Origin: Pseudomonadales bacterium
Lineage (GTDB): Bacteria; Pseudomonadota; Gammaproteobacteria; Pseudomonadales; DT-91
Length of the DNA: 64,000 nt
Assembly: GCA_013215055.1 (NCBI GenBank)
Contig: JABSRQ010000020.1
Span: forward strand, 1-64,000
Direction of reading: 5' to 3'
Each line of letters begins with the position of its first letter. Position 1 is the stretch's first letter. The notes under the pieces are model-generated. The model was not told the origin of the DNA. It saw nothing but the letters and a program-made list of their open reading frames with translations, and did not search any database. This document shows positions 1 through 64,000 of the stretch, piece after piece. The position numbers were made by a program, and so were the translations under genes.

Positions 1-1
1 C

Positions 2-439
2 AGCCTGGAATTAGGTGCCGACGAATGTGCCAGTAAAACGATGGGTGCAAGGGTGCTACAGGCGCGGGTAAAGGCGATTAAAAGAGCGCAAAGTCGTTAT
101 ATCAAGGCCGCTTCTAAAGAGTCACCGCCGATTAATAAAGACCTGCTTCAGGTGCATGACTTGCTAATCAATACCGTCACCCGACAAGTGAGCTTGGCGG
201 GTGAGTTTTTCCATTTAAGTGCACCAGAATACGATATTCTGGCCTTGCTGGTTGAAAATATCGGTAAGATCATCTCCAGAGAAGAGATTTTTATTAAGGT
301 GCGTGGATTTCAATACGATGGCAATAGCCGCTTTGTGGATGTACATATCTCCAGGTTACGTCAAAAAATCAAAGCCCTGTCTCCGGTTAATGAAATCGTT
401 AAAACGATTAGAGGCAGGGGTTATTTAATTATCCCCTGA
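2..439 (+). CDS. OmpR-family response regulator, C-terminal part (RstA-like), cut by left edge
   Basis: The reading frame is open to the left edge, so the start lies outside the window. The first ~25 residues are the tail of a receiver domain (LELGADECASKT, matching the usual LGADDYxxKP around the conserved Lys). A winged-helix DNA-binding domain follows and ends with DVHISRLRQKI and IKTIRGRGYLI-type motifs, diagnostic of OmpR/PhoB regulators. RGFQYDGNSRFVDVHISRLR resembles the RstA subgroup. It would be phosphorylated by a sensor kinase and bind promoter DNA. The usual Pro after the receiver Lys is replaced by Thr, a small oddity. No partner kinase follows on the right, so it may lie to the left. 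Function in detail is inferred from family only. Confidence 0.85.
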   Translation, partial: SLELGADECASKTMGARVLQARVKAIKRAQSRYIKAASKESPPINKDLLQVHDLLINTVTRQVSLAGEFFHLSAPEYDILALLVENIGKIISREEIFIKVRGFQYDGNSRFVDVHISRLRQKIKALSPVNEIVKTIRGRGYLIIP

Positions 440-515
440 TGTTCTCTATAGCGGTTATGTCTGTATACAATAATTGCGACTATCACGTTTGAATTATTAT
501 GGAGTGAGAACGGAC

Positions 516-1060
516 GTGACAAGCAAAACCCCCGTTGAATTAACTGATTTACCTAATATCGTTAAAGAGGCTTATGTTTAGCCTACGCAGTTTTGTCAGA
601 ATATAGACACTCATGCCGAGCATAAACCACGTATATTATTATTATATGGTTCATTAAGAGATCGTTCATTCAGCCGCCTGGTGGTCGAAGAGTCGGCCAG
701 AATTCTGCAAAGTTTTGGCTGTGAAACGCGTATCTATAATCCATCAGGTTTACCTCTGCCCGATGATGTGGAAGACACTCCCCCCAACGTGAGTTGACTC
801 TGTGGTCACAAGGGCATATCTGGTGTTCACCGGAGCGCCATGGCGCGATTACCGGCATCATGAAAATCCAGATCGACTGGATTCCTTTATCTCTCGGTGC
901 GGTACGCCCAACACAGAGGAACACCCTGGCGGTGATGCAGGTAGAAGGCGGCTCTCAATCTTTTAATGCGGTGAACCAGCTGCGTATATTAGGCCGCTGG
1001 ATGCGACTGATCACCATTCCTAATCAGTCGTCTGTGGCCAAAAAGTATAAGGTGCATTAA
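516..1060 (+). pseudogene. arsH: arsH-like NADPH:FMN oxidoreductase, broken and 3'-truncated
   Basis: Three pieces read as ArsH, the flavoprotein of arsenic resistance operons: RILLLYGSLRDRSFSRL with [10 protein letters not shown] (about 628-770), then, after a frameshift with probable small deletion near 790, [35 protein letters not shown] and [19 protein letters not shown] up to 1044. A GTG start at 516 has a GGAG ribosome site upstream. Damage visible: an in-frame TAG at 579-581, a TGA near 794 with the frame change, and loss of the last ~30 residues. After SSVAK the reading runs into TATAAGGTGCATTA, a sequence repeated elsewhere as an element end, so truncation by insertion or rearrangement is likely. 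No other ars gene is next to it. Confidence 0.85.
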
Positions 1061-1065
1061 GCCCC
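1045..1065 (+). repeat. Element-end repeat, copy 1 (TATAAGGTGCATTA..CCCC)
   Basis: The short sequence TATAAGGTGCATTA followed by GCCCC begins exactly where ArsH similarity stops. Near-identical copies in the same orientation occur at 2523-2541, 2545-2564 and 19995-20013. At 19995 it also abuts a truncated gene (IS66 transposase). This recurrent position at broken gene ends marks it as a probable mobile-element terminus. Confidence 0.6.
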
Positions 1066-1317
1066 ACTCCTATACTTTCCAGAAGTACAACATGGCATTA
1101 ACGGGTAGGGATAGCCGCAGTTGCCCCCTCCCCAACACAACTGGAGTTGTATGACCGTCTATGTTGTTCATTTAACAAACAATATTTAAGTAAATCCCCT
1201 TGTTCTTGTTAATTAAATTGTGCACAATATATTTCCTGGCCATAGGCTGTGACCAGGACGCAGGAACTTAAACCTATGTTGGCGCTGACACAAGCAGCAC
1301 AATAAACAAGGGCAGAG
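1066..1317. other. Intergenic, no gene recognised
   Basis: This 250-bp stretch between the arsH relic and the peroxidase gene holds no convincing open frame. A C-rich stretch around 1109-1150 with an ACAACT/AGTTGT hairpin faintly recalls the 3' end of a group II intron on the reverse strand, but there is no intron-encoded protein and no clear domain V. The promoter of the peroxidase gene presumably lies near 1200-1300. Confidence 0.3.
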
Positions 1318-1803
1318 ATGATGACGAATATCTATAATTTTACATGTGAAAAAGTAGGCGGTAAAAAACAGGATCTGAGCGAATATCGTGGCAAAGTCAT
1401 GCTTATCGTTAACACGGCCAGCAAATGTGGATTGACGCCGCAATTTACCGCTCTGGAACAAATATTCGACGACTATAAAGACAATGATTTTTCCGTTTTG
1501 GGATTTCCCTGCAACCAGTTTGCACGACAAGAGCCTGCCAGCAATGAAACTATTCAGGAATTTTGTCAGCTAAACTACGGTGTTAGCTTTCCGGTTTATG
1601 CCAAGGTAGATGTCAACGGTGATAATACCTCGCCCTTGTTTAAACATTTAAAAAGCAAAGCCCCAGGTATCCTTGGTAGCGAAACCATCAAGTGGAACTT
1701 CACCAAATTTTTGGTTGATGCCGACGGCAAAGTCGTCAAACGGTATGCACCGGCGACAAAACCTGAAGCCATCCGCAAGGATATCGAAAGACTGCTGGCG
1801 TAA
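1318..1803 (+). CDS. Glutathione peroxidase-family thiol peroxidase
   Basis: A full-length (161 aa) GPx-family enzyme that reduces hydrogen peroxide and organic hydroperoxides in the cytoplasm using thioredoxin or glutathione. All family landmarks are present: peroxidatic Cys37 in NTASKCG, the GFPCNQF motif with Cys65, catalytic Gln71 in ARQEP, and Trp126-Asn127 in KWNFTKF. Cys rather than selenocysteine is used. There is no signal peptide. Two adjacent ATGs (1318 and 1321) follow an AGGGCAGAG ribosome site, so the start is uncertain by one codon. An OhrR-type regulator follows 41 bp downstream on the same strand, suggesting one peroxide-responsive unit. The pair is bracketed by element-end repeats, suggesting transfer as a cassette. 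Confidence 0.93.
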   Translation: MMTNIYNFTCEKVGGKKQDLSEYRGKVMLIVNTASKCGLTPQFTALEQIFDDYKDNDFSVLGFPCNQFARQEPASNETIQEFCQLNYGVSFPVYAKVDVNGDNTSPLFKHLKSKAPGILGSETIKWNFTKFLVDADGKVVKRYAPATKPEAIRKDIERLLA

Positions 1804-1844
1804 TTCTCTAACAGTGTTTAACTGTTTTATCTACCGGAGTCATA

Positions 1845-2348
1845 ATGATGAAAACCCATGCCGTAATGCCGATTAAAATTAACGAACGTGAATTATTGCG
1901 CCTGGAAAACCAGCTGTGCTTCCAGATTTATACAGCATCCAGAGTCATGACCCAGGCTTATAAACCGTTCCTCAAGGCGCTAGGGCTGACCTACCCACAA
2001 TACCTGTTGATGATGGTCTTATGGCAGAAGCAGGGCGAACTGGAAGACGCAGGGACGATGGGTTTGGCACAAAGCTCGGTGATGGAGCTTGGATCACGTT
2101 TACGCCTGGATTCGGGTACCTTGTCGCCACTGTTAAAGCGCATGGAAGCACAAGGGCTGTTATCGCGTCAGCGCAATGCCGAAGACGAACGCCAGCTGCA
2201 GGTGGTATTGACCGACAAGGGCATCAACCTCAGTATAGAGGCGGTAGAAGTACCATTGAAACTGCTGTGTGAGCTGGATATGCCGGCAGAAGAATTGTGG
2301 GCTTTGAAGTTACAGCTAGAGCAGCTTATTGTGACTATCGACGATTGA
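1845..2348 (+). CDS. MarR/OhrR-family organic-peroxide-sensing repressor
   Basis: This 167-aa protein has the winged-helix fold of MarR regulators and the features of the OhrR subgroup: an N-terminal LCFQIYTASRVMTQAYKPFL helix carrying the reactive Cys (Cys25 in this numbering), GLTYPQYLLMMVLW, and LDSGTLSPLLKRMEAQGLLSR with ERQLQVVLT in the wing. In OhrR proteins oxidation of this Cys by organic hydroperoxides releases the operator and induces a peroxidase. Being directly downstream of a glutathione peroxidase, it most likely represses that gene and itself. A GGAG ribosome site precedes the start; the N terminus is about 7 residues longer than usual, so a start at Met8 is also possible. Intact, unlike most neighbours. 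Confidence 0.88.
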   Translation: MMKTHAVMPIKINERELLRLENQLCFQIYTASRVMTQAYKPFLKALGLTYPQYLLMMVLWQKQGELEDAGTMGLAQSSVMELGSRLRLDSGTLSPLLKRMEAQGLLSRQRNAEDERQLQVVLTDKGINLSIEAVEVPLKLLCELDMPAEELWALKLQLEQLIVTIDD

Positions 2349-2522
2349 TACGGCATCTATGCTTATCAACTTCGTTGACTGGTGAGAATTGCTGAGCGCA
2401 AGCCCTGCAGAAACTCGCAGACGGTTTCAGATGCAAAAGTTGTAATTCAAGGGGAGGGTTAATCCGGCTTTCCTCTACCTCTCAATAAGCAATTTAGCCC
2501 CATAACGGGCATCATGTGAAAA

Positions 2523-2541
2523 TATAAGGTGCATTAACCCC
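2523..2541 (+). repeat. Element-end repeat, copy 2
   Basis: TATAAGGTGCATTAACCCC is the same as the copy at 1045-1065 apart from one base in the tail and in the same orientation. The two direct copies bracket the peroxidase/OhrR gene pair. A third copy with G for C begins at once afterwards (2545), forming a tandem. Confidence 0.6.
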
Positions 2542-2544
2542 CGA

Positions 2545-2745
2545 GTATAAGGTGGATTAGCCCCAATTCTCTTAAACGATGATGTAAAAAATATTGATGT
2601 GGTTTTGTAAACTAACGGGTTTCAGAGGTGTAGAGTGGTAATAAGCCTAATGCCATACCCTGTTAATTCACAGTGGTTCTAACAGGAGAAAGCTAGGTAA
2701 ATTTTGCCCTACAGGTCTAGGTCTGTGTTCTGAGGTTACCCTAGG
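2545..2745 (+). repeat. ~200-bp dispersed repeat A, copy 1 (probable IS91-family element end)
   Basis: From TATAAGGTGGATTAG to about TCTAGGTCTGTG this segment matches 19995-20190 along its whole length at roughly 80% by eye, with shared blocks such as CTCTTAAACGATG, AAACTAACGGG and CTGTTAATTCAC. The second copy lies immediately beyond the stop codon of an IS91-family transposase tail, so the repeat is probably the noncoding end of such an element. Here the transposase part is missing. Confidence 0.7.
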
Positions 2746-2884
2746 AAAACCATCACCAAAGGCTTCACATCAAGACCTTTATCTACTTCGCTAATCTCAG
2801 ACTGAGGTGGTCAATCTTTTTGATACACCCCAGTTATTGCTCTCTACTGCCCAGAAAAAAAGGCTGAACACCGAAGCGCATGTC

Positions 2885-2930
2885 CTACAGCCATAATCAA
2901 TGGGATTGGGCGTTAATATTTCTTATACTC
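2885..2930. repeat. 46-bp dispersed repeat B, copy 1
   Basis: The block running from CTACAGCCAT through GGGATTGGGCG to TTTCTTATACT is repeated at 9626-9670 with one mismatch visible by eye. Both copies lie in gene-free DNA next to broken genes. It is probably a remnant or end of a mobile element; no family is recognised. Confidence 0.7.
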
Positions 2931-2957
2931 AAATACTTTATTCATTAAACTATATTT

Positions 2958-3370
2958 TCAAGCCTTAGCTTCAAAAACCACCCTCGCCGCCCGTATTTCA
3001 TCATGATGATCTTCGGCCCATTTAATTAAGTGAATCAGAGGCTGTACCACATCTTCGCCCAAGGCGGTAAGCTCATACTCAACCCGCGCGGCACTTCGGC
3101 AAAAACGTGGCGTTTCACATAGCCGTCTTGCTCCAATTGGCGTAAAGAAACCGTTAACATACGTTTGGAAATTTTTTCGATACGGCGCTGTAAAGCCGAA
3201 AAACGTTCAGGGCCATCCATCAAAGCAAACAGAATCAGCATCAGCATCAGCATCAGCATCAGCATCAGCATCAGCATCAGCATCAGCATCGGCCATTTGC
3301 GGGTAAGATTGGATAAAACATCCCTTACCGCACAATTTTCATCATTGGGGAAAATGCGTTTATCTGCCAT
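2958..3370 (-). pseudogene. HxlR-family transcriptional regulator, frameshifted, with dipeptide repeat expansion
   Basis: The N-terminal part reads as an HxlR winged-helix regulator: CAVRDVLSNLTRKWPM, then ALMDGPERFSALQRRI, KRMLTVSLRQLEQDGYVKR and AEVP. Between RKWPM and LILFAL it carries about nine Met-Leu dipeptides encoded by the (ATCAGC) repeat at 3234-3293; normal HxlR proteins run KWxxLIL without an insert. Near residue 95 the frame shifts: the expected continuation RVEYELTALGEDVVQPLI is present in another frame and runs to a stop at 2958-2960. The expanded helix would disturb the DNA-binding domain. It is divergent from the DCC gene at 3546, a plausible former target. Sequencing error at the indel cannot be excluded. 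Confidence 0.8.
3234..3293. repeat. Hexanucleotide microsatellite (ATCAGC)x9 plus one imperfect unit
   Basis: Nine perfect copies of ATCAGC occupy 3234-3287, followed by ATCGGC. The tract lies inside the HxlR-type gene, where on the reverse strand it encodes alternating Leu-Met. Because the unit is six bases, copy-number change by replication slippage keeps the reading frame and alters only helix length. Confidence 0.97.
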
Positions 3371-3545
3371 TTTTTCACTTAAGTCATCTCAATATTTCTT
3401 CTTTTCCGTAGTTTTAACCAGGTTTTTTGGTTTGGTTCACTTAAAGTAATCAAGGCACTTCATCGTGCCTTATTGACACAGTATCTTAAGCAACAGAAAA
3501 TGGTCACTATTAGTAACTGATGGTGTTTTTTACGTGGAGAAAACC

Positions 3546-4001
3546 ATGAGCAGCCCTCATCTACCCCCAAACAACAAACCCATCATGCTCTTTGACAGTG
3601 ATTGTGCTTTATGTAATGGCACTGTGCAGTTTGTTTTAGATTATGACCAAGCTGAAAATATACAATTTGCTTCGCTGCAATCTCCGCTTGGGCAAGATTA
3701 TTTAAAGCACTTTAATCTGCCTGTTGATGATTTTCAGTCGTATATTGTCATTGACGAAGATGGCGCGTTTCAGAAATCACAAGCCGTGTACAAAATGGCT
3801 TATCATATGGGCGGAAAATGGTGAGTGTTAGCATTTTTGTACCGCCTAATACCTAAGTTTATCAACGATGCCATTTATTCATTTGGCTTTAGAAATCGTT
3901 ACCAATGGTTTGGCAAAAACACCCAGTGTCGCATGTTAATACCGGAGCAACGAGCACGATTTTTAAACCTAGAGGCATCGTCTTTTAAAGCAATCAATTA
4001 A
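3546..4001 (+). pseudogene. DCC-family (DUF393) thiol-disulfide oxidoreductase-like protein with an internal stop
   Basis: The frame encodes a DUF393/DCC protein: the signature IMLFDSDCALCNGTVQFVL with its DxxCxxC near the N terminus, SLQSPLGQ, a SQAVYKMAYHMGG segment, and the C-terminal RNRYQWFGKNTQCRM typical of the family. A TGA at 3822-3824 interrupts it right after GGKW, but the same frame resumes immediately and runs to TAA at 3999-4001, giving 151 codons in all. The ATG at 3546 is preferred because GGAGA stands 6 bases before it. DCC proteins are thought to act in redox or membrane processes; the exact role is unknown. Either a single nonsense mutation or a sequencing error explains the break. 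Confidence 0.82.
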
Positions 4002-4054
4002 GAGGCTAGACCTTAACTATGCCTAAACCATACCTTAGTGCATTATCGATAGCA

Positions 4055-4088
4055 TAAAAAAACCGCGAATCACATATTCGCGGCTTTT
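4055..4088 (-). terminator. Bidirectional Rho-independent terminator
   Basis: A perfect 8-bp stem CCGCGAAT/ATTCGCGG with a 5-base loop (4063-4083) is followed on the reverse strand by seven T's and on the forward strand by TTTT. It sits between the convergent DCC gene and the luciferase-like oxidoreductase gene and would end the reverse-strand operon. Confidence 0.85.
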
Positions 4089-4123
4089 AAGTATTGCTCA
4101 CAGGTTTCATTCCGCTTTGTTAT

Positions 4124-5131
4124 TTAGGTTTTTAGCTCTGCGATAATTTTTTTCCACATGTCATCGGGTGCCGCATACGGCGCATAAATGGCGAGTCTAT
4201 CGGCATATTTACCATATTTGGCTTTTAACATGCCGGCAATTTCTTCGGGTTTACCACGAGTACAAAAAGCATCAAGAAAATCTTCATCGATATGGTTGCC
4301 TAACTCATCCCATTTGCCTTCCTTTGATAAGGCATTCAAGGTTGGCTGTAAACCTTCTAAACCTACGGCTTTCATTGGTGGCGCATACGCTGGTGTTGAG
4401 GCATAAAAACCCAGCAGTCCTTTAACACTCTCTTCTGCCGCTTTGTATTCCTCTTCGCTTTCACCGGTAATGACAATGGCATTGATTTGCAGGATAAAAT
4501 CTTCGAGCTTACGGCCTGACTTATCAAGGCCACGCTGCACCGCAGGCATTGCATGATCTTCTAAAAATGGCATGCTGTTAAAAGGGTGCACAATCAAACC
4601 ATCGGCAACTTCGCCAGCAACTTCGGTCATTTTTGGGCCTAAAGCACCTAACATGATTGGCGGCACACCATAAGGGTTAGGCCCAGGATTAAACATTTGG
4701 GTCATTAAGGTATGGCGGTAATACTTCCCTTGGAAATCTAAACGTGTACCATTTTGCCAACAATCAAAAAAAGCTTTCACGGCCAGAATATATTCACGCA
4801 TGCGTGCGGCCGGCGGACTAAATTCCAAACCAAAACGTTTTTCAATATGGGCTTTAATTTGTGAACCAATACCCAAGCTAAATTTACCCTTAGAGAACTT
4901 TTGCAAATCCCAGGCTTGGTAAGCGATATGTGAAGGGTTACGCGGGAATGCCACGGCAATACCGGTGGCAATATCTAATTCGGGTGCATGTTCACTGGCA
5001 ATCGCAAGCGGGAAAAAAGGATCCCAGCTGCCTTCTAAAGTATAAACACCGTCATAACCCATGGCTGACAAACGTTTGGCTTCTGCTGCTGCGCCATCCA
5101 TGCCGGCATAAAAAGGACCGTCAATTTTCAT
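4124..5131 (-). CDS. Luciferase-like (LLM class) flavin/F420-dependent oxidoreductase
   Basis: A complete 335-aa TIM-barrel enzyme of the bacterial luciferase-like superfamily. Recognisable family segments are GYDGVYTLEGSWDPFFPLAIA, IATGIAVAFPRNPSHIAY, the KGKFSLGIGSQ loop, RMREYILAVKAFF, and PPIMLGALGPKMTEVAGEVADG near the cofactor site. Such enzymes use F420 or reduced FMN to oxidise or reduce diverse substrates, and the sequence looks closer to the F420-type group; whether this organism makes F420 is not shown here. It is the last gene of a reverse-strand set with the DUF7065-like and dikinase-like genes and is followed by a terminator, so it probably acts on the same unknown substrate. 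No signal peptide; probably cytoplasmic. Confidence 0.88.
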   Translation of the reverse strand: MKIDGPFYAGMDGAAAEAKRLSAMGYDGVYTLEGSWDPFFPLAIASEHAPELDIATGIAVAFPRNPSHIAYQAWDLQKFSKGKFSLGIGSQIKAHIEKRFGLEFSPPAARMREYILAVKAFFDCWQNGTRLDFQGKYYRHTLMTQMFNPGPNPYGVPPIMLGALGPKMTEVAGEVADGLIVHPFNSMPFLEDHAMPAVQRGLDKSGRKLEDFILQINAIVITGESEEEYKAAEESVKGLLGFYASTPAYAPPMKAVGLEGLQPTLNALSKEGKWDELGNHIDEDFLDAFCTRGKPEEIAGMLKAKYGKYADRLAIYAPYAAPDDMWKKIIAELKT

Positions 5132-5175
5132 GGTTTTTCCTTTGCTTTATTTTTTTAACGTCAAGGTAATAAAAA

Positions 5176-6213
5176 CTAATCACTTTCACGATTACACTCT
5201 AACCAACCAATGCTTTCACTACCATCATCAAAACGACAACGAATTAATGAGCGTCGATACTCCGTCCGATGTGGACTGGCAAAGGTATGGGTAATATCGA
5301 TTTCAGTTCCTGAAATCACCTCAATCACGCCTTGAATTTTACGGCCACTATCACAGTTTAAACTAAAACTGCCGCTGACCGCTTGGGTGGGATCATCGGC
5401 ATTAAACTGTAAATTAAATTCAGTGTTTTCGTTAAGGTTCTCCATCTCGCCGCCGTGGGCATGGTAATAACCCATATTTATCAGTGGCCATTCAGGAATC
5501 ATCACTTGGGTTGCACATAAGCTAAAGTGCTCGTTATTAACCACAAAAAATTGCCAGCCCATATCCCAAGGCCTAGGCCCCCAAGAATGATCACGTTCGC
5601 CACGAACCTTTAGTTCTCTACACTCACCATCAATGATCATTTGGCAATGAGATTGTGTCGGTTGCTCATAACGATCAGTGCTAAAACCTTGGGCAGTATG
5701 ACCATCAACACTGCCACCGCCACGAGAATATGCAGGGCCCTGTGCCGTAACATTTAGCGTTAGCTCAACGGCTTTAATCATACCTTGACGCGCACCCGAT
5801 AAAACACGGGCAAAACCCTTAACGTGTAATTCACCCGTGCGTAATAATTGCTTGGGTTGATAACTAAACTCTAAACCCCAGCCTTGATAAGCGAAGGCTT
5901 TTTTATGGCAGTTAGCCTCATCAACCACTGTTGAATTAGAGTCTTCAACCTTGCCTAACTGTAACTCGGAGAATGGCAGTCGGTTTTCTTCGATAACAAA
6001 CCATTCACTGCCATTAAATAGGTAGAGCCAAAATAACACGCGCTTTTGTACCGGATGCCAGCCAATACGGCAATGGCCGGCATTACTGCCCGTGGCATCA
6101 TACCAATCAAAAAAATAGGATTCGTTCCAGTCGGCATGATCTTCACTAAAAGCATGAGGGAATTCATCTTCAGGCTGAATACCAAATTTACTTACATCCA
6201 TTTCCGTGCTCAT
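5176..6213 (-). CDS. DUF7064/7065-type, CrtC/AttH-like calycin-fold protein
   Basis: This 345-aa protein has the look of the two-domain lipocalin-like group that includes AttH and hydroxyneurosporene synthase CrtC: a N-terminal Trp-rich half (NESYFFDWYD, GWHPVQKRVLFWLYLF) and the family hallmark RGERDHSWGPRPWD at about residues 204-217, followed by WQFFVV and LINMGYYHA. The group binds or converts hydrophobic molecules such as terpenoids; no reaction can be assigned here. There is no signal peptide, so it should be cytoplasmic. It lies 44 bp upstream of the luciferase-like gene and 107 bp downstream of the dikinase-like gene, all on the reverse strand, suggesting a shared catabolic or detoxifying role. 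Confidence 0.75.
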   Translation of the reverse strand: MSTEMDVSKFGIQPEDEFPHAFSEDHADWNESYFFDWYDATGSNAGHCRIGWHPVQKRVLFWLYLFNGSEWFVIEENRLPFSELQLGKVEDSNSTVVDEANCHKKAFAYQGWGLEFSYQPKQLLRTGELHVKGFARVLSGARQGMIKAVELTLNVTAQGPAYSRGGGSVDGHTAQGFSTDRYEQPTQSHCQMIIDGECRELKVRGERDHSWGPRPWDMGWQFFVVNNEHFSLCATQVMIPEWPLINMGYYHAHGGEMENLNENTEFNLQFNADDPTQAVSGSFSLNCDSGRKIQGVIEVISGTEIDITHTFASPHRTEYRRSLIRCRFDDGSESIGWLECNRESD

Positions 6214-6320
6214 ATTCCGCCACCTTATACTGATTGCATTCTAGAAGTTTTGTAGCTGATGTTTACATTCGAATTTGTCATTATTTATACTACACGTCAC
6301 TTAAACATATGACGAAACTG

Positions 6321-8810
6321 TTAGAGAATAGTGACTTTCCCAGTATTAGCATCAAGGCGTATACGATCACCGGTTTTTATCCGTTGGGTACCCACACGCG
6401 TATTCACAATAGCTGGCAAACCATACTCACGGGCAATGACGGCACCATGTGAAACCGCACTACCAACATCGGTAATTAAACCAGAAATCATACTAAAATA
6501 AGGTGTCCAGCCAACATCCGTAATCGGTGCAACCAATATTTCACCGGGCTGTAATGCTGCAGCCTCACTAACACTTAAAGCGACACGAGCTGTAGCCTCA
6601 ACAATACCGAGAGAAACTGGCCGCCCTACCAAATCACCATCAGTTGCTGATACTAAACCTCTGACATCAATAGGCTTCGGTAAACCGACACTAATCTCAT
6701 CAAAATTTAAACGGTTTTGGAATTCTAAGGCTATTCGGCGCTTTTTCGCTTTTTTATTCCACGCAACAATGCTGTCATTACCCGTTGAGCGCTGCAGGAC
6801 ATAATGGCAGAGTTCTTTTTGGGTAAAGAAAAATACCAAATCAGCATCGTCCAACAAACCCTCTGACTCTAACTGAAAGCCTAAAGCGCGATAACTTTGT
6901 TTAAAACGATTGGTGATGCTCACTAATAATGACTTTGTTGCTTCACGACGACGTACGGCATTATGGGCCTTGGGTAAAATCCAGCGTAAAGCCCGGCTTA
7001 AACTCTCTAATTCAACCCCATCAGGTTTTGTACTAGCGACAACACCAGAAATATAAGCATTCACTGACGCTTGCATGGTTTTGACTAAATCTTCCGGGGC
7101 ATCAGCCCAACCGGTCTCGCGCATACATAATTCACGATAACCTCGATGACCATGGCGCTGTAAAAAAGTCTGAAAAGTTTTAGCATTTTTGTCGCTGGCT
7201 TCACTGTTTAACCAAGTTAATGCCTCGGCGCTGGTCGTATTTAAGAACTTTTCTTTGACGTCTTCATGGCCAGAAATCTGCTCAACAACTTGGTCCAACT
7301 GCTCCACTAAAACGGCACTTTCAACCCCAGTAGCGCCAGCCATTAAATTTGCAGCTTCGGCTTCTTCTTCGGGAGTACTTTCCTGCCCACCTGAGATAAT
7401 GCCTTGCAAAATATTACTGGCAAAACCAGACGTTGTTGATGATTGTAAATGTACCGCCATGGCTTCGTATAAAAATGGCTGGGCCTGTTCTAAAGCCGTG
7501 GTCATACTGCGGCTATCTCCCGCTGTGGGTAAACAAAAATGTTCTGCCCGCTGGGTAAATTCAGAAATCACCGAATCAGCATTTCTAAGATAGCGGAGCA
7601 GTTTGATGCTGCCCCCTAAACGTATCCACCAGGCTTTTTTCGCTGGGTCTTTTAACCCTTCAACAATGCCACCACAAACACTATGACCTAATGATTTAAC
7701 ATCAATCCCTAACACCGTTGCCGCTGCGGCAGCAGCACCACTGAGATTAAGGAAAAGCTTGCCATGGCTCATGGCTAACTGTGTCCATTCTTCCGTGATT
7801 TCTGGGCGGCTGGCATAACTCACATGCATATGTTGCATGCCATGTTCGATGCCCCGTCCGGTGGTAGAAAACGTTAACGGACAACTTGCACCTGGCATCA
7901 TCTCGCCAACATTACAACGCGTGAGTACATCATCGGCCTTAAGCGGAGTGTCTAACTCATTTAAATCACTACCGATTGTGGTCACCGGGCGCGCTTGTAG
8001 CCAATACAAATCACCCTTAGCATCGATGGCCCATTCCATATCAAGAGCATCACCGGCACCGTTTTCTGCCTGACGTGCCTGAAGAATTAACTGTTGTTGC
8101 TGTGCGTCACTGAGAATGGCTTGCTTGTCTAATAATTCGCTATACACCAATTGCCCGGCGCGATCATATTCATAATGATCCGGCGTTTGCTCACCACTGA
8201 CTAAAGCCTCACCCAAGCCGGTAACAGCATCAATCACTAAACGGTCATGGCGACCACTCACTGGGTCTACGGTAAATAATACCCCAGCAGAATTAGCGTC
8301 AACCATGCGCTGTACTACAACACACATCTGAACACACATCTGACTCGTATCAATATGCTGGTCTTCTTGATAAGCGCTAGCACGTAGGCTATTCAGCGAT
8401 TGCACACATTGATCAATCGCCAATGTTAAAGCCGGTAAACCCTCAACATTCAAAATGGTCTCATAAAGGCCTGCAAAGGAGCTATCATCACCATCTTCAC
8501 CGATAGCTGAAGACCGCACCGCCACTTTACCCTCACCCATCTGTTGATAAAATGCAGCCAAGTCATCCGGATGATTGCCCACCTCAGCATTCACCAACAC
8601 AAACGCTGGTGGCACATTCAAACCCCATTGCATCAATTTTCGCAGGCCTAGGGCTTTACCACCGACAGCTTGCTCTTTGATATCTTGCACCCAGAGGATT
8701 GTTTGGCCCGCTGTGCCTGAGTCTGTTGTACCTAGGCCACTTTCTCGAGAGCTAGATGAAGAGCTATGTGAAGAGCTATCTGATGAATTACTTGAAGAGC
8801 TAAGAGCCAT
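6321..8810 (-). CDS. PEP-synthase/rifampin-phosphotransferase-like ATP dikinase
   Basis: A large (829 aa) swivelling-domain dikinase. The N-terminal ATP-grasp half shows GGKALGLRKLMQWGLNVPPAF, VAVRSSAIGEDGDDSSFAG, SAGVLFTVDPVSG, a TGLGEALVSG loop and MEWAIDAKGDLYWLQARPV. The C-terminal domain carries the phospho-carrier His788 in GSAVSHGAVIAREYGLPAI. Order and length (ATP domain, ~400-residue middle domain, terminal His domain) match rifampin phosphotransferase, not E. coli PpsA, which ends in a PEP-binding barrel. Such enzymes transfer the beta-phosphate of ATP to an organic hydroxyl. The open frame extends to 8870, but Met at 8808-8810 is preferred, since it leaves the palindromic operator in the promoter. 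A Ser-rich tail follows that start. Substrate unknown. Confidence 0.85.
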   Translation of the reverse strand: MALSSSSNSSDSSSHSSSSSSRESGLGTTDSGTAGQTILWVQDIKEQAVGGKALGLRKLMQWGLNVPPAFVLVNAEVGNHPDDLAAFYQQMGEGKVAVRSSAIGEDGDDSSFAGLYETILNVEGLPALTLAIDQCVQSLNSLRASAYQEDQHIDTSQMCVQMCVVVQRMVDANSAGVLFTVDPVSGRHDRLVIDAVTGLGEALVSGEQTPDHYEYDRAGQLVYSELLDKQAILSDAQQQQLILQARQAENGAGDALDMEWAIDAKGDLYWLQARPVTTIGSDLNELDTPLKADDVLTRCNVGEMMPGASCPLTFSTTGRGIEHGMQHMHVSYASRPEITEEWTQLAMSHGKLFLNLSGAAAAAATVLGIDVKSLGHSVCGGIVEGLKDPAKKAWWIRLGGSIKLLRYLRNADSVISEFTQRAEHFCLPTAGDSRSMTTALEQAQPFLYEAMAVHLQSSTTSGFASNILQGIISGGQESTPEEEAEAANLMAGATGVESAVLVEQLDQVVEQISGHEDVKEKFLNTTSAEALTWLNSEASDKNAKTFQTFLQRHGHRGYRELCMRETGWADAPEDLVKTMQASVNAYISGVVASTKPDGVELESLSRALRWILPKAHNAVRRREATKSLLVSITNRFKQSYRALGFQLESEGLLDDADLVFFFTQKELCHYVLQRSTGNDSIVAWNKKAKKRRIALEFQNRLNFDEISVGLPKPIDVRGLVSATDGDLVGRPVSLGIVEATARVALSVSEAAALQPGEILVAPITDVGWTPYFSMISGLITDVGSAVSHGAVIAREYGLPAIVNTRVGTQRIKTGDRIRLDANTGKVTIL

Positions 8811-8829
8811 GCCGCACCATGCACTGTGA

Positions 8830-8853
8830 AAAACTATACGATCGTATAGTTTT
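8830..8853. promoter_or_regulatory. Perfect 24-bp palindrome, probable TetR operator
   Basis: The half-site AAAACTATACGA is followed directly by its exact reverse complement, a perfect dyad without spacer. It lies in the gap between the dikinase-like gene and the divergent, now broken TetR gene at 8942, the standard position for a TetR-type operator controlling both genes. Confidence 0.8.
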
Positions 8854-8941
8854 GCGCTAGAGTCAAGCATTAGGACACGATTTCAATAAAGTCACCGTTA
8901 CAATATTGACCCTAGGAAAGCGCAAGCGATACCATGTTGTC

Positions 8942-9579
8942 ATGAATGAAGTTAACCCTCGTCAACAAAAAGCCAACCGCCGAGCCAGCATTGTGCAGGC
9001 CGCCGCCGAACTATTTGGCCAGCGTGGTTTTGAAGGTACATCGATTAGTGCGTGGCAGAACGTGCCGGCGTAAAAAAATCGCTGGCTCAATACCATTTTG
9101 AAAACAAAGAAGTGCTTTGGCGCGAAGCCGTGCAACAAGTCTGGCAGCAACGCAGTGATGCCCTGCCACGTTATTTAGATGGCGTTGCCATGAATATGGA
9201 TGACACCGGTAAACCCACACAAATGATTCGTGACCTGTGCCAACGCCTTTTACGCTTCACCTTTGCTCACCCTGAATGGGTGAAAATGATGTTTCAGGAA
9301 GCCTCAACACCTGGCCCACGTTTAGACTGGATGGTAGAAAATTTTCTCAAAGCTGACTTTATGGACGGCAAAGCCATGATTGAGTTGGCGTAAAGTCATC
9401 AATTCTTACCACAAGTTGATGCCATGGATTTATTGCATATTTGATCAGGAGCATTAATTGATCTAGTCAATGTTGCACCCATTACCGAACGTGTTTTAGG
9501 TGTTAAAGCCAACTCCGAAGCTTACGCCGAACACCATATTGATACCTTGATGGCAATTTTGGCTGTTGAAATATCTTAA
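8942..9579 (+). pseudogene. TetR-family transcriptional regulator, inactivated
   Basis: The N terminus (RRASIVQAAAELFGQRGFEGTSIS) is a TetR helix-turn-helix start. At about 9051 one G appears lost, so the frame reads into a stop, while the expected AERAGVKKSLAQYHFENKEVLW continues in the next frame from 9052. Further on, in-frame stops occur at 9391-9393 and near 9442, after which the frame continues to a TAA at 9577-9579 with ligand-domain-like sequence. One indel plus two stops makes a real pseudogene more likely than sequencing error. It is divergent from the dikinase-like operon across a perfect palindrome, so it was probably its repressor; loss would leave that operon derepressed. Confidence 0.87.
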
Positions 9580-9625
9580 GACCTGTTAGTTTTCACTTTT
9601 ATCAAGGCCGCTGTCGGCACTAGTT

Positions 9626-9670
9626 CTACAGCCATATTCAATGGGATTGGGCGTTAATATTTCTTATACT
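9626..9670. repeat. 46-bp dispersed repeat B, copy 2
   Basis: This segment repeats 2885-2930 with one mismatch by eye (CCATATTCAA against CCATAATCAA) and ends at the same TTCTTATACT. It lies just beyond the TetR pseudogene. It is followed by about 220 bp (9671-9895) without a gene, apart from a short imperfect GGGGCTACAG repeat near 9838-9860. Confidence 0.7.
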
Positions 9671-9895
9671 CCGGAGTCACAACTGTCAGCAATTAGAAGC
9701 CTGTAAATGCAAAATATGAGAGCGTACTTTTAAGTAAAAATAACTTGAAGTTGGTGTAAATCGCACCAGATAACTCTGTGTCACCGACGAAGTTGTAGGC
9801 TATCAGCAAAGGATTGGAGAGCTTTTTATGCAACTACAGGGGCTACAGGGGCTACAGGAACTACAAGAACTGTACACACTTAAAATTGATATCTA

Positions 9896-10247
9896 AGCCC
9901 AAGCAATATTTGCCTGCTATCACGAACTCTCTGGAGGTCAACGACAGCCTGTTGCCATTGCCCGTGTGTAAATATTAAAACCTAAACTGATTATTTTGGA
10001 TGAACCCACTTCAGCACTAAATCACGCGGTCCAAGAACAGGTATTAACACTATTACAAAACCTTCAGAAGAAATATCAGCTCAGTTATGTTTTCATAAGC
10101 CTCGATTTTAATGCCATTAAAGCGATGAGACATCGTTTATTAGTATTAAAACAAGGTGCCATCATTGAATCGGGTGACTGTCTTACATTGCTGAATAACC
10201 CTCAACAAAGTTATACCCCAAAATTGATAAGAGCTGCAGGTTTATAA
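9896..10247 (+). pseudogene. Oligopeptide-type ABC transporter ATPase, C-terminal relic
   Basis: The frame shows the second half of a DppF/YejF-like ATP-binding subunit: the ABC signature ELSGGQRQPVAIARV, a TAA stop, then LKPKLIILDEPTSAL (Walker B) and LSYVFISLDFNAIKAMRHRLLVLKQGAIIESG. Walker A and everything before the signature are gone. The conserved His of the H-loop (normally ISHDL) is Leu here (ISLDF), and the residue after SAL is Asn rather than Asp, both typical of a gene under no selection. The stop codon touches the start of the phosphatase gene at 10248. No permease or binding-protein gene is nearby. Confidence 0.82.
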
Positions 10248-11138
10248 ATGCAATCGAGCCCAACTATTTCATTCGCCTTGTTACTAACCCTAATATCGAC
10301 TCTTTTATTTTTAACTGGCTGTGAAAAGCCAGGGCAATTACCGGAAGGTTCCAAAGTGAAACTCATCGAATTTACAGCAACAAAAAACTTTAGAGATATT
10401 GGCGGTTATAGCAGCTGGGATGGAAAAACAATTAAATATGGTCAAATATATCGATCCGATCATCTTGCCGACTTAACCGCAGAAGATCTCGAAAAGTTTA
10501 AACAGCTCGGTATAAAAACAGTTATTGATTTACGCTCCTACCAAGAGAAAAAAGAAAAGCCTAATCGGCTACCGGCTGACATAGCTTATAATGTATTAAA
10601 TATTCCTATCAGCTTATCAGAGTTGCAACCGGATGAAATGGCCAGACAATTACGTTCCGGCGAATTAAGCTACCTATCGGCCAAACAACAAATGAATAAC
10701 GGCTATAAAGAAATTATTCAAGCTTATAGCCCCATGCTAAAACTTATTTTAGAGACCATTGCTGACCCTAAAAACTTGCCCCTTTTAATTCACTGTACGG
10801 CGGGTAAAGATCGTACTGGCGTTTCAATTGCTACCCTAATGTTAGCACTGGGTATTACCTCAGATGATATTTACGCAGATTATTTATTAACTAACGATTT
10901 AGTATTGCCAAGCTACGACAAAGCAAGACTGATGCTAAAAACGATTTCAGGCTTTAAAACCGATGATAAAACCTTTGATGCCGTAGCCGGCGTAGAGAAA
11001 GAATATCTAACATCCGCTTTTAACGAAATGAAAGGCGTCGATGGCTCTTTCGGTGATTACTTTCACTCCCGTCTCGGTATGCCACAAGCGGTACTGGAAC
11101 ACTTACAAAATTTATTACTCGAGTCCGCTCATGAATAA
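10248..11138 (+). CDS. Lipoprotein tyrosine phosphatase (MptpB/Y_phosphatase3-like)
   Basis: A 296-aa secreted lipoprotein: signal peptide with FLTGC lipobox (Cys25), then a phosphatase domain starting at FRDIGGY (48-54), with GQIYRSDHLADL and GIKTVIDLRS, and the active-site loop HCTAGKDRTG (Cys183, Arg189). The GKDRTG form is that of the atypical protein-tyrosine/phosphoinositide phosphatases such as MptpB and LipA-type enzymes. A bacterial copy with a lipobox would act in the periplasm or at the outer membrane. The start is taken at 10248, immediately after the ABC relic's stop; its last 8 bp overlap the low-molecular-weight phosphatase gene downstream, indicating a translationally coupled phosphatase pair. 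Confidence 0.9.
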   Translation: MQSSPTISFALLLTLISTLLFLTGCEKPGQLPEGSKVKLIEFTATKNFRDIGGYSSWDGKTIKYGQIYRSDHLADLTAEDLEKFKQLGIKTVIDLRSYQEKKEKPNRLPADIAYNVLNIPISLSELQPDEMARQLRSGELSYLSAKQQMNNGYKEIIQAYSPMLKLILETIADPKNLPLLIHCTAGKDRTGVSIATLMLALGITSDDIYADYLLTNDLVLPSYDKARLMLKTISGFKTDDKTFDAVAGVEKEYLTSAFNEMKGVDGSFGDYFHSRLGMPQAVLEHLQNLLLESAHE

Positions 11139-11635
11139 AATAGGCGTATTATTCGTTTGCTTTGGCAATATCTGTCGTTCACCTACCGCCGAAGGAGTCT
11201 TTCGTAATATCGTAGCAAAACAAAACCTAGCGCCTTATTTTACCATCGATTCCTGTGGCACGGCCCCGTTTAATGTTGGCAAAGCATCCGATCAACGCGC
11301 TATAAAAAGCTGCAGCTGGTGAAGGTATCGATTTAAGCCAGCAAATTTCCCGCCAGATCCGCCTTGAAGATTATCAGCAATTCGACTTTATTATTCCCAT
11401 GGACCATATCAATTTAAAAATTTTACAGGGTTATAGAACCGATGATTTTAGCGGTGAATTAAAACTACTGATGAAATACAAACAAGGGGCCCATGATGGC
11501 AATATGCAAATACCCGCCCCCTATAAAGAAGACGAAAGCCAATTTTCCGTGGTACTGAATAAAATTCACGACTCCTGCCTTGGCTTAATTAGTTATATTA
11601 AAACTGAAAATCCAGATATTTTACCGAAACGCTAA
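11131..11635 (+). pseudogene. Low-molecular-weight protein tyrosine phosphatase, frameshifted
   Basis: The frame starts with MNKIGVLFVCFGNICRSPTAEG, the P-loop of LMW-PTP/ArsC-fold phosphatases (Cys10, Arg16). It breaks at an A5 run (11304-11308) where one extra A puts translation into a stop; in the corrected frame the protein continues AAAGEGIDLSQQISRQIR and PMDHINLKIL to a stop at 11633-11635. The motif that normally reads DPY and carries the general acid Asp appears as APY (IPAPYKEDESQF), so the enzyme may have been impaired before the frameshift. The homopolymer location makes sequencing error possible. It overlaps the lipoprotein phosphatase by 8 bp. Confidence 0.85.
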
Positions 11636-12481
11636 CAATAGAACTTACTATGAAATTCGTACTTTCAAGCTCATATATGGCTAACTATATCTGTTGACCT
11701 ACAGATACAACGCTAACTGGATTGCAATTTTAGTGAAAGCTGGGCAATGCTTGTTACCACTAAAGGGCCGCTTTAAGTGAAATCAAAAACTGTGTTGTGT
11801 AGTAAATCGATACCAGACCAACAGCTGCTCATGACATCAGCAGTCCTTCAAAGACATTCCACATAAGTTTTAATGGAGTAGGTTGAGCGGCCAAATCCAA
11901 GGCTGATTTGTGACACTCACCAGCCGTAAGTATTTCTCAGAATTTAAGTTTTAATGTATGAAAAATCATTAACCGATTAGCTTCTTTTGAATAAGTTTGA
12001 CGTATGAAAAATAAATCAAGGGGGCGAATCAAGGGAGTAGAGTCATTGAAATGTCTGTGTAAACCGCTCTGCCCTTCTATCCTCACTGTGCCGATTTGTT
12101 TGATTTTTTTAGACGAAGTAGGCACGCCATCCTAGCCGCCTTGAAAGATGAGCTAAATGTTGATGTTTATGTGGTTATACCGTAATTGAAAGATTTCAAT
12201 TTGAGGCTCCAATGACTCTGCCCCCTTGGTTCCTGAATTCTTTCATATCGCTAATCCACATCGCCATTTTATCCTTCAAGGTTATGATGATTAGGACGGA
12301 ACAATCATATCTTTTAGAAAAATTCAATCACTTAGCACAAACACTGCTTATTAAATGTACGTAACATGGACAAACTTCACTAGCCTTCCACCTTAATTGC
12401 AGAATATATTAGCCAGCTAGATACATTCAGCTTAATCCCTGCATCTATAGCCGCAGTCAAATAAAAAAAAGACGTCCCTGC
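11636..12481. other. Gene-free 850-bp stretch with an inverted-repeat pair
   Basis: No supported gene. The recognisable structure is a pair of imperfect 25-bp inverted repeats at 12027-12051 and 12207-12231 with the core AGAGTCATTG and a C/G-rich CAAGGG flank. A shorter direct echo (AATCAAGGGGG) precedes the first copy at 12014-12024. The arrangement suggests a small nonautonomous element about 205 bp long. The rest has no visible signal; the exporter's promoter must lie in the last part. Confidence 0.5.
12027..12231. repeat. Putative MITE-like element bounded by 25-bp imperfect inverted repeats
   Basis: The left arm AATCAAGGGAGTAGAGTCAT and the reverse complement of the right arm AACCAAGGGGGCAGAGTCAT match at about 21 of 25 positions over the full arms. 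The interior of ~155 bp has no coding potential. Similar G-rich/AGAGTC sequences are known next to REP-associated (Y1) transposases, but none is present here; family assignment is a guess. Confidence 0.45.
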
Positions 12482-14950
12482 ATGAATATCCGTAAAAACA
12501 TCGAAAACTTCTTTGAATCCTGGAGCACCGTAGTGGTTCTCCATCGCTGGTGGGTGTTGTTTATTACCCTCGCGGTAAGTTTTGCCATCATCCCACAGAT
12601 TCGCCATGGCTGGGTCGATATATCCATCGAATCGTTCCTGCCCCAAGATGCACCGTCCATGGTCGATTACAACGAGTTCCGCCTCAACTTCAGTTACGCC
12701 CCCGGCTCCTTACTGACGGTGGAGACAAGCGACAGTGTCTTTACCATGGAAAACCTGAACAAAATTAAGCAACTGCACGAGGCGGCCGAATTAACCGTAC
12801 CATACCTGCTGGAAGTCACCAGTCTTGCTAATGTACGCTATACCCGCGGCGATGATGACACCATGATCACAGGTGACCTGAGCGAGATCTGGCCACAGAC
12901 CGAAGCGGACATCCCAGCCTTCCGCGCCATCGTCATGAGCACCCCCAACTATATTGGCGGCGTGATATCGTCTGACGAAAGAGTACTCAACGTATTAATC
13001 GATCCCCTGGTATTTTCACCAACCAATAACAATCCCAATAAAGAGGGTGTCACCTATTTACAACCACAGCAAGAAACGGACTACTCCCTAGCCGTGCTGG
13101 CTTTATCCAGCCAATACACCAGCGCAGGCTTCAATGTTAAAAACGCCGGCGGTCCCACCATGAACCTGCGTATTGCCACCGACATGGAAAAGTCCACCAG
13201 CCGCTCCATAGGTCTGGGCATGATCATCATCATTATATTGCTGGCCTTATTATTCCGGCGCTTATCCGGCGTCGTATTACCGCTATTGGTTGTCGCCTTG
13301 TCGCTAATGATGACACTCGCCATCTGGCCAATGCTGGGTTTCCCCTACAACGGCAATACGCAGATCATACCCACCTTTATCCTGGCCGTAGGTATTGCCG
13401 ATGCAATCCACATTCTCAGTATTTTTTACAAGTATTACGATGGCGGTATGGAAAAACATCAAGCCATTACCCAGTCCGTCAGAGAAACCGCCATTGCGGT
13501 ACTGCTAACCACGGTAACCACGGCGGTCGGTCTTTTATCGTTTTTAGCATCTGACATGATGCCAACCCGCACCATGGGTATTTTTGGTGCGATTGGTGTG
13601 GTCATGGCCTTATTTTACACCCTCGCCCTGGTGCCCAGTATTCTCGCCATTGTTCCTCTTAAAAGACGGGCATTAAGCATAGGTGCCGATGGTCAGTCAG
13701 AAGAAGATAGCGGACGGGTATTAAAGTGGGTCGATGCAAGCATAGAGAAATTCGCCGACCTGGGTGTTAACCACGCTAAAAAAGTGGTTTTGGCTTCAGT
13801 CGTACTGTCTGCCATCGCCATGGTGGGCGTCGTCAACACCCAGTTCAGCCACAACCCCTTGCGCTGGTATCCAGAAGGTCACGACTTGCGTACGGCCATA
13901 GAACAAGTAGACCAACGCATGAACGGTTCTATGTCGGCCTACGTCATCCTCGACACCCAGGAAAAAAATGGCCTACATGACCCTAAGATGCTGCATGCGA
14001 TTGAAGATATCGAACAACTGATCAAAGACTACAACTACAAAGACGTCGATGCCATAGAAGCCACCTCGATTCTGAGCGTGATCAAGGAAACCCATAAAGC
14101 CCTCAACTATAATGACCCGGCCTTCTTCGCGATTCCAGACAACCGACAATTGATCGCCCAGGAATTATTACTGTTTGAAAGTGGCTCAGATGCTATTAAC
14201 GACTATGCCGACTTTGATTTACAAGTAGCCCGTATCGACTTACAACTGCGCTGGAGCAACGTGCTGCACTATCGCCACTATGTCAAAAACATCACCGGCC
14301 TGATTGAAGACAGCCTGAAAGAAAAAGGTTTAGAACATGTGGAAGTGAAGTTTGTTGGCCTGTTAGCCATTTTTGGCGAAGCTATTTATTCACTGCTTAC
14401 AGGCACAATACAAAGTTACCTGATCGCATTTATTTTTGTGTTTGTGATCATGTTATTACTGATGGAAAGTTTCCGCGGTGGCTTAATCGCCTTTGTACCT
14501 AATATATTCCCGATACTCATCACCGTCGGCATGATAGGTTTAATCGGCGTACCGCTTAATATCATTACCTCAACCATAGGCTGTATCATCATCGGCATCT
14601 CGGTGGATGACACGATTCACTTTATGCACCACTTCCGTCGTTACTCAGAAGACAGTGATGACATCAAGGAGGTCATTCATAAAACCCTGCAAACTTGTGG
14701 ACGCGCTATATTCTTCACTTCGGTAGTGTTAGTCGGTGGATTTATTGTTCACTTGACCGGAGAGCTGTCTACCAACAAAGAGTTTGGCTGGTTATTGAGT
14801 TTCTCTATCATCATCGCTCTGATCGCCAACCTGATCCTGGCACCGGCATTAATGACCCTGTTCTGGGCTAAGAAAGTGAAAAGTGAAAACAAGGACTTGG
14901 ATCAGGACGACAATATGGACAATGCTCTAGAGATAAACCCTAGCCTCTAA
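12482..14950 (+). CDS. MMPL/HpnN-type RND-superfamily exporter
   Basis: An 822-aa inner-membrane protein with the duplicated RND layout: an N-terminal membrane helix (about 25-43), a ~190-residue periplasmic loop (ESFLPQDAP start), a five-helix cluster (about 235-395), a sixth helix near 435, a second periplasmic loop, and a second five-helix cluster (about 640-805). The conserved charged membrane motifs are visible as VGIADAIHILSIFYKY in the first half and ISVDDTIHFMHHFRR in the second, characteristic of MMPL/SSD-type lipid exporters driven by proton motive force. Members export lipids, hopanoids or sterol-like molecules. The start ATG lacks a strong ribosome site. It stands alone, facing a 3-beta-HSD-like dehydrogenase gene. 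Substrate is inferred to be lipidic. Confidence 0.9.
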   Translation: MNIRKNIENFFESWSTVVVLHRWWVLFITLAVSFAIIPQIRHGWVDISIESFLPQDAPSMVDYNEFRLNFSYAPGSLLTVETSDSVFTMENLNKIKQLHEAAELTVPYLLEVTSLANVRYTRGDDDTMITGDLSEIWPQTEADIPAFRAIVMSTPNYIGGVISSDERVLNVLIDPLVFSPTNNNPNKEGVTYLQPQQETDYSLAVLALSSQYTSAGFNVKNAGGPTMNLRIATDMEKSTSRSIGLGMIIIIILLALLFRRLSGVVLPLLVVALSLMMTLAIWPMLGFPYNGNTQIIPTFILAVGIADAIHILSIFYKYYDGGMEKHQAITQSVRETAIAVLLTTVTTAVGLLSFLASDMMPTRTMGIFGAIGVVMALFYTLALVPSILAIVPLKRRALSIGADGQSEEDSGRVLKWVDASIEKFADLGVNHAKKVVLASVVLSAIAMVGVVNTQFSHNPLRWYPEGHDLRTAIEQVDQRMNGSMSAYVILDTQEKNGLHDPKMLHAIEDIEQLIKDYNYKDVDAIEATSILSVIKETHKALNYNDPAFFAIPDNRQLIAQELLLFESGSDAINDYADFDLQVARIDLQLRWSNVLHYRHYVKNITGLIEDSLKEKGLEHVEVKFVGLLAIFGEAIYSLLTGTIQSYLIAFIFVFVIMLLLMESFRGGLIAFVPNIFPILITVGMIGLIGVPLNIITSTIGCIIIGISVDDTIHFMHHFRRYSEDSDDIKEVIHKTLQTCGRAIFFTSVVLVGGFIVHLTGELSTNKEFGWLLSFSIIIALIANLILAPALMTLFWAKKVKSENKDLDQDDNMDNALEINPSL

Positions 14951-14967
14951 CCCAGGCTAGGTAACTG

Positions 14968-15016
14968 AGCGGTGAGATTGATGGGTAAAACATGAGCTCC
15001 CTTCCATCTCACCGCT
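14968..15016. terminator. Long inverted repeat after the exporter gene
   Basis: AGCGGTGAGAT (14968-14978) is repeated in exact reverse complement at 15006-15016 with a 27-base loop. It lies between the convergent exporter and dehydrogenase genes, where a transcription terminator is expected, but no T-run follows on either strand, so it may instead be a processing or protective hairpin. Confidence 0.45.
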
Positions 15017-15144
15017 ATTCATTCAAAGCCAATACCTCAATTTCAGCAAACCCCAGCTGCACTCAAATACCTAGCCGTCGAGTAAGAAAATACGCCGCAG
15101 AGAGTTTATTCCTCTCGCCTTCGAATCAACTGATAAAGGCCGTA

Positions 15145-16200
15145 CTAGCTTTCATGTTTAAAATATTCGATCGTGGCATCAAAGGCTTCATCCTTGGAAT
15201 ATTTTGGCGTATAGCCAAAATGACGTGACGCTTTATCAGTCTTGATAGTTAGATCTTCACACAGCATCTTCACACTCGAGCGAGTAATCGGTGTACTGAT
15301 ATTTACAAACGGTTTTACTAAAGCTGCCAGCATTTCAACAATAAAACCTATGATGTACATGATTTTATAAGGAATATACCGCTGTTTCGGCGGAAACGGA
15401 TAACCCAACTCTCGCATAATAGGTTCGAGAAAATCAAAGAAGTTCTCTGCCGGATCGTCGGCAACCAAATAGATCTGGCCATTTACCTCAGTATTATTTT
15501 CTGTCATGGCCTTGAGCAACAAGATATGAGCGTGAGCAACATTGCCGACATAGACATGCTGAAAAAGCGCCGAACCATTGCCTACTCGCACCTTTAACGC
15601 TCCTGATTTTACAGCCTTTAATGACTCGGCAATATGATAGGGGTCGGCAGGACCATAAATTCCACAAGGCCTGAGCACTGAGGTGTTTAATCTATCGCTA
15701 TTGGCCTTAATCACTAACTGCTCCGCCAGCGCCTTGGTCTCACAGTAGGCATCGTGGTATGCCCTGGGGTAAGGCTGACTTTCGTCGGCATCTACCACTG
15801 GCCTTCCGTCATACGTGACATCCATAGTAGAGGTATAAATTAAGTTGCCGACATGATTCTCAGTACAGGCCTTTATTATATTTTCCGTCCCTTGCACGTT
15901 GACTTCGTGTAACAACTGCGGAGGCAGATTACCCCAGTCAATAATTGACGCGGCATGAATCACAACATCGATACCCTCTAAGAAGCCCGTCAGCGACTGA
16001 GCATCACGTATATCGATAATATGAGACTCAATATTAAAGAGGTAAGAGCTGTTATCGAGTTTGATAGCTTTGTTATCAAGCAACAATAAGCGATCAATCT
16101 GAATGAGTTGCTTTTCATGTGCTTGTTTAAGCTCTGCAACAAGAGCAACCCCAAGAAAGCCTGCGGCCCCGGTTAACACAACTGACTGAGCGGACATCAC
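15145..16200 (-). CDS. NAD(P)-dependent 3-beta-HSD/epimerase-family dehydrogenase
   Basis: A 351-aa extended short-chain dehydrogenase. It has the nucleotide-binding TGAAGFLG at the N terminus, VVIHAASIIDWG, NVQGTENIIKAC, the active-site Ser region IYTSTMDV and the catalytic YCETK, followed by LRPCGIYGPADPYHIAE and QHVYVGNVAHAHILLL. This pattern, especially the VYVGNVAHAH stretch, is that of the 3-beta-hydroxysteroid dehydrogenase/sterol-4-alpha-carboxylate dehydrogenase group. A hydrophobic stretch near residue 275-295 (IMYIIGFIVEMLAALV) suggests membrane association, as in that group. It would oxidise a hydroxyl on a steroid, terpenoid or nucleotide-sugar substrate. It is convergent with the MMPL-type exporter; both suggest a lipid or sterol theme. 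Confidence 0.88.
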   Translation of the reverse strand: MMSAQSVVLTGAAGFLGVALVAELKQAHEKQLIQIDRLLLLDNKAIKLDNSSYLFNIESHIIDIRDAQSLTGFLEGIDVVIHAASIIDWGNLPPQLLHEVNVQGTENIIKACTENHVGNLIYTSTMDVTYDGRPVVDADESQPYPRAYHDAYCETKALAEQLVIKANSDRLNTSVLRPCGIYGPADPYHIAESLKAVKSGALKVRVGNGSALFQHVYVGNVAHAHILLLKAMTENNTEVNGQIYLVADDPAENFFDFLEPIMRELGYPFPPKQRYIPYKIMYIIGFIVEMLAALVKPFVNISTPITRSSVKMLCEDLTIKTDKASRHFGYTPKYSKDEAFDATIEYFKHES

Positions 16201-16583
16201 GATCTTCCTCTAACTTGTTATTATTGTTTTCACAAGCAACTTCAGCATCATCAATTTTCTGAATAGCTCTGAAGAGAGTAAATATCTCTCAAGCTGGCAT
16301 CATAGAAAAACCTGACCGAGTCTTGCATCGATTAAAATTCAGTGTGACCTTATCACGCTGATGCAGTTCTTCAAAAGTGCTCTAGTAACCTTACGATAAA
16401 TCAGCCAGTTATGATAACAACCATCTCCCTCAAGGGGGGGTATTATTTTGCAAAATGATGACCTTATCCTGTAGATAGCAAACGCCTTTGGCCTTATCAG
16501 CAGACTCGGATGTTGATCGCCCATTAATTTGTGTATTCTGGCCATGATGGCTGTCGACGCTATGCTCATGAGAGGCTTTGCTT
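16201..16583. other. Intergenic, possible small gene remnant
   Basis: Between the dehydrogenase start and the IS91-family relic there is no convincing gene. On the reverse strand a frame including SHEHSVDSHHGQ and DKAKGVCYLQDKV (about 16430-16580) looks protein-like but has no recognisable family and overlaps the transposase tail in another frame. Confidence 0.3.
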
Positions 16584-17040
16584 TCAAATAGGGACAGCTG
16601 ACTGAGGCAGCTGAAAAGCAGGAGGGATAATATCATCGAGTAAATCCAAATGCGTTAAAATCTTATCGATGACGTACAGGGATTGCACTAATGCAGTGGG
16701 CGCAGGAGGCGCAGGAGGCGCAGGAACGGTCACCAACGGATCTTTAATACAGGCAATAATTTTCACCTTGCCACCGCATTCACTGCACACTTGATGTCAA
16801 TTTCGCCTAAGGCGCCTACTTTTGGTAAATACTCACTTCAAGCGTTCAGCCCAGCTTATGCGAGTACTGTGCCTGTGCTTTTTAATAGATGATTTATTGG
16901 CTTGTCTCTGCAGCTTTGTGATCAATGGCCTAGGTTTGCTATTGGAGGCGAAGACGCCATGATAGCGCGTTAAGTTCAATCTTGGTGGTGGTATCAAGGC
17001 TGCTAATCCGCCGTTTATTCCCGCAAGCTATCTGGAAGCA
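16584..17040 (-). mobile_element. IS91-family transposase 3' relic 1
   Basis: Reading leftward, the relic shows LAALIPPPRLNLTRYHGVFA, SNSKPRPLI, RISWAERLK and then CSECGGKVKIIACIKDP, VIDKILTHLDL and DIIPPAFQLP, ending at a stop at 16584-16586. The RYHGVFA block and the CxxCGGK zinc-like tail are hallmarks of IS91/IS801-type HUH transposases. Two in-frame stops interrupt it and the catalytic N-terminal HUH and Tyr motifs are absent. A GGCGCAGGA tandem near 16697-16722 adds an Ala/Pro stretch not seen in the other copies. Similar tails in the same orientation lie at 20199 and 24125. Confidence 0.85.
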
Positions 17041-17211
17041 TGTACATAAAGTAGAGGGGATGTAGATAGCTCTATTGGCTTGTTAAGGCAGCGTCTATAG
17101 ACCTGTCGATTCACGCGGCAGGGCTATTAACTTCTCTTGAACCTGGTTATACGCTGTAGAGTGGCTTATTTGTCAAACAGGCTGTTGCAGTAAGCTGAAA
17201 TTATTACCACC

Positions 17212-17964
17212 TCAGCCTGCGTGACGGGCATCATTCGTTTTTAGAAAATACTCACTCATGGTCACTGTACGTATCTTGTGTAGCTGATGGAAGTGTGTAA
17301 CCAGCAGTATCATCTTTACCATATTTTTGATCAATTGCCCGGTATTGTCGGCCAGATAAAACTTGTAGGGATTGCTGATATGCCCGGCTGAAGGCCAGGA
17401 TTCCTCGACGATACCATCGAAGTGCGGGCTCTCATCCTCTACCGATAATACAACATTGCGCACATAGCGCGCCCGCGGTTGTATGACTTCGGAGCCGGGT
17501 GACATACGTCCATGCCAGCGTTGAATCCATTCGGCATGAGGGTATTTTTTTGGCCGTGTTAACAGTGTTATTGCCATGACCACTGACGGCGTCTTTTCTC
17601 CATCGGCCCAGTCGCGCTTTCGGAAATGTGGATTATCGCCATAGTCCTTATAGATGGATGCATCCACAATATACATGCCGACCTTGAAGCCCGCGCTGTT
17701 GAGCAGGTTTTTGATATGTTGGCGTCGCTGCAGGCAATCTTCATCAGAGTCATCGAAGATGACAGATACCGTCGCGACAATGGCATCACCCTTATACCAT
17801 TTGGGCGCGGGTGATTTCACCGTGGAAAACTCATCGTCGATATTCATTGAAAGATAGGCGGTGTCCATATCCAAAATGGCCTTGCCACAGTTTTCAAGCA
17901 GTACGCTGCGACGTGTGCTGGGGGACATTTTTTTATCCGGCCATAATACATAGACGACTTTCAT
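17212..17964 (-). CDS. EthD-domain-like protein
   Basis: This 250-aa protein begins MKVVYVLWPDKKMSP and contains a dimeric ferredoxin-like pattern seen in EthD-type proteins: EWIQRWHGRMSPGSEVIQP then ARYVRNVVLSV and FDGIVEESWP, corresponding to the W..xHGP...P...RYV.N and DGIxExWF elements. EthD proteins accompany oxygenase systems for ethers, polyketides and steroids, where they act as small accessory or cyclase-like factors. There is no signal peptide. It stands alone between the first IS91-family relic and a helicase relic, so its partner genes are not visible. Assignment to the family is moderately secure; function is open. It appears intact. Confidence 0.65.
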   Translation of the reverse strand: MKVVYVLWPDKKMSPSTRRSVLLENCGKAILDMDTAYLSMNIDDEFSTVKSPAPKWYKGDAIVATVSVIFDDSDEDCLQRRQHIKNLLNSAGFKVGMYIVDASIYKDYGDNPHFRKRDWADGEKTPSVVMAITLLTRPKKYPHAEWIQRWHGRMSPGSEVIQPRARYVRNVVLSVEDESPHFDGIVEESWPSAGHISNPYKFYLADNTGQLIKNMVKMILLVTHFHQLHKIRTVTMSEYFLKTNDARHAG

Positions 17965-18152
17965 GTAATTGTTTCCATTTGCGTATTATCGATGATGTTA
18001 ATCATACAGTTTACGGGTTGCTTTGCTGAAAAAAAAGATGGCGGCCTTGCGGCTGATAAGACGGTTGAAAATAAAAACTACCAGTACTATGGGCTGCTTC
18101 TGTATGGCTTACTATACAATTTTTTCATATTATAGTAGATTCTTGGCAGCTG
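17965..18152. other. Intergenic, nothing recognised
   Basis: AT-rich sequence that should contain the promoter of the EthD-like gene and the lost front of the helicase relic. No repeat or gene was identified. Confidence 0.4.
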
Positions 18153-18465
18153 CTTGCATTACGCGGCGGCAGCGATATTTTGGTGGCAACGTCGGGTCGA
18201 TTACTCGATTTGATTTCAAGTAATGCCATCAAGCTCGATAGGCTTAAAACCTTAGTGTTTGATGAAACCGATCGCATGTTGAGCCTGGGCTTTATTGCTG
18301 CCCGTGGTGATCAATTTTTATTTACCCAGAAGTCCATCAGATTACATGCGCCGTATTGGTCGATCCGGCCGTGCCGCTGAAGTGGGCTTGGCAATACCGC
18401 TTATCGATCATGAAGATTATCATCATTTCAAAGTGATAGAAAAGAAGAACAAGATTCGGCTTTAA
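18153..18465 (+). pseudogene. DEAD-box RNA helicase relic with large internal deletion
   Basis: Two separated parts of a RhlE-like helicase are fused. The first reads [19 protein letters not shown], then [20 protein letters not shown] (motifs Ib and II, with DETD in place of DEAD). The second, in another frame after 18320, reads [20 protein letters not shown] (motif VI) and ends HFKVIEKKNKIRL with a stop at 18463-18465. Roughly 200 residues between motif II and motif VI are missing and so is the ATP-binding N terminus. It cannot be functional. It is one of several decayed genes between the IS91-family relics. Confidence 0.85.
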
Positions 18466-18871
18466 CGTGAGCAAGTAGCTGGTTTTGAAGCCGATGAAGT
18501 AAACCCCTGCTCTTCGTTTTTATCGTTCGATTCGCTCATCTGTAATAAGCTCAATGATCATTTAACACTGACTCATCGCCAAGACAAAAGTCATATCTCA
18601 AGCTAACAGCGCAATAGCGTAACAAACATTCATTGTTGCTGACATTCCTGCTTGGCTTATTCGCTAGGGGGATGACTGATGAATCTAATAGAGTATCCTG
18701 TTAAGCTTTAAAACATCTATCAAGTGCAGGGTAAGTTTACTGCCATTGAGGTCTGCGTGATTAGGGCAGTACTCTAGCCCTTTGAAATCTGCAGCGCTTT
18801 AGAGCTAATGGATTGACTCTTTTTCTGCCTGAGAAACATCGGCGAATCCGAAGACTGACAGCGGTAAATTT
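18466..18871. other. Gene-free 400-bp stretch
   Basis: No open frame or repeat recognised between the helicase relic and the START gene. Confidence 0.4.
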
Positions 18872-19501
18872 ATGCGATCTATAACAGATAATAATGAAGT
18901 GAAGTGGGAATCAAAAAAGAAGAAGGGGGATATAGAGGTCTTTGTTCGGTCCGTCGAAAACTCAGAGTTCAAGGAGTTTAAAGCGGTCATGAAAGTGCAG
19001 GCCAGTCTTAAAAAGGTGGCGGCCATGCTGCAGGATGCTGAAACAATGTCCGAGTGGATGTATACCACAAAATCCGTACACCTCGTAGAGGCGATTGATG
19101 CGAAAACGAGTATTCGCCACATCATTAATGAACTACCTTGGCCTGCTAAAAAGCGTGATGTCATCGTTAGTGCAAAGCTTTCACAGGCCGATGATTACTC
19201 TATAGCCATGCACATGGCATCCGTAGATGGACATCCTCTCGTCAAGAGCAAAGCTGGGTTAGTGAGGGCTAAGCTTGAGGCAACGGTAAGTGCAACGCCA
19301 TTGAATGATGGCAAGTTACAACTGGAGTACTGCGGACACTTCTCTCCCGGCGGTAGCCTTCCTTCATCGGTCTATAATTTATTGCTTATAGATCTACCCT
19401 ATAAAACCTTTGTGGATTTTCAAAAATGGATGAAGAAGGATATTTTTGATGAGGATGTGGTTAATTTCATTAAGGAGCCAGAAACTGTTTGCGCTGCATA
19501 G
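18872..19501 (+). CDS. START-domain (StAR-like) lipid-binding protein
   Basis: The 209-aa product is almost entirely one START domain: DIEVFVRSVENSEFKEFKAVMKV, ASLKKVAAMLQD, WMYTTKSVHLVE, the characteristic PWPAKKRDVIVSAKL, VRAKLEATVSATPL and GHFSPGGSLPSSVYN. START domains enclose a hydrophobic pocket that binds lipids such as sterols or phospholipids; bacterial members usually carry an N-terminal signal peptide, which this one lacks, so it may be cytoplasmic or truncated at the 5' end. The ribosome site is weak. It appears otherwise intact. Next to it are transposon relics only; the MMPL exporter and 3-beta-HSD-like gene a few kb away share the lipid theme. Confidence 0.82.
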   Translation: MRSITDNNEVKWESKKKKGDIEVFVRSVENSEFKEFKAVMKVQASLKKVAAMLQDAETMSEWMYTTKSVHLVEAIDAKTSIRHIINELPWPAKKRDVIVSAKLSQADDYSIAMHMASVDGHPLVKSKAGLVRAKLEATVSATPLNDGKLQLEYCGHFSPGGSLPSSVYNLLLIDLPYKTFVDFQKWMKKDIFDEDVVNFIKEPETVCAA

Positions 19502-19577
19502 TTAAGAAAAAATATTAGGGCATAATAATGTGCAAATATATCGCAGGTTCAGATGCTCAAATGTAAGCCTCCGGCGA

Positions 19578-19975
19578 TCACATGTTGACGCTAGGCCGCC
19601 AATTGTGCGGCAATAACTCTCCTATCTGGCTGTTTTTTTGAGTCGCTAAACGGTTCAGGACATCCGATAAATAGGCATAGGGATCGTGCCCATTCAGCTT
19701 TGCCGATTGAATCAAACTCATCACCTCAGCTGCACGTTGACTACCGCGTAACGAGCCTGCTAATAGCCAGTTTTTACGCCCAAGCGCCCACGGCCGCATC
19801 TGATTTTCAATCCAATTATTATCGATAGGCACCGCGCCATCTTCGCTATAGCGAATCAGTGCTGACCAGCGATTCAAACTGTAACCGATAGCTTTCGCGA
19901 TTGCTGAGCCAATTGGCACTTTCTGGCGCTGACTCAGCAGCCATTGATGCAATCGATCAAGGATCGGCTTAGCTT
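19578..19975 (-). mobile_element. IS66-family transposase C-terminal relic
   Basis: About 130 residues of an IS66 TnpC tail: PIGSAIAKAIGYSLNRWSAL, VPIDNNWIENQMRPWALGRK with the DNN/E part of the catalytic region, NWLLAGSLRGSQRAAEVMSLI and AKLNGHDPYAYLSDVLNRL, then ELLPHNW. The upstream part is missing; similarity stops near 19975, about 20 bp from the repeat at 19995. Neither TnpA/TnpB nor IS ends were found, so the element is dead. The junction suggests that arrival of the neighbouring IS91-type element cut it. Confidence 0.88.
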
Positions 19976-19994
19976 AGCGGGATGTGACTTAAGA

Positions 19995-20190
19995 GTATAA
20001 GGTGGATTAGCCCTAACTCTCTTAAACGATGTTGTGCAGCATGTTGATGTGGTTTAATAAACTAACGGGATTCAGTGCAGTAGATGGTAATAATGCTAAT
20101 GCCATATCCTGTTAATTCACTGTGGTTCTAAATAAGTAAAAGCTAGGCAAAGTATGCTCTACAAGCCTAGGTCTGTACGATGCTGTTAAC
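19995..20190 (+). repeat. ~200-bp dispersed repeat A, copy 2 (probable IS91-family element end)
   Basis: This segment matches 2545-2745 throughout, beginning with TATAAGGTGGATTAG. It lies between the truncated IS66 gene and the stop codon of an IS91-family transposase tail (20199), i.e. where the noncoding 3' end of such an element should be. That context is the best evidence that repeat A is an IS91-type terminus. Confidence 0.7.
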
Positions 20191-20198
20191 CGTTTAGC

Positions 20199-20377
20199 TT
20201 ATAAAAACACTTCTGGTGGCGGCCCTTGGTCCTCTGGTAACTGAAAAGCCGGCGGGATAATGTCATCGATTAAATTCAAATAACTTAAAATCTTATCTAT
20301 CAACACAGGATCTTTAATTGAGGCGATAATTTTCACCTTACCTCCGCATTTACTGCAGACCTCGATGTCAATTTTAA
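20199..20377 (-). mobile_element. IS91-family transposase 3' relic 2
   Basis: The reverse strand reads IDIEVCSKCGGKVKIIASI, KDPVLIDKILSYL and DDIIPPAFQLPEDQGPPPEV, ending with TAA at 20199-20201. Only the last ~60 residues (the Cys-containing tail) remain. It resembles the relics at 16584 and 24125 and is followed at once by repeat A, the presumed element end. Confidence 0.85.
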
Positions 20378-20451
20378 GTAATCACCTGATATAAATACCC
20401 TGAATAATCATATAACATATTAGCTTTGCCGTAGAATATTCAGGGACAACA

Positions 20452-21622
20452 ATGAACAAGCAGTATCTATTTCTAGTACTTTCAGCGGCAATCATTTTTT
20501 CAGGCTGCGATGAAGATGTACCTGTCACGAATCCTGGAACTGATACGGAAACAAATACCGATACAGGCACAAATTCTTCAACTGCTACTTTCACTAACAC
20601 TTCAACCAGTACTGGAACAAACACTTCAACTTATACTCATACAGATATAGATACTGGCACTCAAACAGGTACAAGCACTCATACAGATACAGGCGTAATA
20701 ATTCCGCCAACAGAGCAGCATGATATTCTTACAGATCCTGATGACGTACCTGCAGTTTGTGAAACTCTAACGATTGATAATCAGCCCGTCTATCGGACTA
20801 TTCCAGTGGTTTTTAGGGATTTCTTGGCCTATAACGAGAATGATATATCTTACGGTCATGTCGATTTTCAAAATGCTACGGGTTCAGATCGTGGCTATAC
20901 AAAAAAATGGTTGGGAGCTGATCATTTAACTGTTTATGAGCATGGTGATGCTGACAGTCCTGATATTGATTCTCTTCATAACGGTACTGTTCATGGTCAG
21001 GCTACTTATAATCAATGGTTCTCTGTTGCTGACTCGACATGTAGATGAAAATGTTTGGTTATGGACATTCCATAGTAATGACTTCTTCCCTATTAATGAT
21101 TACGGGATGATTGATCAAGATCCGAATTCAGATACATATAATATGATTGAGCATTTCCCTTATGTTTGGAATGGCGAGGAAAGGACGGATAAAAACTTCC
21201 ACTTCACGATGGAGACTCGTCTGGTCTTCACTTATAACGGAGGTGAAATGTTTGCCTTTGATGGCGATGATGACGTTCTTCTGTATATCAATGGTCGTTT
21301 AGCCTTTGATTTAGGTGGTGTGCATGGCGAGCAGCAAGTTCTTCTGAAAATAGATGATTTCGTCAGTGGTTCTTATGATTATAATTATGGTGATGGTCCT
21401 GTAGGTTGGAAGGGTTATAACGCTGAGGTAGAAGATGGTGATGCCCCTGAGGGGACGGAATTTATTGGTATGGGTGATTCATTAACCTTCGATCTATTTT
21501 ATGCTGATCGCCATACCACTCGATCCAATTTCCGCATGGATACTACGTTGGATCTTAGGTGTATAGTTGCGGGGCTGAATCAAGAAGGTGGGGATATTTA
21601 TAAAACTTCACGCAGTAAGTGA
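20452..21622 (+). pseudogene. Fibro-slime-domain surface lipoprotein, frameshifted
   Basis: The N terminus has a signal peptide with the lipobox FSGC and a Thr/Asn/Ser/Asp/Gly-rich linker of about 65 residues. A fibro-slime domain follows: IPVVFRDFLAYNE, HVDFQNATGSDRG and TYNQWF, then after a one-base frame change near 21030, FHFTMETRLVFTYNGGEMFAFDGDDDVLLYINGRLAFDLGG and the closing YADRHTTRSNFRMDTT. The domain occurs in slime-mould spore-coat/matrix proteins and bacterial secreted proteins and is linked to extracellular matrix or calcium binding. Correcting a single base gives a ~390-residue protein, so sequencing error or phase variation should be considered. It sits just right of the second IS91-family relic. 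Confidence 0.85.
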
Positions 21623-22349
21623 AAGAGTTCTATTTAGCCTTATGACAGCCCATGGCTTAAACCTCAAATTCCCCCTCTCCCATTGCGATGATCCAAGTTG
21701 TGCAATGGATATTTCCAAATTATCTATATTATTAAATTTAAAAAAATTGGGGTATTCATAAACCTGTTCAAGAGCGAGATTCAGCGAAGAGAGGATGTAA
21801 AAAAATGTGTATTGGTAATCGGCAATAATCTCGCTTAAACCAGATTAACATCGGCTTTTCATATGTCCACTGAATAGCTGCCCCTAACACATCACCGACA
21901 TCAAGCCTAACGATAAAAATTAGACTTAAATGATATTTTCGGAAGGACGCTTTGTGTCAAAACCAGCTGCTCAAATTCTCGATATATATGTAGATGGTTA
22001 GATTTCAATGAGGCTAAAGCAGACACTCAGCTGACTCCTATTAGAAGGGGCTACTCCATAACTCATTGATATGTCAGACAAAGCTGATATGTTATATCCC
22101 TAAAAGGTAATAACACGGAAAAAGTTCCGCTTTTATCTTTTTCAATAACACGTACCTGATCTCAGGAATGTAGAGAGTGTAAGGGACTGACAGAAATTGG
22201 TTGAATTGTGCGCAGTTGCATAACAGGAACAAGTTCCATTAATACAGCTGCTAAGCGGGACAATCATGGGCTTGGTAAAGGGGTTGGTGAAGGTGATGAG
22301 ATGCTTATTTATTGATCAGAAAAGTTATTAACGTTAGCAAGGGAATATT
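21623..22349. other. Gene-free 730-bp stretch
   Basis: No gene recognised. A 40-codon frame at 21642-21764 has no family. Two GGAA(C/A)AAGTTCC dyads occur near 22119 and 22224. The segment ends at the ribosome site (AAGGGA) of the Sel1-repeat gene. Confidence 0.4.
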
Positions 22350-23870
22350 ATGGAAGATCAAGAATATAGAAAGATATTTGCAGATAATGGCCTTATTTTT
22401 GAAGATGATGATTTTGAAATACTTCAGCAAGAAGAGGGCTTAAGCGATTTCTTTGATATTTTTTCAGAATATTTTGAGTCGTGCTATTTGTCTTTTGATG
22501 GGGAGTGTATTGAAGATGAAAACGCTTATGCTGGTCTATTGTCTACGTTTACATCAATAACAGATGGCCACTTAAAGATTGAAAATATTACTTCAGCCTA
22601 TGATGAAAGCTCTCAGATAGAAAAAATTCAATTCGATATGAATGATAAAAGGATTGAATGGCGCTGTTCGCATGATTCAGATTGGGTATCCGATGAGTTT
22701 ATTGAGAAGGTACGGGGACTTGCAATAATTGATGGATTTGGTCAATTTCTTATTGATCAGCGCGATGATTTTTATACTTCCATCTATGTCAAAAATGAGT
22801 TGGCAAATTTCATCACTGAATATAATGATGAGGACGATACTGAAATAGAATGTTCTGAAGGCTCAGAACATTATCCTTTGCCGGAAAAAATATCTGACTA
22901 TGACTTAGATTCTATGAGCAATGATTTCTATGCATTAGCATCTACAGCTGTTGGAGGAGATGTCGTTTCTGTACGTGTTAGTTTAGAGTTGGATTGTGGT
23001 GAATTAGGGATTGGAGGGTCAGTTGAGTATCAATTAAATGGTGGGAATAGCAAAAATGTCAGGGTGTCAAAGTTAGGTATTCCTTGGAATTTATTTGTTG
23101 GATTCTATGTGGCACTGGCTAATGAAAATCATCGTAAGAAATATGTAATCGACTTTGAGCCGAATATTCAAAGTAGCTATAAAATGGAGGTTGATGCATA
23201 TGGAGGTTCTTGGGAAGGGGGGACATTGTCAGGAATGACTCTTGATTCATTTGTTGAAAAAAACCGAGAATATAGTAAAGCGGATGTATGTTTCGATGAA
23301 TTAACTGTCAAAGCCAATGACGGGCATGTTGAATCACAATTTGAATTGGGCTACTTATATCATAAGGGGATGGGGGTAGATGAGGATCAGTTGAAGGCGT
23401 TAGATTGGTTTTTGTCTGCTGCTAAGCAAGATCATGCAAAAGCAGCTTATTTAGTTTCCAATATTCACTATTTTAAAGAAATACCTGAATCCAAGAAGGA
23501 TCTAGGCCTTGCAAATAGAATGCTAATCAAAAGTGCGGAGTTTGGACACACTGACGCACAGACAAAGCTTGGAACCTATTACGCAGAGGCGAAAAGTGGG
23601 TTCGAGAAAGATATTATTGAGTCGCTGAAGTGGTATCAACTGGCAGCTGATTCAGGCAATGAAATTGCCCAATATGGTTTAGGCGGCTTACATGCCTCAA
23701 AAACAGTTGAGTTTCCAGATAAGGATGTTGTTCTCGGTTATGCTTGGACAAAACTATCGGCAAATAATGGCTTTTCCATGGCGGGAATTGTTGTGGGGTT
23801 TATATCTGATTCGCTAACTGAAGAGCAACTTGAAAGAGGTGAACTGCTTGTTGAAGCCTTATCCAAGTAA
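22350..23870 (+). CDS. Sel1-repeat protein with unrecognised acidic N-terminal region
   Basis: A 506-aa, strongly acidic protein. Residues ~1-310 are Asp/Glu-rich and match no family I know. From about 320 on there are Sel1-like/TPR-type repeats: HVESQFELGYLYHKGMGVDED, ALDWFLSAAKQDHAKAAYLV, GHTDAQTKLGTYYAEAKSGF, SLKWYQLAADSGNEIAQYGLGGL and a terminal GYAWTKLSANNGFSMAG. Sel1 repeats form superhelical scaffolds for protein-protein contacts. No signal peptide or membrane segment is seen. A good ribosome site (AAGGGA) precedes the ATG. The gene is AT-richer than the core genes to the right and lies between two IS91-family relics, suggesting acquired DNA. Partner and role unknown; immunity or effector roles are known for some Sel1 proteins but are not shown here. 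Confidence 0.8.
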   Translation: MEDQEYRKIFADNGLIFEDDDFEILQQEEGLSDFFDIFSEYFESCYLSFDGECIEDENAYAGLLSTFTSITDGHLKIENITSAYDESSQIEKIQFDMNDKRIEWRCSHDSDWVSDEFIEKVRGLAIIDGFGQFLIDQRDDFYTSIYVKNELANFITEYNDEDDTEIECSEGSEHYPLPEKISDYDLDSMSNDFYALASTAVGGDVVSVRVSLELDCGELGIGGSVEYQLNGGNSKNVRVSKLGIPWNLFVGFYVALANENHRKKYVIDFEPNIQSSYKMEVDAYGGSWEGGTLSGMTLDSFVEKNREYSKADVCFDELTVKANDGHVESQFELGYLYHKGMGVDEDQLKALDWFLSAAKQDHAKAAYLVSNIHYFKEIPESKKDLGLANRMLIKSAEFGHTDAQTKLGTYYAEAKSGFEKDIIESLKWYQLAADSGNEIAQYGLGGLHASKTVEFPDKDVVLGYAWTKLSANNGFSMAGIVVGFISDSLTEEQLERGELLVEALSK

Positions 23871-24124
23871 TCAGTGATTTGGTTATTTCTAACAAGTTGT
23901 ATGGAGGTATAAGGCTTATTAAGTCCCAATTGTTTCAATGCTAGAAGTACAGCATAAGTATTGTCGTGTGGCTCTAGGCCTGAAACCGGTAGTGTGGAAT
24001 TCTAATGAGTCTAACTGCAGATTGAAGTTAATCAAGAAGGGACTCACAGGAAAATACCAGGCAGCCTGAGCTCAATAGGGCTGTACCTATATGATCGAGA
24101 GATTGCTTGCCTTAGAGAAACATC

Positions 24125-24363
24125 TCAGATGGGTGGCACTTGTTCCTCAGGTAGCTGAAAGGCCCGCGGAATAAGATCTTCGATCAAATCAAAATGGGTT
24201 AAGATCTTATCAATTACTATCGAACCTTTAATCGAGGCGATGAATTTTACCTTACCACCGTATTTTCTGCAGACTTCAATCCGAAGGCGGCCCCATCATT
24301 TTAAATACACGTTTTAGGCGTTCAGAGCACATCATTCGGTAACTGTGGGAGTGCTTTTGGTGG
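24125..24363 (-). mobile_element. IS91-family transposase 3' relic 3
   Basis: The reverse strand reads HSYRMMCSERLKRVFKMM, then VCRKYGGKVKFIASIKGS, VIDKILTHFDLIEDLI and PRAFQLPEEQVPPI, with the stop at 24125-24127. One Cys of the CxxCGG motif is Tyr. Frame damage is present between the two halves. Same orientation as relics 1 and 2, roughly 3.9 kb from relic 2. Confidence 0.85.
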
Positions 24364-24579
24364 ATGGAGTACTTTTAGTAATTGATACTGAAGGGCTGCA
24401 ATAGTCTCAGCCTTTATTCTCTTTTAAAATGTATCAACAGCCGGAATTGACACATTCCAGCCCGTCAACATCCTATAATATAGGTGTTTTCAACCATACT
24501 ATGGGCTTCTATAAATAACGTTACCTAACGATATCACAATGATATTTAATAAACGTCATCGCGAATGCATAGGAGGTAA

Positions 24580-24855
24580 TTAAAGCGCTAGGCTATTGGT
24601 TTGGTAAATATTCACCTGCTTAAACGCCACATCACGTAACGACAAAATCGCCAGGTATTCCTCATTACTGAAGGTCTTCTCGGCCATAGCCTGATTAGGA
24701 TATTCAATCACTAAAATCAAATATGGCCCAACGTCATTGGATTGAGGAGAAGGTAAATGCCCGGTGACCTGATATTTACCAATAACTACACCGCCATGGG
24801 CTTCTCCATTGGCATTGGACCTGCGTGAATATTCTTTAAACTCCGGTGTATTCAT
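24580..24855 (-). CDS. DUF1330-like small protein, 5' end possibly damaged
   Basis: The 91-aa frame resembles DUF1330 (dimeric alpha-beta barrel) proteins: FKEYSRRSNANGEAHGG, GPYLILVIEYPNQAMAEKTF and SNEEYLAILSLRDVAFKQVNIY match the F..Y......GG, VVIEFPS and SPEYQ.L..LR parts. The natural beginning (a VLVIEATFNPNG strand) is readable upstream in the same frame but without a start codon; an ATG stands one base out of frame at 24887-24889, so either the protein starts internally at 24855 or a 5' frameshift has occurred. Family function is unknown. The opposite-strand LysR relic is next to it. Confidence 0.6.
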   Translation of the reverse strand: MNTPEFKEYSRRSNANGEAHGGVVIGKYQVTGHLPSPQSNDVGPYLILVIEYPNQAMAEKTFSNEEYLAILSLRDVAFKQVNIYQTNSLAL

Positions 24856-24976
24856 GCCGTTAGGGTTAAAGGTCGCTTCTATAACAAGGACATTGAACGT
24901 TTATTACTGGCTAAAAAAATAGATATCTGCCTACAGTTTTTTGTCAGGATAAAAAACGCTTAAACAAAAAACCGTC

Positions 24977-25411
24977 TACCGCCAGCCATTGCTGCCTGTT
25001 GCATCAAGAGCGTTTCTGAAAAACCATCAACAGCCGACAGATATCCAACACTTTTTAGACATGCCTTTGGTTGATTACCACGATACGTATTCAGCCTTTA
25101 ATCACTGGATAAAAAAGAATCAACGAAACCTATACACACAAGCACAAAAGAAACTGCGAGCGGTGACCAGCAGTAATAACGTGGTGCTTAAGCAGTTGGT
25201 TTTACAATGCATGGGCATGGGATTTTTGCATTTAGAATCCATACGCGCTGAACTGGAGACCGGTGAGCTGATACCGATATTTCCCTCAACTCAATATCAA
25301 CCTATCCATGTTGATGTCGATGTCGTGTATAAACGCAAACACGCCCTTGGTTTTGTGCATTTAGAGTTTATCAAACTACTGGAAAAACATAGCACCCGTT
25401 GGATGCAATAA
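24977..25411 (+). pseudogene. LysR-family regulator, substrate-binding domain relic
   Basis: The frame reads LLPVASRAFLKNHQQPTDIQHFLDMPLVDYHDT, LKQLVLQCMGMGFLHLESI and ETGELIPIFPSTQYQPIHVD, the standard C-terminal half of a LysR effector-binding domain (A..Lp..V, G.G.a.lP, G.L..vl..). The DNA-binding N terminus is absent and there is no proper start, so it cannot regulate. It is 120 bp from the divergent DUF1330-like gene, a typical LysR-target arrangement, and is the rightmost clearly decayed gene in the accessory region. Confidence 0.75.
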
Positions 25412-25599
25412 TTAAACGATGAGGCGTGAGGTTTCAGCTAATGAATGACCTGCTGTAAAGAAAGTATTAAACAGCCTCAAGAAAAGTATGCGTAACGGAA
25501 CAATAGCCAATATGCTTATTATTTTTAATATCTGTACATGTTGGTGGAAAATCCCCCCTTCTATACGATAAGCTGAACTTTCATCAAGGGAGCTAAATC

Positions 25600-26040
25600 A
25601 TGACAGATATTCAATACCCGTTAGAGGGTAACTGCCAGTGTGGTCAGGTGCGTTATCACATTCTTCAACCCTTTCTCTATCAGGCTGTTTGTCACTGCAC
25701 CGATTGTCACAAGATGTCTGCCACATCCTTTAGTATTTCTGCAGCCATCCCAAAAGATGCATTTAAACTTATCACCGGCCAATTAAAGACCTATACCAAA
25801 ACCGCCGAATCTGGCCATACCGTAAACTGTTATTTTTGCGCAGACTGTGGCAACCGTATCTATCACCACAGTACGGGCAGCCCGGATATTTACCGCGTTA
25901 AACCCGGCACACTGGAAGATACCCGCATCATCAAACCCGATGTGCATGTTTGGACTCGCAGCAAACAGGATTGGGTAAAAATTCCGGATGACATCCTGCA
26001 GTATGAAACACAGCCGGAGAATCAAAATGCCAATACTTAG
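25600..26040 (+). CDS. GFA/CENP-V-family zinc protein
   Basis: A 146-aa protein with the glutathione-dependent formaldehyde-activating enzyme (GFA) fold. All zinc ligands are visible: GNCQCGQVRY, VCHCTDCHK and CADCGNRIY. Members are often annotated as S-hydroxymethylglutathione synthase, although for many the reaction is unproven. AAGGGAGC stands 9 bases before the ATG. It overlaps the MAPEG-family gene by 14 bp, so both are cotranscribed. A glutathione-linked membrane enzyme next to a GFA protein points to thiol-dependent detoxification. It appears intact. Confidence 0.9.
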   Translation: MTDIQYPLEGNCQCGQVRYHILQPFLYQAVCHCTDCHKMSATSFSISAAIPKDAFKLITGQLKTYTKTAESGHTVNCYFCADCGNRIYHHSTGSPDIYRVKPGTLEDTRIIKPDVHVWTRSKQDWVKIPDDILQYETQPENQNANT

Positions 26041-26461
26041 TCACGATTATTACTGGGCCTTATTAGGTATAGCCATCATCCTTATCACCCTGTTTATACA
26101 ATGGCTTTTTGCCACGGGTTCCAAGGGTGCACTGCCCGATGCAATTCCCGGCAAGACACCTGAAGATATCGGCCATGAGAGTTTTATTTATCGCAGCAAC
26201 CGGACTTTTATGAATTCATTGGAGAATATCTCCATGATGTTAGGCAGTAGCTTTTTAGCGATATTCTCTGGTACGCATGAGTTCTGGACTGCGGTGTGCA
26301 TCTGGACTTTTGCCTGCGCCAGAATTGTTCACATGCTGTTATATTATTTTATTGCAACGGAGAAAAACCCTAGCCCAAGAAGTTACTTCTTTGGACTGGG
26401 ACTGGCGGCTAATCTAGCGTTATTAACGCTTACGGTAATACATTTGATAAGCTTGGCATAA
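26027..26461 (+). CDS. MAPEG-family membrane protein
   Basis: A 144-aa protein with four predicted membrane helices (about 9-27, 66-83, 88-107 and 122-142) and the MAPEG signature region RSNRTFMNSLENISMML, matching the family RxxRAxxNxxE motif that binds glutathione. The open frame extends further upstream, but ATG at 26027 with GGAGA 8 bases before it is the sensible start. MAPEG proteins are membrane glutathione transferases or peroxidases; exact substrate unknown. It is translationally coupled to the GFA gene. Confidence 0.85.
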   Translation: MPILSHDYYWALLGIAIILITLFIQWLFATGSKGALPDAIPGKTPEDIGHESFIYRSNRTFMNSLENISMMLGSSFLAIFSGTHEFWTAVCIWTFACARIVHMLLYYFIATEKNPSPRSYFFGLGLAANLALLTLTVIHLISLA

Positions 26462-26607
26462 TCCATACAACTTTAACGTGCTCTGTTAGCAGCTGTTTAT
26501 TAATATATGCCATACCCTGCTGCTGATGGGAGACAAAACCCAAGGCCTCACTATCGTTTTATAAAGTAGCCTGTTCTGAGCTTGGCTCTGTGTGCTGTAA
26601 AAATGGC

Positions 26608-26850
26608 TTAGCTCTCAGGCAGTAAATCAAATTCCTGCTTTTTAGATTCAAACCATTTTTGCATTTCATCAGGCGTTTTCATCAAATCGCCCATTTCTTG
26701 CATTGCCTTCAGATGCGCAGCATCTTGTTTTTGATGCATTTCCATTCCATGTTGTTTACTGAGCTCAGACATTTCTTCAAAAGTGTTAGCATGAAACTCT
26801 AAATCACAGGCTCCACCTAATTGCTTACAGTTCATCGTTTTCATTTTCAT
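26608..26850 (-). CDS. DUF1059-family small protein
   Basis: The 80-aa product reads MKMKTMNCKQLGGACDLEFHA, TFEEMSELSKQHGMEM, AHLKAMQEMGDLM and QKWFESKKQEFDLLPES, closely following the DUF1059 pattern (MKTMxCRQLGGxCDxxFxxxT, SKxHGMEM). The two Cys in CKQLGGAC may bind metal. The open frame starts earlier, but ATG at 26850 is preceded by a strong GGAAGGGA ribosome site and matches the family start. Function is unknown. It stands alone. Confidence 0.85.
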   Translation of the reverse strand: MKMKTMNCKQLGGACDLEFHANTFEEMSELSKQHGMEMHQKQDAAHLKAMQEMGDLMKTPDEMQKWFESKKQEFDLLPES

Positions 26851-26951
26851 TCCCTTCCGTTTATTGATTCCTTCACATAACAAGCTTGTAAAAATTCTTC
26901 AACGTCACTTTACCGCGATGACTAAATCGATTCAAATCCTATTGGGTATGA

Positions 26952-27182
26952 CTAATACCAATAGAGCATCCACACAGTCTAACCGTTTACCAAAAAATCA
27001 CCTTTAAACGCGCCAATGTGAAAAATATTGTTAAGCAGGCGATTGCGCGTGAGATGGGCACGTATATTGGGGAGATTGTTCGAGAAGATTACGCCAGCCA
27101 GATCTTAGTATTATTAGCATCCTCGTTTAAAAAAGCGGTTAAACATAAAAAACAGCTTAGATATACTGTGCTGGGCATGTGA
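26952..27182 (+). pseudogene. Unrecognised small open frame, probable gene remnant
   Basis: The frame TVYQKITFKRANVKNIVKQ..GEIVREDYASQILVLLASSF ends at TGA 27180-27182. Its composition is protein-like and the helical pattern is regular, but there is no clear start codon or ribosome site (only a GTG at 27018). I do not recognise a family. It may be the end of a lost gene. Confidence 0.3.
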
Positions 27183-27264
27183 AAATCACACTTGTTCTTT
27201 ATACCTTACTAAAGGCATATTCTATTAAAAACAGTTCAAACGGGAGAAGCTAAAAACGATACAA

Positions 27265-28086
27265 TCACTGCGTTAAAACATTGCTGACAAATTCTTTGCT
27301 GACATTCGCCTGGGCCTGCACGGCAACGTCACCCTGCGTTTCAAAATCACTTTTTACCTCAGTAAGAAACTCCCTGATACTGGGTGCCAGCTCAAGTGGA
27401 TCTACCACTTCAGGCTCAACACTGGGAGAAAGCCTGTCAACATCTTCTTGAATAGCTCGCTCAACTGCACTTAATGCTTGCTCCTGCTCGGCTAAACCCT
27501 GCAAGGTATTATCAATAACCCCTAAAGAATTACCGGTCGACTGCTCAATGGAGGAATCCTTCGAAACTACATTCTTGGCATTGATGCCGTTATTCACATC
27601 TGTAGCCGTAGCGCTGTTAATATCACTCAGGCCGCCGTCACCACCTGAATCTTTTCCTGAAAATGGGCTGGAGGTGGTAATTTTACTTACCTCATCCCTT
27701 AAGACATTGGCCTGATCTTCCAAGGCCAAACTTTGGGTATTTTCAACGTCACCGGCTACCGTCAATTCCCTCACTTGCTGCAATTGCTGGCTGATATTCG
27801 TCAAGCTCTCACGGGCGGATTGAGTCTGTGAAAGTACTTCGGATTTTTGCTGCAAGGATTCAAAGTCATTATTGCCTTTACTGCTCAGTTCAACCTCAAC
27901 ACCTGGCACCGTTTTTGGGGGAAGGCGCTCTTCCTGCGGAGAAACACCTGGGGTCTCATCTTTGGCTTTAACCTCGGCTGTGGAAGATACTACACGCTCC
28001 TGAGGCTTAGCCGATGAAATGCTGGAGACCGACTGAAACTGCTGAATCAACTGATTGGATGAAAACGATGCACTATGTAAAGCCAC
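27265..28086 (-). CDS. Flagellin-like secreted protein
   Basis: A 273-aa protein with features of flagellin/FlgL family coiled coils but no surrounding flagellar gene. The segment SLTNISQQLQQVRELTVAG matches the conserved N-terminal D1 helix of flagellins (GL.NI...LQR.REL), and the end FETQGDVAVQAQANVSKEFVSNVLTQ resembles the flagellin C-terminal helix that ends in QAN.S...VL.LL. The middle is Ser/Gly/Asp-rich. The GTG at 28086 preceded by GAGG is preferred over an upstream ATG. It could be an unusual secreted flagellin-type protein, a structural relative, or a regulator-like short flagellin; its location away from fla genes is odd. No signal peptide. Confidence 0.55.
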   Translation of the reverse strand: MALHSASFSSNQLIQQFQSVSSISSAKPQERVVSSTAEVKAKDETPGVSPQEERLPPKTVPGVEVELSSKGNNDFESLQQKSEVLSQTQSARESLTNISQQLQQVRELTVAGDVENTQSLALEDQANVLRDEVSKITTSSPFSGKDSGGDGGLSDINSATATDVNNGINAKNVVSKDSSIEQSTGNSLGVIDNTLQGLAEQEQALSAVERAIQEDVDRLSPSVEPEVVDPLELAPSIREFLTEVKSDFETQGDVAVQAQANVSKEFVSNVLTQ

Positions 28087-28333
28087 GCTAATAACCTCAA
28101 CCGTTATCACAAATATACGGTACACAAAAACACTAGCTCTATCTAAATTTTAGAAGCTAAACCCGCCGTTGAATACGAATATTTATTTATTAAAGCAGCC
28201 TTTCTTTAGCTGTAAAAAGCAACAAGCCTATTAGGGAAGGACAGATATTTCGTTTCATGCATGAATGGTCTTAGCACATGCTGCCAAATCTTAAACGTAG
28301 ATAATCGTATTCCCATCAAGTTATAACAGCTGG

Positions 28334-28960
28334 TTACACCGCCTCATTCCACTGGCCCAATAAACGCCCCAGCATCAGGGATTGTTTCTCCAAATAGATC
28401 AGCTCATCCAGGCTGTCTTTAATGCCAGAGAAATCCAGAATTTTACCTAGCTCGGCCGCTAATTTTTCATCTTTACTATGATGACGATATTCATCCAGTT
28501 TCCAGGTGGTGAAATTCACCACATTTCTGAAAAGACACAGTTTGGTTTCTAAATCCACATGACTGAAATCATCCACATGGCCAAATAATTTAAAATCGGT
28601 GGCTAATAATACCGCGCCGTTTAGCCGAGATGCGGCCAGCGTGGCCGTGCGGGGTTTTTGACTGATCAGCGATAATCCACCCACGACCTGCCCTGCAGAG
28701 ACATGGCCAATAGAGGCCTGACCGTCGATATCATCGGCAAAAACATCCAACTTACCCTGTACCACCGAATAGAACATTCTATCCACCGAGCCTTTATTGA
28801 TAATAACTTCGCCCGGCTCAAGCACAATCACATCGGTGACACTGACTAATAAATCGTGTTGATCTTTATTCGCCTGCAGCAGAGCCTTAAAAAATGAAAT
28901 CTTAGACAAGTATTTTTTAACATCTTGATTTAAATAGTTTTGTAAGGCAGTTTTTTTCAT
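28334..28960 (-). CDS. Cyclic-nucleotide-binding-domain protein without DNA-binding domain
   Basis: The 208-aa protein contains one cNMP-binding (Crp-type) beta-roll: VIVLEPGEVIINKGSVDRMFYSVVQGKLDVFAD, GHVSAGQVVGGLSLISQKPRTATLAASRL and a following helix. No helix-turn-helix follows, unlike Crp/Fnr; the last ~60 residues are helical and rich in charged residues. The cAMP-contacting Glu/Arg pattern appears altered (VVGGLSL..KPRTATL in place of GELAL...RSA.V), so cyclic-nucleotide binding is uncertain. ATG at 28960 with GAGAA upstream is preferred. It may sense small ligands or act by protein contact. No partner gene is adjacent. Confidence 0.8.
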   Translation of the reverse strand: MKKTALQNYLNQDVKKYLSKISFFKALLQANKDQHDLLVSVTDVIVLEPGEVIINKGSVDRMFYSVVQGKLDVFADDIDGQASIGHVSAGQVVGGLSLISQKPRTATLAASRLNGAVLLATDFKLFGHVDDFSHVDLETKLCLFRNVVNFTTWKLDEYRHHSKDEKLAAELGKILDFSGIKDSLDELIYLEKQSLMLGRLLGQWNEAV

Positions 28961-29125
28961 GAAACGTTTTCTCAGCAACTGTCGTGTTTATCTGGTACTT
29001 AATCTTATAAAAAATCCTGGCTGCCAACAAGCCTATAGCAGACGTACGAGTCAGTAAATAATGGATTATCTGACAAAATACACGATACTGTTTAGATAAC
29101 GTCACGTTGTAAAAACATCATCTTA

Positions 29126-29560
29126 ATGGACCTAAGCATGACAAAACTTGATGCATTTGAGCAAATGGGTGGACGCCAAAGCCTTGTTGATATCTGCAAA
29201 CTTTTTTACGATAAGGTCTATGCCGATACATGGCTGAAATTGTATTTTGAACATATCCCACAAGATCATATCGAACGCCAGCAAGTCGATTTCATGCAGC
29301 GTGTACTGGGCGGCGATAATATCTATGCCGGTAAAACGCCGCCCAACGCCCACCCGCATATGTTTATCAGCAATGAATTATTCGATTTACGCCAGAAAAT
29401 TTTGGCCGATACCTTTAAAGAGCTAGGCAGTGATGAACGTTTAAGAGAAAAGTGGCTGACTATCGACGAGACCTTTAGGAAAAGTATCGTTAAAGATTCC
29501 CCCGATCAATGCCATAAACGTTTTAAAACCGATGATATTCTAAACTTCCCCAAACCTTAA
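29126..29560 (+). CDS. Truncated-hemoglobin-like globin
   Basis: A 144-aa single-domain globin of the bacterial group 1 / cyanoglobin type: FEQMGGRQSLVDICKLFYDKVYAD (A-B helices), WLKLYFEHIP, QVDFMQRVLGGDNIYAGKTPPNAHPHM with the proximal-His region (His76/His78), and FDLRQKILADTFKELG. Such proteins bind heme and oxygen or nitric oxide. A second ATG at 29138 would give a slightly shorter protein with a family-typical start. There is no signal peptide. Ddn-like gene follows 80 bp downstream on the same strand. Confidence 0.87.
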   Translation: MDLSMTKLDAFEQMGGRQSLVDICKLFYDKVYADTWLKLYFEHIPQDHIERQQVDFMQRVLGGDNIYAGKTPPNAHPHMFISNELFDLRQKILADTFKELGSDERLREKWLTIDETFRKSIVKDSPDQCHKRFKTDDILNFPKP

Positions 29561-29639
29561 AGCCCACGCAAACATTTATACCACACTGAATTTACGCTAA
29601 GATATGGGCCTATATTCATCGGAAAAAAATGACCTTACA

Positions 29640-30116
29640 ATGGCCAAAAATAAAGACTACGAGTCCATGCCTCCATGGACGGCAAAGCAGGAAAAAATCG
29701 GTAAACGGTTTATAAAATCCATCGCCAAATGGCAAACCAAGGTCTATGAATTAACCGGTGGCCGACTTTGGAATACCTTTTTAGGCTGCAAATGTGCGAT
29801 TCTGACGACCACAGGCGCTAAAACCGGCTTGCCACGCAAGACCCCATTATTGTATATGCAAGATGGCGAAAATATTGTCATGGTTGCCTCCACCGGTGGA
29901 TTTTCCAAAGATCCGTTTTGGTATAAAAACATTCAGAAGAATCCACAGGTACAAGTACAAGTGGGCGCGGTGAAAAAGACCATGACCGCCAGAGAAGCCA
30001 CCAAAGATGAATGTGAGACCTTATGGCCCCAATTAGATGAGGTTTACGAAGGTTATAAAGAATATCGCGCCAGAACCAAGGGTATTCGAAAAATTCCGAT
30101 TCTGATATTTAGCTGA
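29640..30116 (+). CDS. Deazaflavin-dependent nitroreductase (Ddn)-family protein
   Basis: A 158-aa split-beta-barrel protein of the F420H2-dependent quinone/nitro reductase family (Ddn/DUF385). Landmarks are the TGGRLWNTFLGCKCAILTTTGAKTGLPRKTPLLY block and MVASTGGFSKDPFWYKNIQKNPQVQVQVG. F420 binding is expected in mycobacterial members; in gammaproteobacteria cofactor use is not established. ATG at 29640 is preferred over 29604 because it aligns with family starts. It is followed closely by the convergent DUF4056 gene. A luciferase-like oxidoreductase elsewhere in the window is a second F420-type fold. Confidence 0.87.
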   Translation: MAKNKDYESMPPWTAKQEKIGKRFIKSIAKWQTKVYELTGGRLWNTFLGCKCAILTTTGAKTGLPRKTPLLYMQDGENIVMVASTGGFSKDPFWYKNIQKNPQVQVQVGAVKKTMTAREATKDECETLWPQLDEVYEGYKEYRARTKGIRKIPILIFS

Positions 30117-30117
30117 A

Positions 30118-31383
30118 TCAATCGGCATTATTAACAATATGCAGGCTGAGTTGCTCTCCATCTTCAGCCCGATTCATATAAGCGATAGCCTGAAAATCGG
30201 ATTGATTAACCCGGTTTAATGCTCGGTGTTTTTCTGTTGGGTAAGAAAAGCTGGCCTGATATTCAGGTAATATTTGAATCTCCAGTGAGGCCAGTTCATT
30301 AAGTTGAAAACCTTCATATTCACGGGCTAATGTCATCACCCGGGGTTTTACCGCCTCAGGGCAAGCCTGTAGTATTTCAGCACTTAATTTTGATTTAAGT
30401 ATTGTAGGATACGCCGGCGCTTGCTGCTTTACGCTGACATTATAATTACGTTTTAATACCACAAATTTTTCCGGCAATTTAGCATCAGAATCCCACCACT
30501 GCTGATCCAGCCCCTTCATATACGCACGACTTTGATCTAAAGACAGGCTGTGTAAATGTTGTAAGGTATTGCTTAACCAAATATCCATATTTCTGGAATA
30601 CAGTTGATCGGTAGACACTGCATGGCCTGCAATCAATGCGCCGGCGATTTGAGTGCCTATAATATTGGAGTATAAATCTTCTACCGAGTAGGCCGAGGCA
30701 TACTCAGGAAATGCGTCTATCACCGCCAAACCATGCCATTGCGCAATTTCATGCCACACCGACACCTGAAACGCCAGCCACTGTGCCAACGCAATATTCA
30801 ACTGTTTTTGCTGACGCGGGCTAAGCTGAGAATTGTCATAGGCCTGAAGGTGTAAGGGTCTACTGCCCACCTCGGGTGATAAAACCAGCTCCACCTCTTG
30901 CGCCTGGTTAATCAAAATCCAGGTATATAAAAACACCGTCCAATCGGAATAATCACGAATATGGGCGGTATCTAAAAATCCACCTTCGCAGCTATACAAC
31001 AGGCCGTTATTTTCATTAGAGGCCACCTGTCTATCGGTGCCATGGCCTAAGAAACCCGCATCATAGGTATGTGGGCCTACACTGGCCACATCAATAATAT
31101 TAGATACCCGATAAAATGGGATGGTGACGGTGGCAATACTGGGTTTAATATCCATGCCAAAAGCACAGCAGGGGCGTAAATTACTCGGCGGCATTATTTT
31201 TGACGATTGAGTTCTATCCACATCCAGCAGATAGGGATAATGTTTATCCGAACGTAACGCCGCCTCAACGGCATTCGGGCTGGCCGCCATGGTGCGTTTC
31301 CAGGTTTCACGCTGGAAGCTGCAAGCAGAAATGCTCAAGAGCATGGCTGCAATTAGAATTAAACGTACAATAGATAAAGACAT
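30118..31383 (-). CDS. DUF4056 lipoprotein
   Basis: A 421-aa protein with signal peptide and lipobox SISAC near residue 15-19 and the DUF4056 pattern LRPCCAFGMDIKPSIATVTIPFYRVSNI, GPHTYDAGFLGHG, SCEGGFLDTAHIRDYSDWTVFL and a histidine-bearing helix VWHEIAQW. The family is found in gammaproteobacteria and has no known biochemical role. The start is taken at the ATG before the signal peptide; an upstream extension overlaps uvrC and lacks support. It lies 22 bp downstream of uvrC on the same strand, so it may be cotranscribed. Confidence 0.8.
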   Translation of the reverse strand: MSLSIVRLILIAAMLLSISACSFQRETWKRTMAASPNAVEAALRSDKHYPYLLDVDRTQSSKIMPPSNLRPCCAFGMDIKPSIATVTIPFYRVSNIIDVASVGPHTYDAGFLGHGTDRQVASNENNGLLYSCEGGFLDTAHIRDYSDWTVFLYTWILINQAQEVELVLSPEVGSRPLHLQAYDNSQLSPRQQKQLNIALAQWLAFQVSVWHEIAQWHGLAVIDAFPEYASAYSVEDLYSNIIGTQIAGALIAGHAVSTDQLYSRNMDIWLSNTLQHLHSLSLDQSRAYMKGLDQQWWDSDAKLPEKFVVLKRNYNVSVKQQAPAYPTILKSKLSAEILQACPEAVKPRVMTLAREYEGFQLNELASLEIQILPEYQASFSYPTEKHRALNRVNQSDFQAIAYMNRAEDGEQLSLHIVNNAD

Positions 31384-31405
31384 ATTTACTTGTTTACTAA
31401 ACCCA

Positions 31406-33301
31406 TTAGGTCTTATTGAAGCTGGCATAAATATCTTCTGCCACCTTCTCATTAATTGTAGGTACTTTAATCAATTCGCGCACAGGCGCTTCGGTGACCG
31501 CCTTGGCAGAGCCAAAATAACGTAATAACTCTTTACGCCGCTTCGGGCCTACACCGGGAATGCCTTCCAATAAGGAGACTTTGCGTTTTTTATCGCGCCG
31601 CTGGGTATGGCTTTTTACCGCAAACCTATGTGATTCGTCTCTAACATGCTGAATCAAATGCAAGGCCGGTGCATCATCGGCCAGGCTAAACTCACCTTCA
31701 CCATTGGCTAAAATTAATTGCTCCAGCCCGGCTTTTCGCTCGGGGCCTTTGGCCACTCCAACAATTAAGATATCGGTTAAACCATAATTTTGTAAGACGT
31801 CAAAGGCCTGACTCACCTGCCCTTTACCCCCATCAATCAGCAGAATATCGGGGCGTTTTCCTTCACCATCGATCAGGCGTTTAAAACGTCGGCTTAAGGC
31901 CTGATGCATTGCAGCATAATCATCACCGCCGGTGATACCTTCGATATTAAAACGTCGGTAGTCAGATTTAAGCGGGCCATTCTGGTCAAAGACCACGCAG
32001 CTTGCAACCGTGGCCTCGCCAGAGCTGTGGCTGATATCAAAACACTCGATACGCTGCGGCAATTCATCCAGATTCAGCACCTGCTGTAAATGCTCAAAAC
32101 GTTTCATCAGGCTTTGTTTAGCAGCCAATCGTGAGCTTAAATTCTGCTCGGCGGTTGCGATAGCCAAATCCAGCCATTTATCTAATAGGCCGCGCTGGCG
32201 CGTGACAATATCCAGGCGTTTATTATGCTGTGTACTTATGGCCTGGCCCATTTGCGGAAAATCTTCATGGGTCTGGGAACAGACAATCTTACGGGGTAAA
32301 TCGCCGGCCTGCCCACCTAAATAAAATTGGCCAATAAACGCCAATAACACTTCACCCTCCGACTCTTGCACCGTTAATTTAGGGTAAAAACTACGACTAC
32401 CCAATATCCTGCCGCCCCGAACAAATAAGATATGCACACAGGCCTTGCCTGCTTTTAACTCCACCGCAATCACATCAACCTGTGCATTACCGGCTTCAAT
32501 ATACTGATTTTCGGTAACCCGTTTTAAATGCTGAATCTGATCCCGATACTCTGCCGCGTCCTCATACGCCAACTCGGCGGCGGCTACATCCATTTGATCG
32601 GCCAGGTCTTTTAATAATTCGTCACTTTTGCCTTCTAAAAACCAGCGGGTATGCCTGACTTGTTCGGCATAGGTTTCTTTATCTACCAGATTGACACAGG
32701 GGCCGGAACAACGCTTGATCTGATATTGTAAACAGGCACGGGAGCGGTTAGCAAAATAGGATTCTTCACATTGGCGCACCTTAAAGACACGCTGTAATAA
32801 GGTTAACGCTTCTCGCACCGAACTGGCATTGGGATAAGGGCCAAAATACCGGCCTTTGGCACGTTTAGCGCCTCGATGATAAGACAGGCGAGGAAAATCC
32901 CCATCGGATAAAAATATATAGGGGTAGGATTTATCATCCCTGAGCAAGATATTATACGGCGGTCTGGCCGCCTTAATCAGATTATGCTCCAGCAGCAGTG
33001 CTTCGGTTTCGGTGGTGGTCACCGTCACATCAATGTGCTGAATGCGGCTCACTAAAGCCAAGGTTTTATTATTTAAGCCGCGGCTGCGAAAATAACTGCT
33101 AACCCGCTTTTTTAGATTTTTAGCCTTACCAACATACAAAACCTTGCCATCAACACCTTGCATCTGATAAATGCCCGGACGTTCGGTTAAGGTTTTTAAA
33201 TAGGTTTTATGATCAAAAACAGCCGCAGGAATCTCATCACTTAAACCCAGTTCAGGTGCTTGAGGAGATCGGGCAAGGGCATTTTTTTCAGAATCGACCA
33301 T
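31406..33301 (-). CDS. uvrC: UvrABC excinuclease subunit C
   Basis: A full-length 631-aa UvrC, which makes both incisions around DNA lesions after UvrB loading. The N-terminal GIY-YIG nuclease domain reads RPGIYQMQGVDGKVLYVGKA with KNLKKRVSSYF; the tetracysteine-like CxxY/CxGPC zone appears as RACLQYQIKRCSGPCVNLV; a UvrB-binding helix lies near 205-240; the C-terminal RNase H-like nuclease is marked by ECFDISHSSGEATVASCVVF, DILLIDGGKGQV and RDESHRFAV; and a helix-hairpin-helix is at the end (IPGVGPKRRKELLRYF). The 30-residue N-terminal extension before GIY-YIG is slightly longer than usual. Upstream is the uvrY-like regulator, the usual gammaproteobacterial order. Confidence 0.97.
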   Translation of the reverse strand: MVDSEKNALARSPQAPELGLSDEIPAAVFDHKTYLKTLTERPGIYQMQGVDGKVLYVGKAKNLKKRVSSYFRSRGLNNKTLALVSRIQHIDVTVTTTETEALLLEHNLIKAARPPYNILLRDDKSYPYIFLSDGDFPRLSYHRGAKRAKGRYFGPYPNASSVREALTLLQRVFKVRQCEESYFANRSRACLQYQIKRCSGPCVNLVDKETYAEQVRHTRWFLEGKSDELLKDLADQMDVAAAELAYEDAAEYRDQIQHLKRVTENQYIEAGNAQVDVIAVELKAGKACVHILFVRGGRILGSRSFYPKLTVQESEGEVLLAFIGQFYLGGQAGDLPRKIVCSQTHEDFPQMGQAISTQHNKRLDIVTRQRGLLDKWLDLAIATAEQNLSSRLAAKQSLMKRFEHLQQVLNLDELPQRIECFDISHSSGEATVASCVVFDQNGPLKSDYRRFNIEGITGGDDYAAMHQALSRRFKRLIDGEGKRPDILLIDGGKGQVSQAFDVLQNYGLTDILIVGVAKGPERKAGLEQLILANGEGEFSLADDAPALHLIQHVRDESHRFAVKSHTQRRDKKRKVSLLEGIPGVGPKRRKELLRYFGSAKAVTEAPVRELIKVPTINEKVAEDIYASFNKT

Positions 33302-33420
33302 AACGCAGGCTAAAGGGCTTATAAAATAAGAAAAGGCTGAACTAACGGCCTCTATTGTGCCTTAGATTCAGCCAAAAATATATTTTAAAGTAACTATTAG
33401 CGCAGCAGGTATAGCCGCGC

Positions 33421-34074
33421 TTAGACTTCTTGAGGGTCCAGCACACCGTGGCGAATTGCCAAGCGGGTCAAATCAACATCACCGTCTATATTCAGTTTTT
33501 CAAAAATACGATAGCGATAGCTATTAACGGTTTTAGGGCTAACACAGAGTTTATCGGAGATAAACGCAACTTTTTCACCGTTAATCACCATCATACAGAT
33601 CTGCAATTCACGCTCTGATAACAGTTCAAACGGAGAAACGTCAGGGTCCAGAGAGTTTAATGCCATTTGCTGGGCAATTTCAGGCGACAGATAACGTTTA
33701 CCGGCCACCGCATGTTTGATCGCGGTAACCATTTCAAATAATTCAGAACCTTTGGTGATATAACCTGCGGCACCGGCTTTTAATAATTTAGCCGGAAAAG
33801 GCCCGTCATTTAATGCACTCACGGCAACCACTTTCACATCAGGACAATACTGCTGCAGCTTACGGGTTGCCTCCAACCCGCCAATACCGGGCATCTTAAC
33901 ATCCATCAGCACAACATCCGGTTTCAGCTTGCGGGCATATTGCACCGCCTCTTCACCCGTACTTGCTTCGCCAACGACTTCAATTCCCTGCACGTCTTGT
34001 AGCATTCGAGTGATCCCCACTCGAACAAGGTCATGATCGTCAGCTACGACAACACGGATACTCAAATCGTTCAC
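33421..34074 (-). CDS. uvrY: GacA/UvrY-type response regulator
   Basis: A 217-aa NarL/LuxR-family response regulator. The receiver domain has the acidic pair ADDH, phospho-acceptor Asp58 in VVLMDVKMPG, Ser in AVSAL and Lys in YITKGS. The C-terminal LuxR-type helix-turn-helix shows LSERELQICMMVINGEKVAFISDKL and SPKTVNSYRYRIFEKL. Both sequence and position next to uvrC identify it as the GacA/UvrY regulator of the Gac/Rsm global system, which drives small RNAs that antagonise CsrA/RsmA. Partner kinase (GacS/BarA) is not in the window. It is 119 bp from uvrC. Confidence 0.93.
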   Translation of the reverse strand: MNDLSIRVVVADDHDLVRVGITRMLQDVQGIEVVGEASTGEEAVQYARKLKPDVVLMDVKMPGIGGLEATRKLQQYCPDVKVVAVSALNDGPFPAKLLKAGAAGYITKGSELFEMVTAIKHAVAGKRYLSPEIAQQMALNSLDPDVSPFELLSERELQICMMVINGEKVAFISDKLCVSPKTVNSYRYRIFEKLNIDGDVDLTRLAIRHGVLDPQEV

Positions 34075-34151
34075 CCTTTTCTTGTTATATGTGAATGTTA
34101 TAAGAGGAACAGTATAAGGTTTTATGGCTCAGGTAAATACCCAATCAGGAA

Positions 34152-34823
34152 CTATAGAGTTACTTTCCTGAATGTGATGTTCACTCTGGGTGCATCAATA
34201 CCGTCCTGTTTCGCTATACAATGTAAATAATGTGATTGTACGCCAGCCTTCATAATAAGAAGGCTGCCATGATTTAACATGATATTTAGACGCGAGGGTT
34301 TAGCAGGAGTTCCGTTTAAATCCAACGAAGGGCAAAGTTTTAGGTTTTTTTTAGGTTTTAATGAAAAAGGCCGCTGCTGCCCTAAACTTATGGAGGCAAT
34401 CACCGGGTTTTCACCCAATTCTTTTTCATCATCGGCATGCCAGCTAACACTGTCCTGCCCATCACGGTAAAGATTGATTAAGGCTGAGTTAAACGTAAAG
34501 CCACTGAGTGACTCGATACGCTGTTTAATCTCAAGTAATAGCGGGCTCCAGGGCTGAGGTGTCAGATGAATGCCACTGTATTGATAATAGGCCTTAGAAT
34601 CACCATACCAGCATTGCAGGCGCGGTATATCCAGCACTTTTCCCGCGATGCGAATCTGATCTTGCTGCCAGGGTGTTTGTTGCAACAATTGCTGCAACCA
34701 CACATCCGCCTGTTCGGAAAAAGCCGAGGCATAAAGGTTTAATTCAGCCACCTCATGCCCCGCTATACGCAGCGGGATGATCTCACAGCTATCAAAGGCA
34801 CTGTTAAATAATGATTCTTGCAT
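34152..34823 (-). CDS. AlkB-family Fe(II)/2-oxoglutarate dioxygenase
   Basis: A 223-aa AlkB-like nucleic-acid demethylase. The iron ligands are His129 and Asp131 in SWHADDEKELG, and His201 in HYLHCIAK; 2-oxoglutarate contacts come from R213xN215 in PRVNITFR. PRLQCWYGD, YYQYSGI and FSLKPKK resemble ALKBH2/3-like bacterial proteins rather than E. coli AlkB. It probably repairs alkylated DNA bases by oxidative demethylation. It lies 13 bp downstream of phoU, on the same strand, but with no Pho-related role expected. About 80 bp separate its end from uvrY. Confidence 0.9.
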   Translation of the reverse strand: MQESLFNSAFDSCEIIPLRIAGHEVAELNLYASAFSEQADVWLQQLLQQTPWQQDQIRIAGKVLDIPRLQCWYGDSKAYYQYSGIHLTPQPWSPLLLEIKQRIESLSGFTFNSALINLYRDGQDSVSWHADDEKELGENPVIASISLGQQRPFSLKPKKNLKLCPSLDLNGTPAKPSRLNIMLNHGSLLIMKAGVQSHYLHCIAKQDGIDAPRVNITFRKVTL

Positions 34824-34836
34824 AAGACCGTCGATA

Positions 34837-35550
34837 TTAATCTTTGATGCTGTCTGCCATCTCAGTTAAGTTGGCATGGCGAACGTCTTTGCCTTTGACC
34901 AGATAGATCACATGTTGAGCGATATTACGTGCATGATCACCGATGCGTTCAAGGGAACGCAGCGCCCATATCACATTGATGATACGACTGATACTGCGAG
35001 GGTCTTCCATCATCACCGACATCATTTCACGTAATGCCGAGGCATATTCCAAATCGGCTTTTTTATCCGCCTGGGCGACCTGCAACGCCTGTTCGGTATC
35101 CAGCCTGGCAAAAGCATCCAGCGCATCATGTACCATCTGCCCTACCAACGCACCTAAATGCCGAATCTCAACAAAACCCCGGGTTTCATCACCCGATTCA
35201 GCCAAACCAATCGCATGTAATGCAATTTTCCCGGCTTCATCACCAATACGTTCCAAATCGCAAATTAACTTGGAGGTGGTTAAAACCAGGCGTAAATCGC
35301 TGGCCGCAGGCTGGCGCTTAGCCAGAATGCGTGCACATTCTGCGTCGATGCGGATTTCCATCGCATTAACAATATGATCGTTTCTGCGAATTTCTTCGGC
35401 CTTACTCACATCCAGCTCAATCAATGCCACAACACAATCGGTCACCTGACGCTCAACCAAACCTCCCATTTCCAGCGTATGGGAACGTACTTGATCCAGT
35501 TCATCATTAAACTGACGCGATATATGGGTCTTATAACCTTCATTTTCCAT
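34837..35550 (-). CDS. phoU: Phosphate transport regulator PhoU
   Basis: A complete PhoU (237 aa) built of two three-helix bundles: HISRQFNDELDQVRSHTLEMGGLVERQV, EEIRRNDHIVNAMEIRIDAEC and, in the second half, LICDLERIGDEAGKIA with SLERIGDHARNIAQHVIYL. The E/DxxRxxDE and ERIGDHA motifs bind metal clusters. It modulates PhoR activity and Pst transport so the Pho regulon is shut off when phosphate is plentiful. ATG at 35550 with an AGAGGAG ribosome site is chosen over an upstream GTG. It is the last gene of pstC-pstA-pstB-phoU. Confidence 0.96.
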   Translation of the reverse strand: MENEGYKTHISRQFNDELDQVRSHTLEMGGLVERQVTDCVVALIELDVSKAEEIRRNDHIVNAMEIRIDAECARILAKRQPAASDLRLVLTTSKLICDLERIGDEAGKIALHAIGLAESGDETRGFVEIRHLGALVGQMVHDALDAFARLDTEQALQVAQADKKADLEYASALREMMSVMMEDPRSISRIINVIWALRSLERIGDHARNIAQHVIYLVKGKDVRHANLTEMADSIKD

Positions 35551-35577
35551 GATATTCACTCCTCTCTTAAGCTTGTT

Positions 35578-36411
35578 TTAACCATAACGCCCGGTAATAT
35601 AATCTTCGGTTTGTTTCTTCTCGGGGTTGGTAAATAACTGATCGGTATTGCCGTATTCTACCATATCGCCCATATACATAAATGCCGTGTAGTCCGAAAC
35701 ACGGGCAGCCTGTTGCATATTATGGGTGACGATAATAATCGTGAAACGGCTTTTTAACTCGTTAATTAACTCTTCAATTTTTAACGTTGATATAGGGTCC
35801 AACGCCGAGGCCGGTTCATCCAATAACAAGACCTCAGGTTCTATCGCGATGGTTCTGGCAATAACCAAACGCTGCTGTTGCCCGCCCGACATACCTAATG
35901 CCGATTCATTGAGGCGATCTTTCACTTCATCCCATAATGCCGCACTTCTTAGGGATTTCTCCACCGCTTCATCCAGCACCCGGCGCGATTTAATGCCCTG
36001 AATACGCAGGCCATAAGCGACGTTTTCATAAATCGATTTAGGAAATGGATTGGGCTTTTGAAATACCATACCCACCTTACGTCGCAGCGATGCCACATCC
36101 ACCGATTTATCAAAGATATTTTGCCCATCTAAACGAATTTGCCCATCAATAGAACAGCCATCCACCAGATCATTCATACGGTTAAAGCAACGTAGCAAGG
36201 TCGATTTACCACAGCCACTGGGGCCAATAAATGCGGTCACCCGTTTAGCGGCGATGTTTAAATTCACGCCCTGTAAGGCCTGTTTCTTGCCGTAATACAG
36301 ATTTAAATTATCCACTTCCAGGCAGATTTTTTCATCCGCCAAGGTCCGAGGCTCGGTTAATCGCCCCAGTGATGACAAATCGACTTTTGGGCTAGTATCT
36401 AATTTAGCCAT
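35578..36411 (-). CDS. pstB: Phosphate ABC transporter ATP-binding protein PstB
   Basis: A 277-aa ATPase with Walker [10 protein letters not shown], the Q-loop [18 protein letters not shown] typical of PstB, signature [14 protein letters not shown], Walker [15 protein letters not shown] and the H-loop [13 protein letters not shown]. It hydrolyses ATP to drive phosphate uptake through PstA/PstC. Three bases separate it from pstA and 27 from phoU, so the operon is translationally tight. A ~25-residue N-terminal extension precedes the usual start, as in other gammaproteobacteria. Confidence 0.97.
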
Positions 36412-36413
36412 GA

Positions 36414-38126
36414 TTAATGCTCCAGAGATTTGTATTTTTCACGCAGGTGGTTACGCATAGCCACGGCCGCAAAGTTTAATAAGGCGATAACAATAACCAG
36501 CAATAACGCGGTGGCATACACCAGCGGCCTTGCGGCTTCAACATTGGGGCTTTGAAAGCCCACATCATAGATATGAAAACCCAGATGCATAAACTTTTGA
36601 TCCAGATGTAAATACGGATAATTACCATCCAGCGGTAATGAAGGCGCCAGCTTAACCACACCCACCAACATTAATGGGGCCACTTCACCGGCGGCTCTGG
36701 CAACGGCCAAAATCAACCCCGTCATCATCGCCGGGCTTGCCATCGGTAAGACCACACGCCATAAGGTTTCGGCTTTGGTCGCACCCAAGGCCAAAGAGCC
36801 TTCTCTTATTTCCTTGGGGATTCGCGCTAAACCTTCTTCGGTTGCCACAATCACCACCGGCACGGTTAATAAGGCCAGGGTTAATGATGCCCATAACAGC
36901 CCAGGTGTGCCAAATGTCGGGGCTGGCAGGGCTTCGGGGAAAAAGGCCTGATCCACATTCTGACCGATAAAATAGATAAAAAATCCTAAACCAAATACGC
37001 CGTAGACAATAGATGGCACACCGGCCAGGTTATTCACCGCAATACGGATGGTTTGTGTTACCGGGCCCTGGGGCGCATATTCACGTAAATACACGGCGGC
37101 GACCACACCAAAGGGCGTGACCATAATCGACATCAACAATACCATCATCACGGTGCCAAAGATCGCTGGAAAGATGCCCCCTTCGGTATTCGCCTCTCTA
37201 GGGTCTTCACTTAAGAATTCCCAAAGTTTACTTAAATAGGCCGCTAACTTTTCGAATAAAGACATGCCGTTGGGGCGGTTAGCCCTGACTATTTTAGCCA
37301 GCGCGATAGGCACTTCTTCACCCGAACTGACCGTGGCTACAATGCTGTCTCGATTGATGGCACGGTATAAATCAGCTAACTCGGTTTCTAAAGCCGCATA
37401 TTGCCTATCCAATACCGCACGTTCCGCTTTAATATCCGTCATCACCACGGCACGTTTTTCTGCCGTAGGATCGCTAAGCTCTAACTTACGTTCCTGCAAA
37501 CGTAGACGTTCCATACCATGATTAATCTTGCCGATTGTATGTTTTTCTATGGCAAAGATATCGTCATGAATACGCTGCACACGTCGCAAACGGGTTTCAA
37601 AATCTTGCCATACCGCAGCAACATTTGCGCCATCGGCCGCCACCTGAGAAGAAACCTGATCACCCTCTTGAACACGCAGCAGGCGACCATAAAAATTGCC
37701 CCACTCTCTGCGCTCCAAGACCATCAAATCTTTTGGATATAACACATCAGAGAAACCGTCGGCTAAAAACCAGCCAAAATCGGCCCCGGTCACATCACGG
37801 TTGCCTAATTTGATCAGCTCACGTCGATAAGTGGCGACGTTTTCATCTAATTGAAAACCTGCACTGATTAACTGCGCCGAGCTCACATCAATAATATCCA
37901 CGACCTCACCCGTCACCCGCACGGGTTTATCCATACCGGCAACAAAGTAGTTGGCCTGTTTAATGTCTTTTACCCAAAAGTGGCTAAAACCATTCACCGC
38001 TAACACGGCCAATAAACCTAACACCGCGATAACCGACACCGACACCGCAGCCGCATTTAACCAGACCCAGGGGTCTCCGCTCTTAAACCACATTTTTAAT
38101 GTGGGCTTTTTTGCATGCATATTCAT
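36414..38126 (-). CDS. pstA: Phosphate ABC transporter permease PstA, long form
   Basis: At 570 aa this is almost twice the E. coli protein. After an N-terminal membrane helix (about 20-45) comes a ~260-residue extracytoplasmic region with a coiled-coil stretch (about 170-250, rich in Glu/Arg/Lys). The C-terminal ~250 residues are the permease: [54 protein letters not shown], and the EAA loop [25 protein letters not shown]. The long form is usual in pseudomonad-like relatives. It forms the phosphate channel with PstC. Confidence 0.95.
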
Positions 38127-38135
38127 GATAAAACC

Positions 38136-40418
38136 TTACAACGAGCCGTATTTTTTACGCAGGCGCTGACGTACAATTTCAGCCGCGGTATTAACCATAA
38201 AGGTGAAGATAAATAACACAAAAGCGGCCAGAAACAGTACCCGATAATGGGTGCTATCCACCTCGGCTTCGGGTACTTCAACGGCGATATTCGCCGATAA
38301 GGTACGCATGCCTTCAAAGATATTGGCATCCATAATCGGTGTATTACCGGTTGCCATTAAGACGATCATGGTCTCCCCAACCGCACGGCCTAAACCAATC
38401 ATCAAGCCAGAGAAAATACCCGGACTGGCGGTAGGAATAACCACCCCAACCAAGGTTTGCCACGGTGTAGCACCTAATGCCAATGAGCCATAGCTGAGAT
38501 GTTTGGGCACCGAGAAAATCGCGTCTTCTGCTATAGAGAAAATCGTAGGAATAACCGCAAAACCCATCGCAACCCCAACCACCATCGCATTACGCTGATC
38601 AAACGATATGCCTAGATCATGGGTTAACCACTGGCGCATATCACCATTAAAAAACAAGGTTTCAACCGGTGACCCCATAGCCAAACAGCCAGCCCCTAAT
38701 AGCAGCACTACTGGAATCAGGATAAAACCGTGCCAGCCTTCATTAATCCGGTTTTGCACCGACATCGGCAATTTACTGATGCCATAAGCAAACAACACAA
38801 CGCCGGGTGGTAAAAATAATAAAATCGAAAAGATGCCAACCAGATTCGCTTCCATAAAAGGTGCCAACCAAAGCCCGGCTAAAAACCCCAGAATAACCGT
38901 GGGCAAGGCTTCCATCAGTTCAATCAACGGTTTGATTTTCCTGCGCATGCCTGATGTCATAAAATAGGCGGTATAAATAGCACCAAATACCGCCAAAGGG
39001 GCACCAATTAACATCGCATAAAACGCCGCTTTTAATGTGCCAAACGCTAAGGGCATCAGCGACATTTTAGGTTCAAAGTCATTACTGGATGATGACGACT
39101 GCCAAATATATTCAGGCTCTTGATAACTCTCATACCACACCTGGCCCCAAAGTGAACTCCAGGACACCTCGGGGTGTTTATTATCAACGACAAACACCTT
39201 CACTTGACCTGATTGGGTGACTACCTGCAGACGATTCGAGCGTGGTGACAGGCTCAGATGTTGGGGTTTATCAGCAGATAACAACGTCGCATTAAAGACA
39301 TTTTTATGCGCGGTACTGTGGTAAATAGCGATCTCGCCATCACCGTTAACCACCACAAAACCTTTGCGGCGCTGCTCACTGGTGATTAACACCGAATCGC
39401 CTTTGTAGTGACTTTCAAACTGACGAATTTCGGTGAACTGCGGTTGACTATGTTCATCTTTAACCATAAACCACTGGCCAATATTGCCTTGATCATCGGC
39501 GATCAATAAGGAGATCCCACCTAATAAAAACGCCAGATTCTGAATCTCGCCACCGGCATTGATACGCTGATAATCGCCGTTTTCAATATCGATCACCGCC
39601 ATTTGCGCGCCGCCTAAATGCACAAACAAGAAGCGCTGATCCACATCGATTAATAACTCCCCTAAGGCCAGGTTATGATCTTCACTATTGGCGACAATAG
39701 CGGGTAAATCCATATTTTGAGCGTCCAATACCAGCTCTTCAGACATAAACTCTTCTTCTTTAACGAAATTCACGCCCATAAGCTGGGTGCCGTTATGGGC
39801 AATAATTTGTAATAACTCTTCTTCATCCCGTATCGCAATCTCCGTTAATGCCTGAGACGAATCAGCTATGGTGAAAGCTTCTTCACCATAGGGGTAGTCA
39901 ATACGCGGCGTAATCAGACGTTTATCCCCCGGGTAGGTGATGCGGTAATTATGTTTAAAGATCAGCGCCTGCCCATTACTTAAGCCTGCAACCATTAAAC
40001 GGCTTTCATCAGAGTTAATCGCAAAACTGGTGATGTGAGTATCATCCGGTAAAGCCAAATTAAACTGCGTCTTTAATGTGCCATCGTCTAATTGGTAAAA
40101 GCTGATCTGGCCCGATTGGCTGACCCTTAAGGCTAGCTCGTTTTGTTCTTCTATCGCCAAATACAGCGTCAAAGAATCATCACCCGGCAGGGCATATTCA
40201 GCCATAGGTTCAACCGCGGCCGATTGAAACATCGGTATCACTTCATAGAGTAAATACAAGAAGATCAGTAAAATGGCGGCAATAACACTGATGCCACCAA
40301 TGGCTACACCTACCGTCGCCATCTGATCTTTGCGCTTACGCATGCGGTTGTAACGTTTAATCTTGGGTGAATCAAAATCTATAATAGATTTTGATCGACT
40401 CAGGGTGTTTGTATTCAT
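38136..40418 (-). CDS. pstC: Phosphate ABC transporter permease PstC, long form
   Basis: A 760-aa permease. TM1 (about 33-62) is followed by a ~380-residue extracytoplasmic domain with repeated beta-strand patterns resembling a propeller (e.g. SGQISFYQLDDG, DSRLMVAGLSNGQALIF, DGEIAIYHST). The C-terminal ~300 residues are the conserved permease: [58 protein letters not shown] (EAA loop), GRAVGETMIVLMATGN. It starts the pstCAB-phoU unit; a PhoB box lies about 90 bp upstream. pstA follows 9 bp downstream. Confidence 0.95.
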   Translation of the reverse strand: MNTNTLSRSKSIIDFDSPKIKRYNRMRKRKDQMATVGVAIGGISVIAAILLIFLYLLYEVIPMFQSAAVEPMAEYALPGDDSLTLYLAIEEQNELALRVSQSGQISFYQLDDGTLKTQFNLALPDDTHITSFAINSDESRLMVAGLSNGQALIFKHNYRITYPGDKRLITPRIDYPYGEEAFTIADSSQALTEIAIRDEEELLQIIAHNGTQLMGVNFVKEEEFMSEELVLDAQNMDLPAIVANSEDHNLALGELLIDVDQRFLFVHLGGAQMAVIDIENGDYQRINAGGEIQNLAFLLGGISLLIADDQGNIGQWFMVKDEHSQPQFTEIRQFESHYKGDSVLITSEQRRKGFVVVNGDGEIAIYHSTAHKNVFNATLLSADKPQHLSLSPRSNRLQVVTQSGQVKVFVVDNKHPEVSWSSLWGQVWYESYQEPEYIWQSSSSSNDFEPKMSLMPLAFGTLKAAFYAMLIGAPLAVFGAIYTAYFMTSGMRRKIKPLIELMEALPTVILGFLAGLWLAPFMEANLVGIFSILLFLPPGVVLFAYGISKLPMSVQNRINEGWHGFILIPVVLLLGAGCLAMGSPVETLFFNGDMRQWLTHDLGISFDQRNAMVVGVAMGFAVIPTIFSIAEDAIFSVPKHLSYGSLALGATPWQTLVGVVIPTASPGIFSGLMIGLGRAVGETMIVLMATGNTPIMDANIFEGMRTLSANIAVEVPEAEVDSTHYRVLFLAAFVLFIFTFMVNTAAEIVRQRLRKKYGSL

Positions 40419-40510
40419 GACTCTTCTCTAGCCGGTTTTATTCAATAATGGTGATCACTAGACAGTAAGATTTCAACATTATTTTATCAGTGATAAAGTA
40501 CTACAGTATT

Positions 40511-40528
40511 GTGACAGTTAGATGACAG
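40511..40528 (-). promoter_or_regulatory. PhoB box upstream of pstC
   Basis: On the reverse strand this reads CTGTCATCTAACTGTCAC, two direct 7-bp CTGTCAT-type half-sites with a 4-base spacer, essentially the PhoB consensus. It lies about 93 bp before the pstC start and just past the terminator after pstS, so pstC-pstA-pstB-phoU should have its own phosphate-starvation promoter. Confidence 0.92.
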
Positions 40529-40546
40529 GCGATTATTTAAAAACAT

Positions 40547-40573
40547 AAAAAAGGCTACATTGAAGTAGCCTTT
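40547..40573 (-). terminator. Rho-independent terminator after pstS
   Basis: Stem AAAGGCTAC/GTAGCCTTT with a 6-base loop (40550-40573), followed on the reverse strand by a run of six T's. It lies 45 bp beyond the pstS stop codon and separates pstS from the pstC unit; partial read-through would set a higher level of PstS than permease. Confidence 0.9.
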
Positions 40574-40617
40574 CCTCCTCCCATTTCAACAGAGATGGGG
40601 GTTTTCATAACTCTAAA

Positions 40618-41595
40618 TTATTTCTCTAACTGCTTTAAGTACTTGGCAACAACTTTCGCTGGCAGAGGGATATAGCCATCTTTAATAACCACTTGTTGAC
40701 CTTGCTGCGATAACACCAATTTAAAGAATTCTTTGGTGATCGGTGGCAGCGGCTTATTAGGCGCTTTATTAACATAAACATAGAGGAAACGTGATAAGGG
40801 GTAAGATCCATTCACCGCGTTTTCTGGCGTTGCTTCAACATATTTTCCACCGGCTTTTTTACTTAAAGGCACCGTTTTAACACTGGAAGTTTTATAACCA
40901 ATGCCCGAATAACCAATGCCATTAATAGACGTAGATACCGATTGCACTACAGAAGCTGAACCTGGCTGTTCATTTACCGAGTTTTTAAAATCACCTTTAC
41001 ACAGGGCTTTCTTCTTAAAATAACCGTAGGTGCCAGATACCGAGTTGCGACCAAATATTTGAATATCACGCTTATCCCAGGCACCGGTTAGGCCGGTAGC
41101 ACCCCAGTTTTTAATATTGTGCTTACCGCCACATTTACGATTGGATGAAAAAATCGCATCCACATCAGGAATCGACAGCCCTTTTATCGGGTTATCTTTA
41201 TGCACATAGACCGCTAAAGCATCGATAGCCACTGGAATCGCGGTAGGTTTGTAACCGTATTTCTGCTCAAAAGATTCAATTTCTTTATCTTTCATCTTAC
41301 GGCTCATAGGCCCTAAGTTCGATGTACCCTCGGTTAACGCAGGAGGGGCAGTAGAAGAACCTGCAGCCTGAATCTGAATATTCACATTCGGGTAATTACG
41401 CTTAAAATCTTCTGCCCATAAGGTCATTAAGTTAGCCAAGGTATCAGAACCTACCGAGGATAAATTACCCGACACACCACTGGCTTTTTTATAATCAGGA
41501 ATGGCTTTATCAATAGCTGTATCCGCACTCACTTGCAGTGAAAAGAGACTGCCGGAGCTAATCGCAATCGCGGTAATTAATTGTGTTAACTTCAT
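40618..41595 (-). CDS. pstS: Periplasmic phosphate-binding protein PstS
   Basis: A 325-aa substrate-binding protein with a signal peptide cleaved near SLQVSADTA. Phosphate-binding loops are visible: [44 protein letters not shown] and [12 protein letters not shown]. It captures phosphate in the periplasm and delivers it to PstC/PstA. It is transcribed as a separate unit with its own PhoB box upstream and terminator downstream. A segment with [12 protein letters not shown] and ALCKGDF carries two Cys that may form a disulfide. Confidence 0.96.
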
Positions 41596-41656
41596 TTTTT
41601 ATCCTTTTAAATCTGTCATCTATCATCTAGTTTGTGAGTCTAAGATAACGCCCATG

Positions 41657-41674
41657 TATGACAGTTCGATGACA
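41657..41674 (-). promoter_or_regulatory. PhoB box upstream of pstS
   Basis: The reverse strand reads TGTCATCGAACTGTCATA, two TGTCAT repeats 11 bp apart, the PhoB-box arrangement. It is about 62 bp before the pstS start codon. Confidence 0.9.
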
Positions 41675-41756
41675 AAAAACAGATATCCCCCCCTTTTAAC
41701 TGATAATAAACCTGTTTTTTTACCGTATTGTCATAAACCACCTGCATATAACGGGC

Positions 41757-41787
41757 AAAAAAAGGCCAACATGTTTCCATGCTGGCC
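41757..41787 (-). terminator. Terminator after the porin gene
   Basis: An imperfect 10-bp stem GGCCAACATG/CATGCTGGCC (41764-41787, one G-T pair) followed on the reverse strand by seven T's, 36 bp past the porin stop codon. Confidence 0.85.
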
Positions 41788-41822
41788 AAAGGTACTAAGT
41801 AGTGAAAAAACTTAAGCAGAGT

Positions 41823-42863
41823 TTAGAACTTGTGTTCGATACCCGTACCCAATACAGAATCGGTCGCACCGGCAAAACCATCGGCATCATCATCAATCAT
41901 AGAATAGTAACCAAACACCTTGGTAGACTTGGCTAACTTATAATCGGCACCGGCAATAAACTGGGTCTTGGAATAATTTAAAGCCTCATCCACATCGGTT
42001 TGTACAAATTGCGCCTTAAATTTCCAGCTATCCAGTTTGTAATAACCGCTAACCATAAAAACATTTTCTTCAAAATCAGAATTTTTATCGTCACTCATTT
42101 GCACAAGGCCAGCTACACCAAAGGCATCCACATCATAACGCGCAACCAATCTAATTAAATCGGCTTCTGTTGTGGCAACTTTATCCAAAGAGCCGGCTAG
42201 TTTCTGGCCGGTAAACCCACTATCGACAGAAGCCGAAAACGTTAATGCATCGATATTGTAAGAAACCGCTGCCGAGATAAAATCAGCGATACCGTTTTTA
42301 TCTTTACCCGCAGTAACACCATCATCTTCACCGGGGGCTACCATCACATCAAACTTTAAACCACCAAAAGCTGGAGATCTATACATCATCGAATTGGTGA
42401 AACGATTTTCACCGGCCATCATATTGCTGGTATCAGCTAACGGTAAGTCATTAAACATATCGACTTTAGAACCCGAGATCATTTTGGTGGGGGTATCGTG
42501 ATGACCAAACTGGAAGGTACCCCAGCCGCCTTTTAAACCTAAATAGATATTACGTGGCTTAAGAGCTCCTTCTTTACCATCAGTTTCTTTATTTGTATCT
42601 AACAAACCATCATCGATACCAAATTGATATTCAATTTGGTAAATCGCATTTAAGCCATCATTTAGCGCTTCATCCCCTTTAAAACCAAAACGTGATGCAT
42701 TTGATGTGACCTGCCAGTTATCCACCTCGGTAGCACCCGTTGCCAGGTCTTCTTGATCATACTTAAGTAAAGTGGTGTTGATTTTACCGTAAACGGTGAC
42801 ATCGGCCATAGCGACATTGGCTGCCAGAATAGATGCGCTTAACAATAACAATTTTGTTTTCAT
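41823..42863 (-). CDS. Phosphate-starvation-linked outer membrane porin (Gram_neg_porin type)
   Basis: A 346-aa beta-barrel porin. It has a signal peptide cleaved after NVAMA, begins DVTVYGKINTTLLKY, contains SRFGFKGDEALNDGLNAIYQIEYQF, KPRNIYLGLKGGWGTFQFGHHDTP and ends EHKF with the C-terminal Phe needed for outer-membrane insertion; the alternating hydrophobic strands support a 16-stranded trimeric porin. A PhoB-box-like site lies upstream and it stands between phoR and pstS, so it probably admits phosphate or phosphorylated compounds in starvation, like PhoE or OprP functionally though not by close similarity. It has its own terminator. Confidence 0.88.
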   Translation of the reverse strand: MKTKLLLLSASILAANVAMADVTVYGKINTTLLKYDQEDLATGATEVDNWQVTSNASRFGFKGDEALNDGLNAIYQIEYQFGIDDGLLDTNKETDGKEGALKPRNIYLGLKGGWGTFQFGHHDTPTKMISGSKVDMFNDLPLADTSNMMAGENRFTNSMMYRSPAFGGLKFDVMVAPGEDDGVTAGKDKNGIADFISAAVSYNIDALTFSASVDSGFTGQKLAGSLDKVATTEADLIRLVARYDVDAFGVAGLVQMSDDKNSDFEENVFMVSGYYKLDSWKFKAQFVQTDVDEALNYSKTQFIAGADYKLAKSTKVFGYYSMIDDDADGFAGATDSVLGTGIEHKF

Positions 42864-42948
42864 AGTGGGAACCCCTAAATCTTTCTAAGTTTATAAATGA
42901 CTGACTGCATCACTGTATTAGCGATGTGGAGCAGTATGCCCAACAAAT

Positions 42949-42966
42949 ATTGCAGTTATATGACAA
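42949..42966 (-). promoter_or_regulatory. PhoB box-like site upstream of the porin gene
   Basis: The reverse strand reads TTGTCATATAACTGCAAT, close to the PhoB consensus with a degenerate second half-site (CTGCAAT for CTGTCAT). It lies about 86 bp upstream of the porin start. Confidence 0.7.
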
Positions 42967-43033
42967 GCCATGATAAACCTGTCATTCGATTAAAACACTT
43001 AATAAACAATTGCTTATATTTACAATAATAGAA

Positions 43034-43060
43034 TAAAAACATATTGAAAGAGGCTTTCAA
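43034..43060 (-). terminator. Probable terminator after phoR
   Basis: A perfect 7-bp stem TTGAAAG/CTTTCAA with a 3-base loop (43044-43060) is followed on the reverse strand by TATGTTTTTATT. It lies about 108 bp past the phoR stop codon, where phoBR transcription should end. Confidence 0.6.
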
Positions 43061-43167
43061 TAAAACCTAAGTCTTTGATTTAAATTGTCATATCTGTTCA
43101 AATAATAGTCGATAGATACTGAAACACACGCTTAGTCTGTGATTGGCTATCAATAACAGCTAAAAAC

Positions 43168-44460
43168 CTATTCGGATAAGCGGTGAGAAGAGAAGTGGCA
43201 GCTAAACGTACTGCCCTGCCCCGGAGAAGATTCAATCAATAACTCACCGTCATGACGTATTAAAACATGCTTCACAATTGCCAGGCCCAAACCTGTACCG
43301 CCGGTATTAATCGAACGGCTGGGGTCCACACGATAAAAACGTTCTGTTAAACGGGGAATATGTGTTGCCTCAATACCCACACCATCGTCTGTCACGGAAA
43401 AATAGGCCCCTTTTTCATCTTTACGACAGATAAGTTCAATCAACCCCTGATCATGGGTGTATTTGCAGGCATTAATCAGAATATTTAATAAAGCACTGTG
43501 TAATTCCAGCTGATTACCCCAAATATCAACATGCTCTTGAATATCAACATTGATCACACGGGTTTCATCACCCAAACTCGCCTGCGCCTCTTCCACTATC
43601 ATGCGAGATAATAGTGACAGTGAAACGGATGTGCTATGCATCTCATTAGGCAGGGTTTCCAGGCGCGATAGATCAATAAGATCCCGCAATAGATATTCCA
43701 TACGCTGGGCATTTTGCGCCATTTGTTCCAGCGGCAAAGCCATCTGGGGGATTTTATCGGTAAATAAATGGAAGTTATCGATATAACCACTGATCACTGT
43801 GAGTGGTGTACGTAGCTCATGGGACACATTCGAGACAAAATCTCTGCGCATTTGCTCTAATTTTTGAACCTCGGTGATATCGCGGGCAAACAATAATCTA
43901 TCCCCTTCACCAAAACGTGTTAATTGCACCCATAAGGTTTTTTGACCGTTATTGGGGGCTTTTACTTCTATACCTTTGTCATAATTCAGACCATCAAAAT
44001 ATTGCAAAAACTGCGGATCACGGAATAAATGTAAAAGATGCTGACCTAAATCCTGCGGGTAACGTAAACCGAGGTTGCTGCGCGCTGCCGTATTACACCA
44101 ATCAATAGTGCCATGGCCATTAATCATCACCACAGCATCACTTAAAGACGCAAAAGAGCTATGTAAATAGGCAACATCGGCTTCAAGCTTAGCCTGTATG
44201 CGCTGTTGATCTCGTTGTAGATAATAGATTTTATCGCAGACCGCGCCCCAGAAACCGGGCAGTTCCGGTGGCTCTTGATTTTTATCTTTAGACATCAACC
44301 AGGCATGAATACGGCGTAATTGAGAAAAATTCCAAATCAGATGAATCGCACAGCCGACAACAAGCCCTTGCAAGGCATAACCCAGCAACCAGCCGATAAA
44401 AAAACAGCTTGTTAATAGCCACGCTAAACGCTGTAGCTCATTGGCCCAGTTATTTTTCAT
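43168..44460 (-). CDS. phoR: Phosphate sensor histidine kinase PhoR
   Basis: A 430-aa membrane kinase. Two membrane helices near the N terminus (about 13-43) with almost no periplasmic loop, a PAS domain (about 100-190; SLSDAVVMINGHGTIDWCNTAA), then the H-box FVSNVSHELRTPLTVISGY, N-box LLNILINACKYTHDQG, G1 VTDDGVGIEATH, F-box RFYRVD and G2 GGTGLGLAIVKHVL. It senses phosphate status through the Pst/PhoU complex and phosphorylates PhoB. It lies 27 bp after phoB. Confidence 0.96.
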   Translation of the reverse strand: MKNNWANELQRLAWLLTSCFFIGWLLGYALQGLVVGCAIHLIWNFSQLRRIHAWLMSKDKNQEPPELPGFWGAVCDKIYYLQRDQQRIQAKLEADVAYLHSSFASLSDAVVMINGHGTIDWCNTAARSNLGLRYPQDLGQHLLHLFRDPQFLQYFDGLNYDKGIEVKAPNNGQKTLWVQLTRFGEGDRLLFARDITEVQKLEQMRRDFVSNVSHELRTPLTVISGYIDNFHLFTDKIPQMALPLEQMAQNAQRMEYLLRDLIDLSRLETLPNEMHSTSVSLSLLSRMIVEEAQASLGDETRVINVDIQEHVDIWGNQLELHSALLNILINACKYTHDQGLIELICRKDEKGAYFSVTDDGVGIEATHIPRLTERFYRVDPSRSINTGGTGLGLAIVKHVLIRHDGELLIESSPGQGSTFSCHFSSHRLSE

Positions 44461-44487
44461 TCAAAAATTACATCACATGAGAAAGGG

Positions 44488-45186
44488 TTAACTGGCGGCC
44501 GAGAATCGGTAACCGGAACCACGCACCGTTTGCACTAAAAAACCATAATCGGCATTACCAGACGGCGATTGTAACGCTTTTCTTAAGCGGCGGATATGCA
44601 CATCAATCGTGCGTTCCTCAACATACACATTGGAGCCCCAAACATGATCCAGTAATTGGCTGCGACTATAGACACGCTCTTGATGGGTCATAAAAAAATG
44701 TAATAATTTGTATTCGGTAGGCCCCATTGTGACTTTTTCATCATCGATGCTGACCCGATGGCTGACGTTATCCAACTTCACTCCCAGCAGTTCAACCGTA
44801 TCGGTTTTAAGCTCGGTACTTGTACGGCGCAACACCGCATTAATGCGAGCCACCAGTTCACGTGGCGCAAAAGGTTTGGCGATATAATCATCGGCGCCTA
44901 ATTCCAGGCCTTGAATTTTATTATCTTCGGAGGTTTTTGCAGTCAACATGATGATGGGAATATCGGCACAAACATCATCTTTTTTCATGCGGCGCAATAA
45001 TTCCAGGCCGCTGCCACCGGGTAACATCCAATCCAATAAAATTAAATCCGGGCGTTGATCATGAACAATGGCAAAAGCCGCTGATGTATTAGCCGCTTCC
45101 ATACAGGCAAACCCTGCCATTTCCAGTCCCATGCGAATCATATCGCGTATGGCTTTTTCATCATCCACTACAAGAATATTTACCAT
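44488..45186 (-). CDS. phoB: Phosphate regulon response regulator PhoB
   Basis: A 232-aa OmpR-family regulator. Receiver: VVDDEKAIRDMI, phospho-acceptor Asp52 in LILLDWMLPGGSG, Thr in MLTAKTSE and Lys in DDYIAKPFAPREL. The winged-helix domain has GPTEYKLLHFFMTHQERVYSRSQLLDHVWG and YVEERTIDVHIRRLRKALQ typical of PhoB. It activates promoters that carry PhoB boxes; four such sites are seen in this block, one of them in front of phoB itself, giving positive autoregulation. Confidence 0.97.
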   Translation of the reverse strand: MVNILVVDDEKAIRDMIRMGLEMAGFACMEAANTSAAFAIVHDQRPDLILLDWMLPGGSGLELLRRMKKDDVCADIPIIMLTAKTSEDNKIQGLELGADDYIAKPFAPRELVARINAVLRRTSTELKTDTVELLGVKLDNVSHRVSIDDEKVTMGPTEYKLLHFFMTHQERVYSRSQLLDHVWGSNVYVEERTIDVHIRRLRKALQSPSGNADYGFLVQTVRGSGYRFSAAS

Positions 45187-45237
45187 GACTTACTCTTTAT
45201 CCCACCTTTATCAATGCAGCTATTAAAACGGATAAAT

Positions 45238-45255
45238 ATGACAGTACGATGACAG
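45238..45255 (-). promoter_or_regulatory. PhoB box upstream of phoB
   Basis: The reverse strand reads CTGTCATCGTACTGTCAT, a perfect pair of CTGTCAT half-sites with the normal 4-base spacer, about 52 bp before the phoB start. It indicates autoregulation of phoBR. Confidence 0.93.
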
Positions 45256-45266
45256 CGCGAAAAATG

Positions 45267-45285
45267 GGATTATTATTGCTAATCC
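45267..45285 (-). terminator. Weak terminator overlapping the end of purU
   Basis: Reverse strand GGATTA/TAATCC with a 7-base loop, followed by CATTTTT. It overlaps the purU stop codon (45279-45281) and lies just before the phoB promoter. The short stem makes the call uncertain. Confidence 0.4.
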
Positions 45286-46133
45286 AATATGACGGTTTTA
45301 TTACCCTGCACTATCACCCGGTCTTCCAAATGCATACGTATGCCGCGTGAAAGCACCTGCGTTGCAACATCTTTACCCAAGCGCACCATGTCATCTTTAT
45401 TGTGTCGGTGATTAACACGAATCACATCCTGATCGATGATAGGGCCTTCATCCAATTGCGCGGTCACATAGTGGCACGTTGCACCAATAAGCTTTACGCC
45501 TCGCTCAAAGGCTTTTTGATACGGGTTGGCACCGATAAACGACGGTAAAAAACTATGGTGAATATTGATAATTTTACCCGGATATTGTTCACATAAGCTG
45601 GCCGGAATAATCTGCATATAACGGGCAAGCACAATAAAATCGGCGTCGTATTGCTGTAATAAATCTGTAATCTGTCTATTGGCTTCAACTTTATTGTCAG
45701 CGTTAATCTTAATATGGTGATAATCCACGCCATGCCAATCAACCATGGAACGCAGATTTTCATGATTGGAAATCACCGCCGCAATATCACAGTGTAAATC
45801 ACCCGAGCGCCAACGATGTAAAATATCCGCTAAACAATGGGACGACTGACTGGCCAATATCACCATTTTTTTCGGTTTGGCCGAATCACTGATAAACCAC
45901 TGCATATCATATGCATCGGCGATAGCTTGAAATTGTTCTGTGAACTCCTCTAAAGATACACTTAAGGAGCTAGCCTTAATTTCATTACGCATATAGAACA
46001 TGCCGCAACTTTCATCACCGTGGTAACTGGCCTCTAATACCCAGCCACCTAATTCGGCAATAAATGAACTCACTTTAGCAACAATGCCCACCTGATCCGG
46101 ACAAGCAATGACCAGTCGGTAACTTTGTTCCAT
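45279..46133 (-). CDS. purU: Formyltetrahydrofolate deformylase
   Basis: A 284-aa PurU, which hydrolyses 10-formyltetrahydrofolate to tetrahydrofolate and formate, balancing one-carbon pools. The N-terminal ACT domain (YRLVIACPDQVGIVAKVSSFIAELGGWVLEASYHGDE) binds regulators; the C-terminal formyltransferase domain has KMVILASQSSHCLADILHR, VISNHENLRSMVDWHGVDYHHI and the catalytic NIHHSFLPSF with Asp in AQLDEGPIIDQDV. It is the first gene of the leftward group before phoBR but probably separately transcribed. Confidence 0.96.
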   Translation of the reverse strand: MEQSYRLVIACPDQVGIVAKVSSFIAELGGWVLEASYHGDESCGMFYMRNEIKASSLSVSLEEFTEQFQAIADAYDMQWFISDSAKPKKMVILASQSSHCLADILHRWRSGDLHCDIAAVISNHENLRSMVDWHGVDYHHIKINADNKVEANRQITDLLQQYDADFIVLARYMQIIPASLCEQYPGKIINIHHSFLPSFIGANPYQKAFERGVKLIGATCHYVTAQLDEGPIIDQDVIRVNHRHNKDDMVRLGKDVATQVLSRGIRMHLEDRVIVQGNKTVILD

Positions 46134-46231
46134 GGCTAAACCTCGAATAACACGTTGATTGATAATGCATTATCGACAAAATTACACAGCATGATGGGGT
46201 TTAGCAATCGATACTCAGACTTATTTTAGTC

Positions 46232-46477
46232 CTATGTCTCTGCATGCAAAGACTGCTGTTGCTTTTCTGGACAAGCATGGCGGGCATATTGACAAAAAAT
46301 ACAGCATTCAGATTCACTAACATGGCTGTATTCATTACAACCTGGGCAATGAAAAACCACCACCTTACGACTGACAGGCATTTTTTCGGTGACTTTAAAA
46401 CCACAATGAGGACATTGCACCACCGTACGAAATTGCAAACGTTCCGCTTTATGTTGGGCAAAGAGTTTCTCGCTCAT
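46232..46477 (-). CDS. Small Cys-rich zinc-ribbon-like protein
   Basis: An 81-aa protein with paired cysteines CPHCGFKVTEKMP, FHCPGCNEYS and the characteristic ECCIFCQYARHACPEKQ ending, related to a widespread family whose end usually reads GDCCVFCSYGSVPCPP. It should bind zinc. Function is unknown. A GGAGCAGGA ribosome site precedes the ATG. It stands between purU and a membrane protein gene, both reverse strand, spacing about 60-100 bp. Confidence 0.75.
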   Translation of the reverse strand: MSEKLFAQHKAERLQFRTVVQCPHCGFKVTEKMPVSRKVVVFHCPGCNEYSHVSESECCIFCQYARHACPEKQQQSLHAET

Positions 46478-46540
46478 ATCCTGCTCCTTAACAACAATTC
46501 CTATAATTGGCGATGACTATCTAAAGCATAGCCCGATTTT

Positions 46541-47536
46541 TCATGCTTCGCCTTTGATTCCAGCTTGTTCGGGCTGTAACTTAAGAATAATCAGAGGCAA
46601 TATTATAGGTATCCATAAACGCATTTCATTAGGCATCGCAAACAATAAGATCATCACCGAATACGGTGCAGAGGTTAACAAATAGGCCTTCATCTGTGGC
46701 GTGACCGGTGATGTTAATAACAGGTTTAATAATAATAACGCTAAAAACAATAAACCCACCACCGCGGTGATATGCAGGGATTCAAAAAACTGCACATCCT
46801 GATATAAAGCTTTATCAAAACCATAATACAAACGTAAAGCAAAATATGTCATTAAAAAGGCTAGGCTTAAAGCCACAGTTACCCACTGCTGCGTAGAAAT
46901 GCCTTTTAATGGGTTATGTAATAATATTTTTTGATGATGTTGTGCGACATAGAAACTGATAATTAAAAAAGCGGTTTCACGGTTTAAGGTTGCCAAAACC
47001 ACACAGCCCGCCAATAAGCCCTGTGTGAGTAGCGATTGTTTTTTAAATAAGCTCAGATATATGCCTATCAATAAGAACAAATAGGACAAGGTATCGTAGG
47101 GCACCACCACATATTGGGTCAGCGTCATCAATAACGTTAAGCCCAACATGGGCAATTCTACATGCTGATAAGAATCATTTTTATGGCCATGGAAAATAAA
47201 AAACAACACGCAGCAGGCTAAACACAGGTATAGGCTATTACTATAAAAATACGCCGCATACCACGTGGATTCGACGTTTAAATCGGCCTTGAAAACACCC
47301 GGCATAAAACGAGGTAGTTTGTTATCGGCAAGCAATTGCTGAAAATACAGCAGGCTTTCTTTGCCTAAAACACGGTATTTATAGATGCCTTCATCATACT
47401 GCGTATGAAAGCCGGCCTCGTTGAACACACCCCAGGTATAGGCGGTTGTAGAGCCGATATACATCATGCCACTAAAGACCAGCGGCAGAAAAAGACCTGC
47501 GATAAAAAGTCGCAGTGCTGTTTTTATTATTGTCAT
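46541..47536 (-). CDS. Polytopic membrane protein, glycosyltransferase-like
   Basis: A 331-aa integral membrane protein with about eight hydrophobic helices (for example LRLFIAGLFLPLVFSGMMYIG, YLCLACCVLFFIF, LGLTLLMTLTQYVVV, LLFLALLLLNLLLT). A periplasmic loop after the first helix (GVFNEAGFHTQYDEGIYKYRVLGKE) and the motif LNRETAFLI recall small GT-C-type or O-antigen-type membrane enzymes, but no signature is complete. Function not assigned. It follows the Lrp-family gene by 37 bp on the same strand. Confidence 0.6.
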   Translation of the reverse strand: MTIIKTALRLFIAGLFLPLVFSGMMYIGSTTAYTWGVFNEAGFHTQYDEGIYKYRVLGKESLLYFQQLLADNKLPRFMPGVFKADLNVESTWYAAYFYSNSLYLCLACCVLFFIFHGHKNDSYQHVELPMLGLTLLMTLTQYVVVPYDTLSYLFLLIGIYLSLFKKQSLLTQGLLAGCVVLATLNRETAFLIISFYVAQHHQKILLHNPLKGISTQQWVTVALSLAFLMTYFALRLYYGFDKALYQDVQFFESLHITAVVGLLFLALLLLNLLLTSPVTPQMKAYLLTSAPYSVMILLFAMPNEMRLWIPIILPLIILKLQPEQAGIKGEA

Positions 47537-47573
47537 GAGCTTAGTTTATCGATTCACACCGTTCATTGCACTC

Positions 47574-48041
47574 TTAAGTAACAGGCAAGGCCGTTTTATC
47601 TACCACTTTGCGTAAAACAAAACTTGAATGCACCCCCGTCACACCTTCAATGCAAGTTAAACGGCCTAATAAAAACTGCTCATAATGCTGCATATCTCTA
47701 ACCACAACCTTCAACATATAATCGGCCGACTGACCTGTGACGATGCAACACTCCAGCACTTCCGGGTAGCCGGCAATAATCGTTTCAAAATTATTAAAAC
47801 GCTCGGGCGTATGCCTGTCCATGCTGATGCCCAAATAAGCCGTAAGCTTCAGCCCCAGAGCATCGGGTTTCAACAAGGTCACATGTTTATCAATAATGCC
47901 CTCTTGTTCCAGACGTTTAACCCGCCGGGAACAAGGTGTGGCAGATAAGCCTATCTTGTCTGCCAACTCCTGATTACTGATACGGCCATTTAACTGCATC
48001 AACTCGAGAATGCGTCTATCAATCCGGTCCAACTCAAGCAT
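47574..48041 (-). CDS. Lrp/AsnC-family transcriptional regulator
   Basis: A 155-aa regulator with an N-terminal helix-turn-helix (LDRIDRRILELMQLNGRISNQELADKIGLSATPCSRRVKRLEQEGII) and a C-terminal RAM effector domain (VLECCIVTGQSADYMLKVVVRDMQHYEQF, GVTGVHSSFVLRKV). The ATG at 48041 with GGGG upstream is preferred. Lrp-type proteins respond to amino acids such as leucine; being divergent from leuA, it may regulate leuA and itself. A TCACTA/TAGTGA dyad stands in the shared promoter region. Confidence 0.93.
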   Translation of the reverse strand: MLELDRIDRRILELMQLNGRISNQELADKIGLSATPCSRRVKRLEQEGIIDKHVTLLKPDALGLKLTAYLGISMDRHTPERFNNFETIIAGYPEVLECCIVTGQSADYMLKVVVRDMQHYEQFLLGRLTCIEGVTGVHSSFVLRKVVDKTALPVT

Positions 48042-48074
48042 TAGCATCACCCCAATAAGCTTATATAGACAATA

Positions 48075-48102
48075 TCACTATATTATCAATATATTTTAGT
48101 GA
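48075..48102. promoter_or_regulatory. Dyad TCACTA-N16-TAGTGA, candidate Lrp-type operator
   Basis: Exact inverted TCACTA/TAGTGA ends 28 bp apart within an AT-rich stretch 34 bp upstream of the Lrp-family start and between it and leuA. Position and AT-rich centre suit an Lrp/AsnC site; direct proof is lacking. Confidence 0.5.
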
Positions 48103-48235
48103 ATACCACCATAAATACCGTCAATAAGACCACATTTTGCAAACATTCACTAAGCCTCACACCCTATACTTCTTCCCATAGATAACTAGCCCAAAAGGCA
48201 AAACATCTACCACGGTTCTTCACAAGAGAGCCCCA

Positions 48236-48277
48236 GTCTTTCTCCTTCCCAATCACAAGTTGTGCAAGGAGAAAGAC
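48236..48277 (+). promoter_or_regulatory. Strong hairpin in the leuA leader
   Basis: GTCTTTCTCCTT and its exact reverse complement AAGGAGAAAGAC form a perfect 12-bp stem with an 18-base loop that itself contains CACAA/TTGTG. It ends 31 bp before the leuA start. No T-run follows, so it is not a simple terminator; it may control translation or mRNA stability, or be the end of an attenuator. No Leu-codon-rich leader peptide was found. Confidence 0.7.
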
Positions 48278-48308
48278 CATAACAATGCCCTAGAAACCAA
48301 GGATTACC

Positions 48309-50021
48309 ATGTTTGATCATCAGAAATATCAGAAAGCACCGGTGATGACATTGACTGACCGTCAATGGCCCAATCGACAAATCAACCAGGCTCCGCAGTG
48401 GTGTAGTGTCGATCTGCGTGATGGTAATCAAGCGCTAATTAACCCGATGAACAGCAAACAAAAACACCGTTTATTCGATTTATTAGTGAAGATGGGCTTT
48501 AAACAGATTGAGGTCGGTTTCCCGGCTGCTTCACAGACTGACTACGATTTTGTTCGGGAAATCATAGAGCAAGATAAAATCCCCGATGATGTCACCATCC
48601 AGGTCTTAACCCAGGCCAGGGATGCCTTGATAGAAAAATCATTTTCCGCATTAAAAGGCGCAAAAAAAGCCATCGTTCATGTCTATAACTCCACATCGAC
48701 CATTCAGCGTGAACAGGTATTTAACCAAGATAGACAAGGCATTATCGCTATCGCCGTGAAAGGGGCTGAAAAAGTCCAGAGCGAAGCTGAGAAATACCCG
48801 CAGACGCAGTGGCAATTTCAGTATTCGCCAGAAAGTTTCACCCAAACGGAAATGCCCTTTGCCGTGCAAATATGTAATGCGGTTATAGCCGTTTGGAGTC
48901 AACAAGCACAACCCATCATCATTAATTTACCGGCTACCGTTGAAGTCAACACGCCCAATGTCTATGCCGATCAGATCGAATATATGTGCAGGCAACTTCA
49001 CAACCGTGAAAAAATCATCATAAGCCTGCATACCCACAACGACAGAGGCTGTGGTGTTGCGGCAGCGGAATTAGGTGTGATGGCCGGCGCCGATAGAGTA
49101 GAAGGCACTTTATTGGGTAATGGTGAACGCACAGGCAATATGGATATCATCACCATGGCGATGAATTTATACAGCCAGGGCATTGATCCGCAGTTGAATA
49201 TGCAGGACATGGATAGCATCATAGAAACCGTCAATTACTGCACCGACATTGCATGTCATCCACGCCATCCCTATGCCGGGGAGCTGGTATTTACCGCCTT
49301 CTCGGGCTCACATCAGGATGCCATCAAGAAATGTCTGTCCTCCAGAGCCAACAAGCAGGAACTACAACAGTCCGATACCATCACACCCTGGCAGGTCGCC
49401 TATTTACCCATAGAACCCAGTGATATAGGCCGTGATTATGAAGCCGTTATTCGTATCAATAGCCAGTCAGGCAAAGGCGGCGCGGCTTATATCATCGAAC
49501 AACATTTAAATATAGCCATGCCACGATGGATGCAGATTGAATTTAGCCACCATGTGCAGCAGAAAACAGAGGCGACACAAGAAGAAATTAAAGCTGATGA
49601 AATAATAGCGCTGTTTGATCAGATCTATCGCAGTAACACTGAAGGCTTAAGCTTGATGGACTATGAAACCCAGCGCAAAGCCGGTCAGCAACAATTGACG
49701 GCGACTATAACCAGCAATAATGCAGCAACTCAAAAGGTTAATGGCCAGGGCCAGGGCCTGATGGAAGCATTCTGTACCGCGTTACAAACTTATGGCGAGG
49801 ATATTCATATCATCGACTATGTAGAATGCAGCACAGACAATAGCGGCCATACCTGTACCGCAGCCAAGGCTAGCTGCATAGTACATTTGCGTATACTGGG
49901 ACAAAGATTTTGTGGTTTTGCCGAGAGTGAGGATATCGCCGAGGCCGGATTATTGGCTATCTTAAATGGATTTAATCGCTTCAAAATGCAGCAACAGCAA
50001 TCAATAGCGCAGGCCTGTTAA
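48309..50021 (+). CDS. leuA: 2-isopropylmalate synthase
   Basis: A 570-aa LeuA of the longer (type 2) form. It joins acetyl-CoA and 2-oxoisovalerate, the first step of leucine synthesis. The catalytic barrel shows SVDLRDGNQALINPM, GFKQIEVGFPAASQTDYDFVR, ISLHTHNDRGCGVAAAELG with metal-binding HTH, ADRVEGTLLGNGERTGNMD; a linker domain follows and the C-terminal leucine-feedback domain includes VECSTDNSGHTCTAAKASCIV. AAGGA precedes the ATG. It is divergent from an Lrp-family gene and has a leader hairpin. It ends with no clear terminator before the next gene. Confidence 0.96.
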   Translation: MFDHQKYQKAPVMTLTDRQWPNRQINQAPQWCSVDLRDGNQALINPMNSKQKHRLFDLLVKMGFKQIEVGFPAASQTDYDFVREIIEQDKIPDDVTIQVLTQARDALIEKSFSALKGAKKAIVHVYNSTSTIQREQVFNQDRQGIIAIAVKGAEKVQSEAEKYPQTQWQFQYSPESFTQTEMPFAVQICNAVIAVWSQQAQPIIINLPATVEVNTPNVYADQIEYMCRQLHNREKIIISLHTHNDRGCGVAAAELGVMAGADRVEGTLLGNGERTGNMDIITMAMNLYSQGIDPQLNMQDMDSIIETVNYCTDIACHPRHPYAGELVFTAFSGSHQDAIKKCLSSRANKQELQQSDTITPWQVAYLPIEPSDIGRDYEAVIRINSQSGKGGAAYIIEQHLNIAMPRWMQIEFSHHVQQKTEATQEEIKADEIIALFDQIYRSNTEGLSLMDYETQRKAGQQQLTATITSNNAATQKVNGQGQGLMEAFCTALQTYGEDIHIIDYVECSTDNSGHTCTAAKASCIVHLRILGQRFCGFAESEDIAEAGLLAILNGFNRFKMQQQQSIAQAC

Positions 50022-50149
50022 GCGCCTGTACTTTTTATGACGGAATTAGCTGGATTGCACTTACTTCACAAAGCAGAGCGTAGCATCTATTCAATAATGT
50101 AATTCTTTCATATAATTAGAGTTGGATGAAACCACTTCATGGAATATTT

Positions 50150-50845
50150 ATGCCACCCCTGCAGCACATCATTTTCAGCTTATGTTTAATTTCAGGTTTA
50201 TTGTTAAGCAGTGCTTGTTCTACAAACACGGTACTGGAAGACAAGCCTTCCTCCCCTGAACAGCAAGCTGCCGATACATTTACCATCGAAAATAACATAA
50301 AAGGCGACCAAGACTCTGAAAGCCTTGTAGCTACTGATCCTGCAGAGAATGACAAAAATAACGAAAAAGAATCCGTCGATGCTGGCGATAAAAGCAATGA
50401 TATCGACAATGACGGCAGATCAAACACCAAAGACCAGTGCCCAGAGACTCTGGCCTATGTGCCTGTCGATAAGAATGGCTGCCCGCAGGAGCGCTTCTCA
50501 TTAATCGTTGAATTTAAGTCTGAGATTTTCAGAATTGAAGAGCTAGAAGGCAATCCCGTATTCCCGGTCGTGGCCTTCATGAAAAAAAATCCTCAGTACG
50601 ATATTTTCCTGACCGGCCTCGTTGAAACAGCTGAAGGCCCCTACTTCGATCAACGTTTATCTGAAAAGCGGGCTCGTGATGCCAGCGACTATCTTGTTGG
50701 ACAAGGGGTTAGAGAGCCTCGCATCACGCCTGATGCGAGAATGACGTCGCCCATGGCGACAGAGGAATCTCCGTTAGGAGAATCTCAGAATCGCCGCCTG
50801 AAGATTGAATTTGTTAAAATCTTCGATGATTCCATGATCAAATAA
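50150..50845 (+). CDS. OmpA-domain lipoprotein with thrombospondin type 3 repeat
   Basis: The product (about 231 aa) has a signal peptide with the lipobox LLSSAC, an acidic Asp/Glu/Asn-rich linker (about 25-80), one calcium-binding type 3 repeat (DIDNDGRSNTKDQCPETL) ending VPVDKNGCP, and an OmpA-like domain (VEFKSEIFRIEEL...QRLSEKRARDASDYL..SQNRRLKIEF). The usual peptidoglycan-binding Asp in the GHTDxxG loop reads GLVETAEG, so its cell-wall binding may be altered; the RR near the end remains. The ATG at 50150 gives a proper signal peptide; an earlier ATG at 50126 is possible. A TATAAT lies at 50111. It begins the surface locus that ends with the giant lipoprotein. Confidence 0.8.
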   Translation: MPPLQHIIFSLCLISGLLLSSACSTNTVLEDKPSSPEQQAADTFTIENNIKGDQDSESLVATDPAENDKNNEKESVDAGDKSNDIDNDGRSNTKDQCPETLAYVPVDKNGCPQERFSLIVEFKSEIFRIEELEGNPVFPVVAFMKKNPQYDIFLTGLVETAEGPYFDQRLSEKRARDASDYLVGQGVREPRITPDARMTSPMATEESPLGESQNRRLKIEFVKIFDDSMIK

Positions 50846-51014
50846 GCCCTTCTAAGCCACCCTACCTTGATGTAAGCCGTTATATTTTCCTGATCTAACA
50901 GCAATTATCTACTGCCTGGCTTCACAGACAACTCTGGCCAAGATGAGACAACACTCGGATTACGCTATTTTTATAACCGGCAGGTAAAACTTCTGATAGC
51001 CTACACGTTGAAAA
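50846..51014. other. Intergenic, nothing recognised
   Basis: Spacer between the OmpA-like lipoprotein gene and the decayed duplicate of its end. No signal seen. Confidence 0.4.
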
Positions 51015-51159
51015 ATGTCAGAAAAACGTAGCAGAAAAAACCATGACGACCTGATAAAACATCGAGCCAAAGAACCTAAAATCACACCACATGCCAGAAT
51101 TGTCCTTTCATGAAAAAAATCGCCGTTTAAAGATGCTGTTTGTTAAGATCAGCAAATAA
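51015..51159 (+). pseudogene. Decayed duplicate of the OmpA-domain lipoprotein's C terminus
   Basis: From an ATG at 51015 the frame reads MSEKRSRKNHDDLI, KEPKITPHARI, then stops; after a frame change HEKNRRLKMLFVKISK follows to TAA 51157-51159. It aligns with LSEKRARDASDYL, REPRITPDARM and SQNRRLKIEFVKIF of the gene just upstream. The segment is therefore a relic of a tandem duplication of that gene; the rest of the copy is lost. Confidence 0.8.
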
Positions 51160-51413
51160 ATTCTCAATGTTTCTGTCTGCCCCCCCCTAACAACCCTATT
51201 CAGGGGCTCCTCCCTATTGAAAAAATCACTGACATTATCTAAAATCACCTAGCTATCAATTTTGAGTTCTTATTCACATAAAACGCCATCATCAGGTGAA
51301 TAAAGCTCAAACCGAGAGTTTGGATTGAACAGGATGTCAGCCATTTTTTCAAAGTCTTCCTTTTCTCTATTTCAGCCTAGCAAGTAGTACTCATTCATAC
51401 TTAGGGTTTTACC
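51160..51413. promoter_or_regulatory. Upstream region of the OmpA-like barrel gene
   Basis: 250 bp without a gene. It presumably holds the promoter of the barrel protein and giant lipoprotein genes. No operator was recognised; a C-run stands at 51180-51187. Confidence 0.4.
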
Positions 51414-52619
51414 ATGAAAAAGTTTTTCCTTCTTAGCCTATGTTCTTATACTTTGGCCATGCCACTATGTGCAGAAGAAAGCTCAGAGTTCACTGAAAAA
51501 GAAAAAAAGAAAGACACATACCGTGTGCAGGAACCTGCCGATAAAATTTATCTGGACACACTTTCCTTTAAACTGGGGCTTTCACAAACCAGCCCCGATA
51601 TTCGCGAAACTAACGGTAGCATCGCGGGTATAGCAGCCCCTGAGGAGCAAGGCACAACATACAGCCTCAGCGCGGTATTCAATAATGAATATATGCCCTT
51701 TTTAAAACCCTATATTGAATATGCACGCATCAATTATGATGACAGAAACTTCAGTATCTATAGCCTGGGACTTAGACATGACCGCTTTATTAACGATGCA
51801 CAATCCTGGGAATGGTTTATTTCAGGAGGATTAGGTCGTGGTTATTCTCACTGGACCAACAGCCCTGCCCCCGCGGCGGCTTCAGGTGTAGCCGGTGATG
51901 AAAGTGTTACGGCCACGTTTCAAACCGGTTTAGATTGGTATTTCACACCCAGTTGGGCAATAGATATGACCCTGCGTTATGACCTGTATGATATGGATAC
52001 CACCGTGGTACAAAACTCTCAGGTCACCACCATCAGCGATGGTGAATCACTCAGCGCCTTAGTGGGCATCGTTTATCGCTTTGGTCAGCGCAGCCGCCAA
52101 GATCAACGAGATAACGATGGTGATGGCGTACCTAACTATCTGGATCGCTGTTCCAACACGCTAGAGAACGTGCCGGTGAATGGTAGAGGCTGCCCACAAG
52201 AAAGCTTTATGTTTAATCTGTCTTTTGAATTTGCTCAATTTAAAGTTGAGAATATGGTGGATAAACCCAGCTTCAAAGTGGTCGAGTTTTTACAAAGCAA
52301 CCCGGAATACTCCGTGCATATTAATGGTTATGCCGATAATACAGGCGGCACCGTGGTTAACAAAAAACTCTCTTATCGTCGTGCTAAAGCCGCTGCAGAT
52401 AAGTTAATCGAAAACGGTATTGCCTCTGAACGTTTAAGCTATGAAGGCAAGGGCCAGAAATACCAGTGGACCGATAATGACAGCAAGGCTAGCCGTGAAC
52501 AAAATCGCCGTATAGAAGCCATCTTCTATAAAGCCGGCTCACGCTCGTCCCTCATTGAACGTAGAGAAGAAAAGCCTGTAACCGTTGTAACACCCGCCAA
52601 GACTGAAACTCAGGAGTAA
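51414..52619 (+). CDS. OmpA-family outer membrane protein with type 3 repeat
   Basis: A 401-aa protein with signal peptide (MPLCA/EES cleavage likely), an N-terminal beta-barrel of about 200 residues (strands such as FKLGLSQTSPDI, TYSLSAVFNNEY, FISGGLGRGYSHW, LSALVGIVYRFG), a calcium-type repeat DNDGDGVPNYLDRCSNTL with VPVNGRGCP, and an OmpA-like peptidoglycan-binding domain: VHINGYADNTGGTVVNKKLSYRRAKAAAD with the key Asp, and REQNRRIEAIF with the key Arg. It anchors the outer membrane to the wall. It is the second gene of the locus and ends 5 bp before the giant lipoprotein gene, so the two are cotranscribed. Confidence 0.9.
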   Translation: MKKFFLLSLCSYTLAMPLCAEESSEFTEKEKKKDTYRVQEPADKIYLDTLSFKLGLSQTSPDIRETNGSIAGIAAPEEQGTTYSLSAVFNNEYMPFLKPYIEYARINYDDRNFSIYSLGLRHDRFINDAQSWEWFISGGLGRGYSHWTNSPAPAAASGVAGDESVTATFQTGLDWYFTPSWAIDMTLRYDLYDMDTTVVQNSQVTTISDGESLSALVGIVYRFGQRSRQDQRDNDGDGVPNYLDRCSNTLENVPVNGRGCPQESFMFNLSFEFAQFKVENMVDKPSFKVVEFLQSNPEYSVHINGYADNTGGTVVNKKLSYRRAKAAADKLIENGIASERLSYEGKGQKYQWTDNDSKASREQNRRIEAIFYKAGSRSSLIERREEKPVTVVTPAKTETQE

Positions 52620-52624
52620 TCGCC

Positions 52625-55600
52625 ATGCCATTAAAGACGATTTTTCTCGCTTTATTCTGCAGCCTTTTTTTATGGGGCTGTAGCAATAAAGAAGGGGCAC
52701 TATTTGCCGTAACCAATAACGGCACGCTAACCATAGAACCCGGCACAAGCAGCATTCATAAAGGCACAACCCAGGCCTATAGAGCCTTTATGATTGATAA
52801 AGACGGTGTGCGCAGTGAAGTCACCCATGAAGCCGTTTGGGTCTCCAGCAATGCCCCCATTGCCAGTATTGATGATACGGGTTTAGCGACAGCTTTAAGC
52901 GCTGGGAAAACACAGATAAAGGCCAGCTTTTCTAGCCTGGAGGCACAGGCTGATTTACAGGTATTTGAACAGGCCATTCAATCCATCAGTGTATCCCCTG
53001 CAGAAAGTCTGTCCTTGGTGGGGCTGCAAAATCAGTTCACCGCAACGGCAGTCTGTGCCGATGGTTCTCAACAAGATGTGACGAATTTCTCTACCTGGAG
53101 CTCAGCTAACCCAGCCATTGCGACCATTGGCAGTGATGGTATATCTACAGCTGTTGCACCCGGTATAAGCAATATTATCGCCAGCTTTAACAATGCATCC
53201 GGCACGGCACAGTTAGCCGTCAGTGAATCTGCCCCCAAGGCTTTAATACTGCAAGCTAACCCACTCGTACTTCCCCTGGGCAGCAGTGAGAATATGCAAG
53301 CCTTGTTAATACTGGAAAATAACCGACAAATTGATGTGAGCGAACAAGTCAGCTGGGACATGCTTGATAGCAGTATCGCCACGGTAGACAATAACAGCGG
53401 CAATAAAGGTTTTATTGAAAGCAAAAAAATCGGAACCACCACGGTAAATGCCAACTTAACCTTTGCCGGATCAATATTCACAGCCAATGCCTCCGTCCAA
53501 GTAAGAAGCGCCGAGGGATTAACCCTTACCCTCAATCCCCAAAGTTTAACCTTAGCCAAAGGCGCCACAGGCCAATTCCGCGTATTTGCCCAATTTGGTG
53601 AAAGCAGCACTTTTGAAGTAACCAACGATGCCAAGTGGTTGGTTGAAGATACCAACATTGCAAGCATTGGCTACACCGGTAATAACGGCGGTCTGGCCAC
53701 AGGATTAAATACAGGTAGTACACGCATACAGGCCAGTTTTGCTGGCAAAGATATTACTGCAGAGCTTATTATCAGCGATGCCCTGATCACCCATATACAA
53801 ATCACCCCCAGTCGTCTTTCTTTAGCCAAGGGCACCAGTGCACAATTAAATGCCAAGGCATATTATAGCGATGGCAGCTCCACAGATATCACTTCCCTTA
53901 GCAGCTGGGTTTCAGCCTCACCGGCCATACTGCATATTGAAACGGGCACTACCGATGCAGGCCTTGCCACAGGTGTTAGCGAAGGTTTAACACAGGTCAA
54001 AGCCAGCTATTTGGGTTTTGAAAGCACGATTGCAGCCACTGTCACCTCCAATGTCATCAAAGATTTACAAATTACGCCACAAAATGCCGAAGTGGCTAAT
54101 GGATTAAACATAAGCTATCAGGCCAGCGCCATTTATAGCGACGGCTCTGTGGTTGATGTCACGTTGGATGTCGCATGGGCATCACTTGACCCCGTCATTG
54201 TCAGCATCATAAGTGGTGGTTCCAACAGCGGTTTGGCTACCGCCCATACGGTAAACCATACCAGCATAACCGCTACGTTTGATGGCATCACCCGCAGCAC
54301 AGACATCACCGTGACTAATGCAACAGTTGCCAGTCTCGACATAGAACCCACCAATATCACCACCGCTGCTGGCATCATCACACAATATTCAGCCTTTGCC
54401 ACATTAAGCAACGGCCAACGACTCGATGTGAGTCGTCAGACTTTTTGGAGCAGCTCTAAAACCGACGTCGCCGAAATTATTGCCACAGGTACTCAGGCAG
54501 GTTTGGCTACGGCTTTAACTGCTGGCACCACTGAAATAACTGCAAGTTTTTCTGGCCAGATGGCAAGCACACCATTAACCGTGACAGATGCAAGCATTAT
54601 CCAGCTAATGATCGCGCCACTGAATACAGAAATCATCGTCAGTACCACGGCACAATACTCGGCCACGGCAATATTAAGCGATGGCAGTCAACACGATGTG
54701 ACTACACAAGTCAGCTGGACAACAGAAAATCACAGCATTGTCCAGATCGATAGCCTTGGCCTTGCAACCGGTCTCAGCAAAGGCTCTAGCAACGTTATAG
54801 CCAGTTATATCGATTTAAATCTTAGCGCTACCACAACACTCACCGTGACAGGGCCAGAAAAACCTCTTTCATATATAGACCTGAATCCGGTATCGGCCAC
54901 CGTCTTAATTAACAGTACAAAACAGTATACCGCTACCGCCGTTTTTGAAGACGGCAGTAAACAGGATGTGACGGATGATGTGCATTGGTCCAGTGCCAAT
55001 CAAAGGCTCGCCATTATTAGCGGTACTGGCTTAGCTGTTGGTGTGAGTGCGGGGGTGACTAAAATACGGGCAAGCGCCACCTATTTTGGCATCAGCTACT
55101 CATCACAAATACAGCTAACAGTAGAGGCTCCGACGGCTGTTATTACTGCCATACAAGTGTTGCCCAATGATACCGCCATTCTTATAGGTGCAAGCCAGAG
55201 CTATATAGCCGAGGCAGTTCTTAGCAGCGGAGTGAAGATTGATGTGACAGATCAAGTCATCTGGACATCGTCTGATAACAGTGTTGCCAATATCAATAGC
55301 GATGCTATCGCTAAAGGGCTGAGCGACGGCGTTATCACCATCAGTGCTGATCTTACTTATGCAGGGAGTGATTACCATGGCGAAGCCCAATTAACCGTCT
55401 TATCCCCCAGCATTACTATCGATAAAATTGTATTAGAGCCCTTTAACAGCCGTATTATTGAAGGCGATACACTTGGCTATAGTGCGACAGCTTATCTTAG
55501 TGACAAAACTGAAGTTGATGTAAGCAGCTATGTTATCTGGCAAAGCAATCATCCTGAATTTTCCACTATAGAGATGAATGGAGACGCTACGGGTATTGCA

Positions 55601-58600
55601 GAAGGTAGCAGCGATATTTCTGCCAGCTTGTTATATCAAGGTCTGACTTATAACAGTGAGCGGGCAGTTTTAACCGTCGTTGCAGCCACCACCGTGAATA
55701 ACATTGTTGTAACACCTAGAAATAAACATATTCAGGTAAAAGAGACCCTGCAATATCAGGCCTATGCTCTATTAAGTGATAGTAGCATTGTAGAAATACA
55801 CAATGGTAGTGGTGTTAACCTTATTTGGTCTGCAGATAACAGCTTGGTCAACATTAATACTAACGGCCTAGCTCTAGCTACAGATGCAGGTATCTCCCCT
55901 ATCACTGCAACTGTTACCTACAACAGTCAAACCTATAGCAACAGCACTGAATTAACGATTGCCTCCCCGCCAGCAACAATTACTGAGATTCAAATCACAC
56001 CGGCAGTCAGTCATATTTTAATCGGCACAACACAGGCCTATAGAGCGACCGCCATTCTCACTGATGGTACTAAGCTGGATATTACCGATGAATCCACCTG
56101 GACATCTAATAATGAAGCTGTAGCTACCATAGATAGCTCAGCAATTGCTACTGCTAACAATGCAGGGCAGGCCGATATAACGGTAAATTTCAGTAATGAA
56201 ACTGGTAATTATTCATCCACCGCTAGTCTAACCGTACTGCCATTAGCGATAACATTGAATAAAATCGTCATTGAACCTTTCTCCATTCAATTACTGGAAG
56301 GCCATACACAGCAATACAAAGCCATTGCCTACCTCAGTGATGGCAGTTCACAAGATATCACTCAGCATGTTAACTGGCAGTCTTCGTTCCCATCCATTGC
56401 CAGTATAGATATCGATACAGGCATGGCTACAGCAATTGCTGCCAACGCTGCCGCTACCGAAATCACCGCCACATTAGATTATGACGGCCAGAGTTATAAT
56501 AGTGAGCGAGCCGCCTTAACTGTAATAGCCCCTGCAGACATACAAGGTATTGTTATAGGGCCTCGCAATGCCAATATATTAGCCTCAATAACACAGCAAT
56601 ATGTGGCTTATGCGATATTGACTGACTTCTCTCAGATTGATATTACTCATGTTGTAAGCTGGAGCAGTAGCGCATCTCAATTTGCAACTATAGATAGCAC
56701 GGGTCTGGCAACAGGTATCAGTGCCGGTGATACAACTATTAGTGCTGACTATAGTGAGGGTGGATCTAACTTCAGTGATGGGACGCTGCTCACCGTAGAG
56801 GCTTCCGCCATCACCATTCAATCAATGAAGGTCACGCCGCCCTCAGCCTCAGCTTTGGTTAATGGTTATCAACAATACAGAGCTGACATTACCTTATCCA
56901 ATGGAAGATCTGTTGATGTCACCAGCAATGTCACCTGGACAGTAGCTGAATCAACAATCGCCAGCATTACCCAATTAGGACTTGCCAAAGGCTTGGCTGA
57001 AGGTAAATCAGAAGTCATTGCAACGTTTGTTTACCAAGGAGAAATGACCGATGCCAATACTCTCTTTACTGTCATAGCACCCACAATTGAAGACATCAAA
57101 ATTGCACCACATAAGGCGATGATTCTTAAAAATGATGAGCAACAGTATATCGCCACGGCCCTACTCAGTGATGGGACAAAAGTCGATATTACACAGATGG
57201 TTAATTGGAGTAGTAGCAATACGGCATCCGTAAATATTAACAGCAAAGGTATTGCCACAGGCACGGATGTAGGCCTCAGTGATATCAGCGCAAAATTAAG
57301 CTACGAGGGCAGCGACTATGACAGTAATATTGCAAAACTGACGGTGATCAATGCTATCAACAACATTCAAATCACACCGAATGCGCCTACGATTGTAGAG
57401 GGCACCACCCAGCAATTTACCGCAACGGCAATTTTAACTGACTTAAGCCAGGTTGATATTACCGATCTGGTTTACTGGAAAGTGGTAAATTTCAACATCG
57501 CAAGCATCGAACAAACGGGTCTGGCTACTGGCATACTTGCCGGCACTACAGATATTACTATCGCTCTTAGCTATCAAGGTACGGAGTATAACGATACTGA
57601 AACCCTGCACGTTCAAGTAGCACCCGTGGTTGATGATTTTTACATCACCCCAGGAACTAACAATATACTTGTGGGTGAATTACATCAGTTAACCGCCACC
57701 CTGGTCTTCGACAATGGCACTACACAAGATGTTACCGTTGAGGCCAGCTGGGTTTCCGATGATACAACTATCGCGCCCATGCAAAATAACCAAGGCCTGG
57801 TTTTTGGTTTAGGTGAAGGCAGCACTCATATCAACGCCTCCATCAATATTGATGGCAATACTCATACGGCTACGGCCAGTATAGATGTCCGCACACTGCC
57901 CTTATTCCCCAACATCATCATCGAACCCTCATTTGTAAACATGCCCGCTGGCACAACAAAACAAATGCGCTCCTATGTCGTCACGGATGATGGCACACGT
58001 TATGACACCACCCATATTTCACGGTGGGCCATGGGAGATGAAAGCATTGCAGAAATCAGCGCAACAGGCCTGGTGACGACTCATAAAAAGGGCACTACCA
58101 TCATCAATGCAAGCATTGAAAACCAAGGAACAAGCGCCAATCTTTATGTAAAAGAACCTGACTCGGGCCTGGATTCGGTTAAATTTACGCCTACCCAATC
58201 CACGTTATTAATTGGCGATACACAGCAATTTACCGCTACAGCCTTTTTGAATGATGGCACTCAAATGGATGTTACCGATAATGCCAATACACAATGGACA
58301 AGTTTTGATACGGACATTGCCGACTTTATCAGCACAGCAGGTCTTTTAACGGCTATCAGTCAAGGCACGGTAACAACTAGAGGATTCTATACAGCCTCAC
58401 CCAACTGGATGGGTAACTCCAAGGTTGTGGTGAAAACACCTGATTTAGCCATTGATGAAATTATCATTGTGCCGGAAGACGCGCTACTGCTTTTAGGCAC
58501 CACACGACAATACCGCGCCTATGCATTGATGTCTGATGGTACACAAGTTGAAATAACCCAAAATGCCGCCTGGTCGGTGGCTAATAGCCTGATTGTTGAA

Positions 58601-61600
58601 CCTCAAAATACCACAGGCTTGTTATTAGGACGCTCCATTGGCTCAACCTCTGTAAAAGTGGTTTACGATTATCAAGGCACAGCATTCAGCAGCGAAACGC
58701 AGATCTTTGTTATCGATAGCGCACCTAGTTTCCTGGAAGTTACACCTGCACAGCAAACCTTGTCGGTTAATGAAAGCCATCAATACACGGCCATATTACA
58801 TATGGAAAATGGCCAAATACTGGATGTCACAGCCACCTGTGTGTGGGCTGTTGATGAAGAGACTCGCGCCCATATCGACAATACCCCGGGTAATACAGGT
58901 CTATTAACCACGCTTGCGGTGGGTGATGTTATCGTCACTGCCAACTTCAAGGGCCAGCTGGCTCAAACCGCCAAACTCACGGTCAGTGATGCCACGGTTG
59001 CCTCTATCCAGGTCACCCCCGCCGATGCGATATTCCCACAGGGCTCACGTGAGACCTATACGGCCATTGCTTATTATTCCGATAATAGCTTTAAAGATAT
59101 CAGCCATCAGGCCGTGTGGATTAGTGGCGATACAGGCATTGCCGATGTGCATATAGAAACCGACCGGGAAGGCGCTATTGTCACCGGCATCGACGCGGGT
59201 ACAACAACCATTACCGCCCGCTATCAAGGCCAGGAGAATACCGTACCGGTAACAATCACAGCGGCCACGTTAGATACAATCATCGTAACGCCCCTGAACG
59301 CCGTCAGGAATCAAGAAAATAGCCTGCAATATACCGCCACGGGCATCTACTCGGATCTATCGACGGCCGATATCACCGATGCGGTTACCTGGTCCAGCTC
59401 TGTCACTGATGTTGCCCGCATTGAAGACACAGGCCTGGCTCATACCCGCAAGCTTGGAGAAACCCAAATTCAAGCCTCATTAGAAACTGAAACCGGCACG
59501 ATTAGCGCGGCAACCACGTTAACCGTTATTGCCCCTACATTATTGCAATTGCGTATTGAACCACAGGAAATATTGGATCTTCCCGTGGGTAATATCAGGC
59601 AACTGACGGCCTATGCCCTGCTCCAGGAAGGCGAATACATCTATGAACTAGACGTAAGCCACGCCTCTGTTTGGTCATCAAGTTCACCGGATTATGTGAG
59701 CGTGAGTAATGCGGATAATCACAAAGGCCGGGTTCAAGCCTTACAACAAGGCTGTGTAACTATTTATGCAAACTATGAAGGTGTAGAAGCCGAGGCCTCC
59801 GTATGCGCCAGCGCGGCCGAATTACTATCCATAGATATCACCCCAAAGGATCAAAGCATTGCCACTCATTCCAGCTTGGAATATAGCGCTTCGGGTACAT
59901 TCAGCGATGACAGGATTGAAGATATCACCGCCGATGTCACGTGGATCAGCGATAACTCGGCCGTGGCGACCATTAATGAAAATGCCCTGGCCGAGGGTAT
60001 TACCGAGGGTACCACAACGATTATCGCCAGTTATCAGGGCATAACGACCTCAACCTCGTTGACGGTCACCGGCGATCCCATCACCCAGATGTGGATCACC
60101 CCCTATACCGGCGAATTCCCGGTAGGCACGCAAGGGCAGCTCAGAGCTCACGCCCTATTTACCAGCGGTTCTCAAAGAGACGTCACCGATGAGGTTGAAT
60201 GGCTTTCACAAACCCCAGCCACACTCTATGTGAATAACAGCCCAGGATCTAAAGGTATAAGCGAAGCACTGGCTGTGGGTCAGGCAGATGTTATTGTCAC
60301 TCATAAAAACTATGACGATGTTAACTTGGGCCCAATTACCGCTGAATTTACCATTACCGCAGCGAGCCTAGTGGAAATTCAGGTTCTGCCTTTTAATCAA
60401 GAAATGTCCAAGGGGCTGCATCAACAATACATCGCTATCGGAAAATACAATAATCAAACACACCATGTGCTTAGCGATCAAGTCGTCTGGCACAGCAGCG
60501 ACCTCAATACGGCGTTTATTAATCATTCGGGCATGCTTAGCGCCAGAACAGAAGGCACGGCGACCATCAGCGCCAGCCTGGATGGCGTCACCGGTCAAAC
60601 AGAGGTGACCGTCACTGCCGTAGCCGTTAAAAGCCTGAGCTTAAGCCCTTATGAAGAAAGCTTACATGTAGGCACTCATCTGTCATTAAAGGCCATCGCC
60701 GTGATGACGGATAACAGCATCGAAGATGTCACGTTAGACAGTCAATGGATGAATAACAGCCCTTCTATTCTTGGCTTAACCGATATCGGTGACGATAAGG
60801 GCCAAATACAAGGCTTAACCACAGGTACGGGGAATATTGCCATACGTTATGCCGAAACCAGTCAGGCAAAAATATGGCAGGCGAATTCAGATTATATCGT
60901 CTCCGAAGATGCAACAGCACCCACTGGCATTCGCATTGAACCGGACAATATCAGCTTGCCTGTAGGCACTAGCCGCCTCTATAAAGCCTATGCTATTTAT
61001 CCTGACTTCGAACAAGACATCTCCGATGATGTGAAATGGAAATCGTCCAGCCAAAATGTAGCCTCCATCAATGCCCAGGGAGACATAAAGACCCACAATA
61101 CTGGCGCAACCACCGTCAGTGCGGATTGGAACGAGATGAACATGCGTGGGGAAACTAATCTAACGGTTATTCCTGCAACCATTGATCATATAGAAGTCAC
61201 ACCTGTAGATGTGGTACTGGATTTGGCTGAGAGCCATAGATATCTCTGTGAAGCGGTGATGAGCAATGGCGATAGATATGATATCACCAAGGATGTTGAC
61301 TGGACCTCATCCGATAGGCTGGTTGCGACCATTATCTATGCAGGCATTGATACCGGCAAAGCCTTTTCATGGGGATTTGGGCAAACAACCATTACCGCAC
61401 GTTACGATAATGCAGGAGTGATATTGGAAGACAGCGTGCCATTGAATGTCACGCCAAAATCACTGCTACGCATAGACATAGAACCAGCGTCACACACAAT
61501 GGCTGTTGATAATAAAAAGCAGTTCCAGGCTTTTGCTGTTTATCAAAGCGGCGCCAGGATTATTGTCACCGTTTTAGCCACATGGGATAGCGCCAATAAA

Positions 61601-61732
61601 GACATAGCTGTTGTTGATAACGGCGGAATCTTTAAAGGCCGCGCTACAGCAGAGGCTGCTGGAACCGTTCAGATCCAAGCCACCTACCACAATGTCACAG
61701 GCTCAGCGGAATTAACCGTCACGTCGCCTTAG
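52625..61732 (+). CDS. Giant lipoprotein with about 33 Ig-like (Big_2-type) domains
   Basis: A 3035-aa protein with a signal peptide and lipobox LFLWGC (Cys19, followed by Ser, suiting outer-membrane sorting). The whole mature part is a chain of ~90-residue bacterial Ig-like domains. Each shows the same pattern: (I)xxI.I.P....l..G.t.qy.A.a...DGs..DvT..v.W.SS....a.I...GlatGls.G.t.I.As. I count 33 by the DVT..W signature (for example DVTDDVHW, DITDAVTW, DITKDVDW). Domains are diverged, not identical. There is no T1SS signal, LPXTG or autotransporter barrel at the C-terminus (ends ELTVTSP). It probably forms a long surface rod or adhesin with its OmpA-like partners. RBS is the GGAG at the end of the upstream gene. 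Confidence 0.93.
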   Translation: MPLKTIFLALFCSLFLWGCSNKEGALFAVTNNGTLTIEPGTSSIHKGTTQAYRAFMIDKDGVRSEVTHEAVWVSSNAPIASIDDTGLATALSAGKTQIKASFSSLEAQADLQVFEQAIQSISVSPAESLSLVGLQNQFTATAVCADGSQQDVTNFSTWSSANPAIATIGSDGISTAVAPGISNIIASFNNASGTAQLAVSESAPKALILQANPLVLPLGSSENMQALLILENNRQIDVSEQVSWDMLDSSIATVDNNSGNKGFIESKKIGTTTVNANLTFAGSIFTANASVQVRSAEGLTLTLNPQSLTLAKGATGQFRVFAQFGESSTFEVTNDAKWLVEDTNIASIGYTGNNGGLATGLNTGSTRIQASFAGKDITAELIISDALITHIQITPSRLSLAKGTSAQLNAKAYYSDGSSTDITSLSSWVSASPAILHIETGTTDAGLATGVSEGLTQVKASYLGFESTIAATVTSNVIKDLQITPQNAEVANGLNISYQASAIYSDGSVVDVTLDVAWASLDPVIVSIISGGSNSGLATAHTVNHTSITATFDGITRSTDITVTNATVASLDIEPTNITTAAGIITQYSAFATLSNGQRLDVSRQTFWSSSKTDVAEIIATGTQAGLATALTAGTTEITASFSGQMASTPLTVTDASIIQLMIAPLNTEIIVSTTAQYSATAILSDGSQHDVTTQVSWTTENHSIVQIDSLGLATGLSKGSSNVIASYIDLNLSATTTLTVTGPEKPLSYIDLNPVSATVLINSTKQYTATAVFEDGSKQDVTDDVHWSSANQRLAIISGTGLAVGVSAGVTKIRASATYFGISYSSQIQLTVEAPTAVITAIQVLPNDTAILIGASQSYIAEAVLSSGVKIDVTDQVIWTSSDNSVANINSDAIAKGLSDGVITISADLTYAGSDYHGEAQLTVLSPSITIDKIVLEPFNSRIIEGDTLGYSATAYLSDKTEVDVSSYVIWQSNHPEFSTIEMNGDATGIAEGSSDISASLLYQGLTYNSERAVLTVVAATTVNNIVVTPRNKHIQVKETLQYQAYALLSDSSIVEIHNGSGVNLIWSADNSLVNINTNGLALATDAGISPITATVTYNSQTYSNSTELTIASPPATITEIQITPAVSHILIGTTQAYRATAILTDGTKLDITDESTWTSNNEAVATIDSSAIATANNAGQADITVNFSNETGNYSSTASLTVLPLAITLNKIVIEPFSIQLLEGHTQQYKAIAYLSDGSSQDITQHVNWQSSFPSIASIDIDTGMATAIAANAAATEITATLDYDGQSYNSERAALTVIAPADIQGIVIGPRNANILASITQQYVAYAILTDFSQIDITHVVSWSSSASQFATIDSTGLATGISAGDTTISADYSEGGSNFSDGTLLTVEASAITIQSMKVTPPSASALVNGYQQYRADITLSNGRSVDVTSNVTWTVAESTIASITQLGLAKGLAEGKSEVIATFVYQGEMTDANTLFTVIAPTIEDIKIAPHKAMILKNDEQQYIATALLSDGTKVDITQMVNWSSSNTASVNINSKGIATGTDVGLSDISAKLSYEGSDYDSNIAKLTVINAINNIQITPNAPTIVEGTTQQFTATAILTDLSQVDITDLVYWKVVNFNIASIEQTGLATGILAGTTDITIALSYQGTEYNDTETLHVQVAPVVDDFYITPGTNNILVGELHQLTATLVFDNGTTQDVTVEASWVSDDTTIAPMQNNQGLVFGLGEGSTHINASINIDGNTHTATASIDVRTLPLFPNIIIEPSFVNMPAGTTKQMRSYVVTDDGTRYDTTHISRWAMGDESIAEISATGLVTTHKKGTTIINASIENQGTSANLYVKEPDSGLDSVKFTPTQSTLLIGDTQQFTATAFLNDGTQMDVTDNANTQWTSFDTDIADFISTAGLLTAISQGTVTTRGFYTASPNWMGNSKVVVKTPDLAIDEIIIVPEDALLLLGTTRQYRAYALMSDGTQVEITQNAAWSVANSLIVEPQNTTGLLLGRSIGSTSVKVVYDYQGTAFSSETQIFVIDSAPSFLEVTPAQQTLSVNESHQYTAILHMENGQILDVTATCVWAVDEETRAHIDNTPGNTGLLTTLAVGDVIVTANFKGQLAQTAKLTVSDATVASIQVTPADAIFPQGSRETYTAIAYYSDNSFKDISHQAVWISGDTGIADVHIETDREGAIVTGIDAGTTTITARYQGQENTVPVTITAATLDTIIVTPLNAVRNQENSLQYTATGIYSDLSTADITDAVTWSSSVTDVARIEDTGLAHTRKLGETQIQASLETETGTISAATTLTVIAPTLLQLRIEPQEILDLPVGNIRQLTAYALLQEGEYIYELDVSHASVWSSSSPDYVSVSNADNHKGRVQALQQGCVTIYANYEGVEAEASVCASAAELLSIDITPKDQSIATHSSLEYSASGTFSDDRIEDITADVTWISDNSAVATINENALAEGITEGTTTIIASYQGITTSTSLTVTGDPITQMWITPYTGEFPVGTQGQLRAHALFTSGSQRDVTDEVEWLSQTPATLYVNNSPGSKGISEALAVGQADVIVTHKNYDDVNLGPITAEFTITAASLVEIQVLPFNQEMSKGLHQQYIAIGKYNNQTHHVLSDQVVWHSSDLNTAFINHSGMLSARTEGTATISASLDGVTGQTEVTVTAVAVKSLSLSPYEESLHVGTHLSLKAIAVMTDNSIEDVTLDSQWMNNSPSILGLTDIGDDKGQIQGLTTGTGNIAIRYAETSQAKIWQANSDYIVSEDATAPTGIRIEPDNISLPVGTSRLYKAYAIYPDFEQDISDDVKWKSSSQNVASINAQGDIKTHNTGATTVSADWNEMNMRGETNLTVIPATIDHIEVTPVDVVLDLAESHRYLCEAVMSNGDRYDITKDVDWTSSDRLVATIIYAGIDTGKAFSWGFGQTTITARYDNAGVILEDSVPLNVTPKSLLRIDIEPASHTMAVDNKKQFQAFAVYQSGARIIVTVLATWDSANKDIAVVDNGGIFKGRATAEAAGTVQIQATYHNVTGSAELTVTSP

Positions 61733-61744
61733 CCCCACACACAA

Positions 61745-61767
61745 AACAGGGGCTAAAAGCCCCTGTT
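61745..61767. terminator. Hairpin between convergent genes
   Basis: A perfect 10-bp stem AACAGGGGCT/AGCCCCTGTT with a 3-base loop, 12 bp past the giant gene's stop codon and 32 bp before the end of the convergent acyltransferase gene. GC-rich stem fits a terminator, though no T-run follows. Confidence 0.7.
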
Positions 61768-61799
61768 CAATCCATCTTAAAGGTACGGCAATAACGTAT

Positions 61800-63236
61800 C
61801 TACACGTTAGCCTTTGCCTTTAATTCAGCAAAGGCCTCTTCACAACATTGAATATAAAACTCACCGTCATCGATCATCGACGGACAGGAAACCACACCTA
61901 AAGACACGATATCATTTAAGCTATAAATCGCATGGCTGATCGCCACGCCATCGGTTAACGGTGGCAGGCCCATAAAGCTCAACTGCTTGGCGCCGGCATG
62001 ATATAAATCAAACGGAGGCCCCATCACATTGGTGATAACGGTGTTTAACACTACCGGGCCAACACGTTCCATTAAACGATGTTTCTGCGCCATTTTGGTG
62101 AAGGCTTTTCCCACTTTCGGATATAAAAACCCACCCATTAAATTAGGGAAGATCGCCCCGGTATCCATCTCTTCAGCAAACGCTTTCGCCTGTGTGGTAG
62201 AAACATTTATCGCCTTTAAACGTTCCAATGGGGCTTCAATATTGCTGTGAATGGATGCAAACAATCCACCCACTTTATTGCCGGACTGCTCATTATGCTC
62301 ATCCCCTTGGCGCATATTTTTAGGCATCATCGCACCTAAAGATTGCTCGGGTAATTCACCTTTGGCATCCAGAAACTTACGCATGCCGCCTGAGACTATA
62401 CACACCATCACATCGTTGATGGTGGTTCCCGGTACCGCATTTTTTATCGCCTTGGCATCTTTTAAACTGAACTGGGTAAAACCAAAGGCCCGCTCTTTAT
62501 CAGGCGTGCGATTAAAACGGGTTAGAGGCACGGATAATTTGGCCCCCGATTCACGTCGCCCTCTATATAAATCTACCGCAGCCTTGGCTAAACTCGGTAA
62601 ACGTTTATTAAACGCGATGGTCTGCTGCGCCGCAGAGATCGTATTTCTGGCATACGCCTGTGTAAGCATTTCATATTTACCCGGCAATTTTGGCTTTTCA
62701 ACCTCTTCCTGCACTTCAGCTTTAGGCGGCACGGCATCCGGGCTTAAATCAACCAGAGCGGCAAAAAGATTATTACCCGAACCTCCATCCACACAGCAAT
62801 GATGGATCTTGGTAATCATCGCAAAGCTACCTTTACTGACACCAGGAAAGTCATTTAAGCCTTCAACCAGATAAATTTCCCATAGCGGTTTATCCAAGTC
62901 CATGCGGGTAGCGGCAAGCTCAGCCACAATTTGGGTTAATTGTTTTTTATTGCCTGGGGCATCTAATTTCAGCTGAAAAACATGATCTTCCAATTTAAAA
63001 TCAGGATCAGCCACCCAAAATGGACGCTCTAACTCCATAGGCGGATGAAGTAACTTCTGCTGTAATATCGGAGCCTGATGAATACGCTGCTGTATATAAT
63101 CAACAATACCCGCCAGATCCATACGTTTATTTTTACTGGTAGATTGATCAAAAATACCCAGGCCACAGATATGCATAGGGGTTTGCTCGGTATCCTGATA
63201 AATAAAACCGGCATCTTGAATATTGAGTTGTTCCAT
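61800..63236 (-). CDS. Wax ester synthase/diacylglycerol acyltransferase (WS/DGAT)
   Basis: A 478-aa bifunctional acyltransferase that makes wax esters or triacylglycerol from acyl-CoA. The catalytic HHxxxDG motif is intact as His145-His146, Asp150-Gly151 in KIHHCCVDGGSG. Other family features are PLWEIYLVEGL, the TTINDVMVCIVSGGMRKFL region, and NVMGPPFDLYHAGAKQLSFMGLPPLTDG. Marine hydrocarbon- or lipid-storing gammaproteobacteria often carry several. It is membrane-associated in the cytoplasm. It lies divergent to the YhiN-like flavoprotein gene, with a 122-bp promoter region between. Confidence 0.95.
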   Translation of the reverse strand: MEQLNIQDAGFIYQDTEQTPMHICGLGIFDQSTSKNKRMDLAGIVDYIQQRIHQAPILQQKLLHPPMELERPFWVADPDFKLEDHVFQLKLDAPGNKKQLTQIVAELAATRMDLDKPLWEIYLVEGLNDFPGVSKGSFAMITKIHHCCVDGGSGNNLFAALVDLSPDAVPPKAEVQEEVEKPKLPGKYEMLTQAYARNTISAAQQTIAFNKRLPSLAKAAVDLYRGRRESGAKLSVPLTRFNRTPDKERAFGFTQFSLKDAKAIKNAVPGTTINDVMVCIVSGGMRKFLDAKGELPEQSLGAMMPKNMRQGDEHNEQSGNKVGGLFASIHSNIEAPLERLKAINVSTTQAKAFAEEMDTGAIFPNLMGGFLYPKVGKAFTKMAQKHRLMERVGPVVLNTVITNVMGPPFDLYHAGAKQLSFMGLPPLTDGVAISHAIYSLNDIVSLGVVSCPSMIDDGEFYIQCCEEAFAELKAKANV

Positions 63237-63358
63237 TACTGCTCTTAATCTCCGTTATAATAAAGTGATGATTCTAGCAAATATATTCCTTCTTGCCCCC
63301 TATTCCGACTAGTTTCCCGATTAAATATCGGTAAAATACGCGCCTATCATTTAAGTGT

Positions 63359-64000
63359 ATGCCTGTGAAAAATAGCAACTCATCTCCATCCTTCTACGAT
63401 GTCATCATAATCGGTGCTGGCGCATCCGGTTTAATGTGTGCTTTTACCGCCGCCAGACGAGGCCGCAAGGTGCTTGTTTTGGAATCTGCCAATAAAGTCG
63501 GTAAAAAAATTCTGATGTCAGGCGGTGGACGCTGTAATTTCACCAATCACTATGTCGAAGCTGAAAATTTTGTCTCAGAAAACCCCCACTTTTGTAAATC
63601 GGCATTAAAGCGTTTTACCCAGTGGGACTTTATCGCCATGGTAGAGCAACATGGCATCAACTATGAAGAACGCCGTCACAGTCAGCTATTCTGCATAGAC
63701 AGCGCCAAAGAAATTTTGAATATGTTATTAGAGGAATGCAGCCTCGCAGGCGTGACCATTAAAACCCACTGCGAAATACAGAAAATTACGGCATTACCTC
63801 ACAAAGGCCATAGCGAAAAACACCAGCAGCAGGATGATAGAGCTAATTATTCACTGCAATTACAATTCGGACATCAAGCCCAAACTCTACAATGTCACTC
63901 GCTGGTGGTAGCCACAGGCGGCTTATCTATCCCGACCCTAGGCGGCAGCGGTATCGGTTATGACATTGCCAGGCAATTTGGCCTAAAGCTCACCGAGCGC
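63359..64000 (+). CDS. YhiN/HI0933-type flavoprotein (NAD(P)/FAD oxidoreductase), cut by right edge
   Basis: The first 214 codons of a flavoprotein of the HI0933/YhiN family. The FAD-binding GxGxxG reads VIIIGAGASGLMCAFTAARRGRKVLVLE, followed by KVGKKILMSGGGRCNFTN, a hallmark of the family, and LVVATGGLSIPTLGGSGIGYDIARQFG. The start is ATG 63359-63361; the stop lies beyond the window. Family members are thought to be redox enzymes of unknown substrate. It is divergent from the WS/DGAT gene. A Gln/His/Lys-rich insert (about residues 145-160) is less conserved. Confidence 0.93.
   Translation, partial: MPVKNSNSSPSFYDVIIIGAGASGLMCAFTAARRGRKVLVLESANKVGKKILMSGGGRCNFTNHYVEAENFVSENPHFCKSALKRFTQWDFIAMVEQHGINYEERRHSQLFCIDSAKEILNMLLEECSLAGVTIKTHCEIQKITALPHKGHSEKHQQQDDRANYSLQLQFGHQAQTLQCHSLVVATGGLSIPTLGGSGIGYDIARQFGLKLTER

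Follow-up and report, generated by a model that had tools for sequence, protein, structure and literature searches.

A giant Big_2 lipoprotein encoded directly behind an outer-membrane barrel: a rare two-gene cassette and candidate surface fibre in a gammaproteobacterial order

Introduction

How could a lipoprotein of more than three thousand residues be held at the outer membrane of a gammaproteobacterium, and on which face of that membrane would it lie? The question is raised by a locus of a marine-type bacterium, located in a window of 64,000 nucleotides (the window being the whole stretch of DNA analysed), where the gene for a giant lipoprotein of Ig-like domains directly follows the gene for an outer-membrane barrel. 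By default, gammaproteobacterial outer-membrane lipoproteins sit in the inner leaflet and face the periplasm, which counts against a surface location. According to a survey of fibrillar adhesins, nearly half of them have no recognised anchor (PMC8286594). The initial annotation had proposed a new surface system of three genes with two OmpA-like anchors. The present study reveals instead a pair of genes, barrel and lipoprotein, that recurs in a few related bacteria.

Results

The giant gene (52625..61732, plus strand) encodes a protein of 3035 residues, which begins with a signal peptide followed by the Cys-Ser of a lipobox (Cys19), a tether of ~15 residues and then Ig sandwiches. The Cys19-Ser20 pair is invariant among aligned homologues; in the usual Lol rule, Ser at +2 stands for the outer-membrane side. 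Big_2 was the only family that Pfam recognised (E 1.8e-158). A repeat HMM made from the protein itself resolved exactly 33 contiguous Big_2 domains, in agreement with the initial count of about 33. They tile residues 35-3035, each with E <= 1e-15, and no gap between them exceeds the length of a linker. Neither search recognised an RTX/type 1 secretion end, a barrel or an adhesive tip, and the array reaches the last residue; the earlier view that a type 1 secretion end and an autotransporter barrel are both lacking is thus upheld. The structure prediction suggested at the outset as a check returned Ig sandwiches with high confidence: AlphaFold2 gave the first three domains a mean pLDDT of 87 and left tether residues 15-30 disordered. 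The pI of the protein is 4.3. Since the domains share only 30% identity on average in pairwise comparison (maximum 48%), the array is old and not freshly amplified.

The upstream gene (51414..52619, plus strand) encodes a 401-residue outer-membrane protein, as judged from Pfam (OmpA), AlphaFold2 and foldseek. It comprises a signal peptide, an 8-stranded barrel (~45-222), a D-rich TSP3-like linker (~225-287) and an OmpA domain (~288-370). In the AlphaFold2 model, eight long strands precede an OmpA-type alpha/beta domain; the barrel blocks mostly reach a pLDDT of 68-94, the linker stays below 50, and the overall value of 62 is lowered by signal peptide, linker and tail. Foldseek matched the model to OmpA, NspA and OmpW. 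With its 8-stranded barrel and C-terminal peptidoglycan-binding domain, the protein combines both features of the OmpA family. The ATG of the giant gene lies 5 bp past the barrel gene's stop codon, as the initial annotation had stated. The overlap of the AGGAG ribosome site of the giant gene with that stop codon suggests translational coupling of the lipoprotein gene to the barrel gene. The best promoter-like site of the region, a candidate sigma-70-type promoter of the two-gene unit (51217..51245, plus strand, TTGAAA-17-TAAAAT), lies farther upstream; the total of such sites in the region was not above that in shuffles. Nothing in the leader was credible as a riboswitch or other known RNA.

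The third gene of the initial proposal, for an OmpA-like lipoprotein of 239 residues, is indeed present nearby (50126..50845, plus strand), and the start first given for it, 50150, is its second ATG. Its Pfam OmpA score is barely over the cut-off (27.6 vs 27.2 bits), and Glu replaces the usual Asp in its peptidoglycan-binding motif. Being 33% identical to the linker and OmpA part of 51414-52619, it looks like a partial duplicate of that portion of the barrel protein. When three-gene synteny was checked in the neighbourhoods of other copies of the pair, this lipoprotein was absent beside all those inspected (C456, NORP219, G438, G005 and G002/G004, described below). We therefore rejected a three-gene system with two OmpA anchors, given this absence and the marginal OmpA score, and consider the small lipoprotein a neighbour outside the conserved cassette.

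The link of the giant lipoprotein to the barrel gene fared differently. Strong homologues of the barrel occupy seven places, spread over six assemblies, and immediately behind every one of the seven lies a Big_2 lipoprotein gene. The closest pair is on contig C456 of the same assembly, where the barrel is 87% identical, the lipoprotein gene again follows after 5 bp, and its product, as far as the contig reaches, is colinear with domains 1-19 of the window protein, domain for domain. At the nucleotide level, homology between the two begins at 51211, just upstream of the candidate promoter; farther upstream the neighbourhoods differ. C456 may be a second copy or a second strain, the assembly comprising 7.2 Mb in 460 contigs, with leuA found once at 100% and once at 65%. 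Between the window and C456, dN/dS is 0.12 for the barrel and 0.16 for the lipoprotein. Thus, both proteins are under purifying selection, and the giant frame is neither a product of chance nor a pseudogene. In an Oleispira MAG (NORP219) the barrel is 64% identical and the lipoprotein lies in two frames, with unresolved bases. More distant pairs occur in G438, a member of another family (barrel 42%, 1-nt gene overlap, 7 domains), in G005 (35%, 4-nt overlap, 7 domains), and in G004 and G002 (24% each, 19 domains each), which have a 4-nt overlap and a 12-bp gap, respectively. Across copies, then, the two genes overlap by 1-4 nt or lie at most 12 bp apart, and the number of Big_2 domains ranges from 7 to 33 (7/7/19/33).

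When 391 genomes of the order were searched with a profile, no further barrel emerged at E<=1e-15 except a second, diverged copy in G002/G004, and among 369 genomes across the class the barrel was found in the own genome alone, with nothing beyond the order. Since these searches add almost nothing, the cassette is rare and patchy, the few genera in which it was seen all belonging to one gammaproteobacterial order.

Which parts of the pair are constant? The partner in G002/G004 is a barrel only. The OmpA domain as an essential anchor was consequently rejected, and the barrel, not the OmpA domain, is the constant partner. Hence, of the OmpA partners first proposed, the barrel is retained in every cassette copy, and the OmpA domain is not. 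In every copy seen, barrel and array are encoded by separate genes. G004 and G002 also carry a gene for a 202-residue OMP_b-brl/OmpA_membrane barrel directly behind that for the 19-domain lipoprotein (L046:10757-11365 and L047:10888-11496, both minus strand).

On the side of the lipoprotein, constancy was confined to the membrane end. Domain 1 (52727..52984, plus strand; residues 35-120), the lipid-proximal one, was the reciprocal best match of domain 1 in five of six cassette pairs (0.34 expected by position), a signal drawn from only four diverged lipoproteins whose pairs are not independent. The sole failing pair was the window versus G004. In the control, comprising pairs that involve Big_2 lipoproteins without this barrel partner, domain 1 was reciprocal best in 1 of 49. 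Domain order between the diverged lipoproteins is kept at the membrane end only. A conserved C-terminal tip domain was considered and rejected, as cassette pairs show no increase in last-to-last similarity (mean z -0.29). Because domain 1 alone is positionally conserved and the distal domain has no such signal, these comparisons suggest that domain 1 is the part meeting the conserved barrel.

The pairing is not a general property of either gene family. No Big_2 open reading frame was found within about 1.5 kb of weaker barrel loci, or of ordinary OmpA or OmpW-like loci, from the same searches. Conversely, Big_2-array lipoproteins of the same order stand beside no member of this barrel family in G437 (27 domains), G001 (7) and G019 (6). 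The barrel is therefore a trait of this cassette and not of Big_2 lipoproteins at large, and such arrays do not generally require it. In neighbourhoods of Big_2 lipoproteins of other genera the cassette barrel family was not found, and small PF13505 barrels lie near some, in the own genome and in G437. The latter encodes a giant lipoprotein of 2458 residues and 27 Big_2 domains (L096:8058-15434, plus strand), with a divergent gene for a small barrel of 175 residues upstream and no OmpA partner. In the own genome, contig C428 carries a 5-domain Big_2 lipoprotein gene followed 7 bp later by one for a small PF13505 barrel of 195-207 residues (L011:4573-6742, minus strand), an unrelated pairing. 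The own genome further encodes OmpA-type proteins beside or fused to Asp-rich DSDNDG-type repeats on C442 (L013:69-3913, plus strand) and on C456 (L049:372-2612, minus strand), the latter holding both in one protein of 746 residues.

Discussion

On balance, we favour a two-gene surface-fibre cassette in which the barrel holds the membrane-proximal end of a Big_2 lipoprotein stalk. The upstream gene encodes an 8-stranded outer-membrane barrel that in most copies ends in a peptidoglycan-binding OmpA domain, and the downstream gene, probably translationally coupled, a lipoprotein that is a pure rod of 7 to 33 Big_2 domains. Once Lol transport is complete, lipid and domain 1 may associate with the barrel. 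The barrel would then hold the lipoprotein and possibly help to flip it, leaving the rod to extend outward from the cell. An Ig domain generally measures about 3.5-4.5 nm. At 33 domains, the stalk could thus extend roughly 120-150 nm. The OmpA domain, where present, may share mechanical load with the peptidoglycan as an optional anchoring. The stalk might serve attachment, aggregation or spacing, and, as no dedicated adhesive tip domain was recognised, any binding would be through the Ig domains, in the manner of Lig proteins. We infer surface exposure, the contact between barrel and domain 1 and any role in translocation from the gene pairing and the conserved elements described above.

The array architecture itself is already known. 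Leptospira has the Lig family (LigA, LigB and LigC), of which LigA and LigB are surface-exposed lipoproteins of tandem Big_2 domains; behind ligB come four small genes for predicted lipoproteins (PMC7821625). As in the Lig proteins, the N-terminal lipoprotein signal of the window protein is directly followed by tandem Big_2 domains, with a match in both sequence and fold. The initial statement that the protein is unlike known giant adhesins thus holds for LapA, BapA and intimin, and had overlooked LigA/LigB, which share its array architecture. In contrast to the cassette, with its 7-33 domains and adjoining barrel gene, LigB/LigA have 12-13 Ig-like domains, belong to a spirochaete and have no barrel partner; similarity to Lig is at the domain level only, without orthology. 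It is the pairing of barrel and lipoprotein, therefore, that is the interesting part. Could the window protein nevertheless be simply a fibrillar lipoprotein of the Lig type, reaching the surface alone or by a general route, with the barrel as a local outer-membrane anchor or merely co-expressed? We consider this possible, though on the doubtful side. Foldseek ranks LigA first and, by sequence, LigA is one of the closest solved chains, Lig proteins are surface-exposed with small lipoprotein genes and not a barrel following ligB, and barrel-less Big_2-array lipoproteins do exist in the same order. However, mere co-expression would not lead one to expect a close pairing kept over 24-42% barrel identity, nor a conservation of domain 1 that is specific to the cassette.

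Known systems offer partial precedents for a barrel that holds a lipoprotein. BAM brings the outer-membrane lipoprotein RcsF into complexes with barrels (PMC7857515). With OmpA, the lipoprotein is held by an 8-stranded barrel, which makes the complex a precedent for the cassette pairing. In contrast to the giant protein studied here, RcsF is a small stress sensor, and rcsF does not form a gene pair with ompA. For the giant fibre AtaA of Acinetobacter, TpgA was computed to strengthen the anchor (PMC13082670), so that there, too, a giant surface fibre is paired with an auxiliary protein reinforcing its outer-membrane anchor. However, AtaA, a trimeric autotransporter, brings its own barrel, and TpgA is a periplasmic non-barrel protein, whereas the cassette fibre is lipid-tethered; the NCBIfam TpgA model NF047726 scored 38.9 bits on the OmpA part, against a cut-off of 350, which places this part outside the TpgA type. 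In the searched literature, no paper described an Ig-like/OmpA lipoprotein operon, an absence that is weak evidence.

Taken further, the small barrel might act as a dedicated escort: BAM would assemble barrel and lipoprotein together, domain 1 would be the recognition element, and the giant lipoprotein would reach the surface without Slam or a secretion system. We regard this extension as unlikely. A joining of barrel and lipoprotein is met again in G002 (L084:9336-10376) and G004 (L085:8042-9082), both on the minus strand, where a barrel of the cassette family (105 bits to the barrel profile) forms one protein with a TssJ-type (T6SS-SciN) lipoprotein domain, and we count this recurrence in favour of the cassette model. 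If the escort reading were true, the fusion would show the same barrel module put to a second use. A large protein carrying TcdA_TcdB_pore and PA14 domains is encoded near the fusions, and no other T6SS gene was recognised among their scanned neighbours.

A rod inside the envelope, running along the peptidoglycan and tied to the wall by the OmpA protein, appears quite improbable to us. It would accord with the default topology of lipoproteins and with the peptidoglycan domain present in most copies, and a 7-domain rod, at roughly 25-30 nm, could span the periplasm. However, 33 or 19 domains amount to several periplasm widths, array length varies freely, and the OmpA domain is absent in G002/G004. 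The lengths of 7/7/19/33 domains also argue against a periplasm-spanning ruler.

Export by a Slam protein (PF04575) encoded elsewhere in the genome is a very remote prospect. A Slam system resembles the cassette in that an outer-membrane barrel gene adjoins the gene for a surface lipoprotein, and the own genome encodes, on C409 (L101:706-1965, plus strand), an outer-membrane TPR-barrel-like protein with matches to DUF2860 and SlipAM, the partial PF04575 match being above cut-off. However, this protein scores better to DUF2860, and its gene belongs to a two-component-system locus, with sensor-kinase and response-regulator genes on its flanks. PF04575 was found neither near the cassette nor in the other cassette genomes (G002, G004, G005, G438 and G658), this one weak SlipAM/DUF2860-like protein being the only candidate. 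Moreover, the Slam barrel has 14 strands with TPRs, whereas that of the cassette has 8 and no TPR.

A single-protein adhesin of the LapA/BapA (type 1 secretion) or intimin (inverse autotransporter) kind is scarcely credible despite the giant size and the tandem Ig-like stalk, since Big_2 stands alone in Pfam and runs to the last residue with no C-terminal RTX/secretion end, the N-terminus carries a lipobox, no fused barrel-array or RTX-tailed homologue was seen in the cassette position, and the barrel plus Ig-like stalk that intimin/invasin unite in one polypeptide are here divided between two genes with a lipid anchor.

For the biology of these bacteria, the cassette bears on how a gammaproteobacterial lipoprotein may cross to the outer face of its membrane, for which the known routes (Slam, BAM/RcsF, autotransporter and type II secretion) cover few cases. 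It is compact, its minimal barrel has 8 strands, its natural variants either carry or lack the peptidoglycan domain, and its stalks comprise 7-33 domains. These features make it well suited to testing whether so small a barrel is able to hold, or to deliver, a giant lipoprotein at the surface.
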